Source: Rhodococcus sp. OK519
GTDB taxonomy: Bacteria; Actinomycetota; Actinomycetes; Mycobacteriales; Mycobacteriaceae
Direction: 5' to 3'
Assembly (NCBI RefSeq): GCF_003051005.1
Contig: NZ_QAOW01000001.1
Location: 806,001-870,000 of the forward strand
DNA length: 64,000 bases
A model generated the notes under the pieces. It had not been told where the DNA came from. It did no database searches and was given only the letters and a program-made list of their open reading frames with translations. Of this stretch, positions 1 through 64,000 are shown piece after piece (the stretch's first letter is position 1; every line of letters starts with the position of its first letter). Made by a program: the position numbers and the translations under genes.

Positions 1-1175
1 GGGACACCGTTGCGGACGCCGCATCCGAACGACTCGGAGATCTCGATGCCGAGCGTGACGGCGAGCTTGCCCGCCGCCGCGACCGCCCTGGCGTCCTCGG
101 GGGTGCTGACGATGCGGAACCAGCCACGGCCGGGACCGCCGTACTGCGCGTCCACGTAGTCCTGGATCTCGTGCGCCTGCCGGGCCTCGATCCGGGCGGT
201 CTCCATCTCGTCGCACGAATTGCTGCGTAGCGGATACAGCTCGCACAGCACACGATTCGACACCAGCAGGTTCGTCAGGATCCGCAGACCGCCGCGCCAC
301 GCGCGCTCCACCCAGCGGTAGTACATCTGCTCGTGGGTCATCGAGTCGTAGGACGGCACGTCCGCGAAGCTCGGCCACATGGTGGTGTCGTGCGATCGGA
401 AGGGGTCACCGTGCGAGAGCACGTTCTCGAGCACGGCAGGCAGGCCGTCGGGCTTGTGGTCCTCGCAGTCCTGCAACGCAACCGTGACACCGAGCGGCGA
501 GTAGGGCTCGCCGCAACGGATCTCGCCGCCGATGAACTCGTTGGCGTTCATGTGGACGTGCGCGTCGATGAAGCCACGGACCTCTTCGGGGGACGAGACG
601 AGCGGAGCTCCGCGGGCGCCGATCTCCACCTCGGGGAAGTCGGCGCAGCCGTCTGCCGGTTCGAGTCGGAATCGTCCGGCCTCCGGATCCTGCCCGGGAG
701 CGGTCACCGTCAGTCGGCCGTCGGCGCGGTTCACGCCCAACTGCTGACCGTCGACGATCGACGTCGCGGTGTAGGCGCCGTCGGTGAACGTGAACGTCCA
801 ATCGGTGGCGGGCGTGGGCTGTGGCGCCGCGAACACCCGGCCGGACTCGCCCGCGATGAGCGCGGTGTCGTTGCCGTAGAACAGGAATCGGCCGAGCTGC
901 GCGGCGTGCATCCGGAACTTCGCGGCACCCGCCGCATCGGCACCGACGCGGTAGCCGTCACCGTCGCGGGCCACGAAGCCGGGGTTGGTGTCCGACGCGA
1001 GGGCGTAGCAACCACCCGCGAGTCCGTACACCGGATCGGTCGGCGGTCCGGGGTCGGTGGGATCGGGCGACAGCGGAACCGACACGGCGATCGCCGTCCC
1101 GGCCAGTGCCAGCGCCAGGGAGGCGCCGAGCACCGGGATCAGTCGGCGGCGAACGAATCTGGAGCGGACGGACAT
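1..1175 (-). CDS. secreted metal-dependent hydrolase, 3' end outside window
   Basis: The reading frame opens at ATG 1175-1173 with an AGGGGAC ribosome site about 8 nt upstream and is still open at base 1, so 391 codons are visible. Residues 1-30 are a basic-then-hydrophobic signal sequence (MSVRSRFVRRRLIPVLGASL...), so the protein is probably exported. A region with a beta-trefoil or lectin-like feel (about residues 45-160) is followed by FIDAHVHMN, the HxH metal-binding opening of amidohydrolase or dipeptidase-like TIM barrels. Several cysteines (CGEPY, QDCED, CELY, SCDE) fit an exported protein. The substrate cannot be read from the sequence; similar proteins are often annotated as membrane dipeptidase or coagulation-factor 5/8-type proteins, which is family recollection only. 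Confidence 0.65.
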   Translation of the reverse strand, partial: MSVRSRFVRRRLIPVLGASLALALAGTAIAVSVPLSPDPTDPGPPTDPVYGLAGGCYALASDTNPGFVARDGDGYRVGADAAGAAKFRMHAAQLGRFLFYGNDTALIAGESGRVFAAPQPTPATDWTFTFTDGAYTATSIVDGQQLGVNRADGRLTVTAPGQDPEAGRFRLEPADGCADFPEVEIGARGAPLVSSPEEVRGFIDAHVHMNANEFIGGEIRCGEPYSPLGVTVALQDCEDHKPDGLPAVLENVLSHGDPFRSHDTTMWPSFADVPSYDSMTHEQMYYRWVERAWRGGLRILTNLLVSNRVLCELYPLRSNSCDEMETARIEARQAHEIQDYVDAQYGGPGRGWFRIVSTPEDARAVAAAGKLAVTLGIEISESFGCGVRNGV

Positions 1176-1309
1176 TCGGTGGGTCCCCTAACGAGCGCAC
1201 TGGGCTTCAGGCGAGGAGGTTAGGGGAACCTGAACGGACGTCCAGGTGCTTTTGCGAACAAATCCCGAACAGTGGACATATACGATTTGACGGTCCGCGT
1301 AAACGCAGG

Positions 1310-2515
1310 TCAGCAGTCCGTCGGAGCGGGAACGCCCGCGAAGCGATCCTTCAGATAGAGGAAGGCCTCGGGCAGGCCCACGATTGCGTTGGTCATGTGT
1401 TCGGCGATGGGGTAGCCGCGGAACACGAGTGTCGCGCCCGCCTTGCAGTAGCGGTCGGCAGTCCTTGCCACCGACCCGAACGGCGTCAGGCCGTCCGTCG
1501 ATCCCTGCCACATGAACACCGGTGCGGTCGGGATGCCGGGATAGTCGACGAGGCTGTTCTCCCGCATCACGGCGCGAGTCCGCTCGTCGTTCAGCAGGCT
1601 CGTGGACTTGGCGACCTCGCTGACGCCGTGCAGCACGCCCTTCGCGATGATCAGCGTGCGGCACTCGTCCTTGAGTTCCTCCCGCAGTCCGAGTCCTATC
1701 GGGGTCAGCTGGTCGCCGATGGGCAGCCGGTCGGGATATTCGCGCTCGAGTCCCACCGCCGCGGCGAAGCCCAACCCGAATCCGGGGTGCCGGTCTGCCA
1801 GGCCGAGTCCGACCGCCATCTCCTCGATATCTGCCGGGACACCGCCCTGTGCGACGCCCGCGAGCTCGACGTCCGGTGCGTACGTGGGGTTGAGGGCTGC
1901 CGCCCACGCAGTGGCCATGCCGCCACCGGAGTACCCGGCGAGCGCGACGGGGCTGTTCGACAGTCGCAGTTCCGGCAGTCGCTGCACGGCGCGGACGCCG
2001 TCGAGGGTGATCATGCCGCCGAGCTTGGCGGCGCCGTAGGCGCTGTTGGGGCCCAGGTGGTCGGGGATAGCGACCGCCCAGCCCTGTGCCAGCGCGAGAG
2101 GCAGACCGAAGACATCCTTGATCTCGCCGGTGAACAGGGCGGCCGACGGCGCGCATCGCATACCGAGCGAGTTGACGATCGCCTGGTACGACAGCACGGG
2201 CATGTCCGTCGGCGAGTTGAACGGCTTGATGACCGTCGTCACCGCCGGAATGGGTGCGCCCGCCGAGTTGGTGGACCGGTATTTGATCTGCCACACCTCG
2301 TTGCCCGGGACGAGCCACGTGTCGGCGCGGCGAACTTCGAGAATGTCACCGGGGGCCTTCGACGCGATGTCGGCCGGAGCCGCGTAGAAGGGGTCGGCGT
2401 ACGGCGTCGGATACGCCGGCGCGGCGCCGGCCGTGGGCGCGGCGATCGTGCCCGTGACCGCAGCGGTGAGAGCGAGTGCGGCAGCGGCCGCCAATCGGCG
2501 CGCGAACGACGTCAT
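1310..2515 (-). CDS. secreted lipase, LIP (PF03583) type
   Basis: A 401-residue exported lipase. I chose ATG 2515, which has a GGGGGAA ribosome site and opens directly on a signal peptide (MTSFARRLAAAAALALTAA, cleavage near GAAPAYP), over an in-frame start 51 codons upstream that would bury the signal sequence. Ser196 in GYSGGG is the predicted nucleophile of the alpha/beta-hydrolase triad, and DHLGPNSAY about 45 residues before it is typical of the secretory lipase family. The C-terminal PVFMWQGSTDGLTP and the later HMTNA carry the likely Asp and His. Mycolata usually have several paralogues acting on triacylglycerols or long-chain esters outside the membrane. Monocistronic by spacing. Confidence 0.88.
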   Translation of the reverse strand: MTSFARRLAAAAALALTAAVTGTIAAPTAGAAPAYPTPYADPFYAAPADIASKAPGDILEVRRADTWLVPGNEVWQIKYRSTNSAGAPIPAVTTVIKPFNSPTDMPVLSYQAIVNSLGMRCAPSAALFTGEIKDVFGLPLALAQGWAVAIPDHLGPNSAYGAAKLGGMITLDGVRAVQRLPELRLSNSPVALAGYSGGGMATAWAAALNPTYAPDVELAGVAQGGVPADIEEMAVGLGLADRHPGFGLGFAAAVGLEREYPDRLPIGDQLTPIGLGLREELKDECRTLIIAKGVLHGVSEVAKSTSLLNDERTRAVMRENSLVDYPGIPTAPVFMWQGSTDGLTPFGSVARTADRYCKAGATLVFRGYPIAEHMTNAIVGLPEAFLYLKDRFAGVPAPTDC

Positions 2516-2739
2516 CCCAGTTTCCCCCTGCGAGTGTCGAGTGACGAATGTCACCGAAAAGTCCGTCCCGGGGCCAGACATTAACGGAATGAGCAGCGGC
2601 TGAGGGGCGAAACGCATGGATGTGGCCTGCATCGACGGCGGTGTCGGCGACGGGCCCGGAGCGGTCACTGAATATCGGGATGATTCCCGCCCGCTCGCGG
2701 GTTAAAGTAAGTAGCCCCATGAAAGACGTGGGGACGTAC

Positions 2740-3108
2740 GGGGCTGAACGGTTTCGACTGCGTACGTTGAGTTAGGGGAAGCGTGTCGGTGCAGGCAAGA
2801 GACCACCGTAAGCGTCGCTGCAAACCAATAAGCGCCGATTCCAATCAGCGCGACTACGCCCTCGCTGCCTAAGTAGCGACTGCGTGTCTGTCAGACCGGG
2901 TGTGCCCTCGCCCCGGACCCTGGCATCAGCTAGAGGGCTTTACCGTTCCACTCGGTCGCGGAGTGGGTCGGGACAACCAACAGCGACTGGGATCGTCATC
3001 ACGGCTTGTTCGCGGGACCGGGAGATCCAAGTAGAGACTTAGCGAACTGCACACGGAGAAGCCCTAGCAAAGCGGCGGAGGACCCGGGTTCGATTCCCGG
3101 CAGCTCCA
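2740..3108 (+). ncRNA. ssrA: transfer-messenger RNA (tmRNA)
   Basis: One-piece tmRNA that rescues stalled ribosomes together with SmpB. The 5' end GGGGCUGA pairs with the 3' CAGCUCC in a 7-bp acceptor stem containing one G-U pair, the TPsiC-like GGGTTCGATTCCC arm lies at 3085-3098, and the 5' GGTTTCGAC motif typical of ssrA follows the acceptor strand. The tag is ADSNQRDYALAA. CCA is not fully encoded: the discriminator A3108 is followed by CT. The gene is followed at once by a strong terminator. Confidence 0.97.
2834..2872 (+). other. ssrA: tmRNA tag-peptide reading frame
   Basis: Resume codon GCC at 2834, then GAT TCC AAT CAG CGC GAC TAC GCC CTC GCT GCC and stop TAA at 2870-2872. It encodes ADSNQRDYALAA. 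The C-terminal ALAA is the standard ClpXP recognition end. The mycobacterial tag as I remember it differs at one position (His for Asn), which supports a mycolata host. Confidence 0.95.
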
Positions 3109-3114
3109 CTCGAG

Positions 3115-3153
3115 AGGGGCCCGATCGGAAGCACTTCCGATCGGGCCCCTTTG
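3115..3153 (+). terminator. rho-independent terminator of ssrA
   Basis: A perfect 17-bp inverted repeat (3115-3131 with 3134-3150), arms AGGGGCCCGATCGGAAG and its complement, followed by a short T run at 3150-3152. It lies 7 nt after the tmRNA end and so ends ssrA transcription before the peptidase gene. Confidence 0.9.
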
Positions 3154-3188
3154 CGTTGTCCGCAAGGCCGTTGCAGCAGACTCTGGGC

Positions 3189-4148
3189 ATGGCCGCCCGC
3201 TATCCGTTCGTCGAACCGTACGAGTCCGGTCTGCTCGAGGTGACCGATGGTCACCGTCTGTACTGGGAGACGGTGGGCAACCCGGACGGCGTGCCGGTGG
3301 TCTATCTGCACGGCGGCCCCGGTTCCGGGGCGGGGCCCGGTAGACGACGGCTATTCGACCCGAACGCGTTCCGGGCCGTATTGTTCGACCAGCGTGGGTG
3401 CGGGCGCAGCACGCCCCTCGCGGACGACCCGCGGACCGACCTCTCGACCAATACGACCGCCGATCTCATCGCCGACGTCGAACGATTGCGTGAGCACCTC
3501 GGGATCGAGAAGTGGATCGTGGTGGGCGTGTCATGGGGCGTCACGCTCGGACTGGCGTATGCGCAGGCGCATCCGGATCGGGTGATTGCGATGGCGCTGG
3601 GCGCGATCACGTCGGATCCTCGTCGCGACATCGAGTGGATCACCCGCGACATGCGGCGGGTCTTTCCGCGCGAATGGGAGCGCTTCGTCGAACCGGTCGC
3701 CGAGGACGCGAAGGACGGCAACCTCGCCGCGGCGTACGCCCGATTGCTCGCCGACCCGGATCCGTCGGTCCGCGACCACGCGGCCGTCCGCTGGTGCGAG
3801 TGGGAGGACACGCATGTCTCTCTCACCCCGGGCTGGACACCGGACGCGAGATATCGGGACCCCACGTTCCGATCGGTCTTCGCGCGCCTGGTCACGCACT
3901 ATTGGGGCAACGACTGCTTCCTCGCCCCGAACCAACTCCGCGACGGCATGCACCTGCTCGTCGACATCCCCGCCGTTCTCGTGCACGGCCGATACGACGT
4001 GTCCGGCCCGCTCGACATCGCCTGGGAACTGTCACGCCTGTGGCCGGGCAGTCGGTTGGACGTCGTCGAGGATGCCGGACACGGCGGAGGAAGTTTCACC
4101 GAAAATCTGATCGACGCGATCGATGCGTTTGCAGGCGTCACTCCGTGA
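3189..4148 (+). CDS. pip: proline iminopeptidase
   Basis: A 319-residue cytosolic alpha/beta hydrolase that removes N-terminal proline from peptides (peptidase family S33). HGGPGSGAGP forms the oxyanion region at residues 41-50, the block LFDQRGCGRS follows, and Ser115 in GVSWG is the nucleophile (GGSWG is more usual). HGRYDVSGP carries the Asp and DAGHGG the His. The length matches the family. I used ATG 3189; an upstream in-frame TTG at 3006 lies inside ssrA and cannot be the start. There is no strong ribosome site before the ATG, so translation may be weak or leaderless. Confidence 0.93.
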   Translation: MAARYPFVEPYESGLLEVTDGHRLYWETVGNPDGVPVVYLHGGPGSGAGPGRRRLFDPNAFRAVLFDQRGCGRSTPLADDPRTDLSTNTTADLIADVERLREHLGIEKWIVVGVSWGVTLGLAYAQAHPDRVIAMALGAITSDPRRDIEWITRDMRRVFPREWERFVEPVAEDAKDGNLAAAYARLLADPDPSVRDHAAVRWCEWEDTHVSLTPGWTPDARYRDPTFRSVFARLVTHYWGNDCFLAPNQLRDGMHLLVDIPAVLVHGRYDVSGPLDIAWELSRLWPGSRLDVVEDAGHGGGSFTENLIDAIDAFAGVTP

Positions 4149-4166
4149 CGGGGCGATTTCGCGGCT

Positions 4167-4844
4167 ATGTGTCGGGGGGTCCGGATCCCACCCGTCCGCC
4201 GGGGCGGTCGGTTCCGAATACCGATCGTGCGGCTACCGAGACGAACGAGTAATGCGCCGGCACTGATCGTGCTGGTGCTGCCTGGCGGCAAGGCGCGGGA
4301 CCGGCGTCGATTCAGGCACTGGCAGGCGGCCGCCCTGCGGATGTGGCCGTTCACATGGATCGTTCGGCGACGTGTTCCCGGCGTCGAGGTCCGCCAGGTG
4401 CGTTACCGGGTGCGCGGGTGGAACGGCGCCGACCGCAGTCCCGTCCGCGACGTTCGGAAGGTGCTCGACGGCCTCCGTCCCGCCGGCGTCCCGGTGGTGT
4501 TGGTCGGCCATTCGATGGGAGGCAGGGTCGCGGCGGTCGTCGCCGACGATCCCCTGGTACGCGGGATACTCGCGCTCGCCCCGTGGTGGCCGGACGGTGA
4601 GGGCGCAAAGGCCCCGGCCGGCAAGCGGATGGTCGTCGTGCACGGTACGGCGGATAGCTGGACCGACCCCGTCGCATCGCGGACGCAGACCGAGCTGGCG
4701 CGCATACGCGGTGTGGACGCGCAGTGGATCGGCATTCCCGGCGCGCGGCATGCGATGCTCCGCGATCCAACGCGGTGGCACCGGATCGCGGTCGACTTCG
4801 TCCGGGACCAATCGCACCGCCTCTCGTCTCCGAATGCCACGTGA
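4167..4844 (+). CDS. small alpha/beta hydrolase
   Basis: Up to 225 residues. VVLVGHSMGG with Ser116 is a standard nucleophile elbow, LVLPGGKARD is the oxyanion-side loop, VVVHGTADSWTDP carries the acid and GARHAML the His. The substrate is unknown. The N-terminal 30 residues are basic and look non-conserved; GTG 4227 or GTG 4269 may be the true start, and none of the candidates has a good ribosome site. It lies 18 nt after pip and 29 nt before the lipid operon. Confidence 0.75.
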   Translation: MCRGVRIPPVRRGGRFRIPIVRLPRRTSNAPALIVLVLPGGKARDRRRFRHWQAAALRMWPFTWIVRRRVPGVEVRQVRYRVRGWNGADRSPVRDVRKVLDGLRPAGVPVVLVGHSMGGRVAAVVADDPLVRGILALAPWWPDGEGAKAPAGKRMVVVHGTADSWTDPVASRTQTELARIRGVDAQWIGIPGARHAMLRDPTRWHRIAVDFVRDQSHRLSSPNAT

Positions 4845-4873
4845 GCACCGGACACCAGGCGAGAGGGACACAG

Positions 4874-6163
4874 ATGATCGACGGTCGGAGCTGGGGCACA
4901 CGACGCAGCGTTGCCGTCGTCGGATCCGGGGTGGCGGGGTTGACGGCCTCGTGGGTGTTGGCGAAGAGCGCCGACGTGACGCTGTACGAGGCCGACGGCC
5001 GTCTCGGCGGGCATGCCGACACACATCGGGTGCGCACATCGGCCGGCGACGAACTGAGCGTGGACACCGGATTCATCGTCCACAACGACCGCACCTATCC
5101 GACGCTGCTCCGACTGTTCGCCGAACTCGGGGTGGAGACGCAGGAATCCGACATGTCGATGTCGATCCGCTGCGATGGCTGTGGGCTGGAATATGCGGGA
5201 GGGCAGGGTGTTCGAGGACTGGTACCGAGGGTCTCGACGGCGTTTCGCAGCGAGTACGTGCGGATGCTGTCCGAGGTCAGGCGCTTCCACCGACTCGCGA
5301 AGGCGACGCTCGCCGGCGCCGACTCCGACGACCGCACGCTCGGCGACTTCCTCGTGGACGGCCGCTTCTCGCCATACTTCACCGCGCACTTCATGACCCC
5401 GCTGGTTTCGGCGGTGTGGTCGTGCAATCCCGAAACCGCGCTGCGCTATCCGGCACGGTTCCTCTTCACCTTCCTCGAGCATCACGGGATGCTCGGTGTC
5501 GGCGGCTCGCCCACGTGGCGGACGGTGCGCGGCGGCAGCGCCGAGTACGTGCGACGGGTGGCGGAGCGCATCGGCGAGGTCCGGTTCTCGACGCCGGTGC
5601 GGGCGATCCACCGGCACGGCGATCGCGTCGAGATCCGCGACGACGGCGACGACCTGCGGCAGTTCGACGCCGTCGTGGTCGCGACGCATCCGCAGCAGGC
5701 CCTGAAGATTCTCGCGGCCCCCACCCCACTGCACCACGAGGTGCTCGGCGCGATGCCGTACTCCGTCAACCACACCCAACTCCACACCGACGAATCGGTG
5801 CTGCCGAGGTCCACGCGCGCACGGGCGTCGTGGAACTACCGCATTCCGTTCTGCGCGGCGCGACCCGAACAGGTTCTCGTCAGCTACGACATGACCCGGC
5901 TGCAGCGGCTGCCCGACACCGGCGAGCGGTACCTCGTGACTCTGGGCGGAAACGACATCGTCGACCCGAGTCGGGTGCTGGACACGATGGTCTACGAGCA
6001 TCCGCAGTACACCCCGGCCTCCCTCGCGGCGCAGCGCCGACTGCCGGAACTGAGCGACGGCGTCGTCGCGTTCGCGGGGGCTTACCACGGTTGGGGATTC
6101 CACGAAGACGGTGCGTTGTCGGGCCTGCGTGCCGCGCAGCGTGTAGGAGGGCAGTGGACATGA
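4874..6163 (+). CDS. FAD-dependent oxidoreductase (Rv0449c-like)
   Basis: 429 residues. The N-terminal dinucleotide fold is plain: VAVVGSGVAGLTASW at residues 13-27, an acid (YEAD) at the end of beta-2 and GRLGGHADTH, the GG doublet of the amine-oxidase/phytoene-desaturase superfamily. VVVATHPQQALKIL and a late FAGAYHGWGFHEDGALSG segment close the FAD site. ATG 4874 follows a GGCGAGAGGG ribosome site. It is the first gene of a five-gene overlapped operon with two cyclopropane-synthase homologues. In mycobacteria the equivalent gene pair is linked to making 10-methyl (tuberculostearic) fatty acids, where an oxidoreductase reduces the methylene intermediate; assigning that step here is inference from context. 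Confidence 0.85.
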   Translation: MIDGRSWGTRRSVAVVGSGVAGLTASWVLAKSADVTLYEADGRLGGHADTHRVRTSAGDELSVDTGFIVHNDRTYPTLLRLFAELGVETQESDMSMSIRCDGCGLEYAGGQGVRGLVPRVSTAFRSEYVRMLSEVRRFHRLAKATLAGADSDDRTLGDFLVDGRFSPYFTAHFMTPLVSAVWSCNPETALRYPARFLFTFLEHHGMLGVGGSPTWRTVRGGSAEYVRRVAERIGEVRFSTPVRAIHRHGDRVEIRDDGDDLRQFDAVVVATHPQQALKILAAPTPLHHEVLGAMPYSVNHTQLHTDESVLPRSTRARASWNYRIPFCAARPEQVLVSYDMTRLQRLPDTGERYLVTLGGNDIVDPSRVLDTMVYEHPQYTPASLAAQRRLPELSDGVVAFAGAYHGWGFHEDGALSGLRAAQRVGGQWT

Positions 6164-6903
6164 GCGCCTCACCCTTGCCCCGCACCCCGGCCATCTACCG
6201 GACGGCGATCCGTCACGTGCGAACCGCGCCGCTGCGCAACGCCTTCTGCTACCGCAGCTACAGCTGGCTCGTCGACATCGACCACCTCCCGAGCCTGCCG
6301 CGGATCCTCGCCCCGCTCGCGGGATTCGCCTCCGCCGATCATCTCGGCGACCTGTCGTGGAGTCTGCGGCAGAACGTCGACGCGTTCCTCGCGGCACACG
6401 GGATCGACCTCGAGGGCGGAAAAGTGCTGATGCTCACCAACGCCCGCGTGTTCGGGTACGTGTTCAATCCGCTCAGCGTGTTCTGGTGCCACGACGCGGA
6501 CAACCGACCGGTGTGCGTGATCGCCGAGGTGCACAACACGTACGGGGAGCGGCACTGTTACCTGCTGCGACCCGACGATCGCGGGAACGCGCGGGCGGTC
6601 AAGGCGTTCTACGTCTCGCCGTTCAACGACGTCGACGGTGAGTACCGCATGAGATTGCCCACCCCGGGGGAGGCGCTACACGTCGGAATCTCGCTCGAGC
6701 GCGCGGGTCAACCGCCGTTCGTCGCCACGGTCGTGGGTGAGCGCCGTGACGCGACACCGCGCGAGGTGCTGCGAGCGGCGCTCGCGGTCCCGATCGCACC
6801 ACTGCGGGTGGCCGCGCAGATCCGCTGGCAGGGAATTCGACTGTGGGCCAGAGGCCTACCCGTCCGGCAGCGACCGGCGCATCGACGACAGGAGGCAGTG
6901 TGA
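6160..6903 (+). CDS. DUF1365 family protein (Rv0448c-like)
   Basis: 247 residues. Its ATG overlaps the previous stop (ATGA). TAIRHVRTAPLRNAFCYRSY at the N-terminus and ARVFGYVFNPLSVFWCHD are hallmark blocks of DUF1365, as is VIAEVHNTYGERHCYLL. The family always travels with FAD oxidoreductase and cyclopropane-synthase genes, so a role in modifying unsaturated acyl chains is likely, but its reaction is unproven. No signal peptide or clear membrane segment. Translation is coupled to both neighbours. Confidence 0.88.
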   Translation: MSASPLPRTPAIYRTAIRHVRTAPLRNAFCYRSYSWLVDIDHLPSLPRILAPLAGFASADHLGDLSWSLRQNVDAFLAAHGIDLEGGKVLMLTNARVFGYVFNPLSVFWCHDADNRPVCVIAEVHNTYGERHCYLLRPDDRGNARAVKAFYVSPFNDVDGEYRMRLPTPGEALHVGISLERAGQPPFVATVVGERRDATPREVLRAALAVPIAPLRVAAQIRWQGIRLWARGLPVRQRPAHRRQEAV

Positions 6904-8177
6904 TGACCGCGACCGTGATCCCGACCGGGCGGCCCGTCGATCGGTGCGCGTGGGGAGACCTGCACCGCGCACCGTCCGGGGTGCGTGCCCGCGTCGCCGG
7001 ACGCGTGGCCGACGAACTGTTCCGGCGCGCGGTCTCGCGCCTGCCGGTTCGAGTGCACTTCCCGGACGGAACGGTGCTCGGCGGCCCGTCGGCGGCCGAT
7101 CCGCCGGTGATGGTCCTGCACCGACCCGCCGACTTCGCGGCCCGGGTCGGGGAGAGCGGCCTCATCGGGTTCGGTGAGTCCTATATGGCCGGAGACTGGT
7201 CGGCGCCCGACCTCACGGCGGTCCTCGAGGTCTTCGCGGCCCGCGCCGCGACGCTGATTCCGCGACCGCTGCAACGGATGCGCGGCATGGTGATCCCGAA
7301 GCCTCCGGGCAGCGAAGAGGGCACCACCCGCAATACCCGGTCGAACGTCTCTCGCCACTACGACCTGTCCAACGATCTGTTCGGCGGGTTCCTCGACGAG
7401 ACGCTCACATACTCGAGTGCGCTGTTCGCCGACGACGATTCCGCTCCTGTCTGGGACGATCTCGCCGCCGCGCAGCACCGCAAGATCGATCGCCTCCTCG
7501 ACGGCGCGCGGGTGCGGGAGGGCAGTCGGGTCCTCGAGATCGGGACCGGGTGGGGCGAGCTCGCCATCCGGGCTGCCGCACGTGGCGCAACGGTCCGCTC
7601 GATCACCCTGTCGACCGAGCAGCAGGATCTGGCCTGCAAGCGGATCGCGGAGGCCGGGTACGCCGACCGCGTGCAGGTGGACCTGCTCGACTACCGGCAG
7701 GTGGACGGACAGTACGACGCGGTGCTGTCGGTGGAGATGATCGAGGCGGTGGGACACCAGTTCTGGGGCACCTACTTCCGGACCCTCGACCGGGTGCTGG
7801 CCCCGGGCGGCCGCATCGCGATCCAGGCGATCACGATGCCGCACGATCGGATGCTCGCCACCCGCAACACCTACACGTGGGTGCACAAGTACATCTTCCC
7901 CGGCGGTTTTCTGCCGTCGGTGCGGGCGATCGAGGAGATCACCGAGCGGCAGACGAGTCTGTCGGTGCGGCAACGACTGTCGATGGGCGACCACTACGCG
8001 CGCACGCTGCGGCTGTGGGACGAACGGTTCGCCGCGCACGCCGACGAGATCGCCGCGCTCGGCTTCGACGACGTCTTCCGGCGACTGTGGCACTTCTATC
8101 TCTGCTATTCGGAGGCCGGATTTCGCTCCGGCTACCTCGACGTCCAGCAAATCGTCCTCGACCGGAGGGATACGTGA
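6903..8177 (+). CDS. cyclopropane-fatty-acyl-phospholipid synthase-type methyltransferase 1 (UfaA1-like)
   Basis: 424 residues, close to the length of mycobacterial UfaA1. The start ATG overlaps the previous stop (TGATG). The SAM-binding motif is VLEIGTGWGEL near residue 210, with Thr where most members have Cys (GCGWG). SRHYDLSNDLF and SVEMIEAVGHQFW are the conserved lipid-binding and catalytic blocks, and TYTWVHKYIFPGG is family-typical. It transfers a methyl group from SAM to the double bond of a phospholipid-bound acyl chain. By gene order it corresponds to the Rv0447c position. Overlaps the next gene by 1 nt. Confidence 0.93.
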   Translation: MTATVIPTGRPVDRCAWGDLHRAPSGVRARVAGRVADELFRRAVSRLPVRVHFPDGTVLGGPSAADPPVMVLHRPADFAARVGESGLIGFGESYMAGDWSAPDLTAVLEVFAARAATLIPRPLQRMRGMVIPKPPGSEEGTTRNTRSNVSRHYDLSNDLFGGFLDETLTYSSALFADDDSAPVWDDLAAAQHRKIDRLLDGARVREGSRVLEIGTGWGELAIRAAARGATVRSITLSTEQQDLACKRIAEAGYADRVQVDLLDYRQVDGQYDAVLSVEMIEAVGHQFWGTYFRTLDRVLAPGGRIAIQAITMPHDRMLATRNTYTWVHKYIFPGGFLPSVRAIEEITERQTSLSVRQRLSMGDHYARTLRLWDERFAAHADEIAALGFDDVFRRLWHFYLCYSEAGFRSGYLDVQQIVLDRRDT

Positions 8178-9472
8178 TGACCACGTCCGTGACCAGCGCG
8201 CACACCGGCATCGCCCACGACATCGCCGCGGTCCTCGAACCACTCGTGGGCGGGGATCTCCCGGTGCGGCTGACGGTGTGGGACGGCAGCGCGGCCGGTC
8301 CCGAGGACGCCCCACCCGTCGTTCTCTACAGCCCGAACGCGTTGCGGCGCATGCTGTGGCATCCCGGCGAACTCGGTGCGGCGCAGGCGTACGTCACCGG
8401 CGACCTGGACGTGCCCGGTGACCTCGACGACGCGCTGACCCACGTGTGGGAGACCGCGCGGTCCCGCGGACTGCACGGGATCCGTCCGACTCCGGCCCTG
8501 TTGGCCCGCGCGGCACGTCTCGCCCGGTCGGTCGGTGCCTTCGGGGCACCGCCCCCACCACCCGCGTCGCAGGCCCGGGTCCGCGGACGCCTGCATTCGA
8601 AGGTCCGGGACCGTGCCGCGATCAGCCACCACTACGACCTGTCGAACGAGTTCTACGCGCTGATCCTCGACCCGCACATGGCGTACTCGTGCGCGTACTG
8701 GACGTCGGACGACCCCGGATACACCCTCGGTGACGCGCAGCGCGACAAGCTGGATCTGGTGTGCCGCAAGCTCGGTCTGGACCGGCGACCGGGTCGGCGT
8801 CTGCTGGACGTCGGCTGCGGGTGGGGATCGCTGAGCCTGTACGCCGCCGCCGAGTACGACGCCAGCGTCGTCGGCGTGACACTGTCGCAGGAACAGAAGA
8901 ACTACGTCGACGCCCGGATCGCGGAACGCGGTCTCGGCGGCCGGGTCGAGATCCGGGTGCAGGACTACCGGGAGATCCCCGACGGCCCGTTCGATGCCGT
9001 CGCGTCGCTGGAGATGGGTGAGCACGTGGGCCGGCGCAACTACCCGGTGTATGCGCGGGCGTTGCGCGACAACGTCGTCCCCGGCGGACGGGTCCTGGTG
9101 CAGCAGATGTCGCGCACCGGTCGGCACCCCGGGGGCGGCCCGTTCATCGAATCCTTCATCGCGCCCGACATGTTCATGCGTCCGGTGGGGGAGACCGTCG
9201 GGCTGATCGAGGACGCGGGACTCGAGATCCGGGACGTGCATGCGCTGCGCGAACACTACGTCCGCACTGTGGCTGTGTGGCACCGCACGTTCGAGTCGCG
9301 CTGGGACGACGCGGTCGCGATGGTGGGTGAGGAGGCGGCCCGGGTGTGGCGGCTGTATCTCGTCGGCGGCGGCATGGCGTTCCGTGACGGGCGCATGGGT
9401 GTCGATCAGATCCTCGCGGTCCGGCCCGGGGGAGACGACGTGCCCGAGCGGACCGAGTGGACGGCGCGATGA
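8177..9472 (+). CDS. cyclopropane-fatty-acyl-phospholipid synthase-type methyltransferase 2
   Basis: 431 residues, a divergent second copy next to the first. ISHHYDLSNEFY, LLDVGCGWGSLSL (canonical GCGWG, near residue 210) and SLEMGEHVG match the family. The C-terminal half differs from copy 1: MSRTGRHPGGGPFIESFIAPD replaces the usual YIFPGG block. The two are therefore unlikely to be simple duplicates and may act on different lipids or as partners. The N-terminal part (NALRRMLWHPGELGAAQAYV) is the lipid-facing helical region. ATG at 8177 overlaps the upstream stop. Confidence 0.92.
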   Translation: MTTSVTSAHTGIAHDIAAVLEPLVGGDLPVRLTVWDGSAAGPEDAPPVVLYSPNALRRMLWHPGELGAAQAYVTGDLDVPGDLDDALTHVWETARSRGLHGIRPTPALLARAARLARSVGAFGAPPPPPASQARVRGRLHSKVRDRAAISHHYDLSNEFYALILDPHMAYSCAYWTSDDPGYTLGDAQRDKLDLVCRKLGLDRRPGRRLLDVGCGWGSLSLYAAAEYDASVVGVTLSQEQKNYVDARIAERGLGGRVEIRVQDYREIPDGPFDAVASLEMGEHVGRRNYPVYARALRDNVVPGGRVLVQQMSRTGRHPGGGPFIESFIAPDMFMRPVGETVGLIEDAGLEIRDVHALREHYVRTVAVWHRTFESRWDDAVAMVGEEAARVWRLYLVGGGMAFRDGRMGVDQILAVRPGGDDVPERTEWTAR

Positions 9473-10260
9473 ACGGCTTCGACTGGGGCGGTTTCGCGCT
9501 CGTCACCATCACCAGCGTGGTCGCCGCGGCGATCCTCATGGTCGTCACGGCGGCGTTCGGGTTCGCGCGTGGTCGACACAACGTCGTCGACGTGTCGTGG
9601 GGCGCCGGCTTCGTCGTCATCGCGCTCGTCGCGGCCGCGTTCGGTGACGGTGACCCGTGGCGGCGCTGGCTGCTCGCCGCGCTGGTCGCGGTGTGGGGCC
9701 TGCGCCTGGCGTCGCACATGGCGCGGCGCACCAGCGGACACGGCGAGGACCCTCGCTACGAGAAACTGCTCGACGACGCGGGCGGCAACCGGACGTGGAC
9801 GGCGATCCGCAAGATCTACCTCACGCAGGGGCTCGCCCTCTGGTTCGTCTCACTGCCGGTGCAGGTCGCGGCCGTCACGCACGGCGGGGTAGGAGTGTTC
9901 ACGATCCTCGGTGTCGCAGTGTGGCTGGTGGGTGTCGTGTTCGAATCCGTCGGCGATGCACAGATGTCGGCGTTCAAGGCGGAGCCGTCGAATCGCGGCA
10001 CGATCATGGACCGCGGATTGTGGGGCTGGACGCGGCATCCCAACTACTTCGGCGACGCGTGCGTGTGGTGGGGCATCTTCCTGATAGCCGCACAGTCGTG
10101 GCCGGGCGTGCTCACGATCCTCTCGCCCCTCGCGATGACGTACTTCCTCGTCTACGCCACCGGTGCCCGCCTGCTGGAACAGCACATGGCGCGGCGCCCG
10201 GGCTACCGCGAATACCAGGAGCGCACCAGCTACTTCGTGCCGCTGCCGCCGCGCCGCTGA
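9469..10260 (+). CDS. DUF1295 integral membrane protein (Rv0446c-like)
   Basis: 263 residues with about six hydrophobic segments. DUF1295 belongs to the steroid 5-alpha-reductase / isoprenylcysteine methyltransferase fold, shown by RGLWGWTRHPNYFGDACVWW and the C-terminal RRPGYREYQERTSYFVPLPP. These families use NADPH or SAM at the membrane. As the last gene of the overlapped lipid operon (ATGA overlap at 9469-9472) it may reduce or otherwise finish the modified acyl chain; this is inference. A role as the reductase competes with the FAD protein at the head of the operon. Confidence 0.88.
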   Translation: MNGFDWGGFALVTITSVVAAAILMVVTAAFGFARGRHNVVDVSWGAGFVVIALVAAAFGDGDPWRRWLLAALVAVWGLRLASHMARRTSGHGEDPRYEKLLDDAGGNRTWTAIRKIYLTQGLALWFVSLPVQVAAVTHGGVGVFTILGVAVWLVGVVFESVGDAQMSAFKAEPSNRGTIMDRGLWGWTRHPNYFGDACVWWGIFLIAAQSWPGVLTILSPLAMTYFLVYATGARLLEQHMARRPGYREYQERTSYFVPLPPRR

Positions 10261-10317
10261 TTCCGTGATCCGGCCGCGTCTGCCACAGTTGTTCCCGGTC
10301 GGCAGACAGGAGGGGCG

Positions 10318-10680
10318 ATGACGGAGACGCGGACGCTGGCGGTCGTCGCTGCCGGCGGCGCGATCGGTGCGAGCACGCGGTACCTGCTGGCGCAGCAGTT
10401 CCCAGGAATCTGGACGGTGCTGATGATCAACATCGTCGGATCGCTGCTGCTCGGCCTTCTCGCGGCGGTGCTCGGACCCGACCGGTTGTGGCGACTGTTC
10501 CTCGGCGTCGGCGTACTCGGCGGATTCACGACCTTCTCGACTTTCGCCGTCGACGTCGTGGAGAACCCGGGATCGGCGGTCGTCTACATCCTCGCGACGC
10601 TGCTGCCGGCGTTGCTGGCGGCCCGCCTCGGGATGGGAATCGGCGAGGCGTGGCACAGTCGGCGCGAGACGGCGTCGTGA
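10318..10680 (+). CDS. crcB: fluoride channel subunit CrcB/FluC (copy 1)
   Basis: 120 residues, four transmembrane helices. GGAIGASTRYLL, INIVGSLLLGLL (pore Asn) and GGFTTFSTFAVD (the phenylalanine-box and Na-site region) are all present. It exports fluoride. ATG 10318 follows an AGGAGGGG site. It is paired with a second, distinct copy by a GTGA overlap, the arrangement expected for a heterodimer in which each subunit has one fixed membrane orientation. I looked for a fluoride riboswitch in the 57 nt upstream and saw none. Confidence 0.95.
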   Translation: MTETRTLAVVAAGGAIGASTRYLLAQQFPGIWTVLMINIVGSLLLGLLAAVLGPDRLWRLFLGVGVLGGFTTFSTFAVDVVENPGSAVVYILATLLPALLAARLGMGIGEAWHSRRETAS

Positions 10681-11021
10681 CGGTTCTGTGGGTCGCGCTC
10701 GGCGGCGGCGTCGGCGCGGGGGCGCGCTATCTCGCCGGACGGCACCTGTCGTCGTACGCCAGTTTCCCGGTGCCGACATTCGTCGTGAACGTCGTCGGCT
10801 GTCTGATCCTCGGCCTGCTCGCCGGTGCGACGCTGCCGCCCGCGGTGTTCGCGCTGCTGGGTACCGGCTTCTGCGGCGGACTGACCACCTACTCGACGTT
10901 CGCCACCGAGTCGGTCGGCCTCACCCGCGTCGGCCGGTCCGTCACGTCCGTCCTCTATGTCGCGGCCAGTCTCGCCGTGGGTATCGGATTCGCGTGGCTG
11001 GGGTTTCGGATCACCGCTTGA
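10677..11021 (+). CDS. crcB: fluoride channel subunit CrcB/FluC (copy 2)
   Basis: 114 residues, four transmembrane helices. GGGVGAGARYLAG, VNVVGCLILGLL and GGLTTYSTFATES match the family; Phe-to-Tyr in the TTFSTF block separates it from copy 1. The GTG start at 10677 overlaps the stop of copy 1, so the two are translationally coupled and probably made 1:1 for a dual-topology pair. Confidence 0.94.
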   Translation: MTVLWVALGGGVGAGARYLAGRHLSSYASFPVPTFVVNVVGCLILGLLAGATLPPAVFALLGTGFCGGLTTYSTFATESVGLTRVGRSVTSVLYVAASLAVGIGFAWLGFRITA

Positions 11022-11089
11022 ACGCGCCGGTAGCTTCCCGCCCTGGCACGATGGTTCATGAGTTTCCAGCATGAGAGTCGGAGGGGTCG

Positions 11090-12727
11090 ATGGTGCACGA
11101 ACGAGCGGGACAGGTGGCGTTGCCGGAGGATCTGGAGGATCTGGCGCACCTGGTGTCCGCGTACTACACGCGCACCCCCGATCCGTCCGATCCGTTGCAG
11201 CAGGTGGTGTTCGGTACGTCCGGACATCGCGGCTCGAGCCTCGACTCCGCATTCAACGAGGCGCACATCCTCGCGACGACGCAGGCGATCGTCGAGTACC
11301 GCGCGGCGCAGGGCATCACCGGACCGCTGTTCCTCGGCCGCGACACCCACGCATTGTCGGAGCCCGCGTGGGCAACGGCACTCGAGGTGCTGGTGGCCAA
11401 CGATGTTGCGGTGGTGATCGATTCACGCGACCGATTCACGCCGACGCCGGCGGTGAGCCACGCGATCCTGCGGCACAATGCATCCGGCTCGGCCGCGCGC
11501 GCCGACGGAATCGTCGTCACCCCGTCGCACAACCCGCCGCGTGACGGCGGCTTCAAGTACAACCCGCCGCACGGTGGGCCCGCGGACAGCGATGCCACCA
11601 CCGTGATCGCCGACCGTGCCAACGACTTGCTCCGCACGGGGCTGTCCGAGATCGCCCGGGTACCGCTGGCGCGGGCACTCGCGTCGGCCGGGCGGTACGA
11701 CTACCTGGCCCAGTATGTCGACGACCTGCCGAGCGTCGTCGACCTCGACGCGATCCGGGCGTCCGGATTGCGGATCGGTGCAGACCCACTCGGTGGCGCG
11801 TCCGTCGACTACTGGGGAGCCATCGCCGAACGGCACCGCCTCGACCTCACCGTCGTCAACCCGCTCGTCGACGCCACGTGGCGGTTCATGACGCTCGACG
11901 GCGACGGCCGGATCCGCATGGACTGCTCGTCGCCGCACGCGATGGCCTCGCTCATCGCCGCCCGCGACCGATTCGATCTCGCGACCGGCAACGACGCCGA
12001 CGCCGACCGGCACGGCATCGTCACCCCCGATGGCGGCCTGATGAATCCCAACCACTACCTCGCGGTCGCGATCGACTACCTCTACACGTACCGCGCCGGG
12101 TGGTCGCCGACCACCAAGATCGGCAAGACCCTCGTCAGTTCGTCCATGATCGACCGCGTCGCCGGTGGGCTGGGGCGTCCCGTCGTCGAGGTGCCGGTCG
12201 GTTTCAAGTGGTTCGTGCCGGGACTGCTCGACGGCTCGCTCGGCTTCGGCGGCGAGGAGAGCGCCGGCGCTTCGTTCCTGCGCCACGACGGCAGCGTGTG
12301 GACCACCGACAAAGACGGAATCCTGCTGGCCCTGTTGGCCGCCGAGATCACGGCCGTCACCGGTCGGAGTCCGTCGGCCCGGTACCGCGAACTCACCCGG
12401 CAGTTCGGCGACCCCGCGTACGCCCGGATCGACGCCCCCGCGACGCGGGAGCAGAAGGCGGTGCTGTCGAAGCTCTCTCCCGAACAGGTCACCGCGACCG
12501 AGTTGGCTGGCGAGGCCGTCACCGCGACGCTCACCGCCGCGCCCGGCAACGGCGCGGCCATCGGCGGGCTCAAGGTCACCACCGAGAACGCGTGGTTCGC
12601 GGCCCGCCCGTCGGGCACCGAGGACGTTTACAAGATCTACGCCGAATCCTTCCGTGGCCCCGAACATCTCGCGCAGGTACAAGCGGCCGCGCAGGATGTT
12701 GTTTCCCGGGCACTGGGACTGGGCTGA
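11090..12727 (+). CDS. pgm: phosphoglucomutase (alpha-D-glucose-specific)
   Basis: 545 residues, full length. It interconverts glucose 1-phosphate and glucose 6-phosphate for glycogen, trehalose and cell-wall sugar supply. The catalytic serine is Ser146 in [13 protein letters not shown], the Mg-binding loop is [10 protein letters not shown], the sugar-specificity loop is [10 protein letters not shown] and the phosphate loop [13 protein letters not shown] lies near the C-terminus. [10 protein letters not shown] near residue 41 is typical of the bacterial Pgm branch. ATG 11090 has a strong GGAGGGG site. Confidence 0.96.
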
Positions 12728-12762
12728 ACGCGCGTTCACCGACGTAGATAGATTTATCGGCA

Positions 12763-14118
12763 ATGAGAAACACTGACACGGCGACGGGAGCCGACACAAA
12801 GCTGCCCAAGGAGATCTGGGTCCTCGTCGTGTCGGCGTTCATCGTCGCTCTCGGGTACGGAATCGTTGCCCCGGCGCTGCCTCAGTTCGCCAGCAGTTTC
12901 GGGGTCGGTCTCACCGCGGCCAGCGCGGTCATCAGTGTCTTCGCATTGATGCGACTGCTGTTCGCACCCATGAGCGGCGTACTCGTCCAGAAGCTGGGCG
13001 AGCGGCCCACCTACATGTCCGGCCTGCTCATCACGGCGGCTTCGATGGGCGCGTGCACCGTTGCGAACGAATACTGGCAGTTGCTCGTCTTCCGGGCCCT
13101 CGGCGGTATCGGTTCCACGATGTTCACCGTCTCCGCGCTCGGCCTGCTGATCCGGATGTCCCCGCGGCAGGGCCGCGGCCGGGTGTCGGGGATCTACACC
13201 GCATCGTTCCTGATCGGCACCATCACGGGCCCGCTGTTCGGTGGCGTGTTCGCCCGGTTCGGGCTGCGGGTTCCGTTCGCGATCTACACCGTCGCGCTCG
13301 TGGTCGCTGCCGCCGTGGTGTTCGTCGCGCTCCGGAACTCGCGTCTCGCAGTGCCCGAGGTGGACAGCGGCCTGACCACGATGACGCTGCGTGAGGGGCT
13401 GCGGTCGCCGATGTTCCGGGCGGCGCTTGGGTCCAACCTCGCAACCGGTTGGGTGATCTTCGGTGTCCGGATCGCGCTCGTGCCGCTGTTCGTCGTCACC
13501 GCCCTCGACGGGGATACTGCGTCCACTGCCATCGCGCTGACCGTGTTCGCGGTCGGCAACGCCCTGGTTCTGTTGCGATCGGGTCGGTTGTCGGACCGCA
13601 TCGGGCGCAAGCCGTTCGTCATCGTCGGACTTCTCGTCTGCGGGCTGTCGACCATGACGATGGGCCTGACCGACGACCTCGTCATCTTCTACATCGCGAC
13701 GGCGATCAGCGGCATCGGCTCGGGCATCATGGGGCCGGCGCAGCAGGCGGCGGTGGCGGACGTGGTCGGATCCGAGCGACGCGGCGGACCGCTTCTGGCC
13801 GCGTTCCAGATGACCAGCGACGTCGGTGGCTTCGCCGGCCCGCTCGTGGCGGGGATGATCGCGGAATCGATGTCCTTCGCGGCAGCATGGGCGGTGACCG
13901 GCGGGATCATGCTGCTACCGGTACTGCTGTGGGTGGTTGTCCCCAAGGGGTCCGGCCGTGAGGCTGCGGGCGCGTCAGCCGCTCACACCGACCCCGATGA
14001 GCACGCCGACGATGTAGGTGGCACCGACCGCGATAGCCCCGAACAGCAGCTGACGGATGGCGCCGCGGAGCTTGGATTGGTCGGTGAAGTGCGCCGCGAG
14101 CCCGCCCGCGAGCAGTAG
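12763..14118 (+). CDS. MFS exporter with a C-terminal tail overlapping the convergent gene
   Basis: 451 residues with about 12 transmembrane helices, ending near residue 395 at LLPVLLWVVVPKG. SGRLSDRIGRKPF is the cytoplasmic motif-A loop of major facilitator transporters; the start resembles drug/H+ antiporters. The substrate is unknown. ATG 12763 follows the AT-rich stretch TAGATAGATTTATCGGCA with no ribosome site, so a leaderless or very short leader is possible. The last 48 or so residues are hydrophilic and acidic (DPDEHADDVGGTDRD) and are encoded antisense to the 3' end of the VIT1-family gene, giving a 144-nt convergent overlap. Confidence 0.88.
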   Translation: MRNTDTATGADTKLPKEIWVLVVSAFIVALGYGIVAPALPQFASSFGVGLTAASAVISVFALMRLLFAPMSGVLVQKLGERPTYMSGLLITAASMGACTVANEYWQLLVFRALGGIGSTMFTVSALGLLIRMSPRQGRGRVSGIYTASFLIGTITGPLFGGVFARFGLRVPFAIYTVALVVAAAVVFVALRNSRLAVPEVDSGLTTMTLREGLRSPMFRAALGSNLATGWVIFGVRIALVPLFVVTALDGDTASTAIALTVFAVGNALVLLRSGRLSDRIGRKPFVIVGLLVCGLSTMTMGLTDDLVIFYIATAISGIGSGIMGPAQQAAVADVVGSERRGGPLLAAFQMTSDVGGFAGPLVAGMIAESMSFAAAWAVTGGIMLLPVLLWVVVPKGSGREAAGASAAHTDPDEHADDVGGTDRDSPEQQLTDGAAELGLVGEVRREPAREQ

Positions 14119-14760
14119 GCCGAGGCCGCCGACCGCCAGTCCGGCGAACAGCGACTCGAAGCCCAGCAGGTACGGGATCAGCGGGATGATCGCGCCGATC
14201 GAGAACATCACGAACGACGATCCCGCGGCGACGAGCGGGGACGGCTTCTCCCGGGGATCGACGCCCAACTCGTGCGTGATGTGGATGTTGACCGCGCGTT
14301 CGGTATCCGCGTGGACCTCCTCGGCGGCCGCGGTCGCCGTCGCCTCGCTCATGCCCATCGTGGTGAAGGTCTCGACCAGTTCCGCCTCCTCGGCCTCGGG
14401 GTGCGTGCGCAGTGCGCGCCGCTCCACCCGGACCTCGGCGTCGATCTGCTCGTTGGACGTGGACACCGATGTGTACTCGCCGAGGGCCATCGAGAAGGCG
14501 CCGGCCACCAGACCGGCGACGCCACTGAGGATCACGGTGTGCGCCTCGACGCCCGCAGCGCCGACACCGGCGATGAGCGAGGTGTTGGTGACGAGGCCGT
14601 CCATCGCGCCGAACACCGCCGCCCGCAGCCAACCGCCGGACACGTCCGAGTGCGTGTGGTCGAAGTCGTGCGGCCGCGACGGCGGCGTCGAGGCACTCGA
14701 CATCTCGGGATCGTGACCTTGATCGTTCACACGGCCGAATCTAGCTGCGAAAACGCACAT
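13975..14760 (-). CDS. VIT1/CCC1 family Fe(II)/Mn(II) transporter
   Basis: Up to 261 residues. GWLRAAVFGAMDGLVTNTSL and GLVAGAFSMALGEYTSV are the signature first two helices of CCC1/VIT1 proteins; a long cytosolic helical hairpin with acidic residues (residues 105-165, metal-binding region in the plant protein) precedes three C-terminal helices. It probably moves Fe(II) or Mn(II) out of the cytosol. Three starts are possible (ATG 14760, GTG 14730, ATG 14703), none with a clear ribosome site; conservation begins after residue 30. Convergent with the MFS gene and overlapping it. Confidence 0.9.
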   Translation of the reverse strand: MCVFAARFGRVNDQGHDPEMSSASTPPSRPHDFDHTHSDVSGGWLRAAVFGAMDGLVTNTSLIAGVGAAGVEAHTVILSGVAGLVAGAFSMALGEYTSVSTSNEQIDAEVRVERRALRTHPEAEEAELVETFTTMGMSEATATAAAEEVHADTERAVNIHITHELGVDPREKPSPLVAAGSSFVMFSIGAIIPLIPYLLGFESLFAGLAVGGLGLLLAGGLAAHFTDQSKLRGAIRQLLFGAIAVGATYIVGVLIGVGVSG

Positions 14761-14794
14761 GATCTAGAAAGCTGAGGCATACCTGTTCGGTAGC

Positions 14795-15292
14795 GTGTAC
14801 GGCGTGTGGATACGCATAGTGAGCCTCCTCGCGCGCCTCGGTCTGGCCGCCGTGTGGCTGATCTCCGGGTGGATCAAGTTCATCGACCCGACGCAGACCG
14901 TCGTCGCCGTCCGGGCCTACCAACTGCTGCCGGAAGATCTTGTCCGGCCCGTCGCGTACACGATGCCGATGCTCGAGATCGCGCTCGGACTGTTCCTGGT
15001 CATCGGACTGGGCGTACGGGTCACGGCGATCGTGTCGTCGGCGGCGCTGCTCGTCCTCATCGGCGTCATCATCTCGGTGTGGGCGCGCGGCCTGTCGATC
15101 GACTGCGGATGCTTCGGCGGCGGGGGCGTCGCCGACGTCGACGGCTGGGACTATGCCAAGGAAATAGCCCGGGACGTCGGGTTCCTGGCGATGGCGGTGT
15201 GGCTCGTCGTATTCCCACGCAGCCCGTTCTCTCTCGGGCCGCGGTCCCGCGCGCCGTTCTCAGTGCCCGCTCAGGCGACGGTGGCAGAGTAG
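14795..15292 (+). CDS. MauE/DoxX-like redox membrane protein
   Basis: 165 residues, GTG start, four transmembrane helices. The motif SIDCGCFGG (Cys104, Cys106) after helix 3 is characteristic of MauE-type proteins, which relay electrons across the membrane to periplasmic thioredoxin-fold proteins. The next gene encodes such a protein, so the two probably form an oxidative-folding or disulfide-transfer pair in the cell envelope. This gene and the divergent VIT1-family gene are only 34 nt apart and share a promoter region. Confidence 0.87.
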   Translation: MYGVWIRIVSLLARLGLAAVWLISGWIKFIDPTQTVVAVRAYQLLPEDLVRPVAYTMPMLEIALGLFLVIGLGVRVTAIVSSAALLVLIGVIISVWARGLSIDCGCFGGGGVADVDGWDYAKEIARDVGFLAMAVWLVVFPRSPFSLGPRSRAPFSVPAQATVAE

Positions 15293-15378
15293 AAGACGAG
15301 TAGTGCCTGCTCGCGGCCACGCGGCGGGCGCTCCGGTCAGTTCCCCACGGATCTCACACCCATGACGAAGGACGCGAA

Positions 15379-16128
15379 GTGAGTTCGAAGAAACCGAAGT
15401 CGGCGAAGTACAACCCGCAACCGACCTCCAGTAAGGCCACCTACATCGTCGGCGGTCTCGCGATCGTCGTGATCGCGGCACTCGTGATCGGCGGCATTCT
15501 CCTCACGCGGGACAGTGACAAGCCACGCAACGAGGGATACGGGGCGGTGCAGAACTCCGCCGTCCAGGTGACGATGGGCGACGCCGGCGTCGTGCGCCTC
15601 GGCCTGCCGGACGCCACGAACACCATCGACGTGTTCGAGGATCCGATGTGCCCGTACTGCGCACAGCTCGAGGAGAAGCACGGTCAGGAGGTGGCGCAGG
15701 CCATCGACGAGGGCAAGCTCGCCGTCAACTACCACATCCTCAACTTCCTGAACCGGCTCTCGGCCAGCGGCGACTACTCCACGCGCGCCGTGGCCGCATC
15801 GCAGTGCGTCGCGCAGACCGGTGACGCCGTCGCGTACTCCAAGTTCCACGGTGAGCTGTTCTCGCCCGCCAACCAGCCTGCCGAGAGCGGCAAGTCGGAT
15901 CTGTCGAACGAGGACCTCGCGAAGCTCGCGAAGGACGCCGGTGCCAACGAGGCCGCCGTCAACTGCATCACCAGCGGTGAGCGCATGCAGCAGGCAGCAG
16001 CGGACGCCGAGACGGGACGCCAGGCACTCGCTGCGTCGGGTGCCACCGGCACTCCGGCCGTCGTGCACAACGGTCAGGTCATCGACGCCCTGGGCGATCC
16101 GGACTGGGTCTCGCAGGTTTCTCAGTAG
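15379..16128 (+). CDS. membrane-anchored DsbA-type thioredoxin-fold protein
   Basis: 249 residues, GTG start. A basic N-terminal tail (residues 1-20), one transmembrane helix (about 22-43) and an extracytoplasmic DsbA-like domain with active site CPYC at Cys91-Cys94 (DVFEDPMCPYC). The cis-proline loop is GATGTPAVVHNG. A second Cys pair (QCVAQ and NCITS) may form a structural disulfide. It likely acts as an oxidant or reductant of secreted proteins with the upstream MauE-like partner. The length fits the actinobacterial family. Confidence 0.9.
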   Translation: MSSKKPKSAKYNPQPTSSKATYIVGGLAIVVIAALVIGGILLTRDSDKPRNEGYGAVQNSAVQVTMGDAGVVRLGLPDATNTIDVFEDPMCPYCAQLEEKHGQEVAQAIDEGKLAVNYHILNFLNRLSASGDYSTRAVAASQCVAQTGDAVAYSKFHGELFSPANQPAESGKSDLSNEDLAKLAKDAGANEAAVNCITSGERMQQAAADAETGRQALAASGATGTPAVVHNGQVIDALGDPDWVSQVSQ

Positions 16129-16136
16129 GAGCCCGA

Positions 16137-16165
16137 GGTGGCCGGCCCTGACGGGGTCGGCCACC
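16137..16165 (+). terminator. GC hairpin after the DsbA-type gene
   Basis: GGTGGCCG (16137-16144) pairs with CGGCCACC (16158-16165) just after the stop codon. No T run follows, so termination activity is only possible. Confidence 0.45.
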
Positions 16166-16286
16166 GTGGTCGGCCGCCGAGGGTCCATGGCGGCTGACCT
16201 GCCGATTTGTAGCCCGCGACGGCGATGGTGTAACTTTCTTTCAGCACGAGGGAGTCACTCCCGAAGCGCTGAGAACAAATCAACAC

Positions 16287-16359
16287 GGGGCTATGGCGCA
16301 GCTGGTAGCGCACCACACTGGCAGTGTGGGGGTCAGGGGTTCGAATCCCCTTAGCTCCA
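16287..16359 (+). tRNA. tRNA-Ala, anticodon GGC
   Basis: Seven-bp acceptor stem GGGGCTA/TAGCTCC with one G-U pair, D arm GCGC-AGCTGGTA-GCGC, anticodon stem CCACA/TGTGG with loop CTGGCAG, and GGGGTTCGAATCCCC as the T arm. The anticodon GGC is at 16320-16322 and reads GCC, the dominant alanine codon here. A59 is the discriminator; CCA is not encoded. Confidence 0.97.
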
Positions 16360-16364
16360 CTTCG

Positions 16365-16405
16365 AACTCCGGTTCACGATCATTCGATCGTGAACCGGAG
16401 TTTTT
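16365..16405 (+). terminator. strong intrinsic terminator of tRNA-Ala
   Basis: Perfect 17-bp inverted repeat (16365-16381 with 16386-16402), loop ATTC, followed by TTTTT at 16401-16405. It begins 5 nt after the tRNA. Confidence 0.93.
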
Positions 16406-16549
16406 CGTATTCCCGATGCTGCCGCTCCGGTTCTGGTCACGCCGCGCCGCCGATTGCAGACGCGGCGCGGCGATGAGGGGAGCGGCAGGAATCGGTGCCG
16501 AAGTTCTCGTGTCCGGTCTCGCGGTGGGCGCCTTGTCGCCTCGAACGAG

Positions 16550-16587
16550 GAAACCCCCGATCCGTCCGGGGACGGGTCGGGGGTTTC
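16550..16587 (-). terminator. hairpin after the 42-residue peptide gene
   Basis: GAAACCCCCGATCCG (16550-16564) pairs with CGGGTCGGGGGTTTC (16573-16587) with one wobble pair. It lies 18 nt beyond the stop of the small gene on the minus strand. The arms end in AAA/TTT but no longer T run follows. The 16406-16549 stretch holds nothing else I recognise. Confidence 0.6.
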
Positions 16588-16605
16588 GAGACTACGGCTG
16601 ACGAA

Positions 16606-16734
16606 TCAGCCGAGGGCGGCGATCGCGCCGATGAGGCTCAGGATGGCGCCGATGCCGCCGACGACGGTGCCGATGCCGCTCACGACCGGCTGAATCTGCT
16701 TGATCAGCGCGAGATCTGCGTCAGACGAACCCAT
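16606..16734 (-). CDS. 42-residue hydrophobic peptide, unrecognised
   Basis: The sequence shows ATG 16734, a strong AGAGGAG ribosome site 6 nt before it, 42 codons and a TGA followed by a hairpin. The peptide starts MGSSDADLALIKQIQPVV and continues as a single Gly/Ile/Ala-rich helix (GIGTVVGGIGAILSLIGAIAALG) with no Cys, Trp, Tyr or aromatic residue. It has one Lys and two Asp, all in the first 12 residues. It could be a small cell-wall channel peptide like corynebacterial PorA/PorH, a membrane-active peptide, or a regulatory membrane microprotein. None of these is proven. The good expression signals make it a likely real gene. Confidence 0.65.
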   Translation of the reverse strand: MGSSDADLALIKQIQPVVSGIGTVVGGIGAILSLIGAIAALG

Positions 16735-16913
16735 TTTTACTCCTCTGTTGTGTTCCGTACCGGCACCGGGGCCGGATGTCGATAGCCGTCACCAAGCAAA
16801 CCTTCGATTGGCTAAGGACGGCGGATCGACCGTAAACCAGATTGTGGCGCGTGTCTCGTCGAACGGTCCGCTGTGCGGAACACGACTGCGGCGGGGTTGA
16901 CCGGTGCGCCGCA

Positions 16914-17210
16914 TCAGGCGTGGTCGACGGCCGCGTAATGCTCGACGGTGGGGAACGGGTCGTAGAAGTGGTGCAGAAGCCGGCGCCACTCCAGGTACTC
17001 GGGCGAGCCCCGGAAGCCTTCGGTGTGGTCCTCGAGGGTGTTCCACTCGACCAGGAGTAGGTAGGCGTCGGGGCGTTCGATGCATCGGGAGAGACTCAGC
17101 CGCCGGAATCCGGGCATGGCGGCGATGATCTGCTTGGCCTGACCGAATGCTGCTTCGAATTCGGATTCCTGGCCGGGCTTCACCTGCACCGGTGCGTGTT
17201 CGAGGATCAT
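16914..17210 (-). CDS. antibiotic biosynthesis monooxygenase (ABM) domain protein
   Basis: 98 residues, a single ferredoxin-like alpha/beta barrel. ILEHAPVQVKPGQESEFEAAF opens the fold, MPGFRRLSLSRCIERPDAYLLLVEW is the central block and LEDHTEGFRGSPEYLEW the conserved helix. Members act on quinones or haem, or serve as unknown-function dimers; nothing here picks the substrate. No operon partners. Confidence 0.85.
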   Translation of the reverse strand: MILEHAPVQVKPGQESEFEAAFGQAKQIIAAMPGFRRLSLSRCIERPDAYLLLVEWNTLEDHTEGFRGSPEYLEWRRLLHHFYDPFPTVEHYAAVDHA

Positions 17211-17245
17211 CCGCGCATCCTGTCAGCCGCGCGGGGACGGTGCCA

Positions 17246-17280
17246 GGTGGTGGCGCGGAGTGTTCTCACGCGCCACCACC
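17246..17280. repeat. inverted repeat upstream of the ABM gene
   Basis: A perfect 12-bp inverted repeat (GGTGGTGGCGCG, 17246-17257, with 17269-17280) with an 11-nt spacer, 36 nt upstream of the ABM start. It could be an operator or a terminator for either side. The remainder of 17211-17415 holds only a weak hairpin near 17320-17347 followed by TTTTT, which may end plus-strand transcription. Confidence 0.5.
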
Positions 17281-17415
17281 CGACTGCTCATCCGGACAGG
17301 GGGGAAAGCCGGACGAGCGCCGTTGCTGCCCAGGGGGGAGGGGCAACGTTTTTGTACTGTAGTGCAATTTGTGGTCGGGGGCACGTCGTGTCGGTCTAAC
17401 GACCATATTGGCTGG

Positions 17416-17994
17416 TCAGCCGTCGTGTCGGCCGTACCCCTTGCCCTGACGATCCAGCGCGTCCGGTCCGATCCCGAGGTATTGCCGGCGCAGCCGGTCC
17501 CACAGTTCGAGCTGCGAGAAATCGAGCTCGTCGCGGATCTGTTGCGTCTTCGTCAGGAACGGGTTCGGCAGCATGGCGGTCATCATCTGTTCGTCGCGGC
17601 CGTTGAACAACCGGACGCCCCACGAGTGCGGAGTGCCGTCGGCGCCGAGGCTCCGGTACAGCTCGGCACGTGAGCATCGGCGGATCCGGCCCAACTCCGG
17701 CCCACTGTCGTTGTGCTCGCCGATGCACAGGTGAAAGTGCCAGCGGCCGAAGTCGATCGTGGCGTAGCCGTCGAACATCGAGATCCGCTTCGGCGCATTG
17801 GGCGCGGCGACCTCCCACGCCGCACCCTCCATGAGGATGCCGAACCAGATGTCGTCCCAGTACTCGTCGAACAGTAGATGGATCAGCTGCAGCAGTGAGT
17901 TCTCGTCCGCCGGGATGGGCCAACGCTGTTCGCGTCCGCCGCTTTCGGTGACGACGATCGACGGCTCGACCTCTTCGGGTTGTGCGGTGGTCAT
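17416..17994 (-). CDS. unrecognised 192-residue protein with HxHxCxxxH motif
   Basis: The last gene of the corrinoid-transport operon; its ATG 17994 overlaps the stop of the ATPase-reductase gene. It is soluble, with no signal peptide. The most striking block is DFGRWHFHLCIGEH: His86, His88, Cys90 and His94 could bind a metal. Acidic, Trp-rich segments (FDEYWDDIWFGILMEGAAW) and FLTKTQQIRDELDFSQLELW follow a compact single domain. I do not recognise a named family with certainty. Position and motif suggest a metal- or corrinoid-handling accessory protein, which is inference. Confidence 0.8.
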   Translation of the reverse strand: MTTAQPEEVEPSIVVTESGGREQRWPIPADENSLLQLIHLLFDEYWDDIWFGILMEGAAWEVAAPNAPKRISMFDGYATIDFGRWHFHLCIGEHNDSGPELGRIRRCSRAELYRSLGADGTPHSWGVRLFNGRDEQMMTAMLPNPFLTKTQQIRDELDFSQLELWDRLRRQYLGIGPDALDRQGKGYGRHDG

Positions 17995-19727
17995 GCCGAC
18001 TCCTCCTTCTCCTCGGGTTCGTTCGGACGGGTGAGAACGCAGTCCCCGCAGTAGCCGGAGACGGGTGTGCGATAGAACAGGCAGCAGCTTCGACGCCGAA
18101 AGCCGGTGCCTTCCCGGTCGACGGTGTCGACCAGTCTCGGATCGAGCAGGATCGTCTCGGCGAGTCCCGCAGCGGCTGTTCGGGTCTCGCCGTCGAGTAC
18201 CCGGGCGGCACCGATCAGCGCCGACGCCGCATTGCCCCACAGCAGCCGTTCCGACATCGGCTCGGCGGCGCGGATCGCGGCGATCATCGGTGCGAGGTGA
18301 CGGTCCACGACCGTCTCTCGCGCCAGGTCGACCAGATCGCCACCCTCCCAGCCGATCGGCTCGCGCACGTGCAGGTCGATCCGGCCGTCGACGTCGCGCC
18401 ACACCAGTCCGTCGATGTCCGGCAGGATGCGGCCCCGGACGATGCCGCCGAGGGTGAGCGACCACAGTCGGGCCGCATAGCCGAGGAACAGCGTGGACGC
18501 CGCGACCCGGTATTCGGTGGACCCGATGCGGGAACCGACGTGCCCGACGACGTCGGCGAGTGCGGCCGCGTCGGTGTACAGATCGCGCACGGGCCGCCAG
18601 TCGCCCGACCCGGAATCGCCGGTGGTGGCGGTGAAGTAGGGTCCGAGGCCGGCCAGATCCGCCAAGATCGTCGTGACGGTGTCCGAGGACGTCAGCGTCA
18701 GTTCGGAGAGCGGGAGCGCGCGCAGGGCACGGGGGAGCGCATCCAGTCCGTCGACAGGAAGGCCCTGCCCCGCATGATGGACGACGACACCCTCGCGCGC
18801 ATCGACCTGCAGGTCTGCCGGGCCGTCGTCGCCGATCACCACGACGCCCTCGCGGCCCAGCAGCCTGCCCAACGTCGATGCCGTGGGTTCGGGTGCGCGA
18901 ACCCTGGCTCGGAGTGGGGACTCGTGCGTGGAACGCAGCGCGAACACCCCGGAACCGACATCGAATCTCAGTGACTGCGAATCGAACACGGCGCCGATCC
19001 TGCCGTCCAGTGCGAGTTGCTCGGGTGTGCCGGTGGACAGCCGGCCCGAACGGTCGAGCAGCCACACATGGTCCGCGACGCGCAGGGCCAGTTCGAGGTC
19101 GTGCGTCGACATCACCACCGCGAGTCCGTGTTCACGCGCTGCCCGCCGCATGAGTTCGACCAGAGCGACCCGGGACGGCACATCCAGGAAGGCCGTCGGC
19201 TCGTCGAGAATCAGCAGTGTCGGTTCCTGGGCGAGGGCGCGAGCGGTGAGGACCCGCTGGCGTTCGCCGTCGGACAGTTCGCTCGCCGGTCGATCGGCGA
19301 GGTGCGCTGCCCCGACCGCCTCGAGCGCCCACTCGACGACGATGTGATCGCGGGCACTCATCCGGCCGCCCAGGCCGAGGTGTGGTGTGCGGCCGAGGCC
19401 GGCCAGTTCGCGGGCCGACAGCATGCCTGGGTCGACGCGGTCGGTGAGCACGACGGCGATCGCGCGGGCGACGTCGTCGGCGGCCATGGTGCGCAGATCC
19501 TTGCCGGACAACGTGATCGACCCGGTGAGAGCGGGTTGCAGACCGCACAGCGTGCGCAGCAGCGTGGATTTGCCACTGCCGTTGGGGCCGAGCAGCACGG
19601 TCAGCTCGCCGCGTCGTGCGACCGCGTCGATCTTGGACGCGACGGTCCGCGTCGTGGTCGGGCGGAGCGCGCGGCGGGCGTGATAGCCGACGGCGACGTC
19701 GGCGAGGTCCAGGGCGATGTCGTTCAC
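17991..19727 (-). CDS. ABC importer ATPase fused to FhuF-type [2Fe-2S] reductase
   Basis: A 578-residue single reading frame. Residues 1-265 are a FecE/BtuD-type ATPase: Walker A GPNGSGKS (47-54), Q-loop region before residue 100, signature LSDGE (151-155), Walker B LLILDEP (171-177) and switch His209. Residues 266-340 are a linker with a small alpha/beta feel. Residues 345-563 are a FhuF-like domain ending in CCLFYRTPVSGYCGDC, an exact CCx10Cx2C [2Fe-2S] motif (Cys548, 549, 560, 563). No ATG, GTG or TTG start lies between the last linker block and the FhuF domain, so a hidden separate gene is unlikely. The GTG start overlaps the permease stop. The FhuF family reduces ferric siderophores; here, behind a cobalamin riboswitch, it may reduce imported corrinoid. 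Confidence 0.9.
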   Translation of the reverse strand: MNDIALDLADVAVGYHARRALRPTTTRTVASKIDAVARRGELTVLLGPNGSGKSTLLRTLCGLQPALTGSITLSGKDLRTMAADDVARAIAVVLTDRVDPGMLSARELAGLGRTPHLGLGGRMSARDHIVVEWALEAVGAAHLADRPASELSDGERQRVLTARALAQEPTLLILDEPTAFLDVPSRVALVELMRRAAREHGLAVVMSTHDLELALRVADHVWLLDRSGRLSTGTPEQLALDGRIGAVFDSQSLRFDVGSGVFALRSTHESPLRARVRAPEPTASTLGRLLGREGVVVIGDDGPADLQVDAREGVVVHHAGQGLPVDGLDALPRALRALPLSELTLTSSDTVTTILADLAGLGPYFTATTGDSGSGDWRPVRDLYTDAAALADVVGHVGSRIGSTEYRVAASTLFLGYAARLWSLTLGGIVRGRILPDIDGLVWRDVDGRIDLHVREPIGWEGGDLVDLARETVVDRHLAPMIAAIRAAEPMSERLLWGNAASALIGAARVLDGETRTAAAGLAETILLDPRLVDTVDREGTGFRRRSCCLFYRTPVSGYCGDCVLTRPNEPEEKEESA

Positions 19728-20848
19728 AGCGCACCCCCGACGCCGCGTCTGCTGCGGACGAGGATCGTCACCACGATCGGTGCGCCGATCAGGGCGGTGA
19801 CGGCGTTGAGTGGGAGGACGGAGTCGCTGCCCGGCACCTGGCTCACGATGCCGCACGCGAGTGCCACGGCCGACCCCATCAGGATCACGGTCGGCATCAG
19901 GGATCGATGGTCGGACGTGCCGACCGCGAGGCGGGACAGATGGGGGACGGCGAGCCCCAGGAAGCCGATCGGGCCGCAGAACGCGGTGGTCACTCCCGCC
20001 AGCAGCGATGCGGTGAGCAGCGTGACGAGGCGGGCGCGGCGCACGTCGATGCCCATCGTGCGGGCGTAACCCTCGCCGAGGAGCAGCGCGTTGAGCGGCC
20101 GAACCGTGGCCAGCGCGACACCGATGCACGCGACGACGATCGGTGTCATCAGCGCGAGATCGCCCCACGTGGTCGCGGCGAAGCTGCCCAGCCCCCACAG
20201 CAGGAACTGTTGTGCGCGTTGGGGATCGGTGTACACCAGCAGCACGCTCACGATCGCAGTGGTGGCCGAGCCGACCATCACGCCGATCAGGAGCAGGGTC
20301 ACCGCGTTCTTCACCCAGTGCGAGAGCGCCAGCACCAGCAGCAGAACGACGGCGGCCCCGGTGGCGGCCACGGCCACCACCCCCGCACGTCCCGCCCCCG
20401 CGAAACCCGACGTGAACGAGGCGGCGCCGGCGCCTCCCGCGGCCACGACGACCAGCGCGACACCGAGGCTCGCTCCCGAGCTGGCGCCGAGCACGAACGG
20501 GTCGGCGAGCGCGTTGCGGAGCAGCGTCTGCATCTGCAGGCCGGCGACTCCGAGCGCGGCCCCGACGAGGACGGCGGTGACGGCGCGGGGCAGACGTAGT
20601 TCGTGGACCACTACCTGCCAGCGCGGATCGGAGGGCGCGGCGCCGACGAGAACCCGGACGGTGTCGGCGAGAGGGACACGCACCGGGCCGAGCGCCAGCG
20701 CCAGCACGAACAGCACGACCGTCGACGCGGCCAGCAGTGCCAGCGTCACCGCGGTTCGCCGCGAGAACGCCCGCGGTGTCGTCGGCAGCCCCCTCCCGTC
20801 CGCCGGCCCGGTGAGCGGGGCCGGCGGACGGGACAGGAGCGTGGTCAT
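19724..20848 (-). CDS. FecCD/BtuC-type ABC permease
   Basis: 374 residues with about ten membrane helices. LRLPRAVTAVLVGAALGVAG and QTLLRNALADPFVLGASSGA are the signature BtuC/FecCD blocks, and GPIGFLGLAVPHLSR is the ATPase-coupling loop. One permease gene implies a homodimer. The 30-residue cytoplasmic N-terminus is longer than usual. ATGA and GTGA overlaps tie it to the binding protein before and the ATPase after. Confidence 0.93.
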   Translation of the reverse strand: MTTLLSRPPAPLTGPADGRGLPTTPRAFSRRTAVTLALLAASTVVLFVLALALGPVRVPLADTVRVLVGAAPSDPRWQVVVHELRLPRAVTAVLVGAALGVAGLQMQTLLRNALADPFVLGASSGASLGVALVVVAAGGAGAASFTSGFAGAGRAGVVAVAATGAAVVLLLVLALSHWVKNAVTLLLIGVMVGSATTAIVSVLLVYTDPQRAQQFLLWGLGSFAATTWGDLALMTPIVVACIGVALATVRPLNALLLGEGYARTMGIDVRRARLVTLLTASLLAGVTTAFCGPIGFLGLAVPHLSRLAVGTSDHRSLMPTVILMGSAVALACGIVSQVPGSDSVLPLNAVTALIGAPIVVTILVRSRRGVGGAL

Positions 20849-22047
20849 GCCCGCGGCACCTGGCGGTAGAACACGAACTCGTGGTCCGGCATCAGATCCG
20901 GGTGCAGGATCGCGACGACGTCAGCGAGTACCAGATCGGGGCGGGTGACGCCGCGCTCGTAGAAGTCGTTGCCGCCGGTGGGGCCGATCGCCTTCGTCGC
21001 CGACCAGATCGCGCCGTCCTTCACCGCCGCGAGCTGACCGTAGCGGGGATCCTCGGCGACCGCGTCGGCCGTCGTCTCCCACGAACTGGTCACGAACCAC
21101 GTGGGCGCCGTGCCTGCCTGCGCGTACACGGACTCGAAGTTCAGCTGCAGGCTGCCGGTGGCGGGGTCGTTCTGCCACGGGTAGCTGCCGCCCGCGTCGC
21201 TCACGAGACCGCCGATGTAGCTGCCGCCGGCCGGCATGTACCACGTGCCCTGGTACATCGTGCCGGGCAGGACGGCGCTCGGTTGCGCGCCCTGCGCCTT
21301 GGCCGCCACTTCGTCGTAGTCGCTGCGGATCCGCGAGTACGCCTCTGCTGCCTGCGCTTCGGTGCCGGTGAGGGCAGCCATCGCCTTGATCCACTCGGCG
21401 CGCCCGAGGGCGGTCGACTCGAGGTACTCGGCGTTGGCTACGACGGGAATGCCGGCCGACCGCAGCTTCGCGTACGAAGGATCGTCGGTGCCGCCGGTCA
21501 TCAGGACGTCCGGATCGTCCGCGACGACCTTCTCGGTGTTCACGGTCTGGCCGGGCGCGTACTCGACGACCTTGCCGGCGTCGATGCGCTCACGCACCGT
21601 GGGGTCGGAGACGAATCCGGCGTTTGCGACACCCGTGAGGACGTCGACCTGACCGAGTTCTGTCATGAGCGGAAGGTGCGTGGTCGACGCCGAATACAGG
21701 CTGGTGATCGGCGTCGTGATCTTCGGTGCCGCGGCGAGGTCGCCGGTCAGCGCCGGATCCGGCGCGCCGCACTTGACCAGTACGTACGACTCCGGGGCGC
21801 CACCCGGGTACGGCTGGTTCACCGTGAGCACCTGGTAGCTGTCGTGGTATTCGAGCGTGAAATTCTTCGCGTCCGACACCGACGACTTGTCGGGGAAGTA
21901 GTCGGTGCTCGCGTCGAAGTCGGTGATGCAGGCGTCGCCACCCTGCGCGGCACCGCTCGTCTGCGACTCGGCAGACGAACAGGCAGTGAGCGCGAGGGTC
22001 GCCACGGCAAGGACGGAAAGCGCAGCGGTCGTGGACCGTTGGGACAT
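20845..22047 (-). CDS. substrate-binding lipoprotein of the corrinoid/siderophore-type importer
   Basis: 400 residues with a signal peptide and lipobox LALTACSS (lipidated Cys23). The mature part has the two-lobed cluster A-II (BtuF/FhuD) architecture: KITTPITSLYSASTTHLPLMTEL, then a helical backbone and a C-terminal lobe ending GGNDFYERGVTRPDLVLADVV. It delivers the ligand to the downstream permease. Cobalamin or another corrinoid is inferred from the riboswitch upstream and from bluB and cobW-type genes nearby; a ferric siderophore or haem is the alternative, since the fold does not tell them apart. Confidence 0.88.
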   Translation of the reverse strand: MSQRSTTAALSVLAVATLALTACSSAESQTSGAAQGGDACITDFDASTDYFPDKSSVSDAKNFTLEYHDSYQVLTVNQPYPGGAPESYVLVKCGAPDPALTGDLAAAPKITTPITSLYSASTTHLPLMTELGQVDVLTGVANAGFVSDPTVRERIDAGKVVEYAPGQTVNTEKVVADDPDVLMTGGTDDPSYAKLRSAGIPVVANAEYLESTALGRAEWIKAMAALTGTEAQAAEAYSRIRSDYDEVAAKAQGAQPSAVLPGTMYQGTWYMPAGGSYIGGLVSDAGGSYPWQNDPATGSLQLNFESVYAQAGTAPTWFVTSSWETTADAVAEDPRYGQLAAVKDGAIWSATKAIGPTGGNDFYERGVTRPDLVLADVVAILHPDLMPDHEFVFYRQVPRA

Positions 22048-22135
22048 GTGTTCTCCACAGGTGAGCGGGACGGTCGGCCGTCGGCTCGACTCGTTCTCGT
22101 GTGTGCCTGAACAGGCGCACGGGCGACCTGACGAA

Positions 22136-22154
22136 CGAGGCCAGCCTAACGAAA
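22136..22154 (-). promoter_or_regulatory. possible IdeR/DtxR iron box
   Basis: On the minus strand TTTCGTTAGGCTGGCCTCG matches the IdeR consensus TTAGGTTAGGCTAACCTAA at 13 of 19 positions, including the GTTAGGCT core. It lies about 90 nt before the binding-lipoprotein start, downstream of the riboswitch, so it could serve a second, iron-controlled promoter. The match is moderate. Confidence 0.4.
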
Positions 22155-22185
22155 GCCGACGGTGTTCCGGGACGGAATCGGGACG

Positions 22186-22272
22186 TCAGGCGTGGATGTG
22201 GAGAGAGTCGTCCGGCGCGATCGTGACACGACGCGCAACAGCGAATCTTGGGGACGATGCGGTGAACAGCAT
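22186..22272 (-). CDS. possible 28-residue leader peptide in the riboswitch leader
   Basis: ATG 22272 to TGA 22186, peptide MLFTASSPRFAVARRVTI and on to DDSLHIHA. A small hairpin (GGTGG/CCACC, 22273-22287 on the genome) sits directly before the ATG and contains the only candidate ribosome site (AGGTGG), as if it could be hidden. The frame lies between the riboswitch and the transporter. It may be chance; it is short, and its codon use is not decisive. Confidence 0.3.
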   Translation of the reverse strand: MLFTASSPRFAVARRVTIAPDDSLHIHA

Positions 22273-22320
22273 GGTGGACCGGCCACCTCTCTCGGGGAAA
22301 TCCGCCCCGAATAGGAGATT

Positions 22321-22480
22321 GCGATGACGGGAGTCTCCTGGCTCTCGGATCGGCACTTCCCTCCGCCTTCCGGCCTGTCGGCCGTGGCAAGTGAAGGGTC
22401 GCTCCCCGATTACAGTGGCGGGACCGCGCCGGTTTTGCACCGGCTTCCTCTTTCGTCATCACCTGACCGGGGCATTGTTG
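22321..22480 (-). promoter_or_regulatory. cobalamin (B12) riboswitch
   Basis: On the minus strand the conserved core is plain: GGAAGCCGGTGCAAAACCGG, then CGCGGTCCCGCCACTGTAA, then the B12 box AGCCAGGAGAC at about 22343-22333. The ends are closed by GATGACG (22460-22454) pairing with CGTCATC (22329-22323). It points toward the importer operon, whose first start is 273 nt downstream. Such elements usually turn expression off when adenosylcobalamin is bound. I could not identify a clear terminator in the platform, so translational control is as likely as transcriptional. Confidence 0.92.
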
Positions 22481-22517
22481 CACGCGGCCCGAATCCGTCG
22501 AAACGGACGGTGGTGGA

Positions 22518-22709
22518 TCAGGATGCCGGAGGCGGCAATTCGCGTCCGTCGGCCACCCATGCCCGCATGCCGCCGTCGAGTTCGACGACATCGGTGTACC
22601 CCGACTGAGCCAGGTCAGCCGCGGCGGTGGCGCTCATGTTGCCCGACATGCAGTACACGGCGATCGTGGTGCTGTGATCGGACGGCAACGACGCGCCGCG
22701 CGCGGGCAC
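22518..22709 (-). pseudogene. N-terminally truncated rhodanese
   Basis: Only the second half of a rhodanese domain is present: AVYCMSGNMSATAAADLAQSG with the sulfur-carrying Cys, then TDVVELDGGMRAWVADGREL. The usual DVR...HIPGA first half (about 40 residues) is missing. In frame, codons run back only to a TAG 30 nt or so beyond GTG 22709, giving TDSAIPFDEV but no earlier start and no matching N-terminus in other frames. It is 63 residues if translated from GTG. Decay of the gene is the simplest reading. Confidence 0.65.
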
Positions 22710-22865
22710 CTCGTCGAACGGAATCGCGCTGTCGGTTCCGGCACTACGGTGGTTCTACGTAGATGGCCGGGGTCGGTGACCGGGACCACGCGCCCACGAC
22801 ATCTCGGAGCTGCGAGGCTTGTACGATTACTCGTCGGTGTTGTCGGTGGCGTGGAGGTCGGGGTG

Positions 22866-23936
22866 GTGAAGAAGCGGGATCCTCGGTCGATCCCTGTCGT
22901 CGTCGTGGCCGGATTCCTCGGATCGGGGAAGACGACGATGCTCAACCACCTTCTGCGCAACAACGGCGGTACCCGCATCGGGGTGATCGTCAACGACTTC
23001 GGCTCGGTCAACATCGACGCGATGATGGTTGCGGGACAGGTCGATTCGATGATGGCCCTCAGCAACGGATGCCTGTGCTGCGCCGTCGACGTCAGCGACA
23101 TGGACGAGATGCTGAACAAGCTCGCGCATCGCAAGTCGGAGATCGACGTCATCGTCGTCGAAGCCAGCGGGCTCGCGGAACCGCGCAACATGATTCGGCT
23201 CGTACTCGCCAGCGAGAACCCCTACATCACGTACGGCGGCCTGGTGATGCTCGTCGACGGCGCCGAATATCAGAGCAGCCGCCAGCGGCACCCCGAACTG
23301 GACCAGCATGTCGCGATCGCCGACCTCGTCGTGCTCAACAAGACCGATCGCATCGACGCCGATGCCCACGACCTCCTGCTCGCCGACGTGTGCCGCATCA
23401 ATCCGCGCGCCGCGGTGCTGTCCACTGTGCGGGGGCGCGTCGATCCCGGTCTGCTGTTCGATCGCACGCCCCGCCCGGTGTCTCGACCCGGACAGCAGTT
23501 GTCGTTCGACGACCTGCTCCTCGGCGCCGACGAGCCGTCCGACCAGTGTGGTGAGTGCGGTGGGCAGCACGATCAGCACATCCATGCGATGTACGACAGC
23601 GTCACGTTCACGTCCGACCTGCCGATGCACCCGCGCCGGCTGATCCGGTTCCTCGAGAAGCAGCCGCCCGGCGTCTACCGGATCAAGGGCTTCGTCTACT
23701 TCGGTGTGCCCGGCTATCAGCAGAAGTTCCTGTTGCAGGTGGTCGGTGACCACATCAGTTTCCACCCGGGACGCTGGGTGGCGGGGGAGCCCCGGCGTAC
23801 CGAACTGGTCGTGATCGGAACGGATCTCGACCCGGACGCGGTGGATGCGGTGCTCGACGCGTGCGTCGAACCCGAGGCCGACCACCTCGAGAGCGACACC
23901 ATGATGGGCGTGCACCGGTACACGGTCGACGCCTGA
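22866..23936 (+). CDS. CobW/COG0523 family metal-chaperone GTPase
   Basis: 356 residues. Walker A GFLGSGKTT (residues 16-24), the family metal motif GCLCC (Cys69, Cys71, Cys72), EASGLAEP and the guanine motif NKTD are present. A Cys/His-rich linker (CGECGGQHDQHIH) precedes the CobW C-terminal domain that ends near VVIGTDLDPD. The family delivers Zn, Co or Ni to target enzymes. It stands next to bluB and divergent from the riboswitch-controlled importer, so cobalt or corrinoid metabolism is plausible; zinc homeostasis is the alternative. GTG 22866 has a GGAGG site 8 nt upstream; GTG 22863 is also possible. Confidence 0.92.
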   Translation: MKKRDPRSIPVVVVAGFLGSGKTTMLNHLLRNNGGTRIGVIVNDFGSVNIDAMMVAGQVDSMMALSNGCLCCAVDVSDMDEMLNKLAHRKSEIDVIVVEASGLAEPRNMIRLVLASENPYITYGGLVMLVDGAEYQSSRQRHPELDQHVAIADLVVLNKTDRIDADAHDLLLADVCRINPRAAVLSTVRGRVDPGLLFDRTPRPVSRPGQQLSFDDLLLGADEPSDQCGECGGQHDQHIHAMYDSVTFTSDLPMHPRRLIRFLEKQPPGVYRIKGFVYFGVPGYQQKFLLQVVGDHISFHPGRWVAGEPRRTELVVIGTDLDPDAVDAVLDACVEPEADHLESDTMMGVHRYTVDA

Positions 23937-23981
23937 CGAGATCGCGGCGGGCGCGTTCGGTGGGGCGGCTACCGTGGAGGC

Positions 23982-24611
23982 GTGACCGAATCCCTCGTTT
24001 CCGTGTACGAAGCCATCCGCCGACGCCGTGACGTCCGCGCCGAGTTCAGTGGCGAACTGATCCCCGACGAGACGTTGCAGCGTGTGCTCGGTGCGGCGCA
24101 CGCGGCCCCGAGCGTCGGCAACACCCAGCCGTGGGACTTCATCGTCGTCCGCAACCAGGACACCCTCGACACCTTCGCCGATCACGTCGCCGACCGCCGC
24201 CGCGCGTTCGCCGACTCGCTACCGGCAGACCGTCGAAAGACGTTCGACCCCATCAAGATCGAGGGCATTCGCGAAAGCGGTACGGGCATCGTCGTCACGT
24301 ACGACCCGGCGCGCGGCGGCCAGAACATCCTCGGTCGGCACACCATCGACGACACCGGACTGTTCTCGGCGGTGCTCGCCATCCAGAACCTCTGGCTGGC
24401 AGCGGCCGCCGAGAACATCGGCGTGGGCTGGGTGTCGTTCTACGACGAGGAGTACCTCACCGACATGCTCGACATCCCTGGGCCGGTCCGTCCCATCGCG
24501 TGGCTGTGTGTCGGCAAGGTCGAGCAGTTCCAGGAAGTTCCCGACCTGGAACGCTTCGGTTGGCGGACGCGTCGGGACCTGTCCGACGCGATCCACTGGG
24601 AACGCTTCTAG
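23982..24611 (+). CDS. bluB: 5,6-dimethylbenzimidazole synthase
   Basis: 209 residues of the nitroreductase fold. IRRRRDVRAEF, AHAAPSVGNTQPWDFI, GIRESGTGIVVTYDP and HTIDDTGLFSAVLAIQNLWL match the BluB branch, which converts reduced FMN with oxygen to 5,6-dimethylbenzimidazole, the lower ligand of B12. It is full length. The gene follows the CobW-type gene by 45 nt and supports a B12 role for this neighbourhood, including lower-ligand remodelling of imported corrinoids. Confidence 0.93.
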   Translation: MTESLVSVYEAIRRRRDVRAEFSGELIPDETLQRVLGAAHAAPSVGNTQPWDFIVVRNQDTLDTFADHVADRRRAFADSLPADRRKTFDPIKIEGIRESGTGIVVTYDPARGGQNILGRHTIDDTGLFSAVLAIQNLWLAAAAENIGVGWVSFYDEEYLTDMLDIPGPVRPIAWLCVGKVEQFQEVPDLERFGWRTRRDLSDAIHWERF

Positions 24612-24617
24612 AAGAGG

Positions 24618-26135
24618 TCAGCCGCGGCGGCGGCGCGAGCCGCCGCCCGTCGACCCACCGGCCGAACCGGCCGCGGATCCGCTGCCGGCGGCCGAACCCG
24701 GGCGACCGCCCGAGCGGCGACGACCGCCACCGGCCTGGCCACCGGCTCCACCGGTCACTTCGGCGCGCGGCCCACGGCTGCGACCACCCTGCCCGCCCTG
24801 GCCTTGGCGGCCGCCCTGGCCGCCGCCGGCACGAGCGGGACGCTGTCCCTGTCCCTGGCGACGGCTGTCACCGGCGGGCTTGTCCGTCTTGGGTGCGGGG
24901 GCCACATGCGGTGCGGGCTCGCCGACGAGGTCGAGCACGGACGCGGAGTCCGCGGTCACCTGGATGGGCGTCACCTTGATCGACGCCTTGCGCATGAGGG
25001 CCGAGAGGTCCTTGCGCTGCTCGGGCAGCACGATCGTGACGACGTCACCGGCGCTGCCGGCGCGCGCGGTGCGGCCCGAACGGTGCAGGTACGCCTTGTG
25101 TTCGGCCGGCGGATCGACGTGGACGACGAGTTCCACCTCGTCGACGTGCACGCCGCGTGCGGCGACATCGGTCGCGACCAGCACGCGCGCGGAGCCCTCC
25201 GAGAACGCAGCCAGGTTCCGGTCGCGGGCGTTCTGCGACAGGTTGCCGTGCAGGTCCACCGACGGGATGCCGGACTCGGTGAGCTGACGCGCCAGCTTGC
25301 GGGCCTGGTGCTTGGTGCGCATGAACAGGATGCGTCGACCCTGGCCCGATGCCAGCTTGTGGATGAGGGCCTTCTTGGCGTCGACGCCGGCGACGTCGTA
25401 CACGTGATGGGTCATAGCCGCGACGGGCGAGTTCGCCTCGTCCACCGAGTGCAGGACCTCGTTCTGCAGGAACCGCTTGACCAGCTTGTCGACACCGTTG
25501 TCCAGCGTCGCCGAGAACAGCAGTCGCTGACCGCCGGTGGGCGTCGCGGTGAGGATGCGGGTGACGCCGGGCAGGAAGCCCAGGTCGGCCATGTGATCGG
25601 CCTCGTCGAGGATCGTGATCTCGACGGCGTCCAGCTTGACGAAGCCCTGTTTCATCAGGTCCTCGAGCCGGCCCGGGCAGGCGACGACGATGTCGACGCC
25701 GCCCTCGAGGGCCTTGACCTGACGGTGCTGCGAGACGCCGCCGAAGATCGTGGTGACGCGCAGGCCGAGCGTGTCGGCGAGGGGCTCGAGCGTCGCGGTG
25801 ATCTGTGTCGCCAACTCGCGGGTGGGGGCGAGCACGAGGCCGCGCGGCTTGCCGGAGCGGCGCTTGCCGCCCGCCAGACGGGTCGCGAGCGGAATCGAGA
25901 ACGCGAGGGTCTTGCCGCTGCCGGTCTTGCCGCGGCCCAGGACGTCCCGGCCGGCAAGGGTGTCGGGCAGGGTGTCGACCTGGATGGGGAACGGGGCGGT
26001 GATACCGCCGTCCGCGAGAGCGGAGACGATCGGTGCGGGGACGCCGAGAGATTCGAAGCTGGCCGTGGCAGATTCGTCGGACGGGGTGATGACGCTGGTG
26101 GACAAGTTTGTCGGTGCCTTTCGGGCATTCGTCAT
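24618..26135 (-). CDS. DEAD-box RNA helicase
   Basis: 505 residues. Ordered motifs: I GKTGSGKT, Ia PTRELA, II DEAD, III SAT, IV-VI LVATDVAARGVHV and HRSGRTARA. After about residue 390 the tail is Gly/Arg/Gln-rich (GQGGRQGQGGQGGRSRG), the RGG-like RNA-binding end of RhlE/CsdA-type actinobacterial helicases. It unwinds RNA in ribosome assembly or mRNA decay. It is convergent with bluB, 6 nt apart. The 237 nt before its start may be a long 5' leader, which is common for cold-induced helicases. Confidence 0.93.
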   Translation of the reverse strand: MTNARKAPTNLSTSVITPSDESATASFESLGVPAPIVSALADGGITAPFPIQVDTLPDTLAGRDVLGRGKTGSGKTLAFSIPLATRLAGGKRRSGKPRGLVLAPTRELATQITATLEPLADTLGLRVTTIFGGVSQHRQVKALEGGVDIVVACPGRLEDLMKQGFVKLDAVEITILDEADHMADLGFLPGVTRILTATPTGGQRLLFSATLDNGVDKLVKRFLQNEVLHSVDEANSPVAAMTHHVYDVAGVDAKKALIHKLASGQGRRILFMRTKHQARKLARQLTESGIPSVDLHGNLSQNARDRNLAAFSEGSARVLVATDVAARGVHVDEVELVVHVDPPAEHKAYLHRSGRTARAGSAGDVVTIVLPEQRKDLSALMRKASIKVTPIQVTADSASVLDLVGEPAPHVAPAPKTDKPAGDSRRQGQGQRPARAGGGQGGRQGQGGQGGRSRGPRAEVTGGAGGQAGGGRRRSGGRPGSAAGSGSAAGSAGGSTGGGSRRRRG

Positions 26136-26285
26136 GCACGCCTACGGCCGGGAAGATCCCGGTGCACGGCCTGCACAAGGTGGCGACATTGCCGGGAGGC
26201 AAGATCGATCGCCGCAAGAAATGCTTGTGCTGGTGCACCTCGAACAGATGCTCGGATCCGGCGCGAAATGAAGCGTTCTACGACG

Positions 26286-26312
26286 CTGGACGTCTCGCAA
26301 GCGGACGTCCAG
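26286..26312. repeat. inverted repeat in the helicase-moaE gap
   Basis: CTGGACGTC (26286-26294) and GACGTCCAG (26304-26312), a perfect 9-bp repeat with a 9-nt spacer, upstream of the helicase gene and downstream of moaE. It could be an operator or a weak terminator. No gene is visible in 26136-26372. Confidence 0.4.
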
Positions 26313-26372
26313 TACACCCGAGCATACCCGCTCGAGGTACCGGCGGCAGTGTCGGGGCGATCACTCCAGGGG

Positions 26373-26786
26373 CTACAGGCCCACCCATTCCGACCTGCCG
26401 GTGGCGAACGTCTGCCGCTTCCAGATCGGCACCTCGGCCTTGATCCGCTCCACCAGTTCGGCGCAGGCCGCGAAAGCCTCGGCGCGGTGCGGTGCGGCCA
26501 CCGCGGCGACCAATGCCAGGTCACCGATGGTGAGGGGGCCCACGCGATGTACCGCCGCGACGGGCAGGCCGGTGCGCTCGGCGACTTCGTCACAGCACTG
26601 CAGCAGGAACCGTTCGGCGTCCGGGTGCGCCTGATACTCGAGCGCCGACACCGACCGGCCACCGTCGTGATCGCGGACCACACCTGTGAACATCACCACC
26701 GCGCCGTGTTCCGGTCCGGCGACGGCTGTGTCGACGACGGCGGGATCGAGGGGCTGTTCCGAAATGCGGGCGAACACGTCACTCAT
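26373..26786 (-). CDS. moaE: molybdopterin synthase large subunit MoaE
   Basis: 137 residues from ATG 26786, which overlaps the moaC-mogA stop by 8 nt. HGAVVMFTGVVRDHDGG is the family N-terminal block; VHRVGPLTIGDLALV and the C-terminal VPIWKRQTFATG with its active-site lysines complete it. With MoaD it adds the two sulfurs to precursor Z to make molybdopterin in the cytosol. The small subunit is encoded at the other end of the cluster (30131-30400). Confidence 0.95.
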   Translation of the reverse strand: MSDVFARISEQPLDPAVVDTAVAGPEHGAVVMFTGVVRDHDGGRSVSALEYQAHPDAERFLLQCCDEVAERTGLPVAAVHRVGPLTIGDLALVAAVAAPHRAEAFAACAELVERIKAEVPIWKRQTFATGRSEWVGL

Positions 26787-27789
26787 CGTGTGCGCCCCCG
26801 CCCGCAATCTGGGCGAGCAGGTGGTCGAGTACCGGATCGAGCACCGCCAACCCGTCCTCGACGCCGCCCGGCGAGCCGGGCAGGTTCACGATCAGGGTGC
26901 GGTCGCACACACCCGCGACACCACGACTGAGCGACGCGTGCGGGGTCACCTCGGTGCCGCGCCGGCGCATCTCCTCGGCAATTCCCGGCAGCTCCCGGTC
27001 CAGCACGGCGAGGGTCGCCTCCGGCGTCGCATCGGTCGGGGAGGCGCCTGTCCCTCCGGTGGTGATCACCAGCGCGGGGGAGTCGGCGAGCGCGTCGGCC
27101 AGGCCTGCCGCGATGTCGGCGTCCGCGTAGACGAGGGGGCCGCGCACCGTGTGCCCCCGCGACTCGAGCCACGCGGCAATCGTCGGGCCCGTCGTGTCGG
27201 GACGGGTGCCGCGCGCGCCGCCGGTCGACGCGACCAGCACCGTCGCCGAACCGGGGCGTACCTCGCGCTGCGGCTCCGTCGGCTGGGCGGCCTGCGAACG
27301 GTTCTCGTCGCGTCGCCAGTGCCCGCGCTTGCCGCCCTCCTTCGTCAGCAGTCGGACGCCGTCGAGCGTGGCGGCCGGGTCCACCGCCTTGACCATGTCG
27401 TGCAGGGTGAGGCCGGCGACCGCGACCGCGGTGAGCGCCTCCATCTCGACGCCCGTGGGGCCCTTCGTCTTCGCGGTGGCCTCGATCGTGATGGACGACT
27501 CGGTGAAACCGAACTCGACCTTCACCGAGGACAGTGCCAACTGGTGGCACAGCGGAATGAGTTCGGACGTCTTCTTCGCACCCGAGATGCCGGCGATCCG
27601 TGCCGTCGACAGGACGTCGGCCTTCGGCATGTCGTCGGCCCGCACCAGGGCGATCACCTCGGGCGTGGTCACGAGTTCGCCGCCGGCGACGGCGATCCGC
27701 GTCGTGTCGGCCTTCGCGCTCACGTCCACCATCCGGGCCCGGCCCTCGCCGTCCAGATGGCTCAGTTCGGTCATGTTCTGCTCGCTCAC
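26779..27789 (-). CDS. MoaC-MogA/MoaB fusion protein
   Basis: 336 residues. The first 155 or so are MoaC (cyclic pyranopterin monophosphate synthase): HLDGEGRARMVDVSAK, AGISGAKKTSELIPLCHQ and GPTGVEMEALTAV. After a linker (HWRRDENRSQ) comes a MogA/MoaB domain: VLVASTGGARGTRPDTTGP and LVITTGGTGASPTDATPEA, which adenylates molybdopterin. The fusion joins two steps of the cofactor pathway. GTG 27789 overlaps the moeA stop (TAGTG); ATG 27774 is a possible alternative. Confidence 0.92.
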   Translation of the reverse strand: MSEQNMTELSHLDGEGRARMVDVSAKADTTRIAVAGGELVTTPEVIALVRADDMPKADVLSTARIAGISGAKKTSELIPLCHQLALSSVKVEFGFTESSITIEATAKTKGPTGVEMEALTAVAVAGLTLHDMVKAVDPAATLDGVRLLTKEGGKRGHWRRDENRSQAAQPTEPQREVRPGSATVLVASTGGARGTRPDTTGPTIAAWLESRGHTVRGPLVYADADIAAGLADALADSPALVITTGGTGASPTDATPEATLAVLDRELPGIAEEMRRRGTEVTPHASLSRGVAGVCDRTLIVNLPGSPGGVEDGLAVLDPVLDHLLAQIAGGGAHDE

Positions 27790-28994
27790 TACAGGGGCCA
27801 CACCTTCACTCGATCACCCGCGGCGAGGGATGCCGCATCGGTGGGAACGTCGATCAACACATCGGCCCAGGCGAGCGCCGCCACGAGGTGCGAACCGGGA
27901 CCGGACACCACCTCCACCCCCGAGTCGGTGCGGCGGCCGCGCAGGAATTGCCGTTTGCCGGGGACCGAGGTGACGGCGTGGTCGAGCGCCGCGTCCTCGG
28001 TGGGAACCGCAGGCAGACCGGCCGCGCGGCGCAGCAGCGGTCGGACGAACACCTCGAACGAGACCATCGTGCTCACCGGGTTGCCCGGAAAGGTCAGTAC
28101 CGGGATCTCGTCGACCAGCGCCGAGCCCTGCGGTCCACCCGGTTGCATCGCGACCGGACCGAATTGCGCGCCGAGTCCGGCGAGCACGTCCTTGACCACC
28201 TCGTAGTCGCCCATCGACACGCCGCCCGACGTGATCACCAGTTCGGCGCGGGCGACCGCGCGGCGCAGGCACGCGCGGAACGCGTCCGGCTCGTCGCTGC
28301 TGCGGTCCACCACCGACACCTCGGCACCGTTCGCACGCAGACTCGCCGACAGCGCGGCGCCGTTGGAGTCGAAAATCTGTCCGGGATCGGGGGTGGCGCC
28401 GGCGTCGACCAGTTCGGCACCCGTCGTGATCACCGCGACCCGCGGGCGGGTCCACACCGCCACCGATGCCAACCCCACCGCGGCCAGCACCCCGAGATGT
28501 CGTGGTTCGAGCAGGGTTCCGGCGGACAGGAGCAGCATCCCGGCCCGCACGTCGCTGCCGCGCTCCCGCACGAACTCACCCGCCGTCCGTGACCGCAACA
28601 CGGTGACCTTCTCGCCGTCGACCTCGGTGTCCTCCACCGGCACAACGGCTTCCGTGCCGGCGGGCAGGACGGCCCCGGTCATGATCCGCACCGCGGTCCC
28701 CGGCACGTGGTCGGCCGGGCGGGCGGGGCCGGCCGCGACGGTCCCCGCGATCGGCAGTGTGGCCGGAACCGTGGCCACCGACGCCGCGTCCACCGCGAAG
28801 CCGTCCATCTGCGAGTTCCGGAACAGCGGCAGATCGACGGGGGAGGAGATGTCGTACGACAGGACACGGCCCAGCGCGTCGTCGAGTCGGATGGTCTCGG
28901 ACGGCCGTGTGAGCATCGGCGCGAGCAGGTCGGCCACGTCGGCGGCATGGTCTTCGACGGATCGTGCACCGGGACGTTGTGCCATGACAGCCAA
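27789..28994 (-). CDS. moeA: molybdopterin molybdotransferase MoeA
   Basis: 401 residues. [52 protein letters not shown] and [17 protein letters not shown] are the MoeA signatures in order. It inserts molybdate into adenylated molybdopterin. First gene of the moeA-moaCB-moaE operon; divergent from moaA with a 64-nt gap that must hold both promoters. No molybdenum riboswitch is seen there. Confidence 0.95.
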
Positions 28995-29058
28995 TCCTAG
29001 GCACCCGGACCGGGATCTTCACCGCACTCGGCGGACCCGGCGGCGGCATACTGGTGGA

Positions 29059-30138
29059 ATGACAGCGGCGACGACACGGACAGGGGCGGCGGTCGACGTC
29101 GGTATCCCCACCGTGCGCACCGCCCCGCCGTCGATCGGTCGACCCGACGTGCCCGAATTGATCGACACCTTCGGTCGGACCGCGCGTGACCTGCGGGTGT
29201 CCATCACCGAGAAGTGCTCGCTGCGGTGCACCTATTGCATGCCCGCGGAGGGCCTGCCCGCCATACCGTCCGGCCGACTCCTCACCGCCGACGAGATCGT
29301 CCGACTGGTCGGCATCGCGGTGCACCGGTTGGGCGTACGGGAGGTTCGGTTCACGGGCGGCGAACCACTCATGCGACGCGATCTCGAGGCGATCGTTTCC
29401 GGGTGCGCCGAACGCGTGCCCGGTGTCCCGCTGTCGATGACCACCAATGCGGTTGGGCTCGAGCATCGCGCCGACGCGCTCGCCCGCGCCGGTCTCACCC
29501 GGATCAACGTCTCGCTCGACACCGTCGACCGCGCGCATTTCGCGGAACTGACCCGCCGCGACCGGCTCGAGTCGGTGCTCGCGGGAATCCGCGGCGCGCA
29601 GACCGCGGGACTCGCACCGCTGAAGATCAATGCGGTGCTCATGCGGGAAACACTCGGTGGTGCAGCCGAACTCCTGCAGTGGTGCCTCGACTCGGGGTGC
29701 GCGCTCCGGTTCATCGAGCAGATGCCGCTGGACGCCGACCACGAGTGGGCGCGCGAGAACATGGTGGACGCGCGGATGCTCCTCGATGTGCTCGGTGAAC
29801 GCTTCGATCTCCGTGAGGTCGGCCGCGACGATCCGTCCGCGCCTGCCGAGGAGTGGTCGGTGGACGGCGGCCCGGCCACCGTCGGGATCATCGCGTCGGT
29901 CACGCGGTCGTTCTGCGAGGACTGCGACCGCACTCGGCTCACCGCCGAGGGGACCGTCCGGTCGTGCCTGTTCAGCGACCGAGAGGTGGACCTGCGTGAC
30001 GCGCTGCGGTCCGGCGCAGAGGACGAGGACCTCGCGGAGCTGTGGCGAGCGGCGATGTGGAACAAGTGGGCCGGTCACGGCATCAACGCGGCGGGTTTCG
30101 TTCCGCCGCAACGGAGCATGGGAGCAATCGGTGGCTGA
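29059..30138 (+). CDS. moaA: GTP 3',8-cyclase MoaA
   Basis: 359 residues. Radical-SAM cluster CSLRCTYC (CxxxCxxC), [10 protein letters not shown], and the C-terminal second cluster [18 protein letters not shown]. The protein ends in GG, which MoaA needs for activity. It turns GTP into the first molybdopterin precursor. ATG 29059 is preceded by GGTGGA. It has a long 35-residue N-terminal stretch before the conserved LIDTFGR. Confidence 0.96.
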
Positions 30139-30400
30139 CACCCTCGAAGCGGTTCGGACCGTGCAGGTGCGGTACTTCGCGGCAGCGGCCGAGGCCGCCG
30201 ATCGTGCCGAGGAGACGCTGACGCTGCCCGCCGACGCAGACCTGGCGCGGCTGCGGGAAGTGCTCGTCGAACGTTACGGGCAGCGGATGGAGAAGATCCT
30301 CGCAGTGGCCGCGTATCTCGTCGACTCCGAACTCACGCGCGATCCCGCCGGCGCCCTCGGGTCGCAGGTGGACGTTCTCCCGCCGTTCGCGGGCGGCTGA
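30131..30400 (+). CDS. moaD: molybdopterin synthase sulfur carrier MoaD
   Basis: 89 residues, ubiquitin-like fold, ending PPFAGG with the C-terminal Gly-Gly that becomes a thiocarboxylate. [13 protein letters not shown] opens the fold. GTG 30131 overlaps moaA by 8 nt, so the pair is translationally coupled. It feeds sulfur to MoaE. Confidence 0.93.
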
Positions 30401-30406
30401 GCGCAG

Positions 30407-31174
30407 CTACCGTCCGGCCAGCCACTGATCGAACGTCACTGTTCCGAAGTGGTTGTCGGGAACCAGATTCCAGCCGTTCCGCCAGAACGCGCCCATCCCG
30501 CCGGGCATCCGCAGGCTCGTCACCCGTCCGCGTGCAGCCGTCGACGCCTTCCACGCGGCCGCCATCTCGCGCATCGTGAGTACCTGCGGGCCGCCGACGA
30601 CGATCGGATCCGGCGACACCGTGCCCTCGTGGGCCGCGTCGACCAGGGCGCGGGCGACGTCCGAGGTGTCGATCGATTGGAAGCGGGTGCCGGTGAACGC
30701 CGGGATCAGCCCCAGCTTCGACGTCGGAGCGCACAGCATCGGCACGAACTCGTGGAACTGCGTCGCCCGCACCACCTGCGTCGGCACCGACGCCTCGGCG
30801 TAGACGCGTTCCTGCGCGGTCTTCGCCCGGTAGTAGCCGAACGTCCCGCGGTCCACGTTCACGATCGACAGCAGCACCGCACGGGAGACTCCCGCGTCGC
30901 GGGCCGCCGACAGCAGATTCGCCGCCCCGGTCGTGAACACCGCCCTGGTGGCGCGGGTCTTGCCGTCGGTCGTATCGACCACCACGTCGACGCCGTCCAT
31001 GGCGTCCGCGAGTCCGTCGCCCGTGATCAGGTCGCCGGCCGCGTGCTCCACCTCGGCGGCCGGCGTCGCCGCGTGACGGCTCAGGACCCGCACGGTCTGC
31101 CCGCGGCGCACCAACTCGGCCACCACCGACCGGCCCGCGACTCCCGTGCCGCCCGCCACCAGATATGTCGCCAC
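30407..31174 (-). CDS. NmrA/atypical SDR NAD(P)-binding protein
   Basis: 255 residues. YLVAGGTGVAGRSVV is the GxxGxxG dinucleotide loop, DVVVDTTDG and YYRAKTAQERVY (the YxxxK-like block) follow. Such proteins are NAD(P)H-sensing or reduce small quinone-like substrates; the substrate is unknown here. Convergent with moaD, 6 nt apart, and 22 nt after nadE, so the two minus-strand genes may be co-transcribed. Confidence 0.85.
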   Translation of the reverse strand: MATYLVAGGTGVAGRSVVAELVRRGQTVRVLSRHAATPAAEVEHAAGDLITGDGLADAMDGVDVVVDTTDGKTRATRAVFTTGAANLLSAARDAGVSRAVLLSIVNVDRGTFGYYRAKTAQERVYAEASVPTQVVRATQFHEFVPMLCAPTSKLGLIPAFTGTRFQSIDTSDVARALVDAAHEGTVSPDPIVVGGPQVLTMREMAAAWKASTAARGRVTSLRMPGGMGAFWRNGWNLVPDNHFGTVTFDQWLAGR

Positions 31175-31196
31175 GATTCCCCCTGGTCGGTTCGGG

Positions 31197-32042
31197 TCAG
31201 TCCTCGCGCCACCACGTGTCGAGCGGCGTCACCGGCACCGTGCGCTTGTGGCGGGTGTTCGCGAACATCCGCTCGAGCGTGGCCGCCACGTCGTCGGCGA
31301 CGTCCTTGCCCTCGAGGAAGTCGTCGATCTGGTGATAAGTGACGCCCAGGGCCACCTCGTCGGGCAGTGACGGACGGTCGTCCTCGAGGTCGGCTGTGGG
31401 CACCTTCCGCCATGTGGAGTCGGGCGCGCCGAGTTCCTGAAGCAGGGCCGCGCCCTGCCGCTTGGTGAGCCCGGTGAGAGGGGTGAGATCCACGCCGCCG
31501 TCACCGAACTTGGTGAAGAACCCGGTGAGCGCCTCCGCGGCGTGGTCGGTACCGACGACGAGGTAGCCCAGTTCGCCGGCAATCGCGTACTGGATCATCA
31601 TCCGCTCGCGCGCTTTGATGTTGCCGCGCACGAAGTCTCGCAGGCGTCCACCGTCGCCGAGGATCTCGCGCATCGCCTCCGACGCCTCGCCCGCCGTCGC
31701 GTCCGCGCCGGGCTTGACGTTGACGGTCAGCGAGCGGTCCGGCGCGATGAATGTCAACGCGACCTGCGCGTCGTGCTCGTCGAACTGCGAGCCGTACGGC
31801 AGGCGGACCGCGACGAACTCGGCGGCATGGCCCTCCACGCGCAGTTCCTCGGTCGCCAGTTGCGTCAGCCGCCCGGCCAGCGTGCTGTCCTGCCCGCCGC
31901 TGATCCCGAGCACGAAGCCCTTCGCGGGGGTGGAGCGCAGGTAGTCCTTGATGAACTGCACGCGGTTGCGGATCTGGGCTGCCGGATCGATCGTCGGCTC
32001 CACGCCGAGTTCAGCGATGATCTGGGCACGCGAAATTGCCAT
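31197..32042 (-). CDS. nadE: NH3-dependent NAD+ synthetase
   Basis: 281 residues, the ammonia-using form without a glutaminase domain. The PP-loop is [36 protein letters not shown] and [13 protein letters not shown] are the conserved deamido-NAD and ATP blocks. It makes NAD+ from nicotinate adenine dinucleotide in the cytosol. Start ATG 32042. Confidence 0.95.
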
Positions 32043-32147
32043 GGCAGAACTGTAGCGAGCGCGGGTCGGGTGTGCAGCACCGCGAATCGGCACGGCAGGA
32101 TGTGGCTCGGGCGCCCACCGGCGGCGTCCCGGAACCGGGAGAGCGTG

Positions 32148-32702
32148 ATGAGTAGCACCGGCATCCTCGTGGTGAGTGCCACGCGGGAGGAAGCGGCCCA
32201 CGTGCCCGACGGCCTCGACGTCGTGGTCACGGGAATCGGCAAGGTCGCGGCCGCGGTCGCCGTCACGCAGGCGCTCGCCCGCTATGCGCCGGACGAGCTG
32301 CCCCTCGTCGTCAACATCGGGACCGCCGGTGCGCTGCACGGCCACCACTCCGGTCTCTACCTGCCGTCGGCGGTCCTCAACCACGACATCAGCGCCGAGG
32401 TGCTGCGCTCGCTCGGACATCCGGTGCGCGACGTGATCGACCTCGCGGACGGCGACGGGTCCGTCCTCGCCACCGGGGACTCGTTCATCTCCGACGCCGA
32501 GGTCCGCGACGCACTGGGGGCGCGCGCCGACCTGGTCGACATGGAGGGGTTCGCGATCGCGTTCGCGTGCGCCCGGATCGGCGCCCGTTGCAGGCTCGTC
32601 AAGCACGTCAGCGACCACGCCGACGACTCCGCGATGGACTGGCCGGCGCAGGTGGACGCAAGTGCCCGCGTGCTCGCCGGATGGCTGCGCGACGCGCTGT
32701 AG
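32148..32702 (+). CDS. nucleosidase/phosphorylase-superfamily protein
   Basis: 184 residues. [42 protein letters not shown] and the purine-side [12 protein letters not shown] are the blocks of the MTA/SAH nucleosidase (PNP/UDP) fold. The Glu in VDMEG and the Asp in KHVSDHADD match catalytic positions. The substrate could be adenosylhomocysteine, methylthioadenosine or futalosine-like nucleosides; the short length does not settle it. ATG 32148 has a GGGAGAG site. Confidence 0.88.
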
Positions 32703-32715
32703 TCGCCGGTCGGGG

Positions 32716-33534
32716 CTAGTGCCCGCGCAGGCCGAGACCGGTGCCGTCGGCCTTCGTCAGCCGCAGGACGGCCCCGTCGATCGTGTACGTGACCTCGCCG
32801 TCCAACACGTGCAGTACCGCGCGCTCGACCTCGGCGACATCGGTGGGGCACGCCATCCTCGTCGTCGCCAGCGGGCCGAAGTCGATCGTGCCGTCGCCGA
32901 CCTGGGCCGGGCCGTTGAACCGGTTGCATCCGGTGGACCCCGTCGCCTGGCCGTTGTCACCGATGGTGAGCGTCGGCGCCGACGTCTCGAGCGCGGCAGA
33001 CGTCGTCACCGCATCCGGGGTGATCAGCGTGTCGACCACCCACTCGGTGCCCACGATCGGACGGTCCGGATCGGCGGTCTTCTTGTCGGTGAGCGTCACG
33101 GTGGTGTCGGGGGTCGTCAGCGTCAGGACGTCGTCGTTCAGTGCCCACGTCGGCTGTGCGGCGAACAGGTCGGTCATCCACTTGTCGGCGCCGGCGACAT
33201 CGCCGGGGCACGCCATCATCGTGGTCGCGATCGGACCGGTCGTCACTTTTCCGCCCGTGAGTTCGACGCTGCCGACACCGCGATTGCAGCCCGCGCTCAT
33301 CGCGATCTGGTTCGGCTCGGGGAACGCGACCTCGAGCGGCCCGCCGCCGGGGACCTGTGGACCCGTCACTTCGGTCGATATGAATGTCCGGGTCCATACG
33401 GCGTCGGCGGCCGACGGCGCCGCGGAGGAAGTCGTCGACGGCGGAGTGGTGTCGCCGTCGGCACTGTCGCCGCACGCGCTCAGGGTCGCGGTGGCCAGGA
33501 GGGCGAGGACGATCAGCGGCGTACGCATGGCCAC
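32716..33534 (-). CDS. lipoprotein with two META/HslJ-like domains
   Basis: 272 residues with a lipobox (LSACGDS, Cys21) and a Ser/Thr-rich spacer. Two META domains follow, each with a matching core: [12 protein letters not shown]...TTMMACP and [12 protein letters not shown]...TTRMACP. The paired Cys in each suggest disulfides, fitting exposure outside the membrane. The function of META domains is poorly known; HslJ in E. coli is heat-induced and linked to novobiocin tolerance. Confidence 0.88.
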
Positions 33535-33537
33535 ACC

Positions 33538-34161
33538 CTAGGCGAAGTCCGCTCCGGATCGGGTGATCCTGCGTGCCAGGTCTTCCCAGCTGTCGGCGAT
33601 TCGTTCGGGCGGCATTCCGAGGACCCGGATCTGATGCAGGACGAGGCCCGCCTCGAGCGCACTCAGGAGGGCGACGGCGAGCAGTTCCGTGTCGCCGTCG
33701 ACGCCCGCATTCTCGAGCAGTGTGACGAGGTGGCGAAGACTCACGGCGCGGGCGGGGCCCGAGTAGCGGAACTCGGGTGACCCCTCCGCGGCGCGCAGGA
33801 CGTCGCCCTGCACGGTGACCATGTCGAGGCGCGCGCGGCCGAACGCGATCAGGCGGACCAGTGGGGGAGCGCCGGGCCCGAGCGGCGCCGGGCCGAACAT
33901 GAATGCATTCTGGAGTTCGCGCTCGGTGTGGTCGAGCAGCGCATTCATCAGTCCTGGCCGGCTCCCGAACCGGCGGAAGACGGTGCCCTTGCCGACGCCG
34001 GCCTGCGCGGCGACGGCCTCCATCGTCACCGCGTCGACGCCGCGTTCCGCGACGAGTCGCGCCGCCGCGTCGAGGAGCAGCTTCCGATTGCGGGCAGCGT
34101 CACATCGCTCGGGGATCTCGGCGTCCACCAGCGGAAGGAGCGGGCTGTTCACGTCAGGCAT
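33538..34161 (-). CDS. TetR-family repressor (Rv3055-like)
   Basis: 207 residues. The N-terminal helix-turn-helix is VTMEAVAAQAGVGKGTVFRRFGSR (residues 45-68); the ligand-binding half is divergent. It is transcribed away from a flavin reductase gene with a perfect palindrome between them, so it most likely represses that gene and itself. It lies 3 nt downstream of the META gene start. The pair matches the order Rv3055/Rv3054c of M. tuberculosis as I recall it. Confidence 0.92.
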   Translation of the reverse strand: MPDVNSPLLPLVDAEIPERCDAARNRKLLLDAAARLVAERGVDAVTMEAVAAQAGVGKGTVFRRFGSRPGLMNALLDHTERELQNAFMFGPAPLGPGAPPLVRLIAFGRARLDMVTVQGDVLRAAEGSPEFRYSGPARAVSLRHLVTLLENAGVDGDTELLAVALLSALEAGLVLHQIRVLGMPPERIADSWEDLARRITRSGADFA

Positions 34162-34180
34162 CGTAGCCCAGCGGGAACAT

Positions 34181-34213
34181 AAGTGGACCGCGGTCCGTTT
34201 GTGCTGCTATACC
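34181..34213 (+). promoter_or_regulatory. TetR-type operator over the flavin reductase promoter
   Basis: GGACCGCGGTCC (34185-34196) is a perfect 12-bp palindrome inside AAGTGGACCGCGGTCCGTTT. A -10 element TATACC lies at 34208-34213, with TGGACC at 34184-34189 in the -35 position 18 nt before it, so a bound repressor would cover the -35. It sits 24 nt from the repressor start on the other strand. Confidence 0.75.
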
Positions 34214-34255
34214 TGTTGCAGCTTCAACTACCGCACCACCGAAGGAAGACTCCTC

Positions 34256-34819
34256 ATGTCCGAGACTCGCGTTCTCGCCCTCGTCGGCAGCCTCCGTGCC
34301 GGCTCCGTCAACCGTCAGGTCGCCGAGACCGCTGCGGCCGTCGCCCCCGAGGGCGTCGAGCTCACGATCTTCGAGGGCCTGGGTGACCTGCCCTTCTACA
34401 ACGAGGACGTCGACGTTCCCGGCGCCACGATCGCCGGAGTCGACGAGCTGCGCGCCGCTGCCGCTCAGGCCGACGCCGTGCTCCTGGTCACCCCGGAGTA
34501 CAACGGCACCGTCCCCGCCGTGCTGAAGAACGCCATCGACTGGCTCTCGCGCCCCTACGGTGCCGGCGCCGTCAAGGACAAGCCGGTCGCCGTGATCAGC
34601 GCTTCCCCGAGCCCCAACGCTGCCAAGTGGGCCCACGACGACGCCCGCAAGGCCCTCGGCGTCGCGGGCGGCAACGTCCTCGCGGCCGAGCTGTCCATCG
34701 GCGGCACCATCCAGAAGTTCGGCGAGCTGCACCCGCGTGAGAACGCCGAGGTCGCTCAGCAGGTCGGCGCCGTCGTCGCCGCCCTCGTCGACGCGTCCAA
34801 GGCGCTCGTCGACGCCTGA
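34256..34819 (+). CDS. NADPH-dependent FMN reductase (Rv3054c-like)
   Basis: 187 residues, flavodoxin-like fold. ALVGSLRAGSVNRQ is the FMN phosphate loop and LLVTPEYNGTVPAVLKNAIDWLSRP the flavin-ring and dimer block typical of chromate/quinone reductases. It probably reduces quinones or azo compounds to protect the cell. Regulated by the adjacent TetR protein by position. Codon use is strongly GCC/GTC-biased, suggesting good expression. Confidence 0.93.
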   Translation: MSETRVLALVGSLRAGSVNRQVAETAAAVAPEGVELTIFEGLGDLPFYNEDVDVPGATIAGVDELRAAAAQADAVLLVTPEYNGTVPAVLKNAIDWLSRPYGAGAVKDKPVAVISASPSPNAAKWAHDDARKALGVAGGNVLAAELSIGGTIQKFGELHPRENAEVAQQVGAVVAALVDASKALVDA

Positions 34820-34838
34820 CGTCGCTGCTCTTGCCGAG

Positions 34839-34895
34839 AGCTGAAGGGTCCCTTCACGCGCCCCGAGCGCACGAAGGGGCCCTTCAGCTGTTTTT
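34839..34895 (+). terminator. intrinsic terminator of the flavin reductase
   Basis: AGCTGAAGGGTCCCTTC (34839-34855) pairs with GAAGGGGCCCTTCAGCT (34873-34889) with one wobble pair, then TTTTT at 34891-34895. It can also serve the convergent siderophore-interacting gene. Confidence 0.9.
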
Positions 34896-34913
34896 CGGGG
34901 TGGGGGGCCGGCG

Positions 34914-35807
34914 CTACAGCCCGGATTGCTCCATCGCCTTGTCGACGGCGTCGCGCACCGACTCGAAGTCGCCGCCCGCGGACAGTGCGGCGTTCTGTGC
35001 GGCCTCGATCCGCTCACGCGCCTGCTCGTACCGCGCGGACCACGCCTCCTTGTCGGCGCGCCAGTAGCCGATGACGTCGTAGCGATCGACCGACCAGCCG
35101 AGGTGGTGCCGAACCCAGCCGCGTATCTCGCGCGACAGCCCCGCCTCGCCCGCGAACCAGACGTACCCGGGTCCGTCCGGCGGGGTCCACTGTCGCGCGG
35201 CGGCGGCCAGGACGCTGGGCCCGACACCGTTGCCGGTGCCGTGTCGCCACGAGTAGGTCACGTCGCCGGCGGTCTCGAAACGCTGTTCGTCGCCGGGGGC
35301 CGTGACCTCCGCGACGACGTGCAGCCGGATGCCCGGCGCCAGGCCTTCGACGATGCGGCCCACCGCGGGCAGTGCCGTCATGTCCGCGATCAGTAGTTGC
35401 CACGCGGTGTCGGACGGCGGTCGGTACCAGCCCGATGCCGCGGTGACCCCCAGCGTCTGCCCAGGGCGGGCCTGCAGCGCCCATCGGACGGCGGCGCCGC
35501 CGTCGTGGACGGCGAAGTCGATGTCCATCTCGTGCGCGATCGGGTCCCAGCGCCGGACGGTGTAACTCCGCATTTCCGGACGCGGCCCGTCGACGGGGTA
35601 GTCGAGGGCGGTCCCGATCCGCTGTGGCGGTGAAGGGGCGTCCTCGCCCTCGGCGGGGAACACGACCAGCAGGCGTTCGTCGGGATCGCCGCTCGAGGTG
35701 AAGCGGGCGAGGTCGCCGCCGGTCAAGGTGATCCGCTGCATGTTCGGGGTCACGCGGTGCACCCGCGAGACGGGCGCGAACAGGTACGGGTTCTCATTCG
35801 AGGGCAC
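34914..35807 (-). CDS. siderophore-interacting FAD reductase (SIP family)
   Basis: 297 residues. RVHRVTPNMQRITLTGGDLARF opens the FAD-binding barrel, RSYTVRRW binds FAD, and the C-terminal part has VWFAGEAGLSREIRGW and YWRADKEAWSA, the SIP C-terminal block. It reduces ferric siderophores in the cytosol using NAD(P)H. GTG 35807 is the best start before the conserved region; a longer frame continues upstream but has no coding character. A tail of about 30 residues after the domain is Ala/Glu-rich. Confidence 0.9.
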   Translation of the reverse strand: MPSNENPYLFAPVSRVHRVTPNMQRITLTGGDLARFTSSGDPDERLLVVFPAEGEDAPSPPQRIGTALDYPVDGPRPEMRSYTVRRWDPIAHEMDIDFAVHDGGAAVRWALQARPGQTLGVTAASGWYRPPSDTAWQLLIADMTALPAVGRIVEGLAPGIRLHVVAEVTAPGDEQRFETAGDVTYSWRHGTGNGVGPSVLAAAARQWTPPDGPGYVWFAGEAGLSREIRGWVRHHLGWSVDRYDVIGYWRADKEAWSARYEQARERIEAAQNAALSAGGDFESVRDAVDKAMEQSGL

Positions 35808-35887
35808 GCCGTCAACCCTGGCACACCGCTTCGCGGGGGAGGTGGAGGATTCCCATCCAGTTACCGGCCAGTTAAGTAGCGATGTGA

Positions 35888-35921
35888 GGGCGGTCGCTGT
35901 TGCCGGTGCAGGCGACCGCCC
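35888..35921. repeat. inverted repeat in the SIP-nrdH gap
   Basis: GGGCGGTCGC (35888-35897) and GCGACCGCCC (35912-35921), perfect 10-bp arms. The 555-nt gap 35808-36362 contains this hairpin, the NrdR boxes at 36198-36244 and nrdH promoter sequence. I see no gene in it on either strand. Confidence 0.5.
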
Positions 35922-36197
35922 GGCCGGTCGGACGGGCCACGTCCCTCTTTCCGAAAGCGCCCCGGGGGGTGCGTCGGGATGCGTGTTCCGGCGCGCCGGA
36001 TGTGGCGGACTGCACTGTCGGATGTGTGCGACACGTAGGCGTCCGACCACTCCTCGGCGTGTCGTGGGCGTGTCGCGGAGACGGCCTGCGACAAGCGGTC
36101 CAGGGGTGATCGAACTCACCAGGGGAAATGTGACCTGTGACACGCCGATGGCGGTCGTTGCAGGAGGGGGCGACCTGCGAATATCAACCGTGTCACT

Positions 36198-36244
36198 CAC
36201 AAGATCTCGGGTTGTACTTTTCTGTCGGCCACAAGGTGTAGTGT
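36198..36244 (+). promoter_or_regulatory. tandem NrdR boxes of the nrdHIEF operon
   Basis: CACAAGATCTCGGGTTGT (36198-36215) and CCACAAGGTGTAGTGT (36229-36244). The second fits the NrdR consensus (ACACAAGATATAGTGT-like) well, the first moderately. The CACAAG cores start at 36198 and 36230, 32 bp or three helical turns apart, which is the known spacing for NrdR pairs. NrdR with dATP represses ribonucleotide reductase genes. A -35-like TTGTAC lies between the boxes. Confidence 0.75.
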
Positions 36245-36362
36245 CTAACCAGCCGAGGGGCACAACGGGAACGAACCGCATCCCGGGTCGGAAAACGCGC
36301 ATTTTCCTCGGCATGCAGAGCACGAATCCGTAGCTCGTCAGGCCGTGGAAAGAGGGACCGTC

Positions 36363-36596
36363 ATGAGCATCACCGTCTACACAAAGCCCGCCTGCGTTCA
36401 GTGCAATGCCACCTACCGTGCCCTCGACAAGGCCGGCCTCGAATACGACATCGTCGACATCTCCGAGGACCCCGAGGCCCGCGACTACGTGATGGCCCTC
36501 GGATACCTCCAGGCCCCCGTCGTGGTGGCCGGTGACGACCACTGGTCGGGCTTCCGTCCGGACCGCATCAAGACCCTCACCGCAAACGCTGCCTGA
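36363..36596 (+). CDS. nrdH: glutaredoxin-like NrdH redoxin
   Basis: 77 residues. Active site CVQC (Cys11-Cys14) in VYTKPACVQCNAT, then the NrdH-typical WSGFRPDRIK near the C-terminus. It supplies electrons to NrdE, taking them from thioredoxin reductase. ATG 36363 follows AAAGAGGGA. Confidence 0.96.
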   Translation: MSITVYTKPACVQCNATYRALDKAGLEYDIVDISEDPEARDYVMALGYLQAPVVVAGDDHWSGFRPDRIKTLTANAA

Positions 36597-37070
36597 GACG
36601 GCACGCGGCAGCGCCGCGGGGGATGATCCACTCGAGTGAAATGGGTGAGCGCCGATGGCATCGCTGGTGTATTTTTCCAGCGCGTCGGAGAACACACACC
36701 GATTCGTCGAACGACTCGGTATCCCCGCAACGCGCATTCCCCTACATGACCGCGAAGGCACGTTCGAGGTCGACGAACCGTACGTTCTGATCCTCCCCAC
36801 CTACGGCGGAGGCACGACGTCGTCGGGTCGCGACACGAGTTACGTGCCCAAGCAGGTCATCCGATTCCTCAACAACAAGCACAATCGCGACCTCATCCGA
36901 GGGGTGATTGCTGCCGGTAACACGAACTTCGGCGAGTCGTACTGCTACGCCGGGAACGTGATTTCGCAGAAGTGCCGGGTCCCGTACCTGTACCGCTTCG
37001 AACTAATGGGAACAGCCGAGGACGTCGTCGCAGTGCGCGAGGGCCTCGCACAATTCATGGAGAGTGAACA

Positions 37071-40311
<3,241 letters not shown>

Positions 40312-40329
40312 TCCCGCCACACCTTCCGT

Positions 40330-40380
40330 GGCCGAATGTCACATCGGTTCAGCCCAGCTGAATCGATGTGACATTCGGCC
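40330..40380 (+). terminator. long hairpin after nrdF
   Basis: GGCCGAATGTCACATCG (40330-40346) pairs perfectly with 40364-40380, and TTCAG/CTGAA extend the stem inside, giving about 23 bp with a 5-nt loop. No T run follows. It probably ends the nrd operon or protects its mRNA. Confidence 0.65.
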
Positions 40381-40715
40381 ATCGGCGTTTCAAGCGGCCG
40401 TTGTGCGGGGGATGGCGCCGCGCCTACTGTCGCGCCCGCAACTTATATCGGCAAGTTTTCGGGTGGAACGTGACCGAGATGCCGGAAGAACCCGGCTACA
40501 TCGGCGGCGGCATGCTCCAACGCGCCGATCAGGGTCCGCGAGGGCCGGTGATCACGATCGACGTCCCCGACATCGATGCCGCGCCGGCCAAGATCGAGGC
40601 ACTGGGAGGCGCGACGGTCGCGGCGAAGCAACCGGTGGCGGAGATGGGATTTGCCGCCTACTTCCGCGACAGCGAGGGCAACGTCATGGGCCTGTGGGAG
40701 ACCAGACAGGGCTAG
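40368..40715 (+). pseudogene. VOC (glyoxalase-like) protein, N-terminus lost
   Basis: ARNLYRQVFGWNV, GPVITIDVPDIDAAPAKIEALGG and GFAAYFRDSEGNVMGLWETR are a clear VOC domain. A normal protein would have about 20 residues of beta-strand before RNLYRQVFGW; here that part is basic and unrelated (RFKRPLCGGWRRAYCRA). The only upstream start, GTG 40368, lies inside the nrdF hairpin. The gene looks truncated by whatever placed the hairpin there. Confidence 0.6.
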
Positions 40716-40719
40716 TGGC

Positions 40720-41196
40720 TCACTCGCGCGCGAACCACGTGCGGTCGTCGCCGCGCAGGGCTGCGGCGATGCGTCCCCGCGACGACTCGGTGAGGTCCGA
40801 CGGCAGGCCGTCAGGGGAGAACCAGCGCACGTCGAGGTTCTCGTCGTCGGCGACGTGTGCCTCACCTGCGACCGCCCGGGCGAGGAAACACACGTCGAGA
40901 TAGCTGGCGACGTCACCGTTGGGGTACGTGATGGGGCCCGCCGTGTCGACACTGCTCACGCGAACGAGTTCGGCGTCGATTCCCGTCTCCTCACGGATCT
41001 CCCGCAGCGCGGCCGGGCCTGGTTCCTCGCCAGGTTCGAGGATGCCTGACACGACGGCCCACTTCTCGTTGTCGGCGCGTTGCGTCAGCAGGATCCGGCC
41101 GTCGTCGTCGACGACGACGGCGCTGACCCCAGGTAGCCACAGCGGTGAGTGACCCACGTGTTCGCGAAGCGCCGCAACGAATTCCGGTACCGGCAC
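40720..41196 (-). CDS. Nudix hydrolase
   Basis: 158 residues. The Nudix box is GILEPGEEPGPAALREIREETGI, matching GX5EX7REUXEEXGU. WLPGVSAVVVDDDGRILLTQR precedes it. It hydrolyses a nucleoside diphosphate linked to another group; the substrate is not evident. It is convergent with the VOC remnant and 9 nt after the siderophore-binding gene's stop. Confidence 0.92.
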   Translation of the reverse strand: MPVPEFVAALREHVGHSPLWLPGVSAVVVDDDGRILLTQRADNEKWAVVSGILEPGEEPGPAALREIREETGIDAELVRVSSVDTAGPITYPNGDVASYLDVCFLARAVAGEAHVADDENLDVRWFSPDGLPSDLTESSRGRIAAALRGDDRTWFARE

Positions 41197-41205
41197 GGTG
41201 AACTC

Positions 41206-42213
41206 CTAGGCGTAGCCGTTGAGGCTGGGCTGCAGATCGGTGAGGATGGCACGTGCGGCGACGATGCCGTTGCCGCCGTTCCAGATCTCGTCGTCGACGG
41301 CGAAGACACGCTTGTCGGGGACGGCGCCGAGTGCGTACCAGTCGTCGGTGTCCATCACCGACGTGCCGTGTTCGAGACCGGCGGGGCCGTCGAAGCTGAC
41401 ATAGATCACGTCGCCTTCGGCCGCGCCCAGATCCTCGATGTCCTTCGACGCCACCTCGAGTCGCTGATAGGGCGGACGCTGGACACCGGCGTCGGCGAGG
41501 ACCTGGCCGGAGAAACTCCCCGGACCCTCGACGGCGAGCGAATCGGACCGGAATCGGACCACGGACGCCTGTGTCTGTCGCGCGTCGAGTTCGGCGCCGA
41601 CCCTCGAGGCGTCGGCGGTGTAGGAATCGAGTGCCTGTCGGGCCGCTCCGGTACGCCCCAAAGCGGTTCCGGTCGCGAGGAATCGGGCCTTCCAGAAGAC
41701 GGGGTCGTCGCCGACGAACTCCGTCGGCGCCACCGCTCGCAGTCGATCGGCCAGTGCCGGGTCGGCAGGCGCGCCGCCGAGAATCAGGTCGGGTGCGGAC
41801 CTCACGACGGTGTCGATGTCCGGAGTGCCCTCGGAGCCGATGGCGGGTAGCCCGGCGACGGCGGGACCCAGATACGACGGCTGCCGGTCGGTGCCCTCGG
41901 GCGTCGTCGCGCCCACGACGCGACCCCACAGGCCCAGTGCGCACACGGCGTCCAAAGTAGCGCTGTCGAGTACGACGATGCGCTGCGGATCGGGGGCGCC
42001 CGGGTCGGCGGGGGTGGGTTCGGCGCACGCCGCGCCGGTGTCGCGTTCGACGCTCACGACACCGGCGCCGGCGATCTTCGTCGTGGTCCGCACGATGGTG
42101 CTCTCGTCGTCGTTCGTCGAGGTGCCGCAGCCGACGAGCCCTGCGAGCGTCACGGTCGCGAGCGCGGCGACTGCGATGCGGCGGAAGGGGCTTGCGAGCT
42201 GAGAACTGGACAA
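41206..42213 (-). CDS. iron-siderophore-type binding lipoprotein (copy 1)
   Basis: 335 residues with lipobox LAGLVGCGTS. PQRIVVLDSATLDAVCALGL and APDLILGGAPADPALADRLRAVAPTEF are the FecB/FhuD two-lobe signatures. No permease or ATPase gene is adjacent, so it would need a partner encoded elsewhere. Half of an IdeR box (GGCTAACCT on its own strand, near 42260-42268) lies about 50 nt upstream, which fits iron control. The second binding protein gene is 49 nt upstream. Confidence 0.87.
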   Translation of the reverse strand: MSSSQLASPFRRIAVAALATVTLAGLVGCGTSTNDDESTIVRTTTKIAGAGVVSVERDTGAACAEPTPADPGAPDPQRIVVLDSATLDAVCALGLWGRVVGATTPEGTDRQPSYLGPAVAGLPAIGSEGTPDIDTVVRSAPDLILGGAPADPALADRLRAVAPTEFVGDDPVFWKARFLATGTALGRTGAARQALDSYTADASRVGAELDARQTQASVVRFRSDSLAVEGPGSFSGQVLADAGVQRPPYQRLEVASKDIEDLGAAEGDVIYVSFDGPAGLEHGTSVMDTDDWYALGAVPDKRVFAVDDEIWNGGNGIVAARAILTDLQPSLNGYA

Positions 42214-42262
42214 TGCGACGACTTCCTGTTCGGCGAGCGCGGCGTGTGCGGGCCGACTCAGG

Positions 42263-43264
42263 TTAGCCGTTGTGCGGGTCGACCCCGAAGGCCTCGGCGA
42301 GGTCGTCGAGGATCTTGTGCGCGCCCTGGATGCTGACCGGCGTCATCCACATCGCGTCGTCGACGTTCACGATGCGTCCCTTCAGCGTTCCCCACAGCGG
42401 GTTCTGCAGGAAGGCCTCCGCGGCCTTCATCGACTTGCCGTCGGGATCCTCGTACGTCGCAACGAAGATGACGTCGGAGTCGGCCTCGTTGATCCGCTCC
42501 GGGCTGATCGAGTTCATGATGCTCCCGGCGTCAGCGGGATCGGGGCCCTGGCTGTCCGGTCGGGCCAGTCCGGCGTCGGCGAGGACGATGCCGCTGAACG
42601 ACGTGGTCCGGTAGAGGCGGGCGGTCGGCTCACCGGCGAAGCGGACGACGGAGACCTTCGGGGTGTTCGCCTTGGCGTTGATCTCGTCGCCGATCGCCTT
42701 GGCGCGTGCCTCGTAGTCGCCGATCTTCTGCTCGGCGAGATCCTCCTTGGCCAGTGCTTTCGCGACCAGGCGGATGTTGTCCTTCCATGTCGGCCCGGTC
42801 GACTGCGAGAACACGGTGGGTGCGAGTGCGGACAGCGCCTCGTAGTTCTTTCCGTCGCGCACTTCGGCGGAGAGGATCAGATCGGGTTCCAACTGGGCGA
42901 TCTTCTCGACGCTCACGGACTGGACCTTGCCGACCGAGACCGCGTCGGCCGCGTACTGATCGCGGGCGTCTCCCAGATAGTCGGGCAGGCCCTGCTCGCG
43001 GTAGTCGACGAAGCCGACGAGTGGCGACTCGAGCAGGAGGACGGCGTCCGCATAGCTGTTGTCGAGCGTGACGATGCGCTGCGGCTGGGCATCGATGTTC
43101 GCCACACCACGGAAGTGCTGGACGGTTCGCGGGAACCCTGCCGACGCGGTGGCCGTTGTATCGGCGGTGCTCTCGGTGGACGAGCAGCCGGTGAGGGCGA
43201 GGCTCACGGCTGCTCCCACCGCAGCCAGGGACGAGAGCGTGCGGCGTCGAGTCTTTGTATGCAC
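42263..43264 (-). CDS. iron-siderophore-type binding lipoprotein (FecB/Rv3044-like, copy 2)
   Basis: 333 residues from GTG 43264 (GGAG site 9 nt upstream), lipobox SLALTGCSS. PQRIVTLDNSYADAVLLLESPLVG and EPDLILSAEVRDGKNYEAL are typical of iron-chelate binding proteins. Its position next to ctaD matches fecB (Rv3044) in M. tuberculosis, which I recall binding carboxymycobactin-type siderophores. An IdeR-like box covers its promoter. An upstream in-frame extension (to 43378) has no signal-peptide logic and was not used. Confidence 0.9.
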   Translation of the reverse strand: MHTKTRRRTLSSLAAVGAAVSLALTGCSSTESTADTTATASAGFPRTVQHFRGVANIDAQPQRIVTLDNSYADAVLLLESPLVGFVDYREQGLPDYLGDARDQYAADAVSVGKVQSVSVEKIAQLEPDLILSAEVRDGKNYEALSALAPTVFSQSTGPTWKDNIRLVAKALAKEDLAEQKIGDYEARAKAIGDEINAKANTPKVSVVRFAGEPTARLYRTTSFSGIVLADAGLARPDSQGPDPADAGSIMNSISPERINEADSDVIFVATYEDPDGKSMKAAEAFLQNPLWGTLKGRIVNVDDAMWMTPVSIQGAHKILDDLAEAFGVDPHNG

Positions 43265-43289
43265 GGGCAGAACTCCAAGGATGGGATGA

Positions 43290-43308
43290 TTAGGCAAGGG
43301 AAACCTTA
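43290..43308 (-). promoter_or_regulatory. IdeR/DtxR-like iron box
   Basis: TTAGGCAAGGGAAACCTTA on the plus strand matches the IdeR consensus at 14 of 19 positions and is palindromic in its outer arms. It lies 26 nt upstream of the binding-lipoprotein start and overlaps the AT-rich stretch (TACTATTAAGG on the minus strand) that looks like its -10. Confidence 0.65.
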
Positions 43309-43611
43309 ATAGTATGGAGGTGGCATCGGTCCCGGCAGTCGCCGGTGCCCGCCGCCCGGCATCGGGGCGCACCGACACGCCGCGGCACGGTGACCGAGTA
43401 GTCCGATCGGGGACTAAAGGCCTGTTCGCGGCCTTATCGGTGGAAGGTCGTAGTGCCCGAGTACGACAGGGAGTAGGACCCGGTCCTCGGGTCCCGAAAG
43501 CACCGTCTACGATTCGATGAGCGCAAGCCAGCGATCGCCTCTTCCGCCAGTCCGGGGTAGGCGCTCAGAGCGCGGCCTGCGGAGCGACCAAGGGCACAAT
43601 CAGGAGGATCA
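43309..43611 (+). promoter_or_regulatory. ctaD upstream region
   Basis: No gene seen in these 303 nt. It holds an inverted repeat AAGGCC/GGCCTT (43417-43422, 43430-43435, spacer 7), a -10-like TACGAT (43508-43513) and a strong AGGAGG ribosome site just before GTG 43612. The repeat may be a regulator site for the oxidase. Confidence 0.45.
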
Positions 43612-45348
43612 GTGACTGCCGTAGCGCCCCAGCCAGTCCCGGCGATAGCAGCGAGGCCGTACCCGCCGCGGCAGGGACCCAAGGGCTCGTTCATTTACAA
43701 GATGGTGACGACCACTGATCCCAAGGTGCTCGGGATCATGTACCTGGTCACCTCTTTCGCGTTCTTCCTGATCGGCGGCCTCATGGCCCTGCTCATGCGA
43801 ACCGAACTGGCGATCCCGGGGATGCAGTTCCTCTCGAACGAGCAGTTCAACCAGCTGTTCACGATGCACGGCACGATCATGCTGCTGCTGTACGCGACCC
43901 CGGTCGTGTTCGGCTTCGCGAACTACATCGTTCCGCTGCAGATCGGTGCTCCCGACGTGGCGTTCCCGCGTCTGAACGCGTTCAGCTACTGGCTGTACCT
44001 GTTCGGCGCGATCATCACCACCGCCGGCTTCATCACCCCCGGTGGCGCTGCCGACTTCGGTTGGACCGCTTACACCCCGCTGACGAGCGCGCTGCACTCG
44101 CCGGGCGTCGGTGCCGACCTCTGGGTCCTGGGCCTCGCGGTCGCGGGTCTCGGCACCATCCTCGGTGGCGTCAACTTCATCACCACCATCGTCTGCCTGC
44201 GTGCACCGGGTATGACCATGTTCCGGATGCCGATCTTCACCTGGAACATCCTGATCACCAGCATCCTCGTGCTGCTGGCCTTCCCGCTGCTCACCGCCGC
44301 CTTCATGGGTCTGTTCGTCGACCGTCACCTCGGTGGCCACATCTTCGACCCGGCTACCGGTGGCGTTCTTCTGTGGCAGCACCTGTTCTGGTTCTTCGGT
44401 CACCCCGAGGTGTACATCATCGCGCTGCCGTTCTTCGGCATCGTCTCGGAGATCTTCCCGGTCTTCTCGCGTAAGCCGATCTTCGGCTACAGCGGCCTGG
44501 TGTACGCCACGATGGCCATCGCCGCCCTGTCGATCGCCGTGTGGGCGCACCACATGTACGCCACGGGCGCGGTTCTGCTGCCGTTCTTCTCCTTCATGAC
44601 GTTCCTCATCGCGGTCCCGACCGGTGTGAAGTTCTTCAACTGGATCGGAACAATGTGGAAGGGCCAATTGACGTTCGAGTCGCCGATGCTCTTCTCGGTC
44701 GGCTTCCTCGTGACCTTCCTCTTCGGTGGCCTGTCGGGCGTTCTGCTCGCGAGCCCGCCGATCGACTTCCACGTCACGGACTCGTACTTCGTCGTCGCGC
44801 ACTTCCACTACGTGCTGTTCGGCACCATCGTGTTCGCCACCTACGCGGGTATCTACTTCTGGTTCCCGAAGATGACCGGCCGCATGATGGACGAGCGCCT
44901 CGGCAAGTGGCACTTCTGGACCACGTTCGTCGGCTTCCACGCCACGTTCCTCGTCCAGCACTGGCTCGGTGCCGAGGGCATGCCGCGTCGCTACGCCGAC
45001 TACCTGCCCACCGACGGCTTCACCACGCTGAACACGATCTCCACGGTCGGCTCGTTCATCCTGGGTGCCTCGACGCTGCCGTTCCTGTGGAACGTCTTCA
45101 AGAGCTACCGCTACGGCGAGGTCGTCAAGGTCGACGACCCGTGGGGCTACGGCAACTCGCTCGAGTGGGCCACCTCCTGCCCGCCGCCGCGTCACAACTT
45201 CACCGAGCTGCCCCGGATCCGTTCGGAGCGACCGGCGTTCGAGCTGCACTACCCGCACATGGTCGACCGACTGCGTGCCGAGGCTCATGTCGGACCGGGC
45301 CACGGCGGCAAGCACGCCACCGCGGTTCTGGAGGACAGTAAGTCCTAG
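43612..45348 (+). CDS. ctaD: cytochrome c oxidase subunit I
   Basis: 578 residues, 12 transmembrane helices. Haem a ligand in [12 protein letters not shown], Cu-B and cross-linked Tyr in [12 protein letters not shown], Cu-B histidines in WAHHMYATG and haem ligands in [11 protein letters not shown]. It is the catalytic core of the aa3 oxidase that joins the bc1-aa3 supercomplex of actinobacteria. GTG start with AGGAGG. A long His-containing tail follows helix 12. Other subunits are not in this window. Confidence 0.98.
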
Positions 45349-45373
45349 CGGACCGTATGGTTCCTGCACTACC

Positions 45374-45409
45374 GGAAGGCCCCGCCCGTATCTCGGGCGG
45401 GGCCTTTCC
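45374..45409 (+). terminator. intrinsic terminator of ctaD
   Basis: AAGGCCCCGCCCG (45376-45388) pairs with CGGGCGGGGCCTT (45394-45406), extended by GG/CC with one bulge, then a short T run (TTT). Confidence 0.85.
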
Positions 45410-45425
45410 GTTGCTCCCGCGCTGA

Positions 45426-47461
<2,036 letters not shown>

Positions 47462-47520
47462 TCTGTCCGACGACACGCAGGTCCGGTCCGGTCGGACCGC
47501 TCGAAGGGCAGTACGCGAAG

Positions 47521-48351
47521 ATGGTCGCTGTGTCGGAACCAGATCCTGATCTCCTCATCGATTTCGAAGACGTCCTGATTCGCCGTGGCGGAGCGACCCT
47601 CGTCGGCCCGGTCTCCTGGAAAGTGGAGCTGGACGAGAAGTGGGTCGTCCTCGGCCCCAACGGCGCGGGCAAGACCTCGCTGCTGCGGATGGCCGCCGCC
47701 GAGATCCACCCGACGTCCGGTGTGGCGCGTCTGTTCGGCGAAACGTTCGGCAAGGTCGACATCACTGAGCTGCGACCGCGGATCGGTCTGTCGTCGTCGT
47801 CGCTCGCTCACCGGGTCCCGGCGGACGAGATCGTCAGCGATCTGGTGGTGTCGGCGGGCTACTCGGTGCTCGGTCGCTGGCGTGAGAACTACGAGGCGAT
47901 GGACACCGAGCGGGCGGTCGAGACTCTCGAGAGCCTCGGCGCGGAGCATCTCGCGAACCGGGTGTACGGCACCCTGTCGGAGGGGGAACGCAAGCGGGTC
48001 CTCATCGCCCGCGCGCTGATGACCGATCCGGAACTGCTGCTACTCGACGAGCCCGCGGCGGGCCTCGATCTCGGTGGCCGCGAGGAACTCGTCGCGCGCC
48101 TCGGAGATCTGGCGGCCGACCCGGATTCGCCCGCGACCGTGTTGATCACGCACCACGTCGAGGAGATCCCGCCGGGCTTCACGCACGCGATGCTGCTGTC
48201 CGAGGGGCGCGTGGTCTCGCAGGGACTGCTCGACGACGTCATCACGGCCGAGAATATCAGCGAGGCCTTCAGCCAGTCGATCACGCTCGATCGCGTCGAC
48301 GGCCGGTACTTCGCCCGCCGGACAAGGCATCCCGGGCTGCACCGCGCCTGA
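47521..48351 (+). CDS. ABC ATPase (Rv3041c-like)
   Basis: 276 residues. Walker A LGPNGAGKTS, signature LSEGERKRV, Walker B LLLLDEPAAGLD and switch His in LITHHVEE. The layout resembles iron or molybdate importers, but no permease is near, so its partner is unknown or it acts without one. GTG 47533 is an alternative start. Confidence 0.92.
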   Translation: MVAVSEPDPDLLIDFEDVLIRRGGATLVGPVSWKVELDEKWVVLGPNGAGKTSLLRMAAAEIHPTSGVARLFGETFGKVDITELRPRIGLSSSSLAHRVPADEIVSDLVVSAGYSVLGRWRENYEAMDTERAVETLESLGAEHLANRVYGTLSEGERKRVLIARALMTDPELLLLDEPAAGLDLGGREELVARLGDLAADPDSPATVLITHHVEEIPPGFTHAMLLSEGRVVSQGLLDDVITAENISEAFSQSITLDRVDGRYFARRTRHPGLHRA

Positions 48352-48444
48352 CATCCGTCGCACGACGATCCGCGACACGCGGAGCCGACGTGCCCAGTGG
48401 GACTCGTGATGAGGCGTCCGTCACTCGGGGCGTAAGTTCCCGGT

Positions 48445-49311
48445 ATGGGAACTTCTCGAGAGTCGGGCGCCTCCACCACAGGTGCCCCGCAGCAGGCCGA
48501 AATGTTCGACGAGGCGCAGACCGAGTCGACGGCTCCCGCGCCCAAGGACGCGTCCACCGTCATGCTCGTGCGTGACGGGGATGACGGCGTCGAGGTGTTC
48601 CTGCTCCGTCGAGTCGCCGGGATGGCGTTCGCCGGCGGGATGACCGTGTTCCCCGGCGGCGGCGTGGATCCGAGTGACGGTGACGCGAACATCCGCTGGG
48701 CGGGCCCGTCGCCGGCCTGGTGGGCCGAGCGCTTCGGCGTCGACGAGTCGCGGGCCAAGGCCCTCGTGTGCGCGGCTGTCCGGGAGACGTTCGAGGAGTG
48801 CGGTGTGCTGCTGGCCGGGCCCACCGAGGCCAGCGTCGTCGCCGACACCGCGGGCTACGCGGAGTCGCGGCGCCAACTCGAGTCACGTGAGTTGTCGTTC
48901 GCGGACTTCCTCGCGCGCGAGAACCTCGTGCTGCGAACAGATCTGCTGCGTCCGTGGGCCAACTGGATCACGCCGGTCCAGGAGGGCCGCCGATACGACA
49001 CCCGTTTCTTCGTCGCCGTCCTGCCCGAGGGGCAGCATGCCGACGGTCAGACGTCCGAGGCCGCCGAGGTCGCGTGGCGTACACCGGCCGCGGCCGTCGA
49101 CGACTGGCGCGAGCGCCGCAGCGTCCTGCTGCCGCCGACGTGGCGTCAGCTGGCGACCCTGGGTCAGTTCGACGGCGTCGACGCCATTCTCGCTGCCGAG
49201 CTGGAGATTTCGCCGATCCTGCCGCAGCTGTCCTTCGTGGACGGCAAGCCGCGCGTGTCCTTCCCGGGCGACGAGGGCTACTACGACACCGGGGCACTGC
49301 CCTGGGGGTGA
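48445..49311 (+). CDS. Nudix hydrolase, NUDT7/19-like
   Basis: 288 residues. FAGGMTVFPGGGVDPSDGD opens the Nudix region, and VCAAVRETFEECGVLLAG carries the RETFEE catalytic block. The long insert between them is typical of the NUDT19/CoA-diphosphatase-like group. With the enoyl-CoA hydratase next door, CoA or acyl-CoA hydrolysis is plausible. The first 35 residues are low-complexity. Confidence 0.9.
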   Translation: MGTSRESGASTTGAPQQAEMFDEAQTESTAPAPKDASTVMLVRDGDDGVEVFLLRRVAGMAFAGGMTVFPGGGVDPSDGDANIRWAGPSPAWWAERFGVDESRAKALVCAAVRETFEECGVLLAGPTEASVVADTAGYAESRRQLESRELSFADFLARENLVLRTDLLRPWANWITPVQEGRRYDTRFFVAVLPEGQHADGQTSEAAEVAWRTPAAAVDDWRERRSVLLPPTWRQLATLGQFDGVDAILAAELEISPILPQLSFVDGKPRVSFPGDEGYYDTGALPWG

Positions 49312-49331
49312 CGCCCAGTAGCCTGAGCCGC

Positions 49332-50111
49332 ATGGCTGAGTTTGTGACTCTCGAGGTTTCCGAAGGTATCGGCACGATCCGTCTGGCGCGTCCCCCGATG
49401 AACGCCCTGAACCGTCAGGTGCAGGAGGAGATTCGGGCGGCGTCGCGGCAGGCGACTGTCGATCCGGAGGTCAAGGCCGTCATCGTCTACGGTGGCGAGA
49501 AGGTGTTCGCGGCGGGTGCCGACATCAAGGAGATGGCGGAGCTCGACTTCGTGCAGATGAGCGAGATCATCGCCGACCTGCAGTCGGCTCTCGGTGCGAT
49601 CGCCGACATCCCGAAGCCCACCGTTGCCGCGATCACCGGCTACGCGCTCGGCGGCGGCCTCGAGGTCGCGCTCGGCGCCGACCGTCGCATCGCCGGCGAC
49701 AACGTCAAGCTCGGTGTGCCGGAGATCCTGCTGGGCATCATCCCCGGCGGCGGTGGCACTCAGCGTCTCGCGCGCCTGGTGGGTCCGGCCAAGGCCAAGG
49801 ACATGGTTTTCACGGGCCGCTTCGTCGGCGCCGAGGAAGCCCTGCAGATCGGCCTGATCGACGAGATGGTCGCGCCCGACGAGGTGTACAACGCGGCCCG
49901 CACGTGGGCGTCGCAGTTCACCGGCGGCGCGAGCCGTGCGATCGCCGCTGCCAAGGCCGCGATCGACCAGGGTCTCGATACCGATCTGGCGACGGGACTG
50001 AAGATCGAGCAGCACCTGTTCGCGTCGCTGTTCGCGACGGCGGACCGCACCATCGGCATGGAGTCGTTCGTCGAGAACGGCCCCGGCAAGGCGAAGTTCA
50101 CCGGCAAGTAG
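49332..50111 (+). CDS. enoyl-CoA hydratase (EchA17-like)
   Basis: 259 residues, crotonase fold. FAAGADIKEMAELD is the acyl-CoA-binding motif; ALGGGLEVALGADRRIAG and VPEILLGIIPGGGGTQRL contain both catalytic glutamates and the oxyanion hole. It hydrates trans-2-enoyl-CoA in fatty-acid degradation. The gene order matches Rv3039c from memory. Confidence 0.95.
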   Translation: MAEFVTLEVSEGIGTIRLARPPMNALNRQVQEEIRAASRQATVDPEVKAVIVYGGEKVFAAGADIKEMAELDFVQMSEIIADLQSALGAIADIPKPTVAAITGYALGGGLEVALGADRRIAGDNVKLGVPEILLGIIPGGGGTQRLARLVGPAKAKDMVFTGRFVGAEEALQIGLIDEMVAPDEVYNAARTWASQFTGGASRAIAAAKAAIDQGLDTDLATGLKIEQHLFASLFATADRTIGMESFVENGPGKAKFTGK

Positions 50112-50117
50112 CCGTCC

Positions 50118-50180
50118 CGCGTTTTGCGCACTTGTCGTCGTTCTCGGGTCCGGGAAACCACGACAAGTGCGCAAAACGCG
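50118..50180. repeat. perfect 20-bp inverted repeat after the enoyl-CoA hydratase
   Basis: CGCGTTTTGCGCACTTGTCG (50118-50137) and its exact complement at 50161-50180, separated by 23 nt. It could end transcription of the hydratase or be a member of a dispersed intergenic repeat family. There is no T run. Confidence 0.7.
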
Positions 50181-50240
50181 TCACCGTGAGAGCGAAAACT
50201 AGAACTTGTTCATTCCTTACCATTCGGTAGGATTCTCGGC

Positions 50241-51215
50241 ATGACTGCAAGCCCCCAAGACCCCGCGCCCAACCCGCACGCCACGGCCGAAGAGGTCGAG
50301 GCTGCGCTGCGGGACACCAAGCTTGCCCAGGTCTTGTACCACGACTGGGAAGCCGAGACCTACGACGACAAGTGGTCCATCTCGTACGACGAGCGCTGCA
50401 TCGACTACGCGCGCGGTCGCTTCGACGCCGTCGCGGGCGACCAACCGCTGCCGTACGAGCGGGCCCTCGAGCTGGGTTGCGGAACGGGCTTCTTCCTGCT
50501 GAACCTGATGCAGGGCGGTGTCGCGAAGACCGGGTCGGTCACCGACCTGTCCCCGGGCATGGTGAAGGTCGCGATGCGCAATGCCGAGCACCTCGGACTG
50601 CCCGTCGACGGTCGCGTCGCCGACGCCGAGACCATCCCGTACGAGGACAACACCTTCGACCTGGTCGTCGGGCATGCGGTCCTGCATCACATCCCGGACG
50701 TCGAGCAGTCGCTCCGTGAGGTGCTGCGCGTGCTCAAGCCGGGCGGCCGTTTCGTCTTCGCCGGTGAGCCCAGCACCATCGGAAACTTCTACGCCCGCTG
50801 GCTCGGCCGCGCGACGTGGGCCGCGACCACGAACGTGACCAAGCTGCCGTTCCTGGCCGACTGGCGTCGTCCGCAGGCCGAACTCGACGAGTCGTCCCGT
50901 GCCGCCGCGCTCGAGGCGGTCGTCGACCTGCACACTTTCGATCCCACCGACCTCGAGAACATCGCGAAGTCGGCCGGCGCCGTCGAGGTCAAGGCGAAGA
51001 CGGAGGAGTTCGCCGCGGCACTGCTCGGCTGGCCGGTTCGCACCTTCGAGGCCGCCGTGCCGCCGGAGAAGCTGAGCTGGGGCTGGGCCAAGTTCGCGTT
51101 CGGCGGCTTCAAGACGCTGAGCTGGGTCGACGACAAGGTGCTCCAGCACGTTGTCCCGCGCAACTTCTTCTACAACGTGATGATCACCGGCGTGAAGCCG
51201 GGCGCCACCGACTGA
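50241..51215 (+). CDS. SAM-dependent methyltransferase (Rv3038c-like)
   Basis: 324 residues. SAM motif I ALELGCGTGFFLLNL, then VTDLSPGMVKVAMRNAEHLG, GHAVLHHIPDVEQSL and VLKPGGRFVFAGEPS are class I methyltransferase blocks. A C-terminal helical domain (residues 215-320) with FGGFKTLSWVDDKV is unlike UbiE and may bind a large lipid or glycan substrate. It belongs to the conserved block shared with the methylglucose lipopolysaccharide genes. Confidence 0.9.
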   Translation: MTASPQDPAPNPHATAEEVEAALRDTKLAQVLYHDWEAETYDDKWSISYDERCIDYARGRFDAVAGDQPLPYERALELGCGTGFFLLNLMQGGVAKTGSVTDLSPGMVKVAMRNAEHLGLPVDGRVADAETIPYEDNTFDLVVGHAVLHHIPDVEQSLREVLRVLKPGGRFVFAGEPSTIGNFYARWLGRATWAATTNVTKLPFLADWRRPQAELDESSRAAALEAVVDLHTFDPTDLENIAKSAGAVEVKAKTEEFAAALLGWPVRTFEAAVPPEKLSWGWAKFAFGGFKTLSWVDDKVLQHVVPRNFFYNVMITGVKPGATD

Positions 51216-51232
51216 GCTGAGCCGAACGAGCT

Positions 51233-52390
51233 TTGGGATACGAATTCACCACCGACGACGTCGGCTACCTGCGTAGCGCCGAGGGCATTGCGGCGCTTGC
51301 AGAAACGGCCGAGTCGGAGCTGTCCACGCGCACGCGTCTGGCCGACATCGGCCGCGCGCGTGCGCGTTTCGGCGACCGTGCGGCCCTCCTGGTCGAGACG
51401 GTCCTGCTGCGGCGCAAGGCCGAGGCCAAACTGTCGGGGACGGAGTCCTGGCTGTTCACCGACGACGCGCTGCAGCAGGCCACCCCACTCGTCGTCGCCC
51501 GGCACCGCGGCCAACGCCTGGCGGGACGTCGGGTCCACGACGTGACATGTTCGATAGGTGCCGAACTGTCGGCGCTGGTTCCGTTGGCGGACACGGTGAT
51601 CGGCAGCGACCTCGATACGGTGCGGCTCGCGATGGCGGCCCACAACGTTCCCGGCGCCTCGCTGGTCCGGGCCGACGCATTGCGGCCCTGTACCCGCGAC
51701 ACCGTCGTGATCGCCGATCCGGCACGACGTTCCGGCGGCAAGCGCACCCACGATCCGGCCGCGTTGATGCCGCCGTTGCCCGACCTCCTCGACGTCTATG
51801 CCGGCCGCGATCTCGCGGTCAAGTGTGCTCCGGGCCTGGACTTCGACCGTCTCGACTGGGATGGCGAGGTGGAGATCGTTTCACTCGACGGCGGCGTCCG
51901 TGAGGCGTGCCTGTGGTCACCGGGCCTGTCCGGAACCGGAGTGAGCCGACGGGCGAGTGTGCTGCGCTCGGACGGGACGGCGTGGGAGATCACCGATGCC
52001 GAGTCCGACGAGATTCCCGAGCGCGAGCCGGGGGAGTGGATCGTCGATCCGGACGGCGCGGTGGTGCGGGCCGGTCTGGTGCGCCACTACGCGGCCCGGC
52101 ACGGGTTGTGGCAATTGGACCCGCGGATCGCGTATCTCACGGGCGACAGCGTGCCCGACGGGGTTCGGGGGTTCCGGGTGCTGGCACGGCTCAAGTACAC
52201 CGAGAAGGCGCTGCGTCAGGAACTGACGGCTCGGGACTGCGGCTCGGCCGAGATCCTGGTTCGCGGTCTCGACATCGACCCCGCTGTGCTGCGCCCGCGC
52301 TTGAAGTTGCGCGGCACCACGGCGATGTCGGTGGTGCTCACCCGGATCGGGCGCACTCCCGTCGCGTTCGTGTGCGCCGCGCGGGACTGA
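51233..52390 (+). CDS. methyltransferase-like protein with THUMP-like C-terminus (Rv3037c-like)
   Basis: 385 residues from TTG 51233. VHDVTCSIGAELSAL is a variant SAM motif, GSDLDTVRLAMAAHN follows, VIADPARRSGGKRT is a DPxR-type block, and the C-terminal RLKYTEKALRQELTARDCGSAE is the THUMP-like part. An RNA-methyltransferase-derived fold is likely; in M. tuberculosis the orthologue was proposed for the 6-O-methylglucose pathway. Neither role is shown here. Confidence 0.85.
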   Translation: MGYEFTTDDVGYLRSAEGIAALAETAESELSTRTRLADIGRARARFGDRAALLVETVLLRRKAEAKLSGTESWLFTDDALQQATPLVVARHRGQRLAGRRVHDVTCSIGAELSALVPLADTVIGSDLDTVRLAMAAHNVPGASLVRADALRPCTRDTVVIADPARRSGGKRTHDPAALMPPLPDLLDVYAGRDLAVKCAPGLDFDRLDWDGEVEIVSLDGGVREACLWSPGLSGTGVSRRASVLRSDGTAWEITDAESDEIPEREPGEWIVDPDGAVVRAGLVRHYAARHGLWQLDPRIAYLTGDSVPDGVRGFRVLARLKYTEKALRQELTARDCGSAEILVRGLDIDPAVLRPRLKLRGTTAMSVVLTRIGRTPVAFVCAARD

Positions 52391-52393
52391 CTG

Positions 52394-53698
52394 CTACTTC
52401 AGCACGAACAGTTCGCCGATGAGCGTGGGTGTGAGTACCTCGCCGCCCGGTCCGACGGAGGTACCGGCGGTGGCGCCGGTCGCTCCGGGCAGCACATCCT
52501 GATCGAGTGTTTCGCCGGTCGAGGCGTCGAACGTGAGTAGCGCTGGTCCGGTGCCGTCCCGGACGGCGGTGTAGGCCACGGAACCCGCCGTCTGCGCCGA
52601 GGCCCCGATCTGCACCACGTCGGCGCGCTCCCAGAGCACCTCGGGGTGGTCGCCGCGGTCCCGCAGGGCCAGGAGTCTCCCGTTCTCGCCGCCCGCCGGG
52701 ATGATCACCTCGCGGTCGGAGACGGATGGGCCGCTGCGCACCGCGTAGCCGAGGTCGTAATTCCATTTCGGGGTGCCCGTTTCGGCTTCGAGGGCCCACA
52801 GATGTCCGGCATTGTCGTTGGCGTACACGGTCTTTCCGTCCTGAGACAGAACCGGACCGGATGCGCTTCCCCCGGCGAGGGTGGCGGTGGACCACTCTTC
52901 GGTGATCTTCGGCTTGTCACCGCCGGAGTACCGGAGAGCGATCAGGTCGGCCTGCGGAGCGCCGGGACGCCAGAACGTGACCACGATTCGCCCGTTCTCG
53001 AGATCGATCGTGGGTGCGGTCGCGACAGGGCACAGCGGAGATCCGGAGAAGCAGTCGTCGAGCCCGAGGCCGTTCGGCAGCGGATCGATGTTCGCGCCCT
53101 GCGTGTACGACGCCGGCGGGATGAGGTCGTACGGTGCTGTCACGGTGCGGCCGGTGTGCGGGTCGAGGACGTTGGCCTGCCCCAGTTGCGTCACGAAAAG
53201 CAGGTGGCCGTCTCCGGTGAACTGGGCCGACAGTGGGGTTCCGGTGACCGGTGTGCGCCAGCGCAATTGGCCACGCTCGTCGAACGAGAGCATCGCGCCT
53301 TCCTCGCCCACGTACGTGTTCGTCGTCGCGTCGACGACGGGTGTCGACAGGGACGCGCCCGGCCCGACCCGGGCACACCAGCGTTTGCGGCCGGCGTCGA
53401 TCTGGAACGAGAAGAGGTTGCAGCCGTCCTCGGTGCGGGCGGTGAGGAAGATCTGACCGTTCGCGGCCACCGCCGCATTGGTCGTCGTCGGGCCGCCCAG
53501 CGGACGCGACCACTGGACGTCGAGGGAGCGCGATCCCGACACGTCGCTCGTGTCGCTGTTGCGGGCATCGGAATGCATGCCGGGCCAACCGCCGGCACCG
53601 AAGACGTCCTCGGTGCCCGAATCTCCGCCGCACCCTGCGAGAAGGAGGGCCGAGATCGTCGTCAGCGCCGCCGCCGACGACCGCAGGGCACGCCGCAT
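52394..53698 (-). CDS. PQQ-like beta-propeller lipoprotein (Rv3035-like)
   Basis: 434 residues with lipobox LLLAGCGGD. Repeats such as GKTVYANDNAGHLWALEAETG, NTYVGEEGAMLSFDERGQL and GEVLTPTLIGELFVLK are beta-propeller blades of the PQQ/BamB type, about seven in all. It is anchored outside the membrane. The function is unknown; BamB-like assembly or sugar binding are options. Convergent with the THUMP-like gene and divergent from ald. Confidence 0.88.
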   Translation of the reverse strand: MRRALRSSAAALTTISALLLAGCGGDSGTEDVFGAGGWPGMHSDARNSDTSDVSGSRSLDVQWSRPLGGPTTTNAAVAANGQIFLTARTEDGCNLFSFQIDAGRKRWCARVGPGASLSTPVVDATTNTYVGEEGAMLSFDERGQLRWRTPVTGTPLSAQFTGDGHLLFVTQLGQANVLDPHTGRTVTAPYDLIPPASYTQGANIDPLPNGLGLDDCFSGSPLCPVATAPTIDLENGRIVVTFWRPGAPQADLIALRYSGGDKPKITEEWSTATLAGGSASGPVLSQDGKTVYANDNAGHLWALEAETGTPKWNYDLGYAVRSGPSVSDREVIIPAGGENGRLLALRDRGDHPEVLWERADVVQIGASAQTAGSVAYTAVRDGTGPALLTFDASTGETLDQDVLPGATGATAGTSVGPGGEVLTPTLIGELFVLK

Positions 53699-53744
53699 TA
53701 CATCTCCTCGAGTCGGAATCCGTCCGGACCAGAGACTATCCCGG

Positions 53745-53786
53745 CCACGATTGGGCGTCGGGCAACCGCCCCACGCCCAATCGTGG
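53745..53786. repeat. inverted repeat in the divergent ald promoter region
   Basis: CCACGATTGGGCGT (53745-53758) and ACGCCCAATCGTGG (53773-53786), perfect 14-bp arms with a 14-nt spacer, 41 nt before ald. It could be an operator for a dimeric regulator of ald or of the lipoprotein gene. Confidence 0.55.
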
Positions 53787-53826
53787 GACCCTCGAAGGAC
53801 GGATCCGTTCCCGCGGAGGAGCCATC

Positions 53827-54963
53827 ATGAGAATTGGTGTGCCGAAGGAGATCAAGAGCGGTGAACTGCGGGTGGCGCTGACCCCGCTGGCCGTCAACGA
53901 GTTACGCGCACGCGGCCACGACGTCCTGGTCGAGCGCGGGGCGGGGATCGGGTCCTCGATGCCCGACGGCGAGTTCGTCGCGGCGGGCGCGCGCATTCTC
54001 GAGCGGGCCGAGGACGTGTGGGCCGAGGCCGACCTGATCGTGAAGGTCAAGGAGCCGCTGACGCCGGAGTTCCCGCTCATGCGGCGCGGGCAGGTGCTGT
54101 TCACCTACCTCCATCTCGCGGCCTCACTGGAGTGCACGGAGGCGCTCCTGTCGAGTGGTGTCACCGCAATCGCGTACGAGACCGTCGAACGGTCCGACGG
54201 GTCGCTGCCCCTACTCGCGCCGATGAGCGAGGTGGCCGGTCGCGTGGCCACACAGGTGGGCGCCCACGCGCTGCAGGCCACGGCCGGGGGCGTGGGGCGG
54301 GGGATTCTGCTCGGGGGAGTTGCGGGCGTGCCGCCGGGTCGGGTCGTGGTGATCGGGGCCGGCAGCGCGGGCACACACGCGACCGCGGTCGCGGTCGGTA
54401 TGGGGGCGTCTGTGACGGTTCTCGACAAGGATGTCGAACGATTGCGGGCACTGCATGCCCGCTTCGGATCCCGCATTGCGACGGCCGTCTCGACCCGCAC
54501 CGAACTCGAACAGACGCTCGTCGACGCGGACCTGGTGATCGGTGCGGTGCTGCTGCACGGTGCGCGGGCGCCGCGACTCGTCACGTCCGAGCAGGTCGAG
54601 AGGATGCTCCCGGGCAGTGTTCTCGTCGACATCGCGATCGACCAGGGCGGGTGCTTCGAGGATTCGCGACCGACCACACACGACAATCCGACGTTTATGG
54701 TTCACGGTTCAATTGTCTATGCGGTTCCCAATATGCCGAGCATTGTTCCCCATACGTCCACCCGCGCTTTGGTAAATGTAACCCTTCCGTTTGTTTCCGC
54801 CGTTGCCGAAAAAGGTTGGCGTTCGGCGATGCGGGCCGATCCGGCATTGGCCGAGGGGTTGAACACCTGGTCCGGTCAGGTGACGCACGCCCCGGTCGCG
54901 TCCGCGCACGCCCTCCCGTTCGTGGCGGTGGAAAGTGCCCTGAACGGCGGAAATGTCCGATAG
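53827..54963 (+). CDS. ald: alanine dehydrogenase
   Basis: 378 residues. IGVPKEIKSGELRVALTP carries substrate residues, VKVKEPLTPE and FTYLHLAASLE follow, VVVIGAGSAGTHATAVA is the NAD loop and IDQGGCFE is the late active-site block. It interconverts alanine with pyruvate and ammonia. The ribosome site GCGGAGGAGCC is strong. From about 54690 the codons turn AT-rich (TTT, GTA, AAT, AAA) although the protein stays normal. The gene interrupts the Rv3035-Rv3034c order. Confidence 0.96.
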   Translation: MRIGVPKEIKSGELRVALTPLAVNELRARGHDVLVERGAGIGSSMPDGEFVAAGARILERAEDVWAEADLIVKVKEPLTPEFPLMRRGQVLFTYLHLAASLECTEALLSSGVTAIAYETVERSDGSLPLLAPMSEVAGRVATQVGAHALQATAGGVGRGILLGGVAGVPPGRVVVIGAGSAGTHATAVAVGMGASVTVLDKDVERLRALHARFGSRIATAVSTRTELEQTLVDADLVIGAVLLHGARAPRLVTSEQVERMLPGSVLVDIAIDQGGCFEDSRPTTHDNPTFMVHGSIVYAVPNMPSIVPHTSTRALVNVTLPFVSAVAEKGWRSAMRADPALAEGLNTWSGQVTHAPVASAHALPFVAVESALNGGNVR

Positions 54964-55064
54964 CGGTAAACGTCATCGATGGAATTCGGCCGGGCGATGA
55001 TCGTTGCAGATCGTTTATCGAATTCGGTTGCGACACGCGGCAGGAAATTGTGTCTAATGGATTC

Positions 55065-55499
55065 ATGCAGCCGGGAACGCGGACAGAATCCGAAGTCGAC
55101 GCGCAGCAACCCATGATGTCCCCGGCCGATGTATTGCCGCCGGACCCCTGTCCGGAGGAGTCGAGTCCGATCCCCGATCCTGTTGCGCCGCCCAGGAATT
55201 CCGTCGCCCCCGGGGCGGACGACTTCATCCTCGGCACGCCGGCCGCGGGGCGAGCGATCACCGGGGCCCTCGTCGCGGGCATCGCCGCGACGGTGGGAAT
55301 CGTGATGGTCTCGGTCGTCGCGATGTTGATCACCGCGCTGGCCGGCACGCTCATCGCGTACGCCGTCGCACACGACGACGAGTGGGTGCGGGCGTTCCGT
55401 CGTCGCCGCGCCCGCCGCCGCCACGTTCTCGTCGTTCCCGGCTACACGCGGCACCTGTGGGCCGGTCATCACGGCGTCGGTCGACACGCTGCGACCTGA
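55065..55499 (+). CDS. small hypothetical membrane protein
   Basis: 144 residues from ATG 55065. An acidic, Pro-rich N-terminus (residues 1-55) precedes one long hydrophobic stretch or hairpin (ITGALVAGIAATVGIVMVSV and on to LIAYAVA) and a very basic end (RAFRRRRARRRHVLV). I do not recognise a family. There is no strong ribosome site, so the start is uncertain. A GC-rich shadow frame on the other strand is less plausible because it lacks domain logic. Confidence 0.5.
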   Translation: MQPGTRTESEVDAQQPMMSPADVLPPDPCPEESSPIPDPVAPPRNSVAPGADDFILGTPAAGRAITGALVAGIAATVGIVMVSVVAMLITALAGTLIAYAVAHDDEWVRAFRRRRARRRHVLVVPGYTRHLWAGHHGVGRHAAT

Positions 55500-55562
55500 C
55501 CACGATCCGACAGGCGGGGCACGTGACCGGGCGCACACTCGTGGTCCGTAGGCTTATGTCCC

Positions 55563-56348
55563 ATGACGAGCATGTGGGGCGCACCGTTGCGCACGAGGTG
55601 GCGCGGATCCCGACGTCGGGACAGTGAGCAGGCCCGTTTCCTGACGGTGGCCTCGCTCAGATGGGTGATCGCGCACAAGGCGTACACGCCGTGGTACCTG
55701 GTCCGCTACTACCGCCTGGCGAAGTTCAAGCTCGCCAACCCGCACATCATCACGCGCGGCATGGTGTTCCTGGGCAAGAACGTCGAGATCCACTCCACCC
55801 CCGGTCTGTCCCGCATGGAGATCGGCAAGTGGGTTCACATCGGTGACGGCAACGCCCTGCGCTGCCACGAGGGGTCCCTCCGGATCGGCGACAAGGTCGT
55901 CTTCGGCAAGGACAACGTCGTCAACACGTACCTCGACATCGAGATCGGCGCGTCCACCCTCGTCGCCGACTGGTGCTACATCTGCGACTTCGACCACCGC
56001 ATGGACGACGTCAACGTGGCGATCAAGGATCAGGGCATCGTGAAGGGCCCGGTGCGGATCGGTCCCGACACCTGGATCGCGGCCAAGGTGACGGTTCTGC
56101 GTAACACCCGTGTCGGCCGCGGCTGTGTGCTCGGCGCGCATGCGGTCGTCAAGGGCGACATCCCCGACTTCAGCATCGCCGTGGGCTCACCGGCCAAGGC
56201 CGTCAAGAACCGCAGGGCCGACTGGGAGTCCGGGGCGGCGGATCGGGCGAAGTACATCGCGGCGCTCGAGGACATCGCCCGCAAGAAGACCGCCACGAAC
56301 GGGGCCGACGCCGTCCCCGCGGTGAACGGGAACGGCGCCGGAGCCTGA
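55563..56348 (+). CDS. left-handed beta-helix acyltransferase (Rv3034c-like)
   Basis: 261 residues. Hexapeptide repeats run from about residue 65 (IITRGMVFLGKNVEI) to 215: IGKWVHIGDGNAL, IGDKVVFGKDNVV, IGASTLVADWCY, IGPDTWIAAKVTVLRNTRVGRGCVLGAHAVV. It is likely the acetyl or acyl transferase of the methylglucose lipopolysaccharide cluster. The C-terminus is low-complexity Ala/Asn. The ATG at 55563 has no strong ribosome site. Confidence 0.92.
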   Translation: MTSMWGAPLRTRWRGSRRRDSEQARFLTVASLRWVIAHKAYTPWYLVRYYRLAKFKLANPHIITRGMVFLGKNVEIHSTPGLSRMEIGKWVHIGDGNALRCHEGSLRIGDKVVFGKDNVVNTYLDIEIGASTLVADWCYICDFDHRMDDVNVAIKDQGIVKGPVRIGPDTWIAAKVTVLRNTRVGRGCVLGAHAVVKGDIPDFSIAVGSPAKAVKNRRADWESGAADRAKYIAALEDIARKKTATNGADAVPAVNGNGAGA

Positions 56349-56371
56349 TCCTTCGGGGACCGGGACGTGCG

Positions 56372-57619
56372 CTACCGGCCGGGTAGCGGACGCTCCGGAA
56401 TCGCCGGGCGGGCCAGCGGATGCCGGACCCGTCGCTTCGCGGCGGCGTACACCTGTGCGGTCTCCTCGGCGACCTTGTGCCAGTCGAAGTCCGAGGTGAG
56501 ACGCTCACGTGCCGCCACTGCGCGCTGCTGCGCGGCCGCAGGGGCGTCGAGCACCTCGCGCGCCGCGGAGGTGAGCCCGTCCACGTCGCCCGGCTCGAAC
56601 GACAGTCCGGTGACACCGTCGACGACGGCCTCGCCGAGCCCGCCCGCGGTCGACGTGATGAGCGGTGTGCCCGCTGCAGCGGCCTCGAGCGCGATGATGC
56701 CGAACGGCTCGTACCTGCTGGGCAGGACGATCGCGTCGGCTCCGTGCAGCCAGCCCAGCAGGTCCTCGTGGTCGAGGTTGCCGAGGAACGTCACCGATCG
56801 CGCGACCCGATGGGTGCGGGCCTGCTGCTGCAGCCACTCGAACTGGGTGCCCTCGCCTGCGATGGCGAGCGTCGTCCCGGGGTGGCTGCGCCGGATCCGC
56901 GGCAGCGCGGCGATCGCGTCCTGCACGCCCTTCTCGTACTCGAGCCGCCCCACGTACAGCAGTGTCGCGGGACCGGGCCGGGGTGCGCGCGGACGGAAAC
57001 TCCAGGTCGTGACGTCGATGCCGTTGCGGATCACCGTGACGGGAGGCAACTCCGGGCCGTACAGCTCGGTGACCTCGTCCTGCATCGACGCCGAGCACGT
57101 GATGATCGAGTCGGACTCGTTGGCGAGCCACCACTCCACCGAGTGCACCTGACGGTTGATCCGCCCCGAGATCCAGCCGCTGTGGCGGCCGGCCTCCGAC
57201 GCGTGCAGCGTCGAGACGAGCGGGACGTCGTAGAACTCGGCGAGTGCAATGGCGGGGTGCGCCACGAGCCAGTCGTGGGCGTGCACGACGTCGGGCTGCC
57301 AGCCCTCGCCGATCCCCTCCTTCGCCAACGCCACGCCGGCGCGGACCATGGCGTGACCCATCGCGAGCGTCCACGCCAGCATGTCCTCGCCGAAGATGAA
57401 GTGCGGCGGGTCCTCGGCGACCGCGACCACCAACACGCCGTCGGCGATCTCCGTCGTCGTGGGATGCGTCGACGGGTCGGTGCCCGACGGCCGGCGGGAC
57501 AGCACGACCACCTCGTGGCCGGCCGCGGCGAGTTCCGTGGCGAGATGGTGGACGTGTCGTCCCAGCCCGCCGACGACGACCGGCGGGTACTCCCACGACA
57601 CGATCAAGATCTTCATCAC
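56372..57619 (-). CDS. GT4 glycosyltransferase (Rv3032-like alpha-1,4-glucosyltransferase)
   Basis: 415 residues. SWEYPPVVVGGLGRHVHHLA opens the acceptor domain, VIRNGIDVTTWSF and LYVGRLEYEKGVQDAIAAL the donor domain, and LPSRYEPFGIIALEAAAAGTPL holds the EX7E nucleotide-sugar motif. The N-terminal GGLGRHV loop is glycogen-synthase-like, fitting alpha-1,4-glucan elongation. The ATG overlaps the GH57 stop, so the two act together. Confidence 0.94.
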   Translation of the reverse strand: MMKILIVSWEYPPVVVGGLGRHVHHLATELAAAGHEVVVLSRRPSGTDPSTHPTTTEIADGVLVVAVAEDPPHFIFGEDMLAWTLAMGHAMVRAGVALAKEGIGEGWQPDVVHAHDWLVAHPAIALAEFYDVPLVSTLHASEAGRHSGWISGRINRQVHSVEWWLANESDSIITCSASMQDEVTELYGPELPPVTVIRNGIDVTTWSFRPRAPRPGPATLLYVGRLEYEKGVQDAIAALPRIRRSHPGTTLAIAGEGTQFEWLQQQARTHRVARSVTFLGNLDHEDLLGWLHGADAIVLPSRYEPFGIIALEAAAAGTPLITSTAGGLGEAVVDGVTGLSFEPGDVDGLTSAAREVLDAPAAAQQRAVAARERLTSDFDWHKVAEETAQVYAAAKRRVRHPLARPAIPERPLPGR

Positions 57620-59211
57620 ACGCTCCCAGCGAATGCGGCTGTTTCAGTCCGGCGACCGGGCAGACGTCGCGCGTCGAGTGCGGGAAAGAGGCCGTCGGCG
57701 GCGTTCCACCCGTCCGCGAGACGTCGTGCGTGGTCGTCGCGGCCGGACGCAACGGCGTCGGCGATCTCCCGCAGCGCGTGGGCGTGCTTGTGGGCTCGGT
57801 CGCGGGCGTACCCGGCCGCCGAGTCCTTGCTGACCATGAAGGCCCAGTCACTGGAAACCGTCATCAGCGTCTCACGCAGCATCTGGTCGTGGACCCGATT
57901 GCGAAGTTCCGGCTGTCCGGGACCGCCATGGCGGGCATCGCGATCCTTGTCGATGGTGTCGAGCGCGGTCTGTACGACCTCGGCGTTGAGCTGGACGAGA
58001 TCCTGCACCTGGTCGCCGGCCCACACTCGCCAATCCTTGCCCGAACCCCACGACGAGTCCTGCAGTTCCACCGGCGAACCCACGTAGCCCGCGGTGCGGG
58101 CGTCGGCGAGGGTGCCGACCCGGATGCCCGCCTCGGGCAGCGCACGCAGCACCTTCTCGAGCCATTGCGGTCCCTCGAACCACCAGTGGCCGAACAGTTC
58201 GGTGTCGAACGCCGCCACGACCAGCGCGTCCCGACCGATACGGTCGGATTCGCTGCGCAGCCGTCGGCGCACCGTCTCGACGAAGTCGTCGACGTGCTTG
58301 TCGAGTGCGGCCGCCGCGAGGTCAGGGTCGTACGGGGCCTTCTGATCCGACGGCACCGAGCGGCCGGTGACCCGGGCGGGCTTGAGCCCCGTGGCGTGGT
58401 CGTAGGTGTGGAAGTCGCGGTAGGCGGCATCGCCCGGGTACCCGGTCTTGGGCGACCACACCCGATAGCTGACCTCGAGATCGCGGCCGAACGCCACGAC
58501 GTCGGAGTTCCACACCGGCCGACCCGCCGACGTGTCGCCGCGCAGTGCGGGGCCGTCGACCATGAAGTGCGACACGCCCGCCTCGGCGTAGCCGGTTTCC
58601 ATGCCCGGCGTGTACCCGCATTCGGGGGCCCAGATCCCGGTGGGAGTGTGGCCCCAGCGGGCGCGGGCGTCGGCGAGTCCCTCGCCGAGCGAGAACGCGC
58701 GTAGTCGGGGATCGAGCAGCGGCTGGAACGGGTGTGCCAGCGGGCCGCCGAGAAGTTCGATGGCGTCGGCGTCGATGAGCTCGCGGAGGACGGCGGATCC
58801 GCCGTGGCGCCAACGGGTTTCGAAATCGGCCAGCGCTGCGGCAGACGCACGGTGCTCGCGCGCACCGAGTTCCTTGTGCGAGGCCGACGGCATCCCGGCG
58901 GCCTCGTGCGCACGGATCTGCCAGTTGCCGAGCCAGTGGTGCATGCCGTCGAGGCAGTGCGGGTCGTCCAGCTGGGCCGCGAGCACCGGGGTGACACCGA
59001 GCGTCAGCATCCGCGAGTGCCCCTCGGCGGCGAGGCGGCGCAGCACCTGTGTCACCGGCAGGTACGTCGCCGCCCACGACTGGTACAGCCATTCCTCGCC
59101 GACCGGCCATCTGCCGTGGTTCGCGAGCCACGGCAGATGCGAGTGCAGGACCAAGCAGAACATCCCCGGCTCTCGGGCGGAATCCGCCCGGCCCCCCTGA
59201 GTGCCGGTCAT
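57616..59211 (-). CDS. GH57 branching enzyme (Rv3031-like)
   Basis: 531 residues. FCLVLHSHLPWLANHGRWP opens the GH57 barrel, WAPECGYTPG contains the nucleophile Glu and AAFDTELFGHWWFEG the acid Asp. It likely makes alpha-1,6 branches in cytosolic methylglucose lipopolysaccharide or a related glucan. ATG 59211 overlaps the methyltransferase stop. The length fits the family. Confidence 0.95.
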   Translation of the reverse strand: MTGTQGGRADSAREPGMFCLVLHSHLPWLANHGRWPVGEEWLYQSWAATYLPVTQVLRRLAAEGHSRMLTLGVTPVLAAQLDDPHCLDGMHHWLGNWQIRAHEAAGMPSASHKELGAREHRASAAALADFETRWRHGGSAVLRELIDADAIELLGGPLAHPFQPLLDPRLRAFSLGEGLADARARWGHTPTGIWAPECGYTPGMETGYAEAGVSHFMVDGPALRGDTSAGRPVWNSDVVAFGRDLEVSYRVWSPKTGYPGDAAYRDFHTYDHATGLKPARVTGRSVPSDQKAPYDPDLAAAALDKHVDDFVETVRRRLRSESDRIGRDALVVAAFDTELFGHWWFEGPQWLEKVLRALPEAGIRVGTLADARTAGYVGSPVELQDSSWGSGKDWRVWAGDQVQDLVQLNAEVVQTALDTIDKDRDARHGGPGQPELRNRVHDQMLRETLMTVSSDWAFMVSKDSAAGYARDRAHKHAHALREIADAVASGRDDHARRLADGWNAADGLFPALDARRLPGRRTETAAFAGSV

Positions 59212-60083
59212 TTCACGGGGTCCTTGATGGCGACCGCGACGAGGTCGAGGCTCGCGTCGATGTCGGATTCGCGCAGCGCGAAGTCGTCGACGCCGATGTC
59301 GGCGACGTCGCGCGTGAGGTCCTCGGGCCACGGTTCACCGGCGAGGGCGCGCTCGATCTGCGCGTCGATGAACGAGCCGCCGTGCTTGGCGTCGAGCGCG
59401 CGCAGGCGATCGCCGTGGTGCACGCCGGTCATGATCGCGACGCGGAAGCCCGCTTCGATGAGCAGTTCGGTCAGCTCGGCAGCATTCAGCTCACGCGTAT
59501 GGAACGGATTGAGCGGCGTGTCGCGACCGGGGGAGAACGTGATTCGGTTCGGCGTGCTGATCAGAAGCTCGCCGCCCGTTGTCAGGACACGGTGGCACTC
59601 GCGCAGGAACTGTGCCTGGTCCCACAGATGCTCGATCACCTGGAAGTTGACGACTGTGTCGACGGTCCCGTCGGCCAGCGGCAGTTCCGCGAGGTTGCCG
59701 TGCAGCATCTCCACTCGCGGGTAGCGGGAACGGACGTGAGCGACCGCCGAGACGTCGTAGTCGAGGCCCGTCACCTTGGCCGCAACGTCGGCAATCATGT
59801 TGGCGCCGTAGCCTTCTCCCGATCCGGCCTCGAGGACTCGACGGTCGGCGCAACGGGGGAGCAGGTCGCGGTAGACGACCTCGTGCCGGCGGAACCAGTA
59901 GTTCTCCTCGGGGATTCCGGGCACCGTCCGCTCGCCGGTCAGTGGCAGCGTGGAGGCGTCGTCGGAGGACGTCGCCCCGGCGTCGAGGGACTCGGTAGTG
60001 GAACCGACTGTGGATTCGCTCACCCCAGCGAGGTTAGTGGCACCCGGAGTGGCAGTTGTCGGGGTGGTCCACATCACAGCCAC
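59208..60083 (-). CDS. SAM-dependent methyltransferase (Rv3030-like)
   Basis: 291 residues. VLEAGSGEGYGANMIA is motif I, VTGLDYDVSAVAHVR and VVNFQVIEHLWDQ are later class I blocks, with STPNRITFSPGRD after. The first 45 residues are Ser/Thr-rich and unconserved, so GTG 60023 may be the true start. It is first in the GT4-GH57-methyltransferase operon and probably O-methylates glucose units; the regiospecificity is not readable. Confidence 0.9.
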   Translation of the reverse strand: MAVMWTTPTTATPGATNLAGVSESTVGSTTESLDAGATSSDDASTLPLTGERTVPGIPEENYWFRRHEVVYRDLLPRCADRRVLEAGSGEGYGANMIADVAAKVTGLDYDVSAVAHVRSRYPRVEMLHGNLAELPLADGTVDTVVNFQVIEHLWDQAQFLRECHRVLTTGGELLISTPNRITFSPGRDTPLNPFHTRELNAAELTELLIEAGFRVAIMTGVHHGDRLRALDAKHGGSFIDAQIERALAGEPWPEDLTRDVADIGVDDFALRESDIDASLDLVAVAIKDPVK

Positions 60084-60125
60084 GAAAGCCCTCGTCGGCG
60101 GTTATGGTGAGACCGGATTTCACCC

Positions 60126-60160
60126 AAGTTACCGGCTGGTAACTTAGCGTGAGGTAATCT
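60126..60160 (+). promoter_or_regulatory. operator and promoter of etfBA
   Basis: AAGTTACC (60126-60133) and GGTAACTT (60138-60145) form a perfect 8-bp inverted repeat around GGCT. A -10-like TAATCT lies at 60155-60160, so the repeat covers the -35 and should block transcription when bound, as for TetR-type repressors. The regulator is unknown. Confidence 0.6.
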
Positions 60161-60263
60161 GTCGCACAGCCAACGTGCGACGAAATTACTTACGAGAGCT
60201 CGGCATGTCGCGGAGTTTCTCGCGACTATCAGCCGGCTACACACAGGAGGTCGACGAAGACCC

Positions 60264-61064
60264 ATGACGAACATCGTCGTTTTGATCAAGCAGGTTCCCG
60301 ACACGTGGTCCGAGCGAAAGCTGTCCGACGGAGACTTCACGCTCGACCGTGAGGCTGCCGACGCCGTGCTCGACGAGATCAACGAGCGCGCCGTCGAGGA
60401 AGCCCTCCTCATCAAGGAGCGCGACGGTGGCGAGGTCATCGTGCTGTGCGCCGGTCCCGACCGTGCCACCGATGCCATCCGCAAGGCGCTGTCCATGGGT
60501 GCCGACAAGGCCGTTCACGTGAACGACCCGGCTCTGCACGGCTCCGACGCCGTCCAGACCGGCTGGACGCTCGCTGCGGCTCTGGGTCAGATCAGCTTCG
60601 AGAACGGTGAAGCTGCCGATCTCGTCATCGCCGGCAACGAGGCCACCGACGGCCGCATCGGCGCCGTCCCGGCCATCATCGCCGAGTACCTCGGCCTTCC
60701 GCAGCTCACCCAGCTGCGCAAGCTGACGGTCACCGACACCACGGTCACGGGCGAGCGCGAGACCGACGAGGGCGTCTTCGGCCTCGAGGCGTCGCTGCCG
60801 GCCATCGTCTCGGTCACCGAGAAGATCAACGAGCCGCGCTTCCCGTCCTTCAAGGGCATCATGGCCGCGAAGAAGAAGGAAGTTCAGGTCCTCACCCTGG
60901 CCGACCTGGGTGTCGACCCCGCGACCGTGGGCGTCGCCAACGCCGGCACCACCGTCACCGGCTCCACCCCCAAGCCCCCGCGTACCGCTGGCGAGCGCGT
61001 TTCCGACGAGGGCGACGGCGGCAGCAAGATCGCCGCGTACCTCGTGGGCCAGAAGATCATCTGA
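60264..61064 (+). CDS. etfB: electron transfer flavoprotein beta subunit
   Basis: 266 residues. VVLIKQVPDTWSERK, LCAGPDRATDAIRKALSMGAD and VIAGNEATDGRIGAVPAIIAEYLGLPQ are the FixA blocks, and the C-terminal tail wraps the partner. With EtfA it passes electrons from acyl-CoA dehydrogenases to the quinone pool. ATG 60264, AGGAGG upstream. It is operonic with etfA after 45 nt. Confidence 0.97.
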   Translation: MTNIVVLIKQVPDTWSERKLSDGDFTLDREAADAVLDEINERAVEEALLIKERDGGEVIVLCAGPDRATDAIRKALSMGADKAVHVNDPALHGSDAVQTGWTLAAALGQISFENGEAADLVIAGNEATDGRIGAVPAIIAEYLGLPQLTQLRKLTVTDTTVTGERETDEGVFGLEASLPAIVSVTEKINEPRFPSFKGIMAAKKKEVQVLTLADLGVDPATVGVANAGTTVTGSTPKPPRTAGERVSDEGDGGSKIAAYLVGQKII

Positions 61065-61109
61065 TCGAGCCCCCTCGAGACCAGCAGACAAGACAGGGAG
61101 AAGTAAGCA

Positions 61110-62066
61110 ATGGCAGAAGTACTCGTGCTCGTCGAGCACGCCGAGGGTGCACTCAAGAAGGTCAGCCTCGAGCTCATCACCGCCGCCCGCGCTCTCGGTG
61201 AGCCGGCAGCCGTCGTCGCCGGCCCCGCCGGCACCGCTGCGAAGCTGGCCGAGGCCCTCGCCGCCGCCGGTGCAGCCAAGATCTACGTCGCCGAGTCCGA
61301 CGACATCGAGGGTTACCTGGTGACCCCGAAGGTCGACGTCCTCGCCGGCCTGGTCGAGTCCGCCGGCCCGGCTGCCGTGGTCCTTGCCGCCAGCACCGAA
61401 GGCAAGGAAGTTGCCGGTCGCCTGGCCGCCCGCATCGGCTCCGGCCTGCTGTCCGACGTCGTCGAGGTCAAGGCGGACGGCAGCGCCATCCACTCGATCT
61501 TCGGTGGCGCGTTCACCGTCGAGGCCAAGGCCAACGGCGAGGTCCCGGTCATCTCGGTTCGCCCGGGTGCCGTCGAGGCGCAGCCGCAGGCCGCTGCCGG
61601 CGAGCAGGTCGTCGTCGAGGTTCCGGCTCAGGACGAGGGCGCCGTCAAGGTCGTCTCCCGCGCGCCGATCGTCGGTGGCGATCGTCCGGAGCTCACCGAG
61701 GCGTCCATCGTCGTCTCCGGTGGCCGTGGCGTCGGCTCGGCCGACAAGTTCTCGGTCGTCGAGGAGCTCGCGGATTCGCTCGGTGCCGCTGTCGGCGCTT
61801 CGCGTGCCGCGGTCGACTCGGGCTACTACCCGGGCCAGTTCCAGGTCGGTCAGACCGGTAAGACGGTCTCGCCGCAGCTGTACGTCGCGCTCGGCATCTC
61901 CGGTGCCATCCAGCACCGCGCCGGCATGCAGACCTCGAAGACCATCGTCGCGGTCAACAAGGACGAAGAGGCCCCGATCTTCGAGATCGCGGACTTCGGC
62001 GTCGTGGGCGACCTGTTCAACGTCGCACCGCAGCTCACCGAGGCTGTGAAGGCTCACAAGGGCTGA
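61110..62066 (+). CDS. etfA: electron transfer flavoprotein alpha subunit
   Basis: 318 residues. The N-terminal half is degenerate, the C-terminal FAD domain has [45 protein letters not shown] and [14 protein letters not shown], which hold the FAD. ATG 61110 has AGGGAGAAG. Partner of EtfB. Confidence 0.97.
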
Positions 62067-62086
62067 TTCCAGCTCGAGCTTCCCGG

Positions 62087-62120
62087 GAGCCCCCGTCGCC
62101 GATTCCGGTGGCGGGGGCTC
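62087..62120 (+). terminator. hairpin after etfA
   Basis: GAGCCCCCGTCGCC (62087-62100) pairs with GGTGGCGGGGGCTC (62107-62120) through two non-Watson-Crick positions. There is no good T run. Confidence 0.6.
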
Positions 62121-62147
62121 TCGCGTTGTATCGGTGGCTCTGGTAGC

Positions 62148-62214
62148 TCCCGCGCGCAGATTCGTCTCCCGCGCGCGCGATCGGTGGCGCGGGGCGTCAA
62201 TTCGCGCGCAGCAC
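62148..62214. repeat. 67-bp direct repeat, copy A
   Basis: Begins TCCCGCGCGCAGATTCG and ends at GCAC 62214. It is identical to copy B at 65 of 67 positions and holds the last codons and stop of the AbiEi-type gene on the minus strand. Confidence 0.9.
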
Positions 62215-63162
62215 CGCGCCTAGCGGTCGTCGTCGGCCCGCGGATCGGTTCATTGCCCGACGAATCCGCGTGCCGATCACGTCCGGATGGTCGAGATCCC
62301 GCCAGGTCCACCGGGCGACCTCCCAGCCCGCGTCCCGAATCCGGTCTTCGCGCTGCTTCTCCGCGAACACCGCATCGCCCGGGTCCTGCCCGCGGCGAAG
62401 GTACTTGCCGTACTTGACCTTCCCGTCGAATTCGCCGACCACTCCGGCGTCGGCGAACAGGAAGTCGACGCGGCCGAGCAGCAGGCCGTCCGGGTCGAGC
62501 AGTGACGCCTGGAGGTCCGGGGACGGCAGCCCCAGCGCATCGAGCGCGGCACGGCTGCGCGACTCGCCCACGCTCTCGCTGCGGCCGTCGAGGAAGGCGA
62601 GCGCACGCAGCGCGGCGGGGTGACCGGGCCGGCCCGCCGCGTAGTCGAGTGCACTCCCGATCGCATCGCGCGCCAGATCGGGGTTCGCCAACGCGGCATC
62701 GCCGACGACTACGGCCCGCTCGAACGGCACGGTCCGACAAAGATCTGCGACAGTGCGGGCGACTGTCGTCACCCGAGCGCCTCCTAGTTCGACGACATCG
62801 TCGGTGGACAGCGGCGCACTGTGGGAGTGCAGGTGGCGGGTCCGGCGTCCGCCGCTGGACTTGTCGCGGGTGACGTGGATCCGGTCGAGGGGAATCTGCC
62901 ACAGCGACAACCCGTGCAGCACCGCCGCCGACTGGTGGCTCACGACTGCGTCGCGGCTCAGGCCTGGCAGCGTTGCCGTGAGCAAGGCGCGGTGTCGGGC
63001 CCTGTCGTCGAGCAATTCCTGCGCTTCGGGTGACAGATAGCTGCCCGGGCGAAGTCGGGCCCACCCGCCGCTGCGGCAGAGCGTTCGGAGTTCGCCGTCG
63101 GTGAAGCCCCGTGCGAGGGCATCGCGCCGGAGCAGCGGGCGGTGAGTCGGTTCGTCGTCCAC
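62197..63162 (-). CDS. AbiEi-type antitoxin/DUF559 endonuclease-like protein
   Basis: 321 residues from GTG 63162 (a longer frame from TTG 63240 is possible). A winged-helix N-terminus (RRDALARGFTDGELRTLCRSGGWARLRPGSYL) is typical of AbiEi-like antitoxins. The middle has VVSHQSAAVLHGLSLW and HLHSHSAPL. The C-terminal DUF559/Vsr-like part has GRVDFLFADAGVVGEFDGKVKYG with the D...E...K nuclease-type residues, and WEVARWTWRDLDHPD. No partner toxin (AbiEii) is adjacent. The function is unproven; an orphan defence gene is the best guess. It is framed by the 67-bp repeats. Confidence 0.82.
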   Translation of the reverse strand: MDDEPTHRPLLRRDALARGFTDGELRTLCRSGGWARLRPGSYLSPEAQELLDDRARHRALLTATLPGLSRDAVVSHQSAAVLHGLSLWQIPLDRIHVTRDKSSGGRRTRHLHSHSAPLSTDDVVELGGARVTTVARTVADLCRTVPFERAVVVGDAALANPDLARDAIGSALDYAAGRPGHPAALRALAFLDGRSESVGESRSRAALDALGLPSPDLQASLLDPDGLLLGRVDFLFADAGVVGEFDGKVKYGKYLRRGQDPGDAVFAEKQREDRIRDAGWEVARWTWRDLDHPDVIGTRIRRAMNRSAGRRRPLGAVLRAN

Positions 63163-63242
63163 GGCGTCATCGTGCTGGACGCCGGGCGCGTCGGGACGGC
63201 CCTGCCGCAGATTGTGGATGCGCGAGAAAGTTGTCCACAACT

Positions 63243-63309
63243 TCCCGCGCGCAGATTCGTCTCCCGCGCGCGCGATCGGGGGCGCGGGGCGTCAATTCGC
63301 GCGCGGCAC
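63243..63309. repeat. 67-bp direct repeat, copy B
   Basis: It lies upstream of the AbiEi-type gene. On the minus strand it still encodes PRAN followed by stop, like the end of the gene in copy A (LRAN, stop), so it carries a relic of a gene 3' end. Confidence 0.9.
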
Positions 63310-63381
63310 GTTCACCGAAGCTGCACCGACGCGACACGCCTCCGACGCTCGGCCGCCGTACCGGCTCGATAGACCTCTGCC

Positions 63382-64000
63382 ATGACAACTTCGTCACCGG
63401 TCGAAACCGTCTACTCCGACACCGTGACCTCCGGAATCTCCGGGTCGCGCTACTCCCTCCTCGTGTCCTCCGACCGCGAACACCGTCTCGCCGCGCAGCG
63501 TCTGCGCTACAGTGTGTTCGCCTCCGAACCCGGATACGTGATCCCCGCGTCCGACGACCGTCTCGACGCCGATCGATTCGACGACTTCTGCGATCACCTG
63601 CTGGTTCGCGACAACGCGACCGATGAGTTCGTCGGCTGCTACCGGATGCTCCCGCCCGACGCGGCGGTGGCGGCGGGCGGCTACTACACCGCCACCGAGT
63701 TCGACCTCGCTGCCCTCGATCCGGCCGGACGCCGGGCGGTCGAGATGGGGCGTGCGTGCGTCGACGTCGATCACCGGTCCGGCTCGGTGCTCGCGCTCAT
63801 GTGGGCCGGCATCCTGCACTACCTGCAGCTCACCGGTCACGAGACCGTCATGGGCTGCGTCTCGGTGCCGATGCAGGACGGGCCCGGCGCCGTCGCCGGT
63901 GCGAACGTGCGCGGGGTGCGCGATTTCCTGCTGAGCCGTCATGCCGCCGATCGGTCGTCGTGGGCGCGGCCCCTGCGCCCGGTGCGGGTGGACGGCCGGC
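63382..64000 (+). CDS. OlsB-like GNAT acyltransferase (Rv3027c-like), partial
   Basis: 206 codons, open at the right edge. RLAAQRLRYSVFASEPGYVIP, LVRDNATDEFVGCYRMLPP and VEMGRACVDVDHRSGSVLALMWAGI are the hemolysin-type acetyltransferase blocks of OlsB, which N-acylates ornithine for ornithine lipids. A mycobacterial or other acyl acceptor is possible. ATG 63382; no obvious partner gene in view. Confidence 0.88.
   Translation, partial: MTTSSPVETVYSDTVTSGISGSRYSLLVSSDREHRLAAQRLRYSVFASEPGYVIPASDDRLDADRFDDFCDHLLVRDNATDEFVGCYRMLPPDAAVAAGGYYTATEFDLAALDPAGRRAVEMGRACVDVDHRSGSVLALMWAGILHYLQLTGHETVMGCVSVPMQDGPGAVAGANVRGVRDFLLSRHAADRSSWARPLRPVRVDGR

Follow-up and report, generated by a model that had tools for sequence, protein, structure and literature searches.

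We analyzed a 64,000-nucleotide stretch of the genome of Rhodococcus sp. OK519 (hereafter, the window), which holds a compact operon on its minus strand. The gene order, 5' to 3', is cobalamin riboswitch, btuF, btuC, a btuD-fhuF fusion, and a gene for a DUF7676 protein, with successive genes overlapping by 4 bases. The riboswitch aptamer (RF00174; 22311..22502, minus strand) is detected by cmscan at 93.2 bits (E 7.1e-22), far above the gathering score of 31.5. A possible leader ORF of 28 codons (22186..22272, minus strand) lies between the riboswitch and btuF. An ORF of 28 to 31 codons occupies the equivalent position in all eight long-leader fusion loci (the window and L171 to L177), and none was found among the nine short-leader loci scanned (L034 to L039, L183 to L185). 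Divergent from the operon, on the plus strand, are genes for a CobW-family GTPase (22674..23936, start uncertain; Pfam cobW, 165.1 bits) and for BluB, the 5,6-dimethylbenzimidazole synthase (23982..24611; TIGR02476, 212.2 bits, cut-off 150). Both the riboswitch and the nearby bluB had been named in the original prediction, and these scores bear them out.

The first two genes encode parts of an ABC importer. BtuF (20845..22047, minus strand) is a putative substrate-binding lipoprotein that matches Pfam Peripla_BP_2 (89.1 bits) and has an LTAC lipobox in its translation; BtuC (19724..20848, minus strand), the start of which overlaps the btuF stop, is a permease that matches FecCD (250.8 bits). 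These are the lipoprotein and the permease that the original prediction described, and with an ABC ATPase in the same operon they make up an importer of the BtuFCD (FecCD) type. None of the three proteins reaches the curated NCBIfam cut-off for its Btu family (BtuC, 183.1 of 334 bits; BtuD, 109.1 of 281; BtuF, 20.4 of 234). The top NCBIfam model for the permease is BtuC, though under its cut-off, and the top models for the ATPase are F420-0 and FecE, both likewise under cut-off. A sequence search with BtuF against the PDB gave no match at E <= 0.01. Nonetheless, the operon is well supported as a probable corrinoid importer, its substrate being read from gene context and the riboswitch.

We also searched for signs of iron-responsive control, which is exerted by Fur in E. 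coli and for which an IdeR-type box would be expected here. No IdeR-like box was found near the operon, allowing up to three mismatches to the consensus, and iron control of the operon was therefore set aside. The only IdeR-like match in the window is weak and falls where a gene for a siderophore-type binding protein begins (42263-43378).

The third gene (17991..19727, minus strand, GTG start) encodes a single protein of 578 residues. Its ATPase domain (residues 1-265; 18933..19727, minus strand; ABC_tran for the protein, 101.9 bits) has Walker A at residue 47, LSDGE at 151, Walker B at 171, and STHD at 207, and its FhuF-type domain (residues about 345-578; 17994..18695, minus strand) has the cluster motif CCx10CxxC, formed by Cys548, Cys549, Cys560, and Cys563. 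There is no frame break or stop between the two parts in the window sequence, and the motifs named in the original prediction are all present, the four cysteines at the residues it gave. Two Pfam models exceed their cut-offs, FhuF at 26.7 bits (cut-off 25.2) and FhuF_C at 32.1 bits (cut-off 20.5), but the FhuF model covers residues 464-519 only. In favor of a full domain, a profile of 33 relatives aligns with E. coli FhuF across 162 columns (hhalign probability 96.4, E 1.4e-9), and E. coli FhuF (7qp5) is matched by profile at E 1.9e-10. Several FhuF relatives pass the FhuF_C cut-off only, and the CCx10CxxC pattern is present in 93 of 102 FhuF homologs, the remaining nine having a longer loop. 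The AlphaFold2 model of the fusion has a mean pLDDT of 91.9 and a pTM of 0.78. In a fold search with the fusion, the listed matches were all to the ATPase, with the FhuF half not represented; the predicted fold of that half is drawn from sequence profiles and from our reading of the helices and strands in the model. By prediction, the FhuF-type domain carries a [2Fe-2S] cluster.

The last gene (17416..17994, minus strand) encodes a DUF7676 protein (PF24724; 228.7 bits, cut-off 27). The original prediction omitted it from the operon's contents even though it falls inside the region described, and it proved central. Fold comparison assigns the protein a predicted fold of the HutX/ChuX/HemS heme-chaperone type. 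By sequence, it matches the DUF7676 model only, with no match to the HutX/ChuX/HemS Pfam models at E <= 0.01, and a DUF7676 profile gave no match in the PDB at E <= 1. We regard DUF7676 as a predicted cytosolic protein and, given the predicted fold, a candidate corrinoid chaperone. Of 149 genomes sampled from the phylum, the window's own was the only one with DUF7676, which is thus not a protein general to actinobacteria. Plasmids from other phyla carry DUF7676 within riboswitch-controlled operons with TonB-receptor and BtuFCD genes. Among the eight DUF7676 plasmid records read, out of 14, seven have the riboswitch, six have BtuFCD-type genes, and six have a TonB receptor. Two cyanobacterial records (L219 and L220) encode a DUF7676 fusion whose partner is a probable thioredoxin-like [2Fe-2S] domain, scoring 21-22 bits against a cut-off of 24.8.

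Considering 401 genomes of the family, we found the fusion in 14, including that of the window. Twelve of the 13 others have an unbroken frame, and the frame of the remaining one (G448) is broken inside the ATPase part; an error of sequencing that joined two genes is thus ruled out, as the original prediction required. At all 14 loci, the riboswitch precedes btuF, btuFC are present, and DUF7676 follows the fusion; loss of the riboswitch in relatives that keep the fusion, the outcome that the original prediction had named as counting against it, was not seen. The identical gene order also occurs in unfused form at three loci (L183 to L185) and on a Rhodococcus plasmid, and at L195 with FhuF in broken pieces. 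At L199, in another family of the class, the ATPase and FhuF share one open frame, accompanied by the riboswitch, a broken btuF, btuC, and DUF7676, and at L050 and L076, FhuF is in frame with a shortened ATPase part that has no signature motif; the fusion is therefore not confined to one family.

The wider set of FhuF relatives shows where else the domain occurs. A cobalamin riboswitch lies within 4 kb of the FhuF relative at 46 of the 80 best loci, compared to 0.49 expected (raw counts, kinship ignored), and at 0 of 17 distant FhuF controls. The riboswitch-near relatives adjoin BtuFCD, adjoin CbtBA cobalt transporters, or stand alone, and their presence in CbtBA operons suggests a further role, in the use of cobalt or in de novo synthesis. 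Because the other 34 of the 80 loci lack a riboswitch at that distance, and because five species of the genus retain a FhuF ORF at the equivalent locus without riboswitch, importer, or DUF7676, the importer is not the sole setting of FhuF. Placement at the ATPase, which the original prediction emphasized, is not essential to FhuF either, given these five species, the 72 of 80 best loci without an ATPase match in FhuF's open frame, and the missing signature motif of L050 and L076. Conversely, nine fetched loci (L188, L190 to L194, L196, L197, L203) have the riboswitch and BtuF-BtuC-BtuD with no FhuF match, so FhuF reduction is not required for import generally. In three genomes (G061, G137, G040), 1.6-2.6 kb separates a FhuF relative from a CobM match. 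The CobM model matched in 57 of 57 FhuF genomes tested, 49 of them above its cut-off, and is therefore uninformative as a discriminator of salvage from synthesis. CobM is also present in 19 of 20 genomes tested from the 170 in the order sample without a FhuF match, which rules out FhuF as obligatory for de novo B12 synthesis.

The joining of BtuD to FhuF in a B12-controlled importer, together with DUF7676, suggests reduction and hand-over of B12 during its entry. On the balance of evidence we lean slightly toward a route in which FhuF, sitting at the ATPase, reduces an imported Co(III) corrinoid to the Co(II) state before DUF7676 takes it over. The gene order, riboswitch, domains, their conservation and recurrent association, and the predicted folds are the observations on which we build; the substrate, cluster, electron transfer, its direction, and the hand-off would be as follows. 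The riboswitch presumably shuts the operon down when B12 is plentiful. BtuF would bind the corrinoid outside, and BtuC and the fused ATPase would move it inward. On the cytosolic side of the ATPase, the FhuF-type [2Fe-2S] domain would then donate a single electron to the Co(III) corrinoid as it arrives, loosening or removing the upper ligand (hydroxo, cyano, or alkyl) to leave a Co(II) corrinoid, which DUF7676 could carry to an adenosyltransferase or other users. The Co(III)/Co(II) potential is within reach of FhuF at -0.36 V. That value is stated for E. coli FhuF at pH 7.4 in passages of a published study (PMC8068687).

We consider it unlikely that the FhuF domain is instead an electron donor for adenosylation, one that assists the Co(II)-to-Co(I) step for CobO or PduO in place of the corrin reductase CobR. 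A stand-in for CobR is suggested because the cobR row is empty for mycobacteria in the table passages of one report (PMC8192938). FhuF relatives accompany CbtBA and corrin-synthesis genes beyond importers, and the five species that retain FhuF without the importer also fit; CobM in 19 of 20 FhuF-less genomes, however, means that FhuF is no general need for de novo synthesis. An adenosyltransferase may shift the potential of cobalt, and unless it does, that of FhuF at pH 7.4 is too high for this step. FhuF drops to -0.42 V at pH 8.2 (in passages of PMC8068687), and Co(II)/Co(I) is stated as -450 mV in part of another source (PMC4083273). Improbable, in our estimation, is that the importer carries a cobalt chelate, the metal of which FhuF would free by turning the inert Co(III) form into labile Co(II), much as it acts on ferric siderophores. 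B12 riboswitches also control cobalt uptake, CbtBA cobalt transporters accompany FhuF relatives, and with CobM matched in every FhuF genome tested, these genomes could use free cobalt; but DUF7676 has the predicted fold of a tetrapyrrole chaperone, BluB and CobW adjoin, and DUF7676-type operons resemble a cobalamin-importing operon of Anabaena (described in parts of PMC10878165).

An ordinary ferric-siderophore importer with a FhuF reductase seems very unlikely. FhuF is an established ferric-siderophore reductase, permeases like this one are often labeled "iron ABC transporter," and FecE is among the top ATPase models, but the riboswitch is present at 14 of 14 fusion loci, the top permease model is BtuC (below cut-off), and the window's weak IdeR-like match belongs to the siderophore-type gene rather than to this operon. 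To the extent that the original prediction assigned FhuF to a corrinoid and not a ferric siderophore, gene context thus favors it, through these riboswitches, the BtuFCD or CbtBA neighbors of its relatives, a DUF7676 common to operons of a cobalamin-import type in other phyla, and the lack of an IdeR-like box here. We give least credence to a purely sensory role, with FhuF having no substrate and controlling the ATPase according to redox or iron state. Importer ATPases with C-terminal regulatory domains exist (e.g., MetN), and the physical joining fits such a role, but at most of the best loci FhuF has no ATPase match in its open frame, and the ATPase parts of L050 and L076 have no signature motif.

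Extending the preferred reading, reduction of the corrinoid at the importer, we tentatively propose, at somewhat less than even confidence, that actinobacteria and, with other parts, proteobacteria and cyanobacteria possess a relay for B12 like the one for heme import. It would consist of an importer, a [2Fe-2S] donor, and the HutX-fold corrinoid chaperone DUF7676, variously fused (BtuD-FhuF or DUF7676-ferredoxin), with FhuF as a wider M(III)-to-M(II) reductase family whose corrinoid branch is here built into the transport motor. Corrinoid reduction and hand-over after import are poorly known in bacteria. An operon that encodes both a reductase-type domain on an importer ATPase and a predicted corrinoid chaperone offers named genes and a direct assay. 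If the proposal is true, part of the FhuF family moves from iron to cobalt chemistry, and annotations such as "(2Fe-2S)-binding" and "ferric iron reductase" may be wrong for some actinobacterial proteins.

The fusion shares with E. coli FhuF (7qp5) the CCx10CxxC motif, the RRxCC...YR...CGDC signature, and the 162-column profile match. It differs in being joined to an ABC ATPase, in lying under a B12 riboswitch and not Fur control, and in its conserved partners, BtuFC and DUF7676 (CbtBA in other relatives). In E. coli BtuCDF, BtuD has no reductase domain, and the window's importer proteins fall below the NCBIfam Btu cut-offs. CobR and PduS share the proposed chemistry of corrinoid reduction or decyanation but belong to different protein families, and BtuM and MMACHC are corrinoid reduction or decyanation proteins of yet other families; to our knowledge, none of the four occurs within an ABC importer ATPase. 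The heme-trafficking proteins HutX, ChuX, HemS, and PhuS share the predicted fold of DUF7676, which has no Pfam match to them (E <= 0.01) and partners a B12 importer. The alr4027-btuB2-alr4030-btuFCD operon of Anabaena sp. PCC 7120 also pairs riboswitch-controlled cobalamin import with a ferredoxin-like gene, alr4030; the passages describing it report that it responds to cobalt and cobalamin and that cobalamin uptake is lower in a btuD mutant (PMC10878165). Judging from its relatives, alr4030 probably carries DUF7676, and in L219 and L220, which share the layout, the fusion partner of DUF7676 is a probable ferredoxin domain. Operons of this type differ from that of the window in having a ferredoxin-type rather than a FhuF-type cluster domain, placed on DUF7676 and not on the ATPase, and in including an outer-membrane receptor.

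A cobalamin riboswitch (RF00174; 22311-22502, minus strand, 93.2 bits) precedes four genes on the same strand, which encode a BtuF-like lipoprotein (20845-22047), a BtuC-like permease (19724-20848), a 578-residue fusion of an N-terminal ATPase to a C-terminal FhuF-type domain (17991-19727), and a DUF7676 protein (PF24724; 17416-17994). The original prediction of a riboswitch followed by btuF, btuC, and a single ATPase-FhuF protein was borne out, and the fusion has the ATPase motifs and all four cysteines that it described. At each of the three gene junctions, the start codon overlaps the preceding stop codon by four bases (ATGA, GTGA, ATGA); therefore, the four genes are very likely translated together. 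Genes for a CobW-family protein (22674-23936) and BluB (23982-24611) lie on the opposite strand, beyond the riboswitch. Across the window genome there are six matches to the cobalamin riboswitch and one to FhuF_C.

An open reading frame of 28 to 31 codons with a Shine-Dalgarno-like stretch (22186-22272, minus strand, in the window) lies 37 to 39 bases 3' of the riboswitch in all eight fusion loci with long leaders; passages of PMC12713380 report that a Mycobacterium tuberculosis riboswitch works via such an upstream frame. A gene at 42263-43378 (minus strand) resembles a second siderophore-type binding lipoprotein, and the window's only IdeR-like box (43290-43308, three mismatches) is at its start, in contrast to the riboswitch operon. 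A second BtuFCD-like set elsewhere in the genome (L208, C2:364500-378000) lacks both a nearby riboswitch and a nearby FhuF match.

The fusion is genuine, as it is found in further genomes of the family. We detected near-full-length matches in 13 of 401 family genomes; in a fourteenth (G448), the match covers residues 100 to 574 in an assembly with broken frames. These 14 genomes span four genera, and this survey of relatives placed the riboswitch, BtuF, BtuC, and DUF7676 in identical order at all 14 fusion loci. A class-level search of 394 genomes (E <= 1e-55) gave 23 matches, five of them full-length, in genomes already in the family set, and 18 to the ATPase part only. In one of these 18 (G915, locus L199, another family), FhuF lies 210 codons past the ATPase match in the same 1214-codon open frame, beside a riboswitch, btuF in pieces, btuC, and DUF7676; this may be a fifteenth fusion. 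At two loci from a single genus, which belongs to a different family of the order (L050 and L076, genomes G204 and G014), the FhuF frame (about 5998-7353 and about 4059-5435, respectively, both minus strand) begins with a shortened ATPase part. Walker A is kept there, and the signature and Walker B motifs are absent by pattern search; this fused ATPase part probably no longer works as a motor.

Three genomes of another genus in the family (L183-L185) share the five-part order but encode ATPase and FhuF in two genes. This unfused order recurs on a Rhodococcus plasmid (L213), at L195, where FhuF is in pieces, and, minus DUF7676, at L198. In a tree of 95 FhuF domains, which included 13 fusions and left out L050 and L076, the 13 fusions and L183-L185 form one poorly resolved group, and L199 is placed elsewhere. 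A single origin of the 13 fusions and L183-L185 is possible; overall, the fusion, or its loss, was probably more than one event. On the same plasmid, a convergent riboswitch-controlled operon (L213, 6652-11760) carries iron-type ABC genes and encodes a protein that contains a thioredoxin-like [2Fe-2S] domain and weakly matches CbiX, which ties another [2Fe-2S] protein to a B12-controlled importer.

Using the C-terminal part of the fusion as query, we identified relatives in 128 of the 298 order-level genomes searched and fetched the best 80 loci plus 20 weaker ones. The covariance model used to search them derives from 19 riboswitches, the majority previously detected with Rfam in these same loci. 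A cobalamin riboswitch lies within 4 kb of FhuF at 46 of the 80 best loci, compared to 0.49 expected from riboswitch density across the 80 genomes, in counts that ignore kinship. The other 34 have none within 4 kb, some being interrupted by contig ends, and an Rfam search of ten riboswitch-less loci and of L003 (Prescottella equi DSM 20307) detected no cobalamin riboswitch. Among the 20 weaker loci, 17 encode distant FhuF proteins, all from a single different family, and none of these has a riboswitch within 4 kb; the remaining three (including L132 and L133) align over the region of the B12-associated branch and have one riboswitch each. This FhuF branch is associated with B12. Counting against the association are the 34 loci above and nine fetched loci (L188, L190-L194, L196, L197, and L203) that have a riboswitch and BtuFCD but no FhuF match.

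The settings of the relatives vary. FhuF follows BtuF, BtuC, and BtuD at seven loci (L043, L049, L057, L060, L064, L070, and L071), belongs to CbtB-CbtA-FhuF cobalt-transporter operons at nine, lies just 5' of a riboswitch and CbtA at nine of the 80 best loci and three further loci, is convergent with CbtBA at five, and has a riboswitch immediately 5' at five; Cbt names come from a Pfam scan of one member per setting. At a single conserved genomic site, L053, L054, L062, and L063 have short cobalamin riboswitches (122 to 136 nt) directly 5' of a stand-alone fhuF; L045, L048, L058, L065, and L069 have the neighbors of this site in common, and we detected no riboswitch there. L034, L035, and L037-L039 have a second cobalamin riboswitch, oriented toward the operon from its far side, 2.3 to 2.7 kb past FhuF and ahead of a large gene.

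Within the window's genus, five species (L178-L182) retain a FhuF frame adjoining cobW and bluB, and the riboswitch, the btuFCD importer, and DUF7676 were not detected at this locus. Between P. equi DSM 20307 (L003, also L178) and the window, nucleotide similarity ends within the riboswitch and returns past DUF7676; inside that gap, FhuF matches at the protein level. These five genomes have a second ATPase match elsewhere (about 49% identical), whose counterpart in the window genome belongs to L208. Their FhuF proteins branch inside the fusion group and keep the cysteine motif. The dN/dS ratio among them is 0.30 to 0.43, with most pairs crossing possibly fused ancestors. Because the sole well-supported pair of stand-alone genes (L181 and L182) has a ratio of 0.31, stand-alone FhuF seems to be under purifying selection. 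FhuF does not appear to need the fusion in order to function.

The best current reading remains the corrinoid reduction put forward in the original prediction, strengthened by the DUF7676 gene, which that prediction missed. BtuFC together with the fused ATPase would import corrinoid, Co(III) would receive one electron from the FhuF domain that the cytosolic ATPase carries, and the product would pass to DUF7676, for which a HutX/ChuX/HemS-type fold is predicted. The Co(III)/Co(II) potential depends on the ligand and is positive or mildly negative. The potential of Escherichia coli FhuF (-0.36 V, pH 7.4) suits this couple but would be only borderline for Co(II)/Co(I), given as -0.45 V in passages of PMC4083273. 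The main rival explanation is that FhuF replaces CobR as the electron donor for adenosylation. The cobR row is blank in the passages of a mycobacterial table in PMC8192938, but CobM is present in 19 of 20 tested genomes without FhuF; therefore, a role as adenosylation donor would not be general.

Among the papers listed in the open PMC library, we recognized none describing this system under FhuF-BtuD fusions, FhuF with cobalt transport or CbtA, corrinoid reductases in mycobacteria, [2Fe-2S] with B12 transport, or HutX/ChuX with cobalamin. DUF1636 together with cobalamin returned nothing there, and the paper returned for FhuF with cobalamin and riboswitch mentions FhuF solely as a [2Fe-2S] protein on which cobalt has little effect. 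The passages of a Frankia paper containing both FhuF and CbtA regard FhuF as an iron reductase (PMC4531530), and those of PMC8088520 give MSMEG_4560-4558 as a putative BtuFCD without naming FhuF. The system belongs to a known kind, the B12 ABC importer, to which a new corrinoid-handling relay may be joined.
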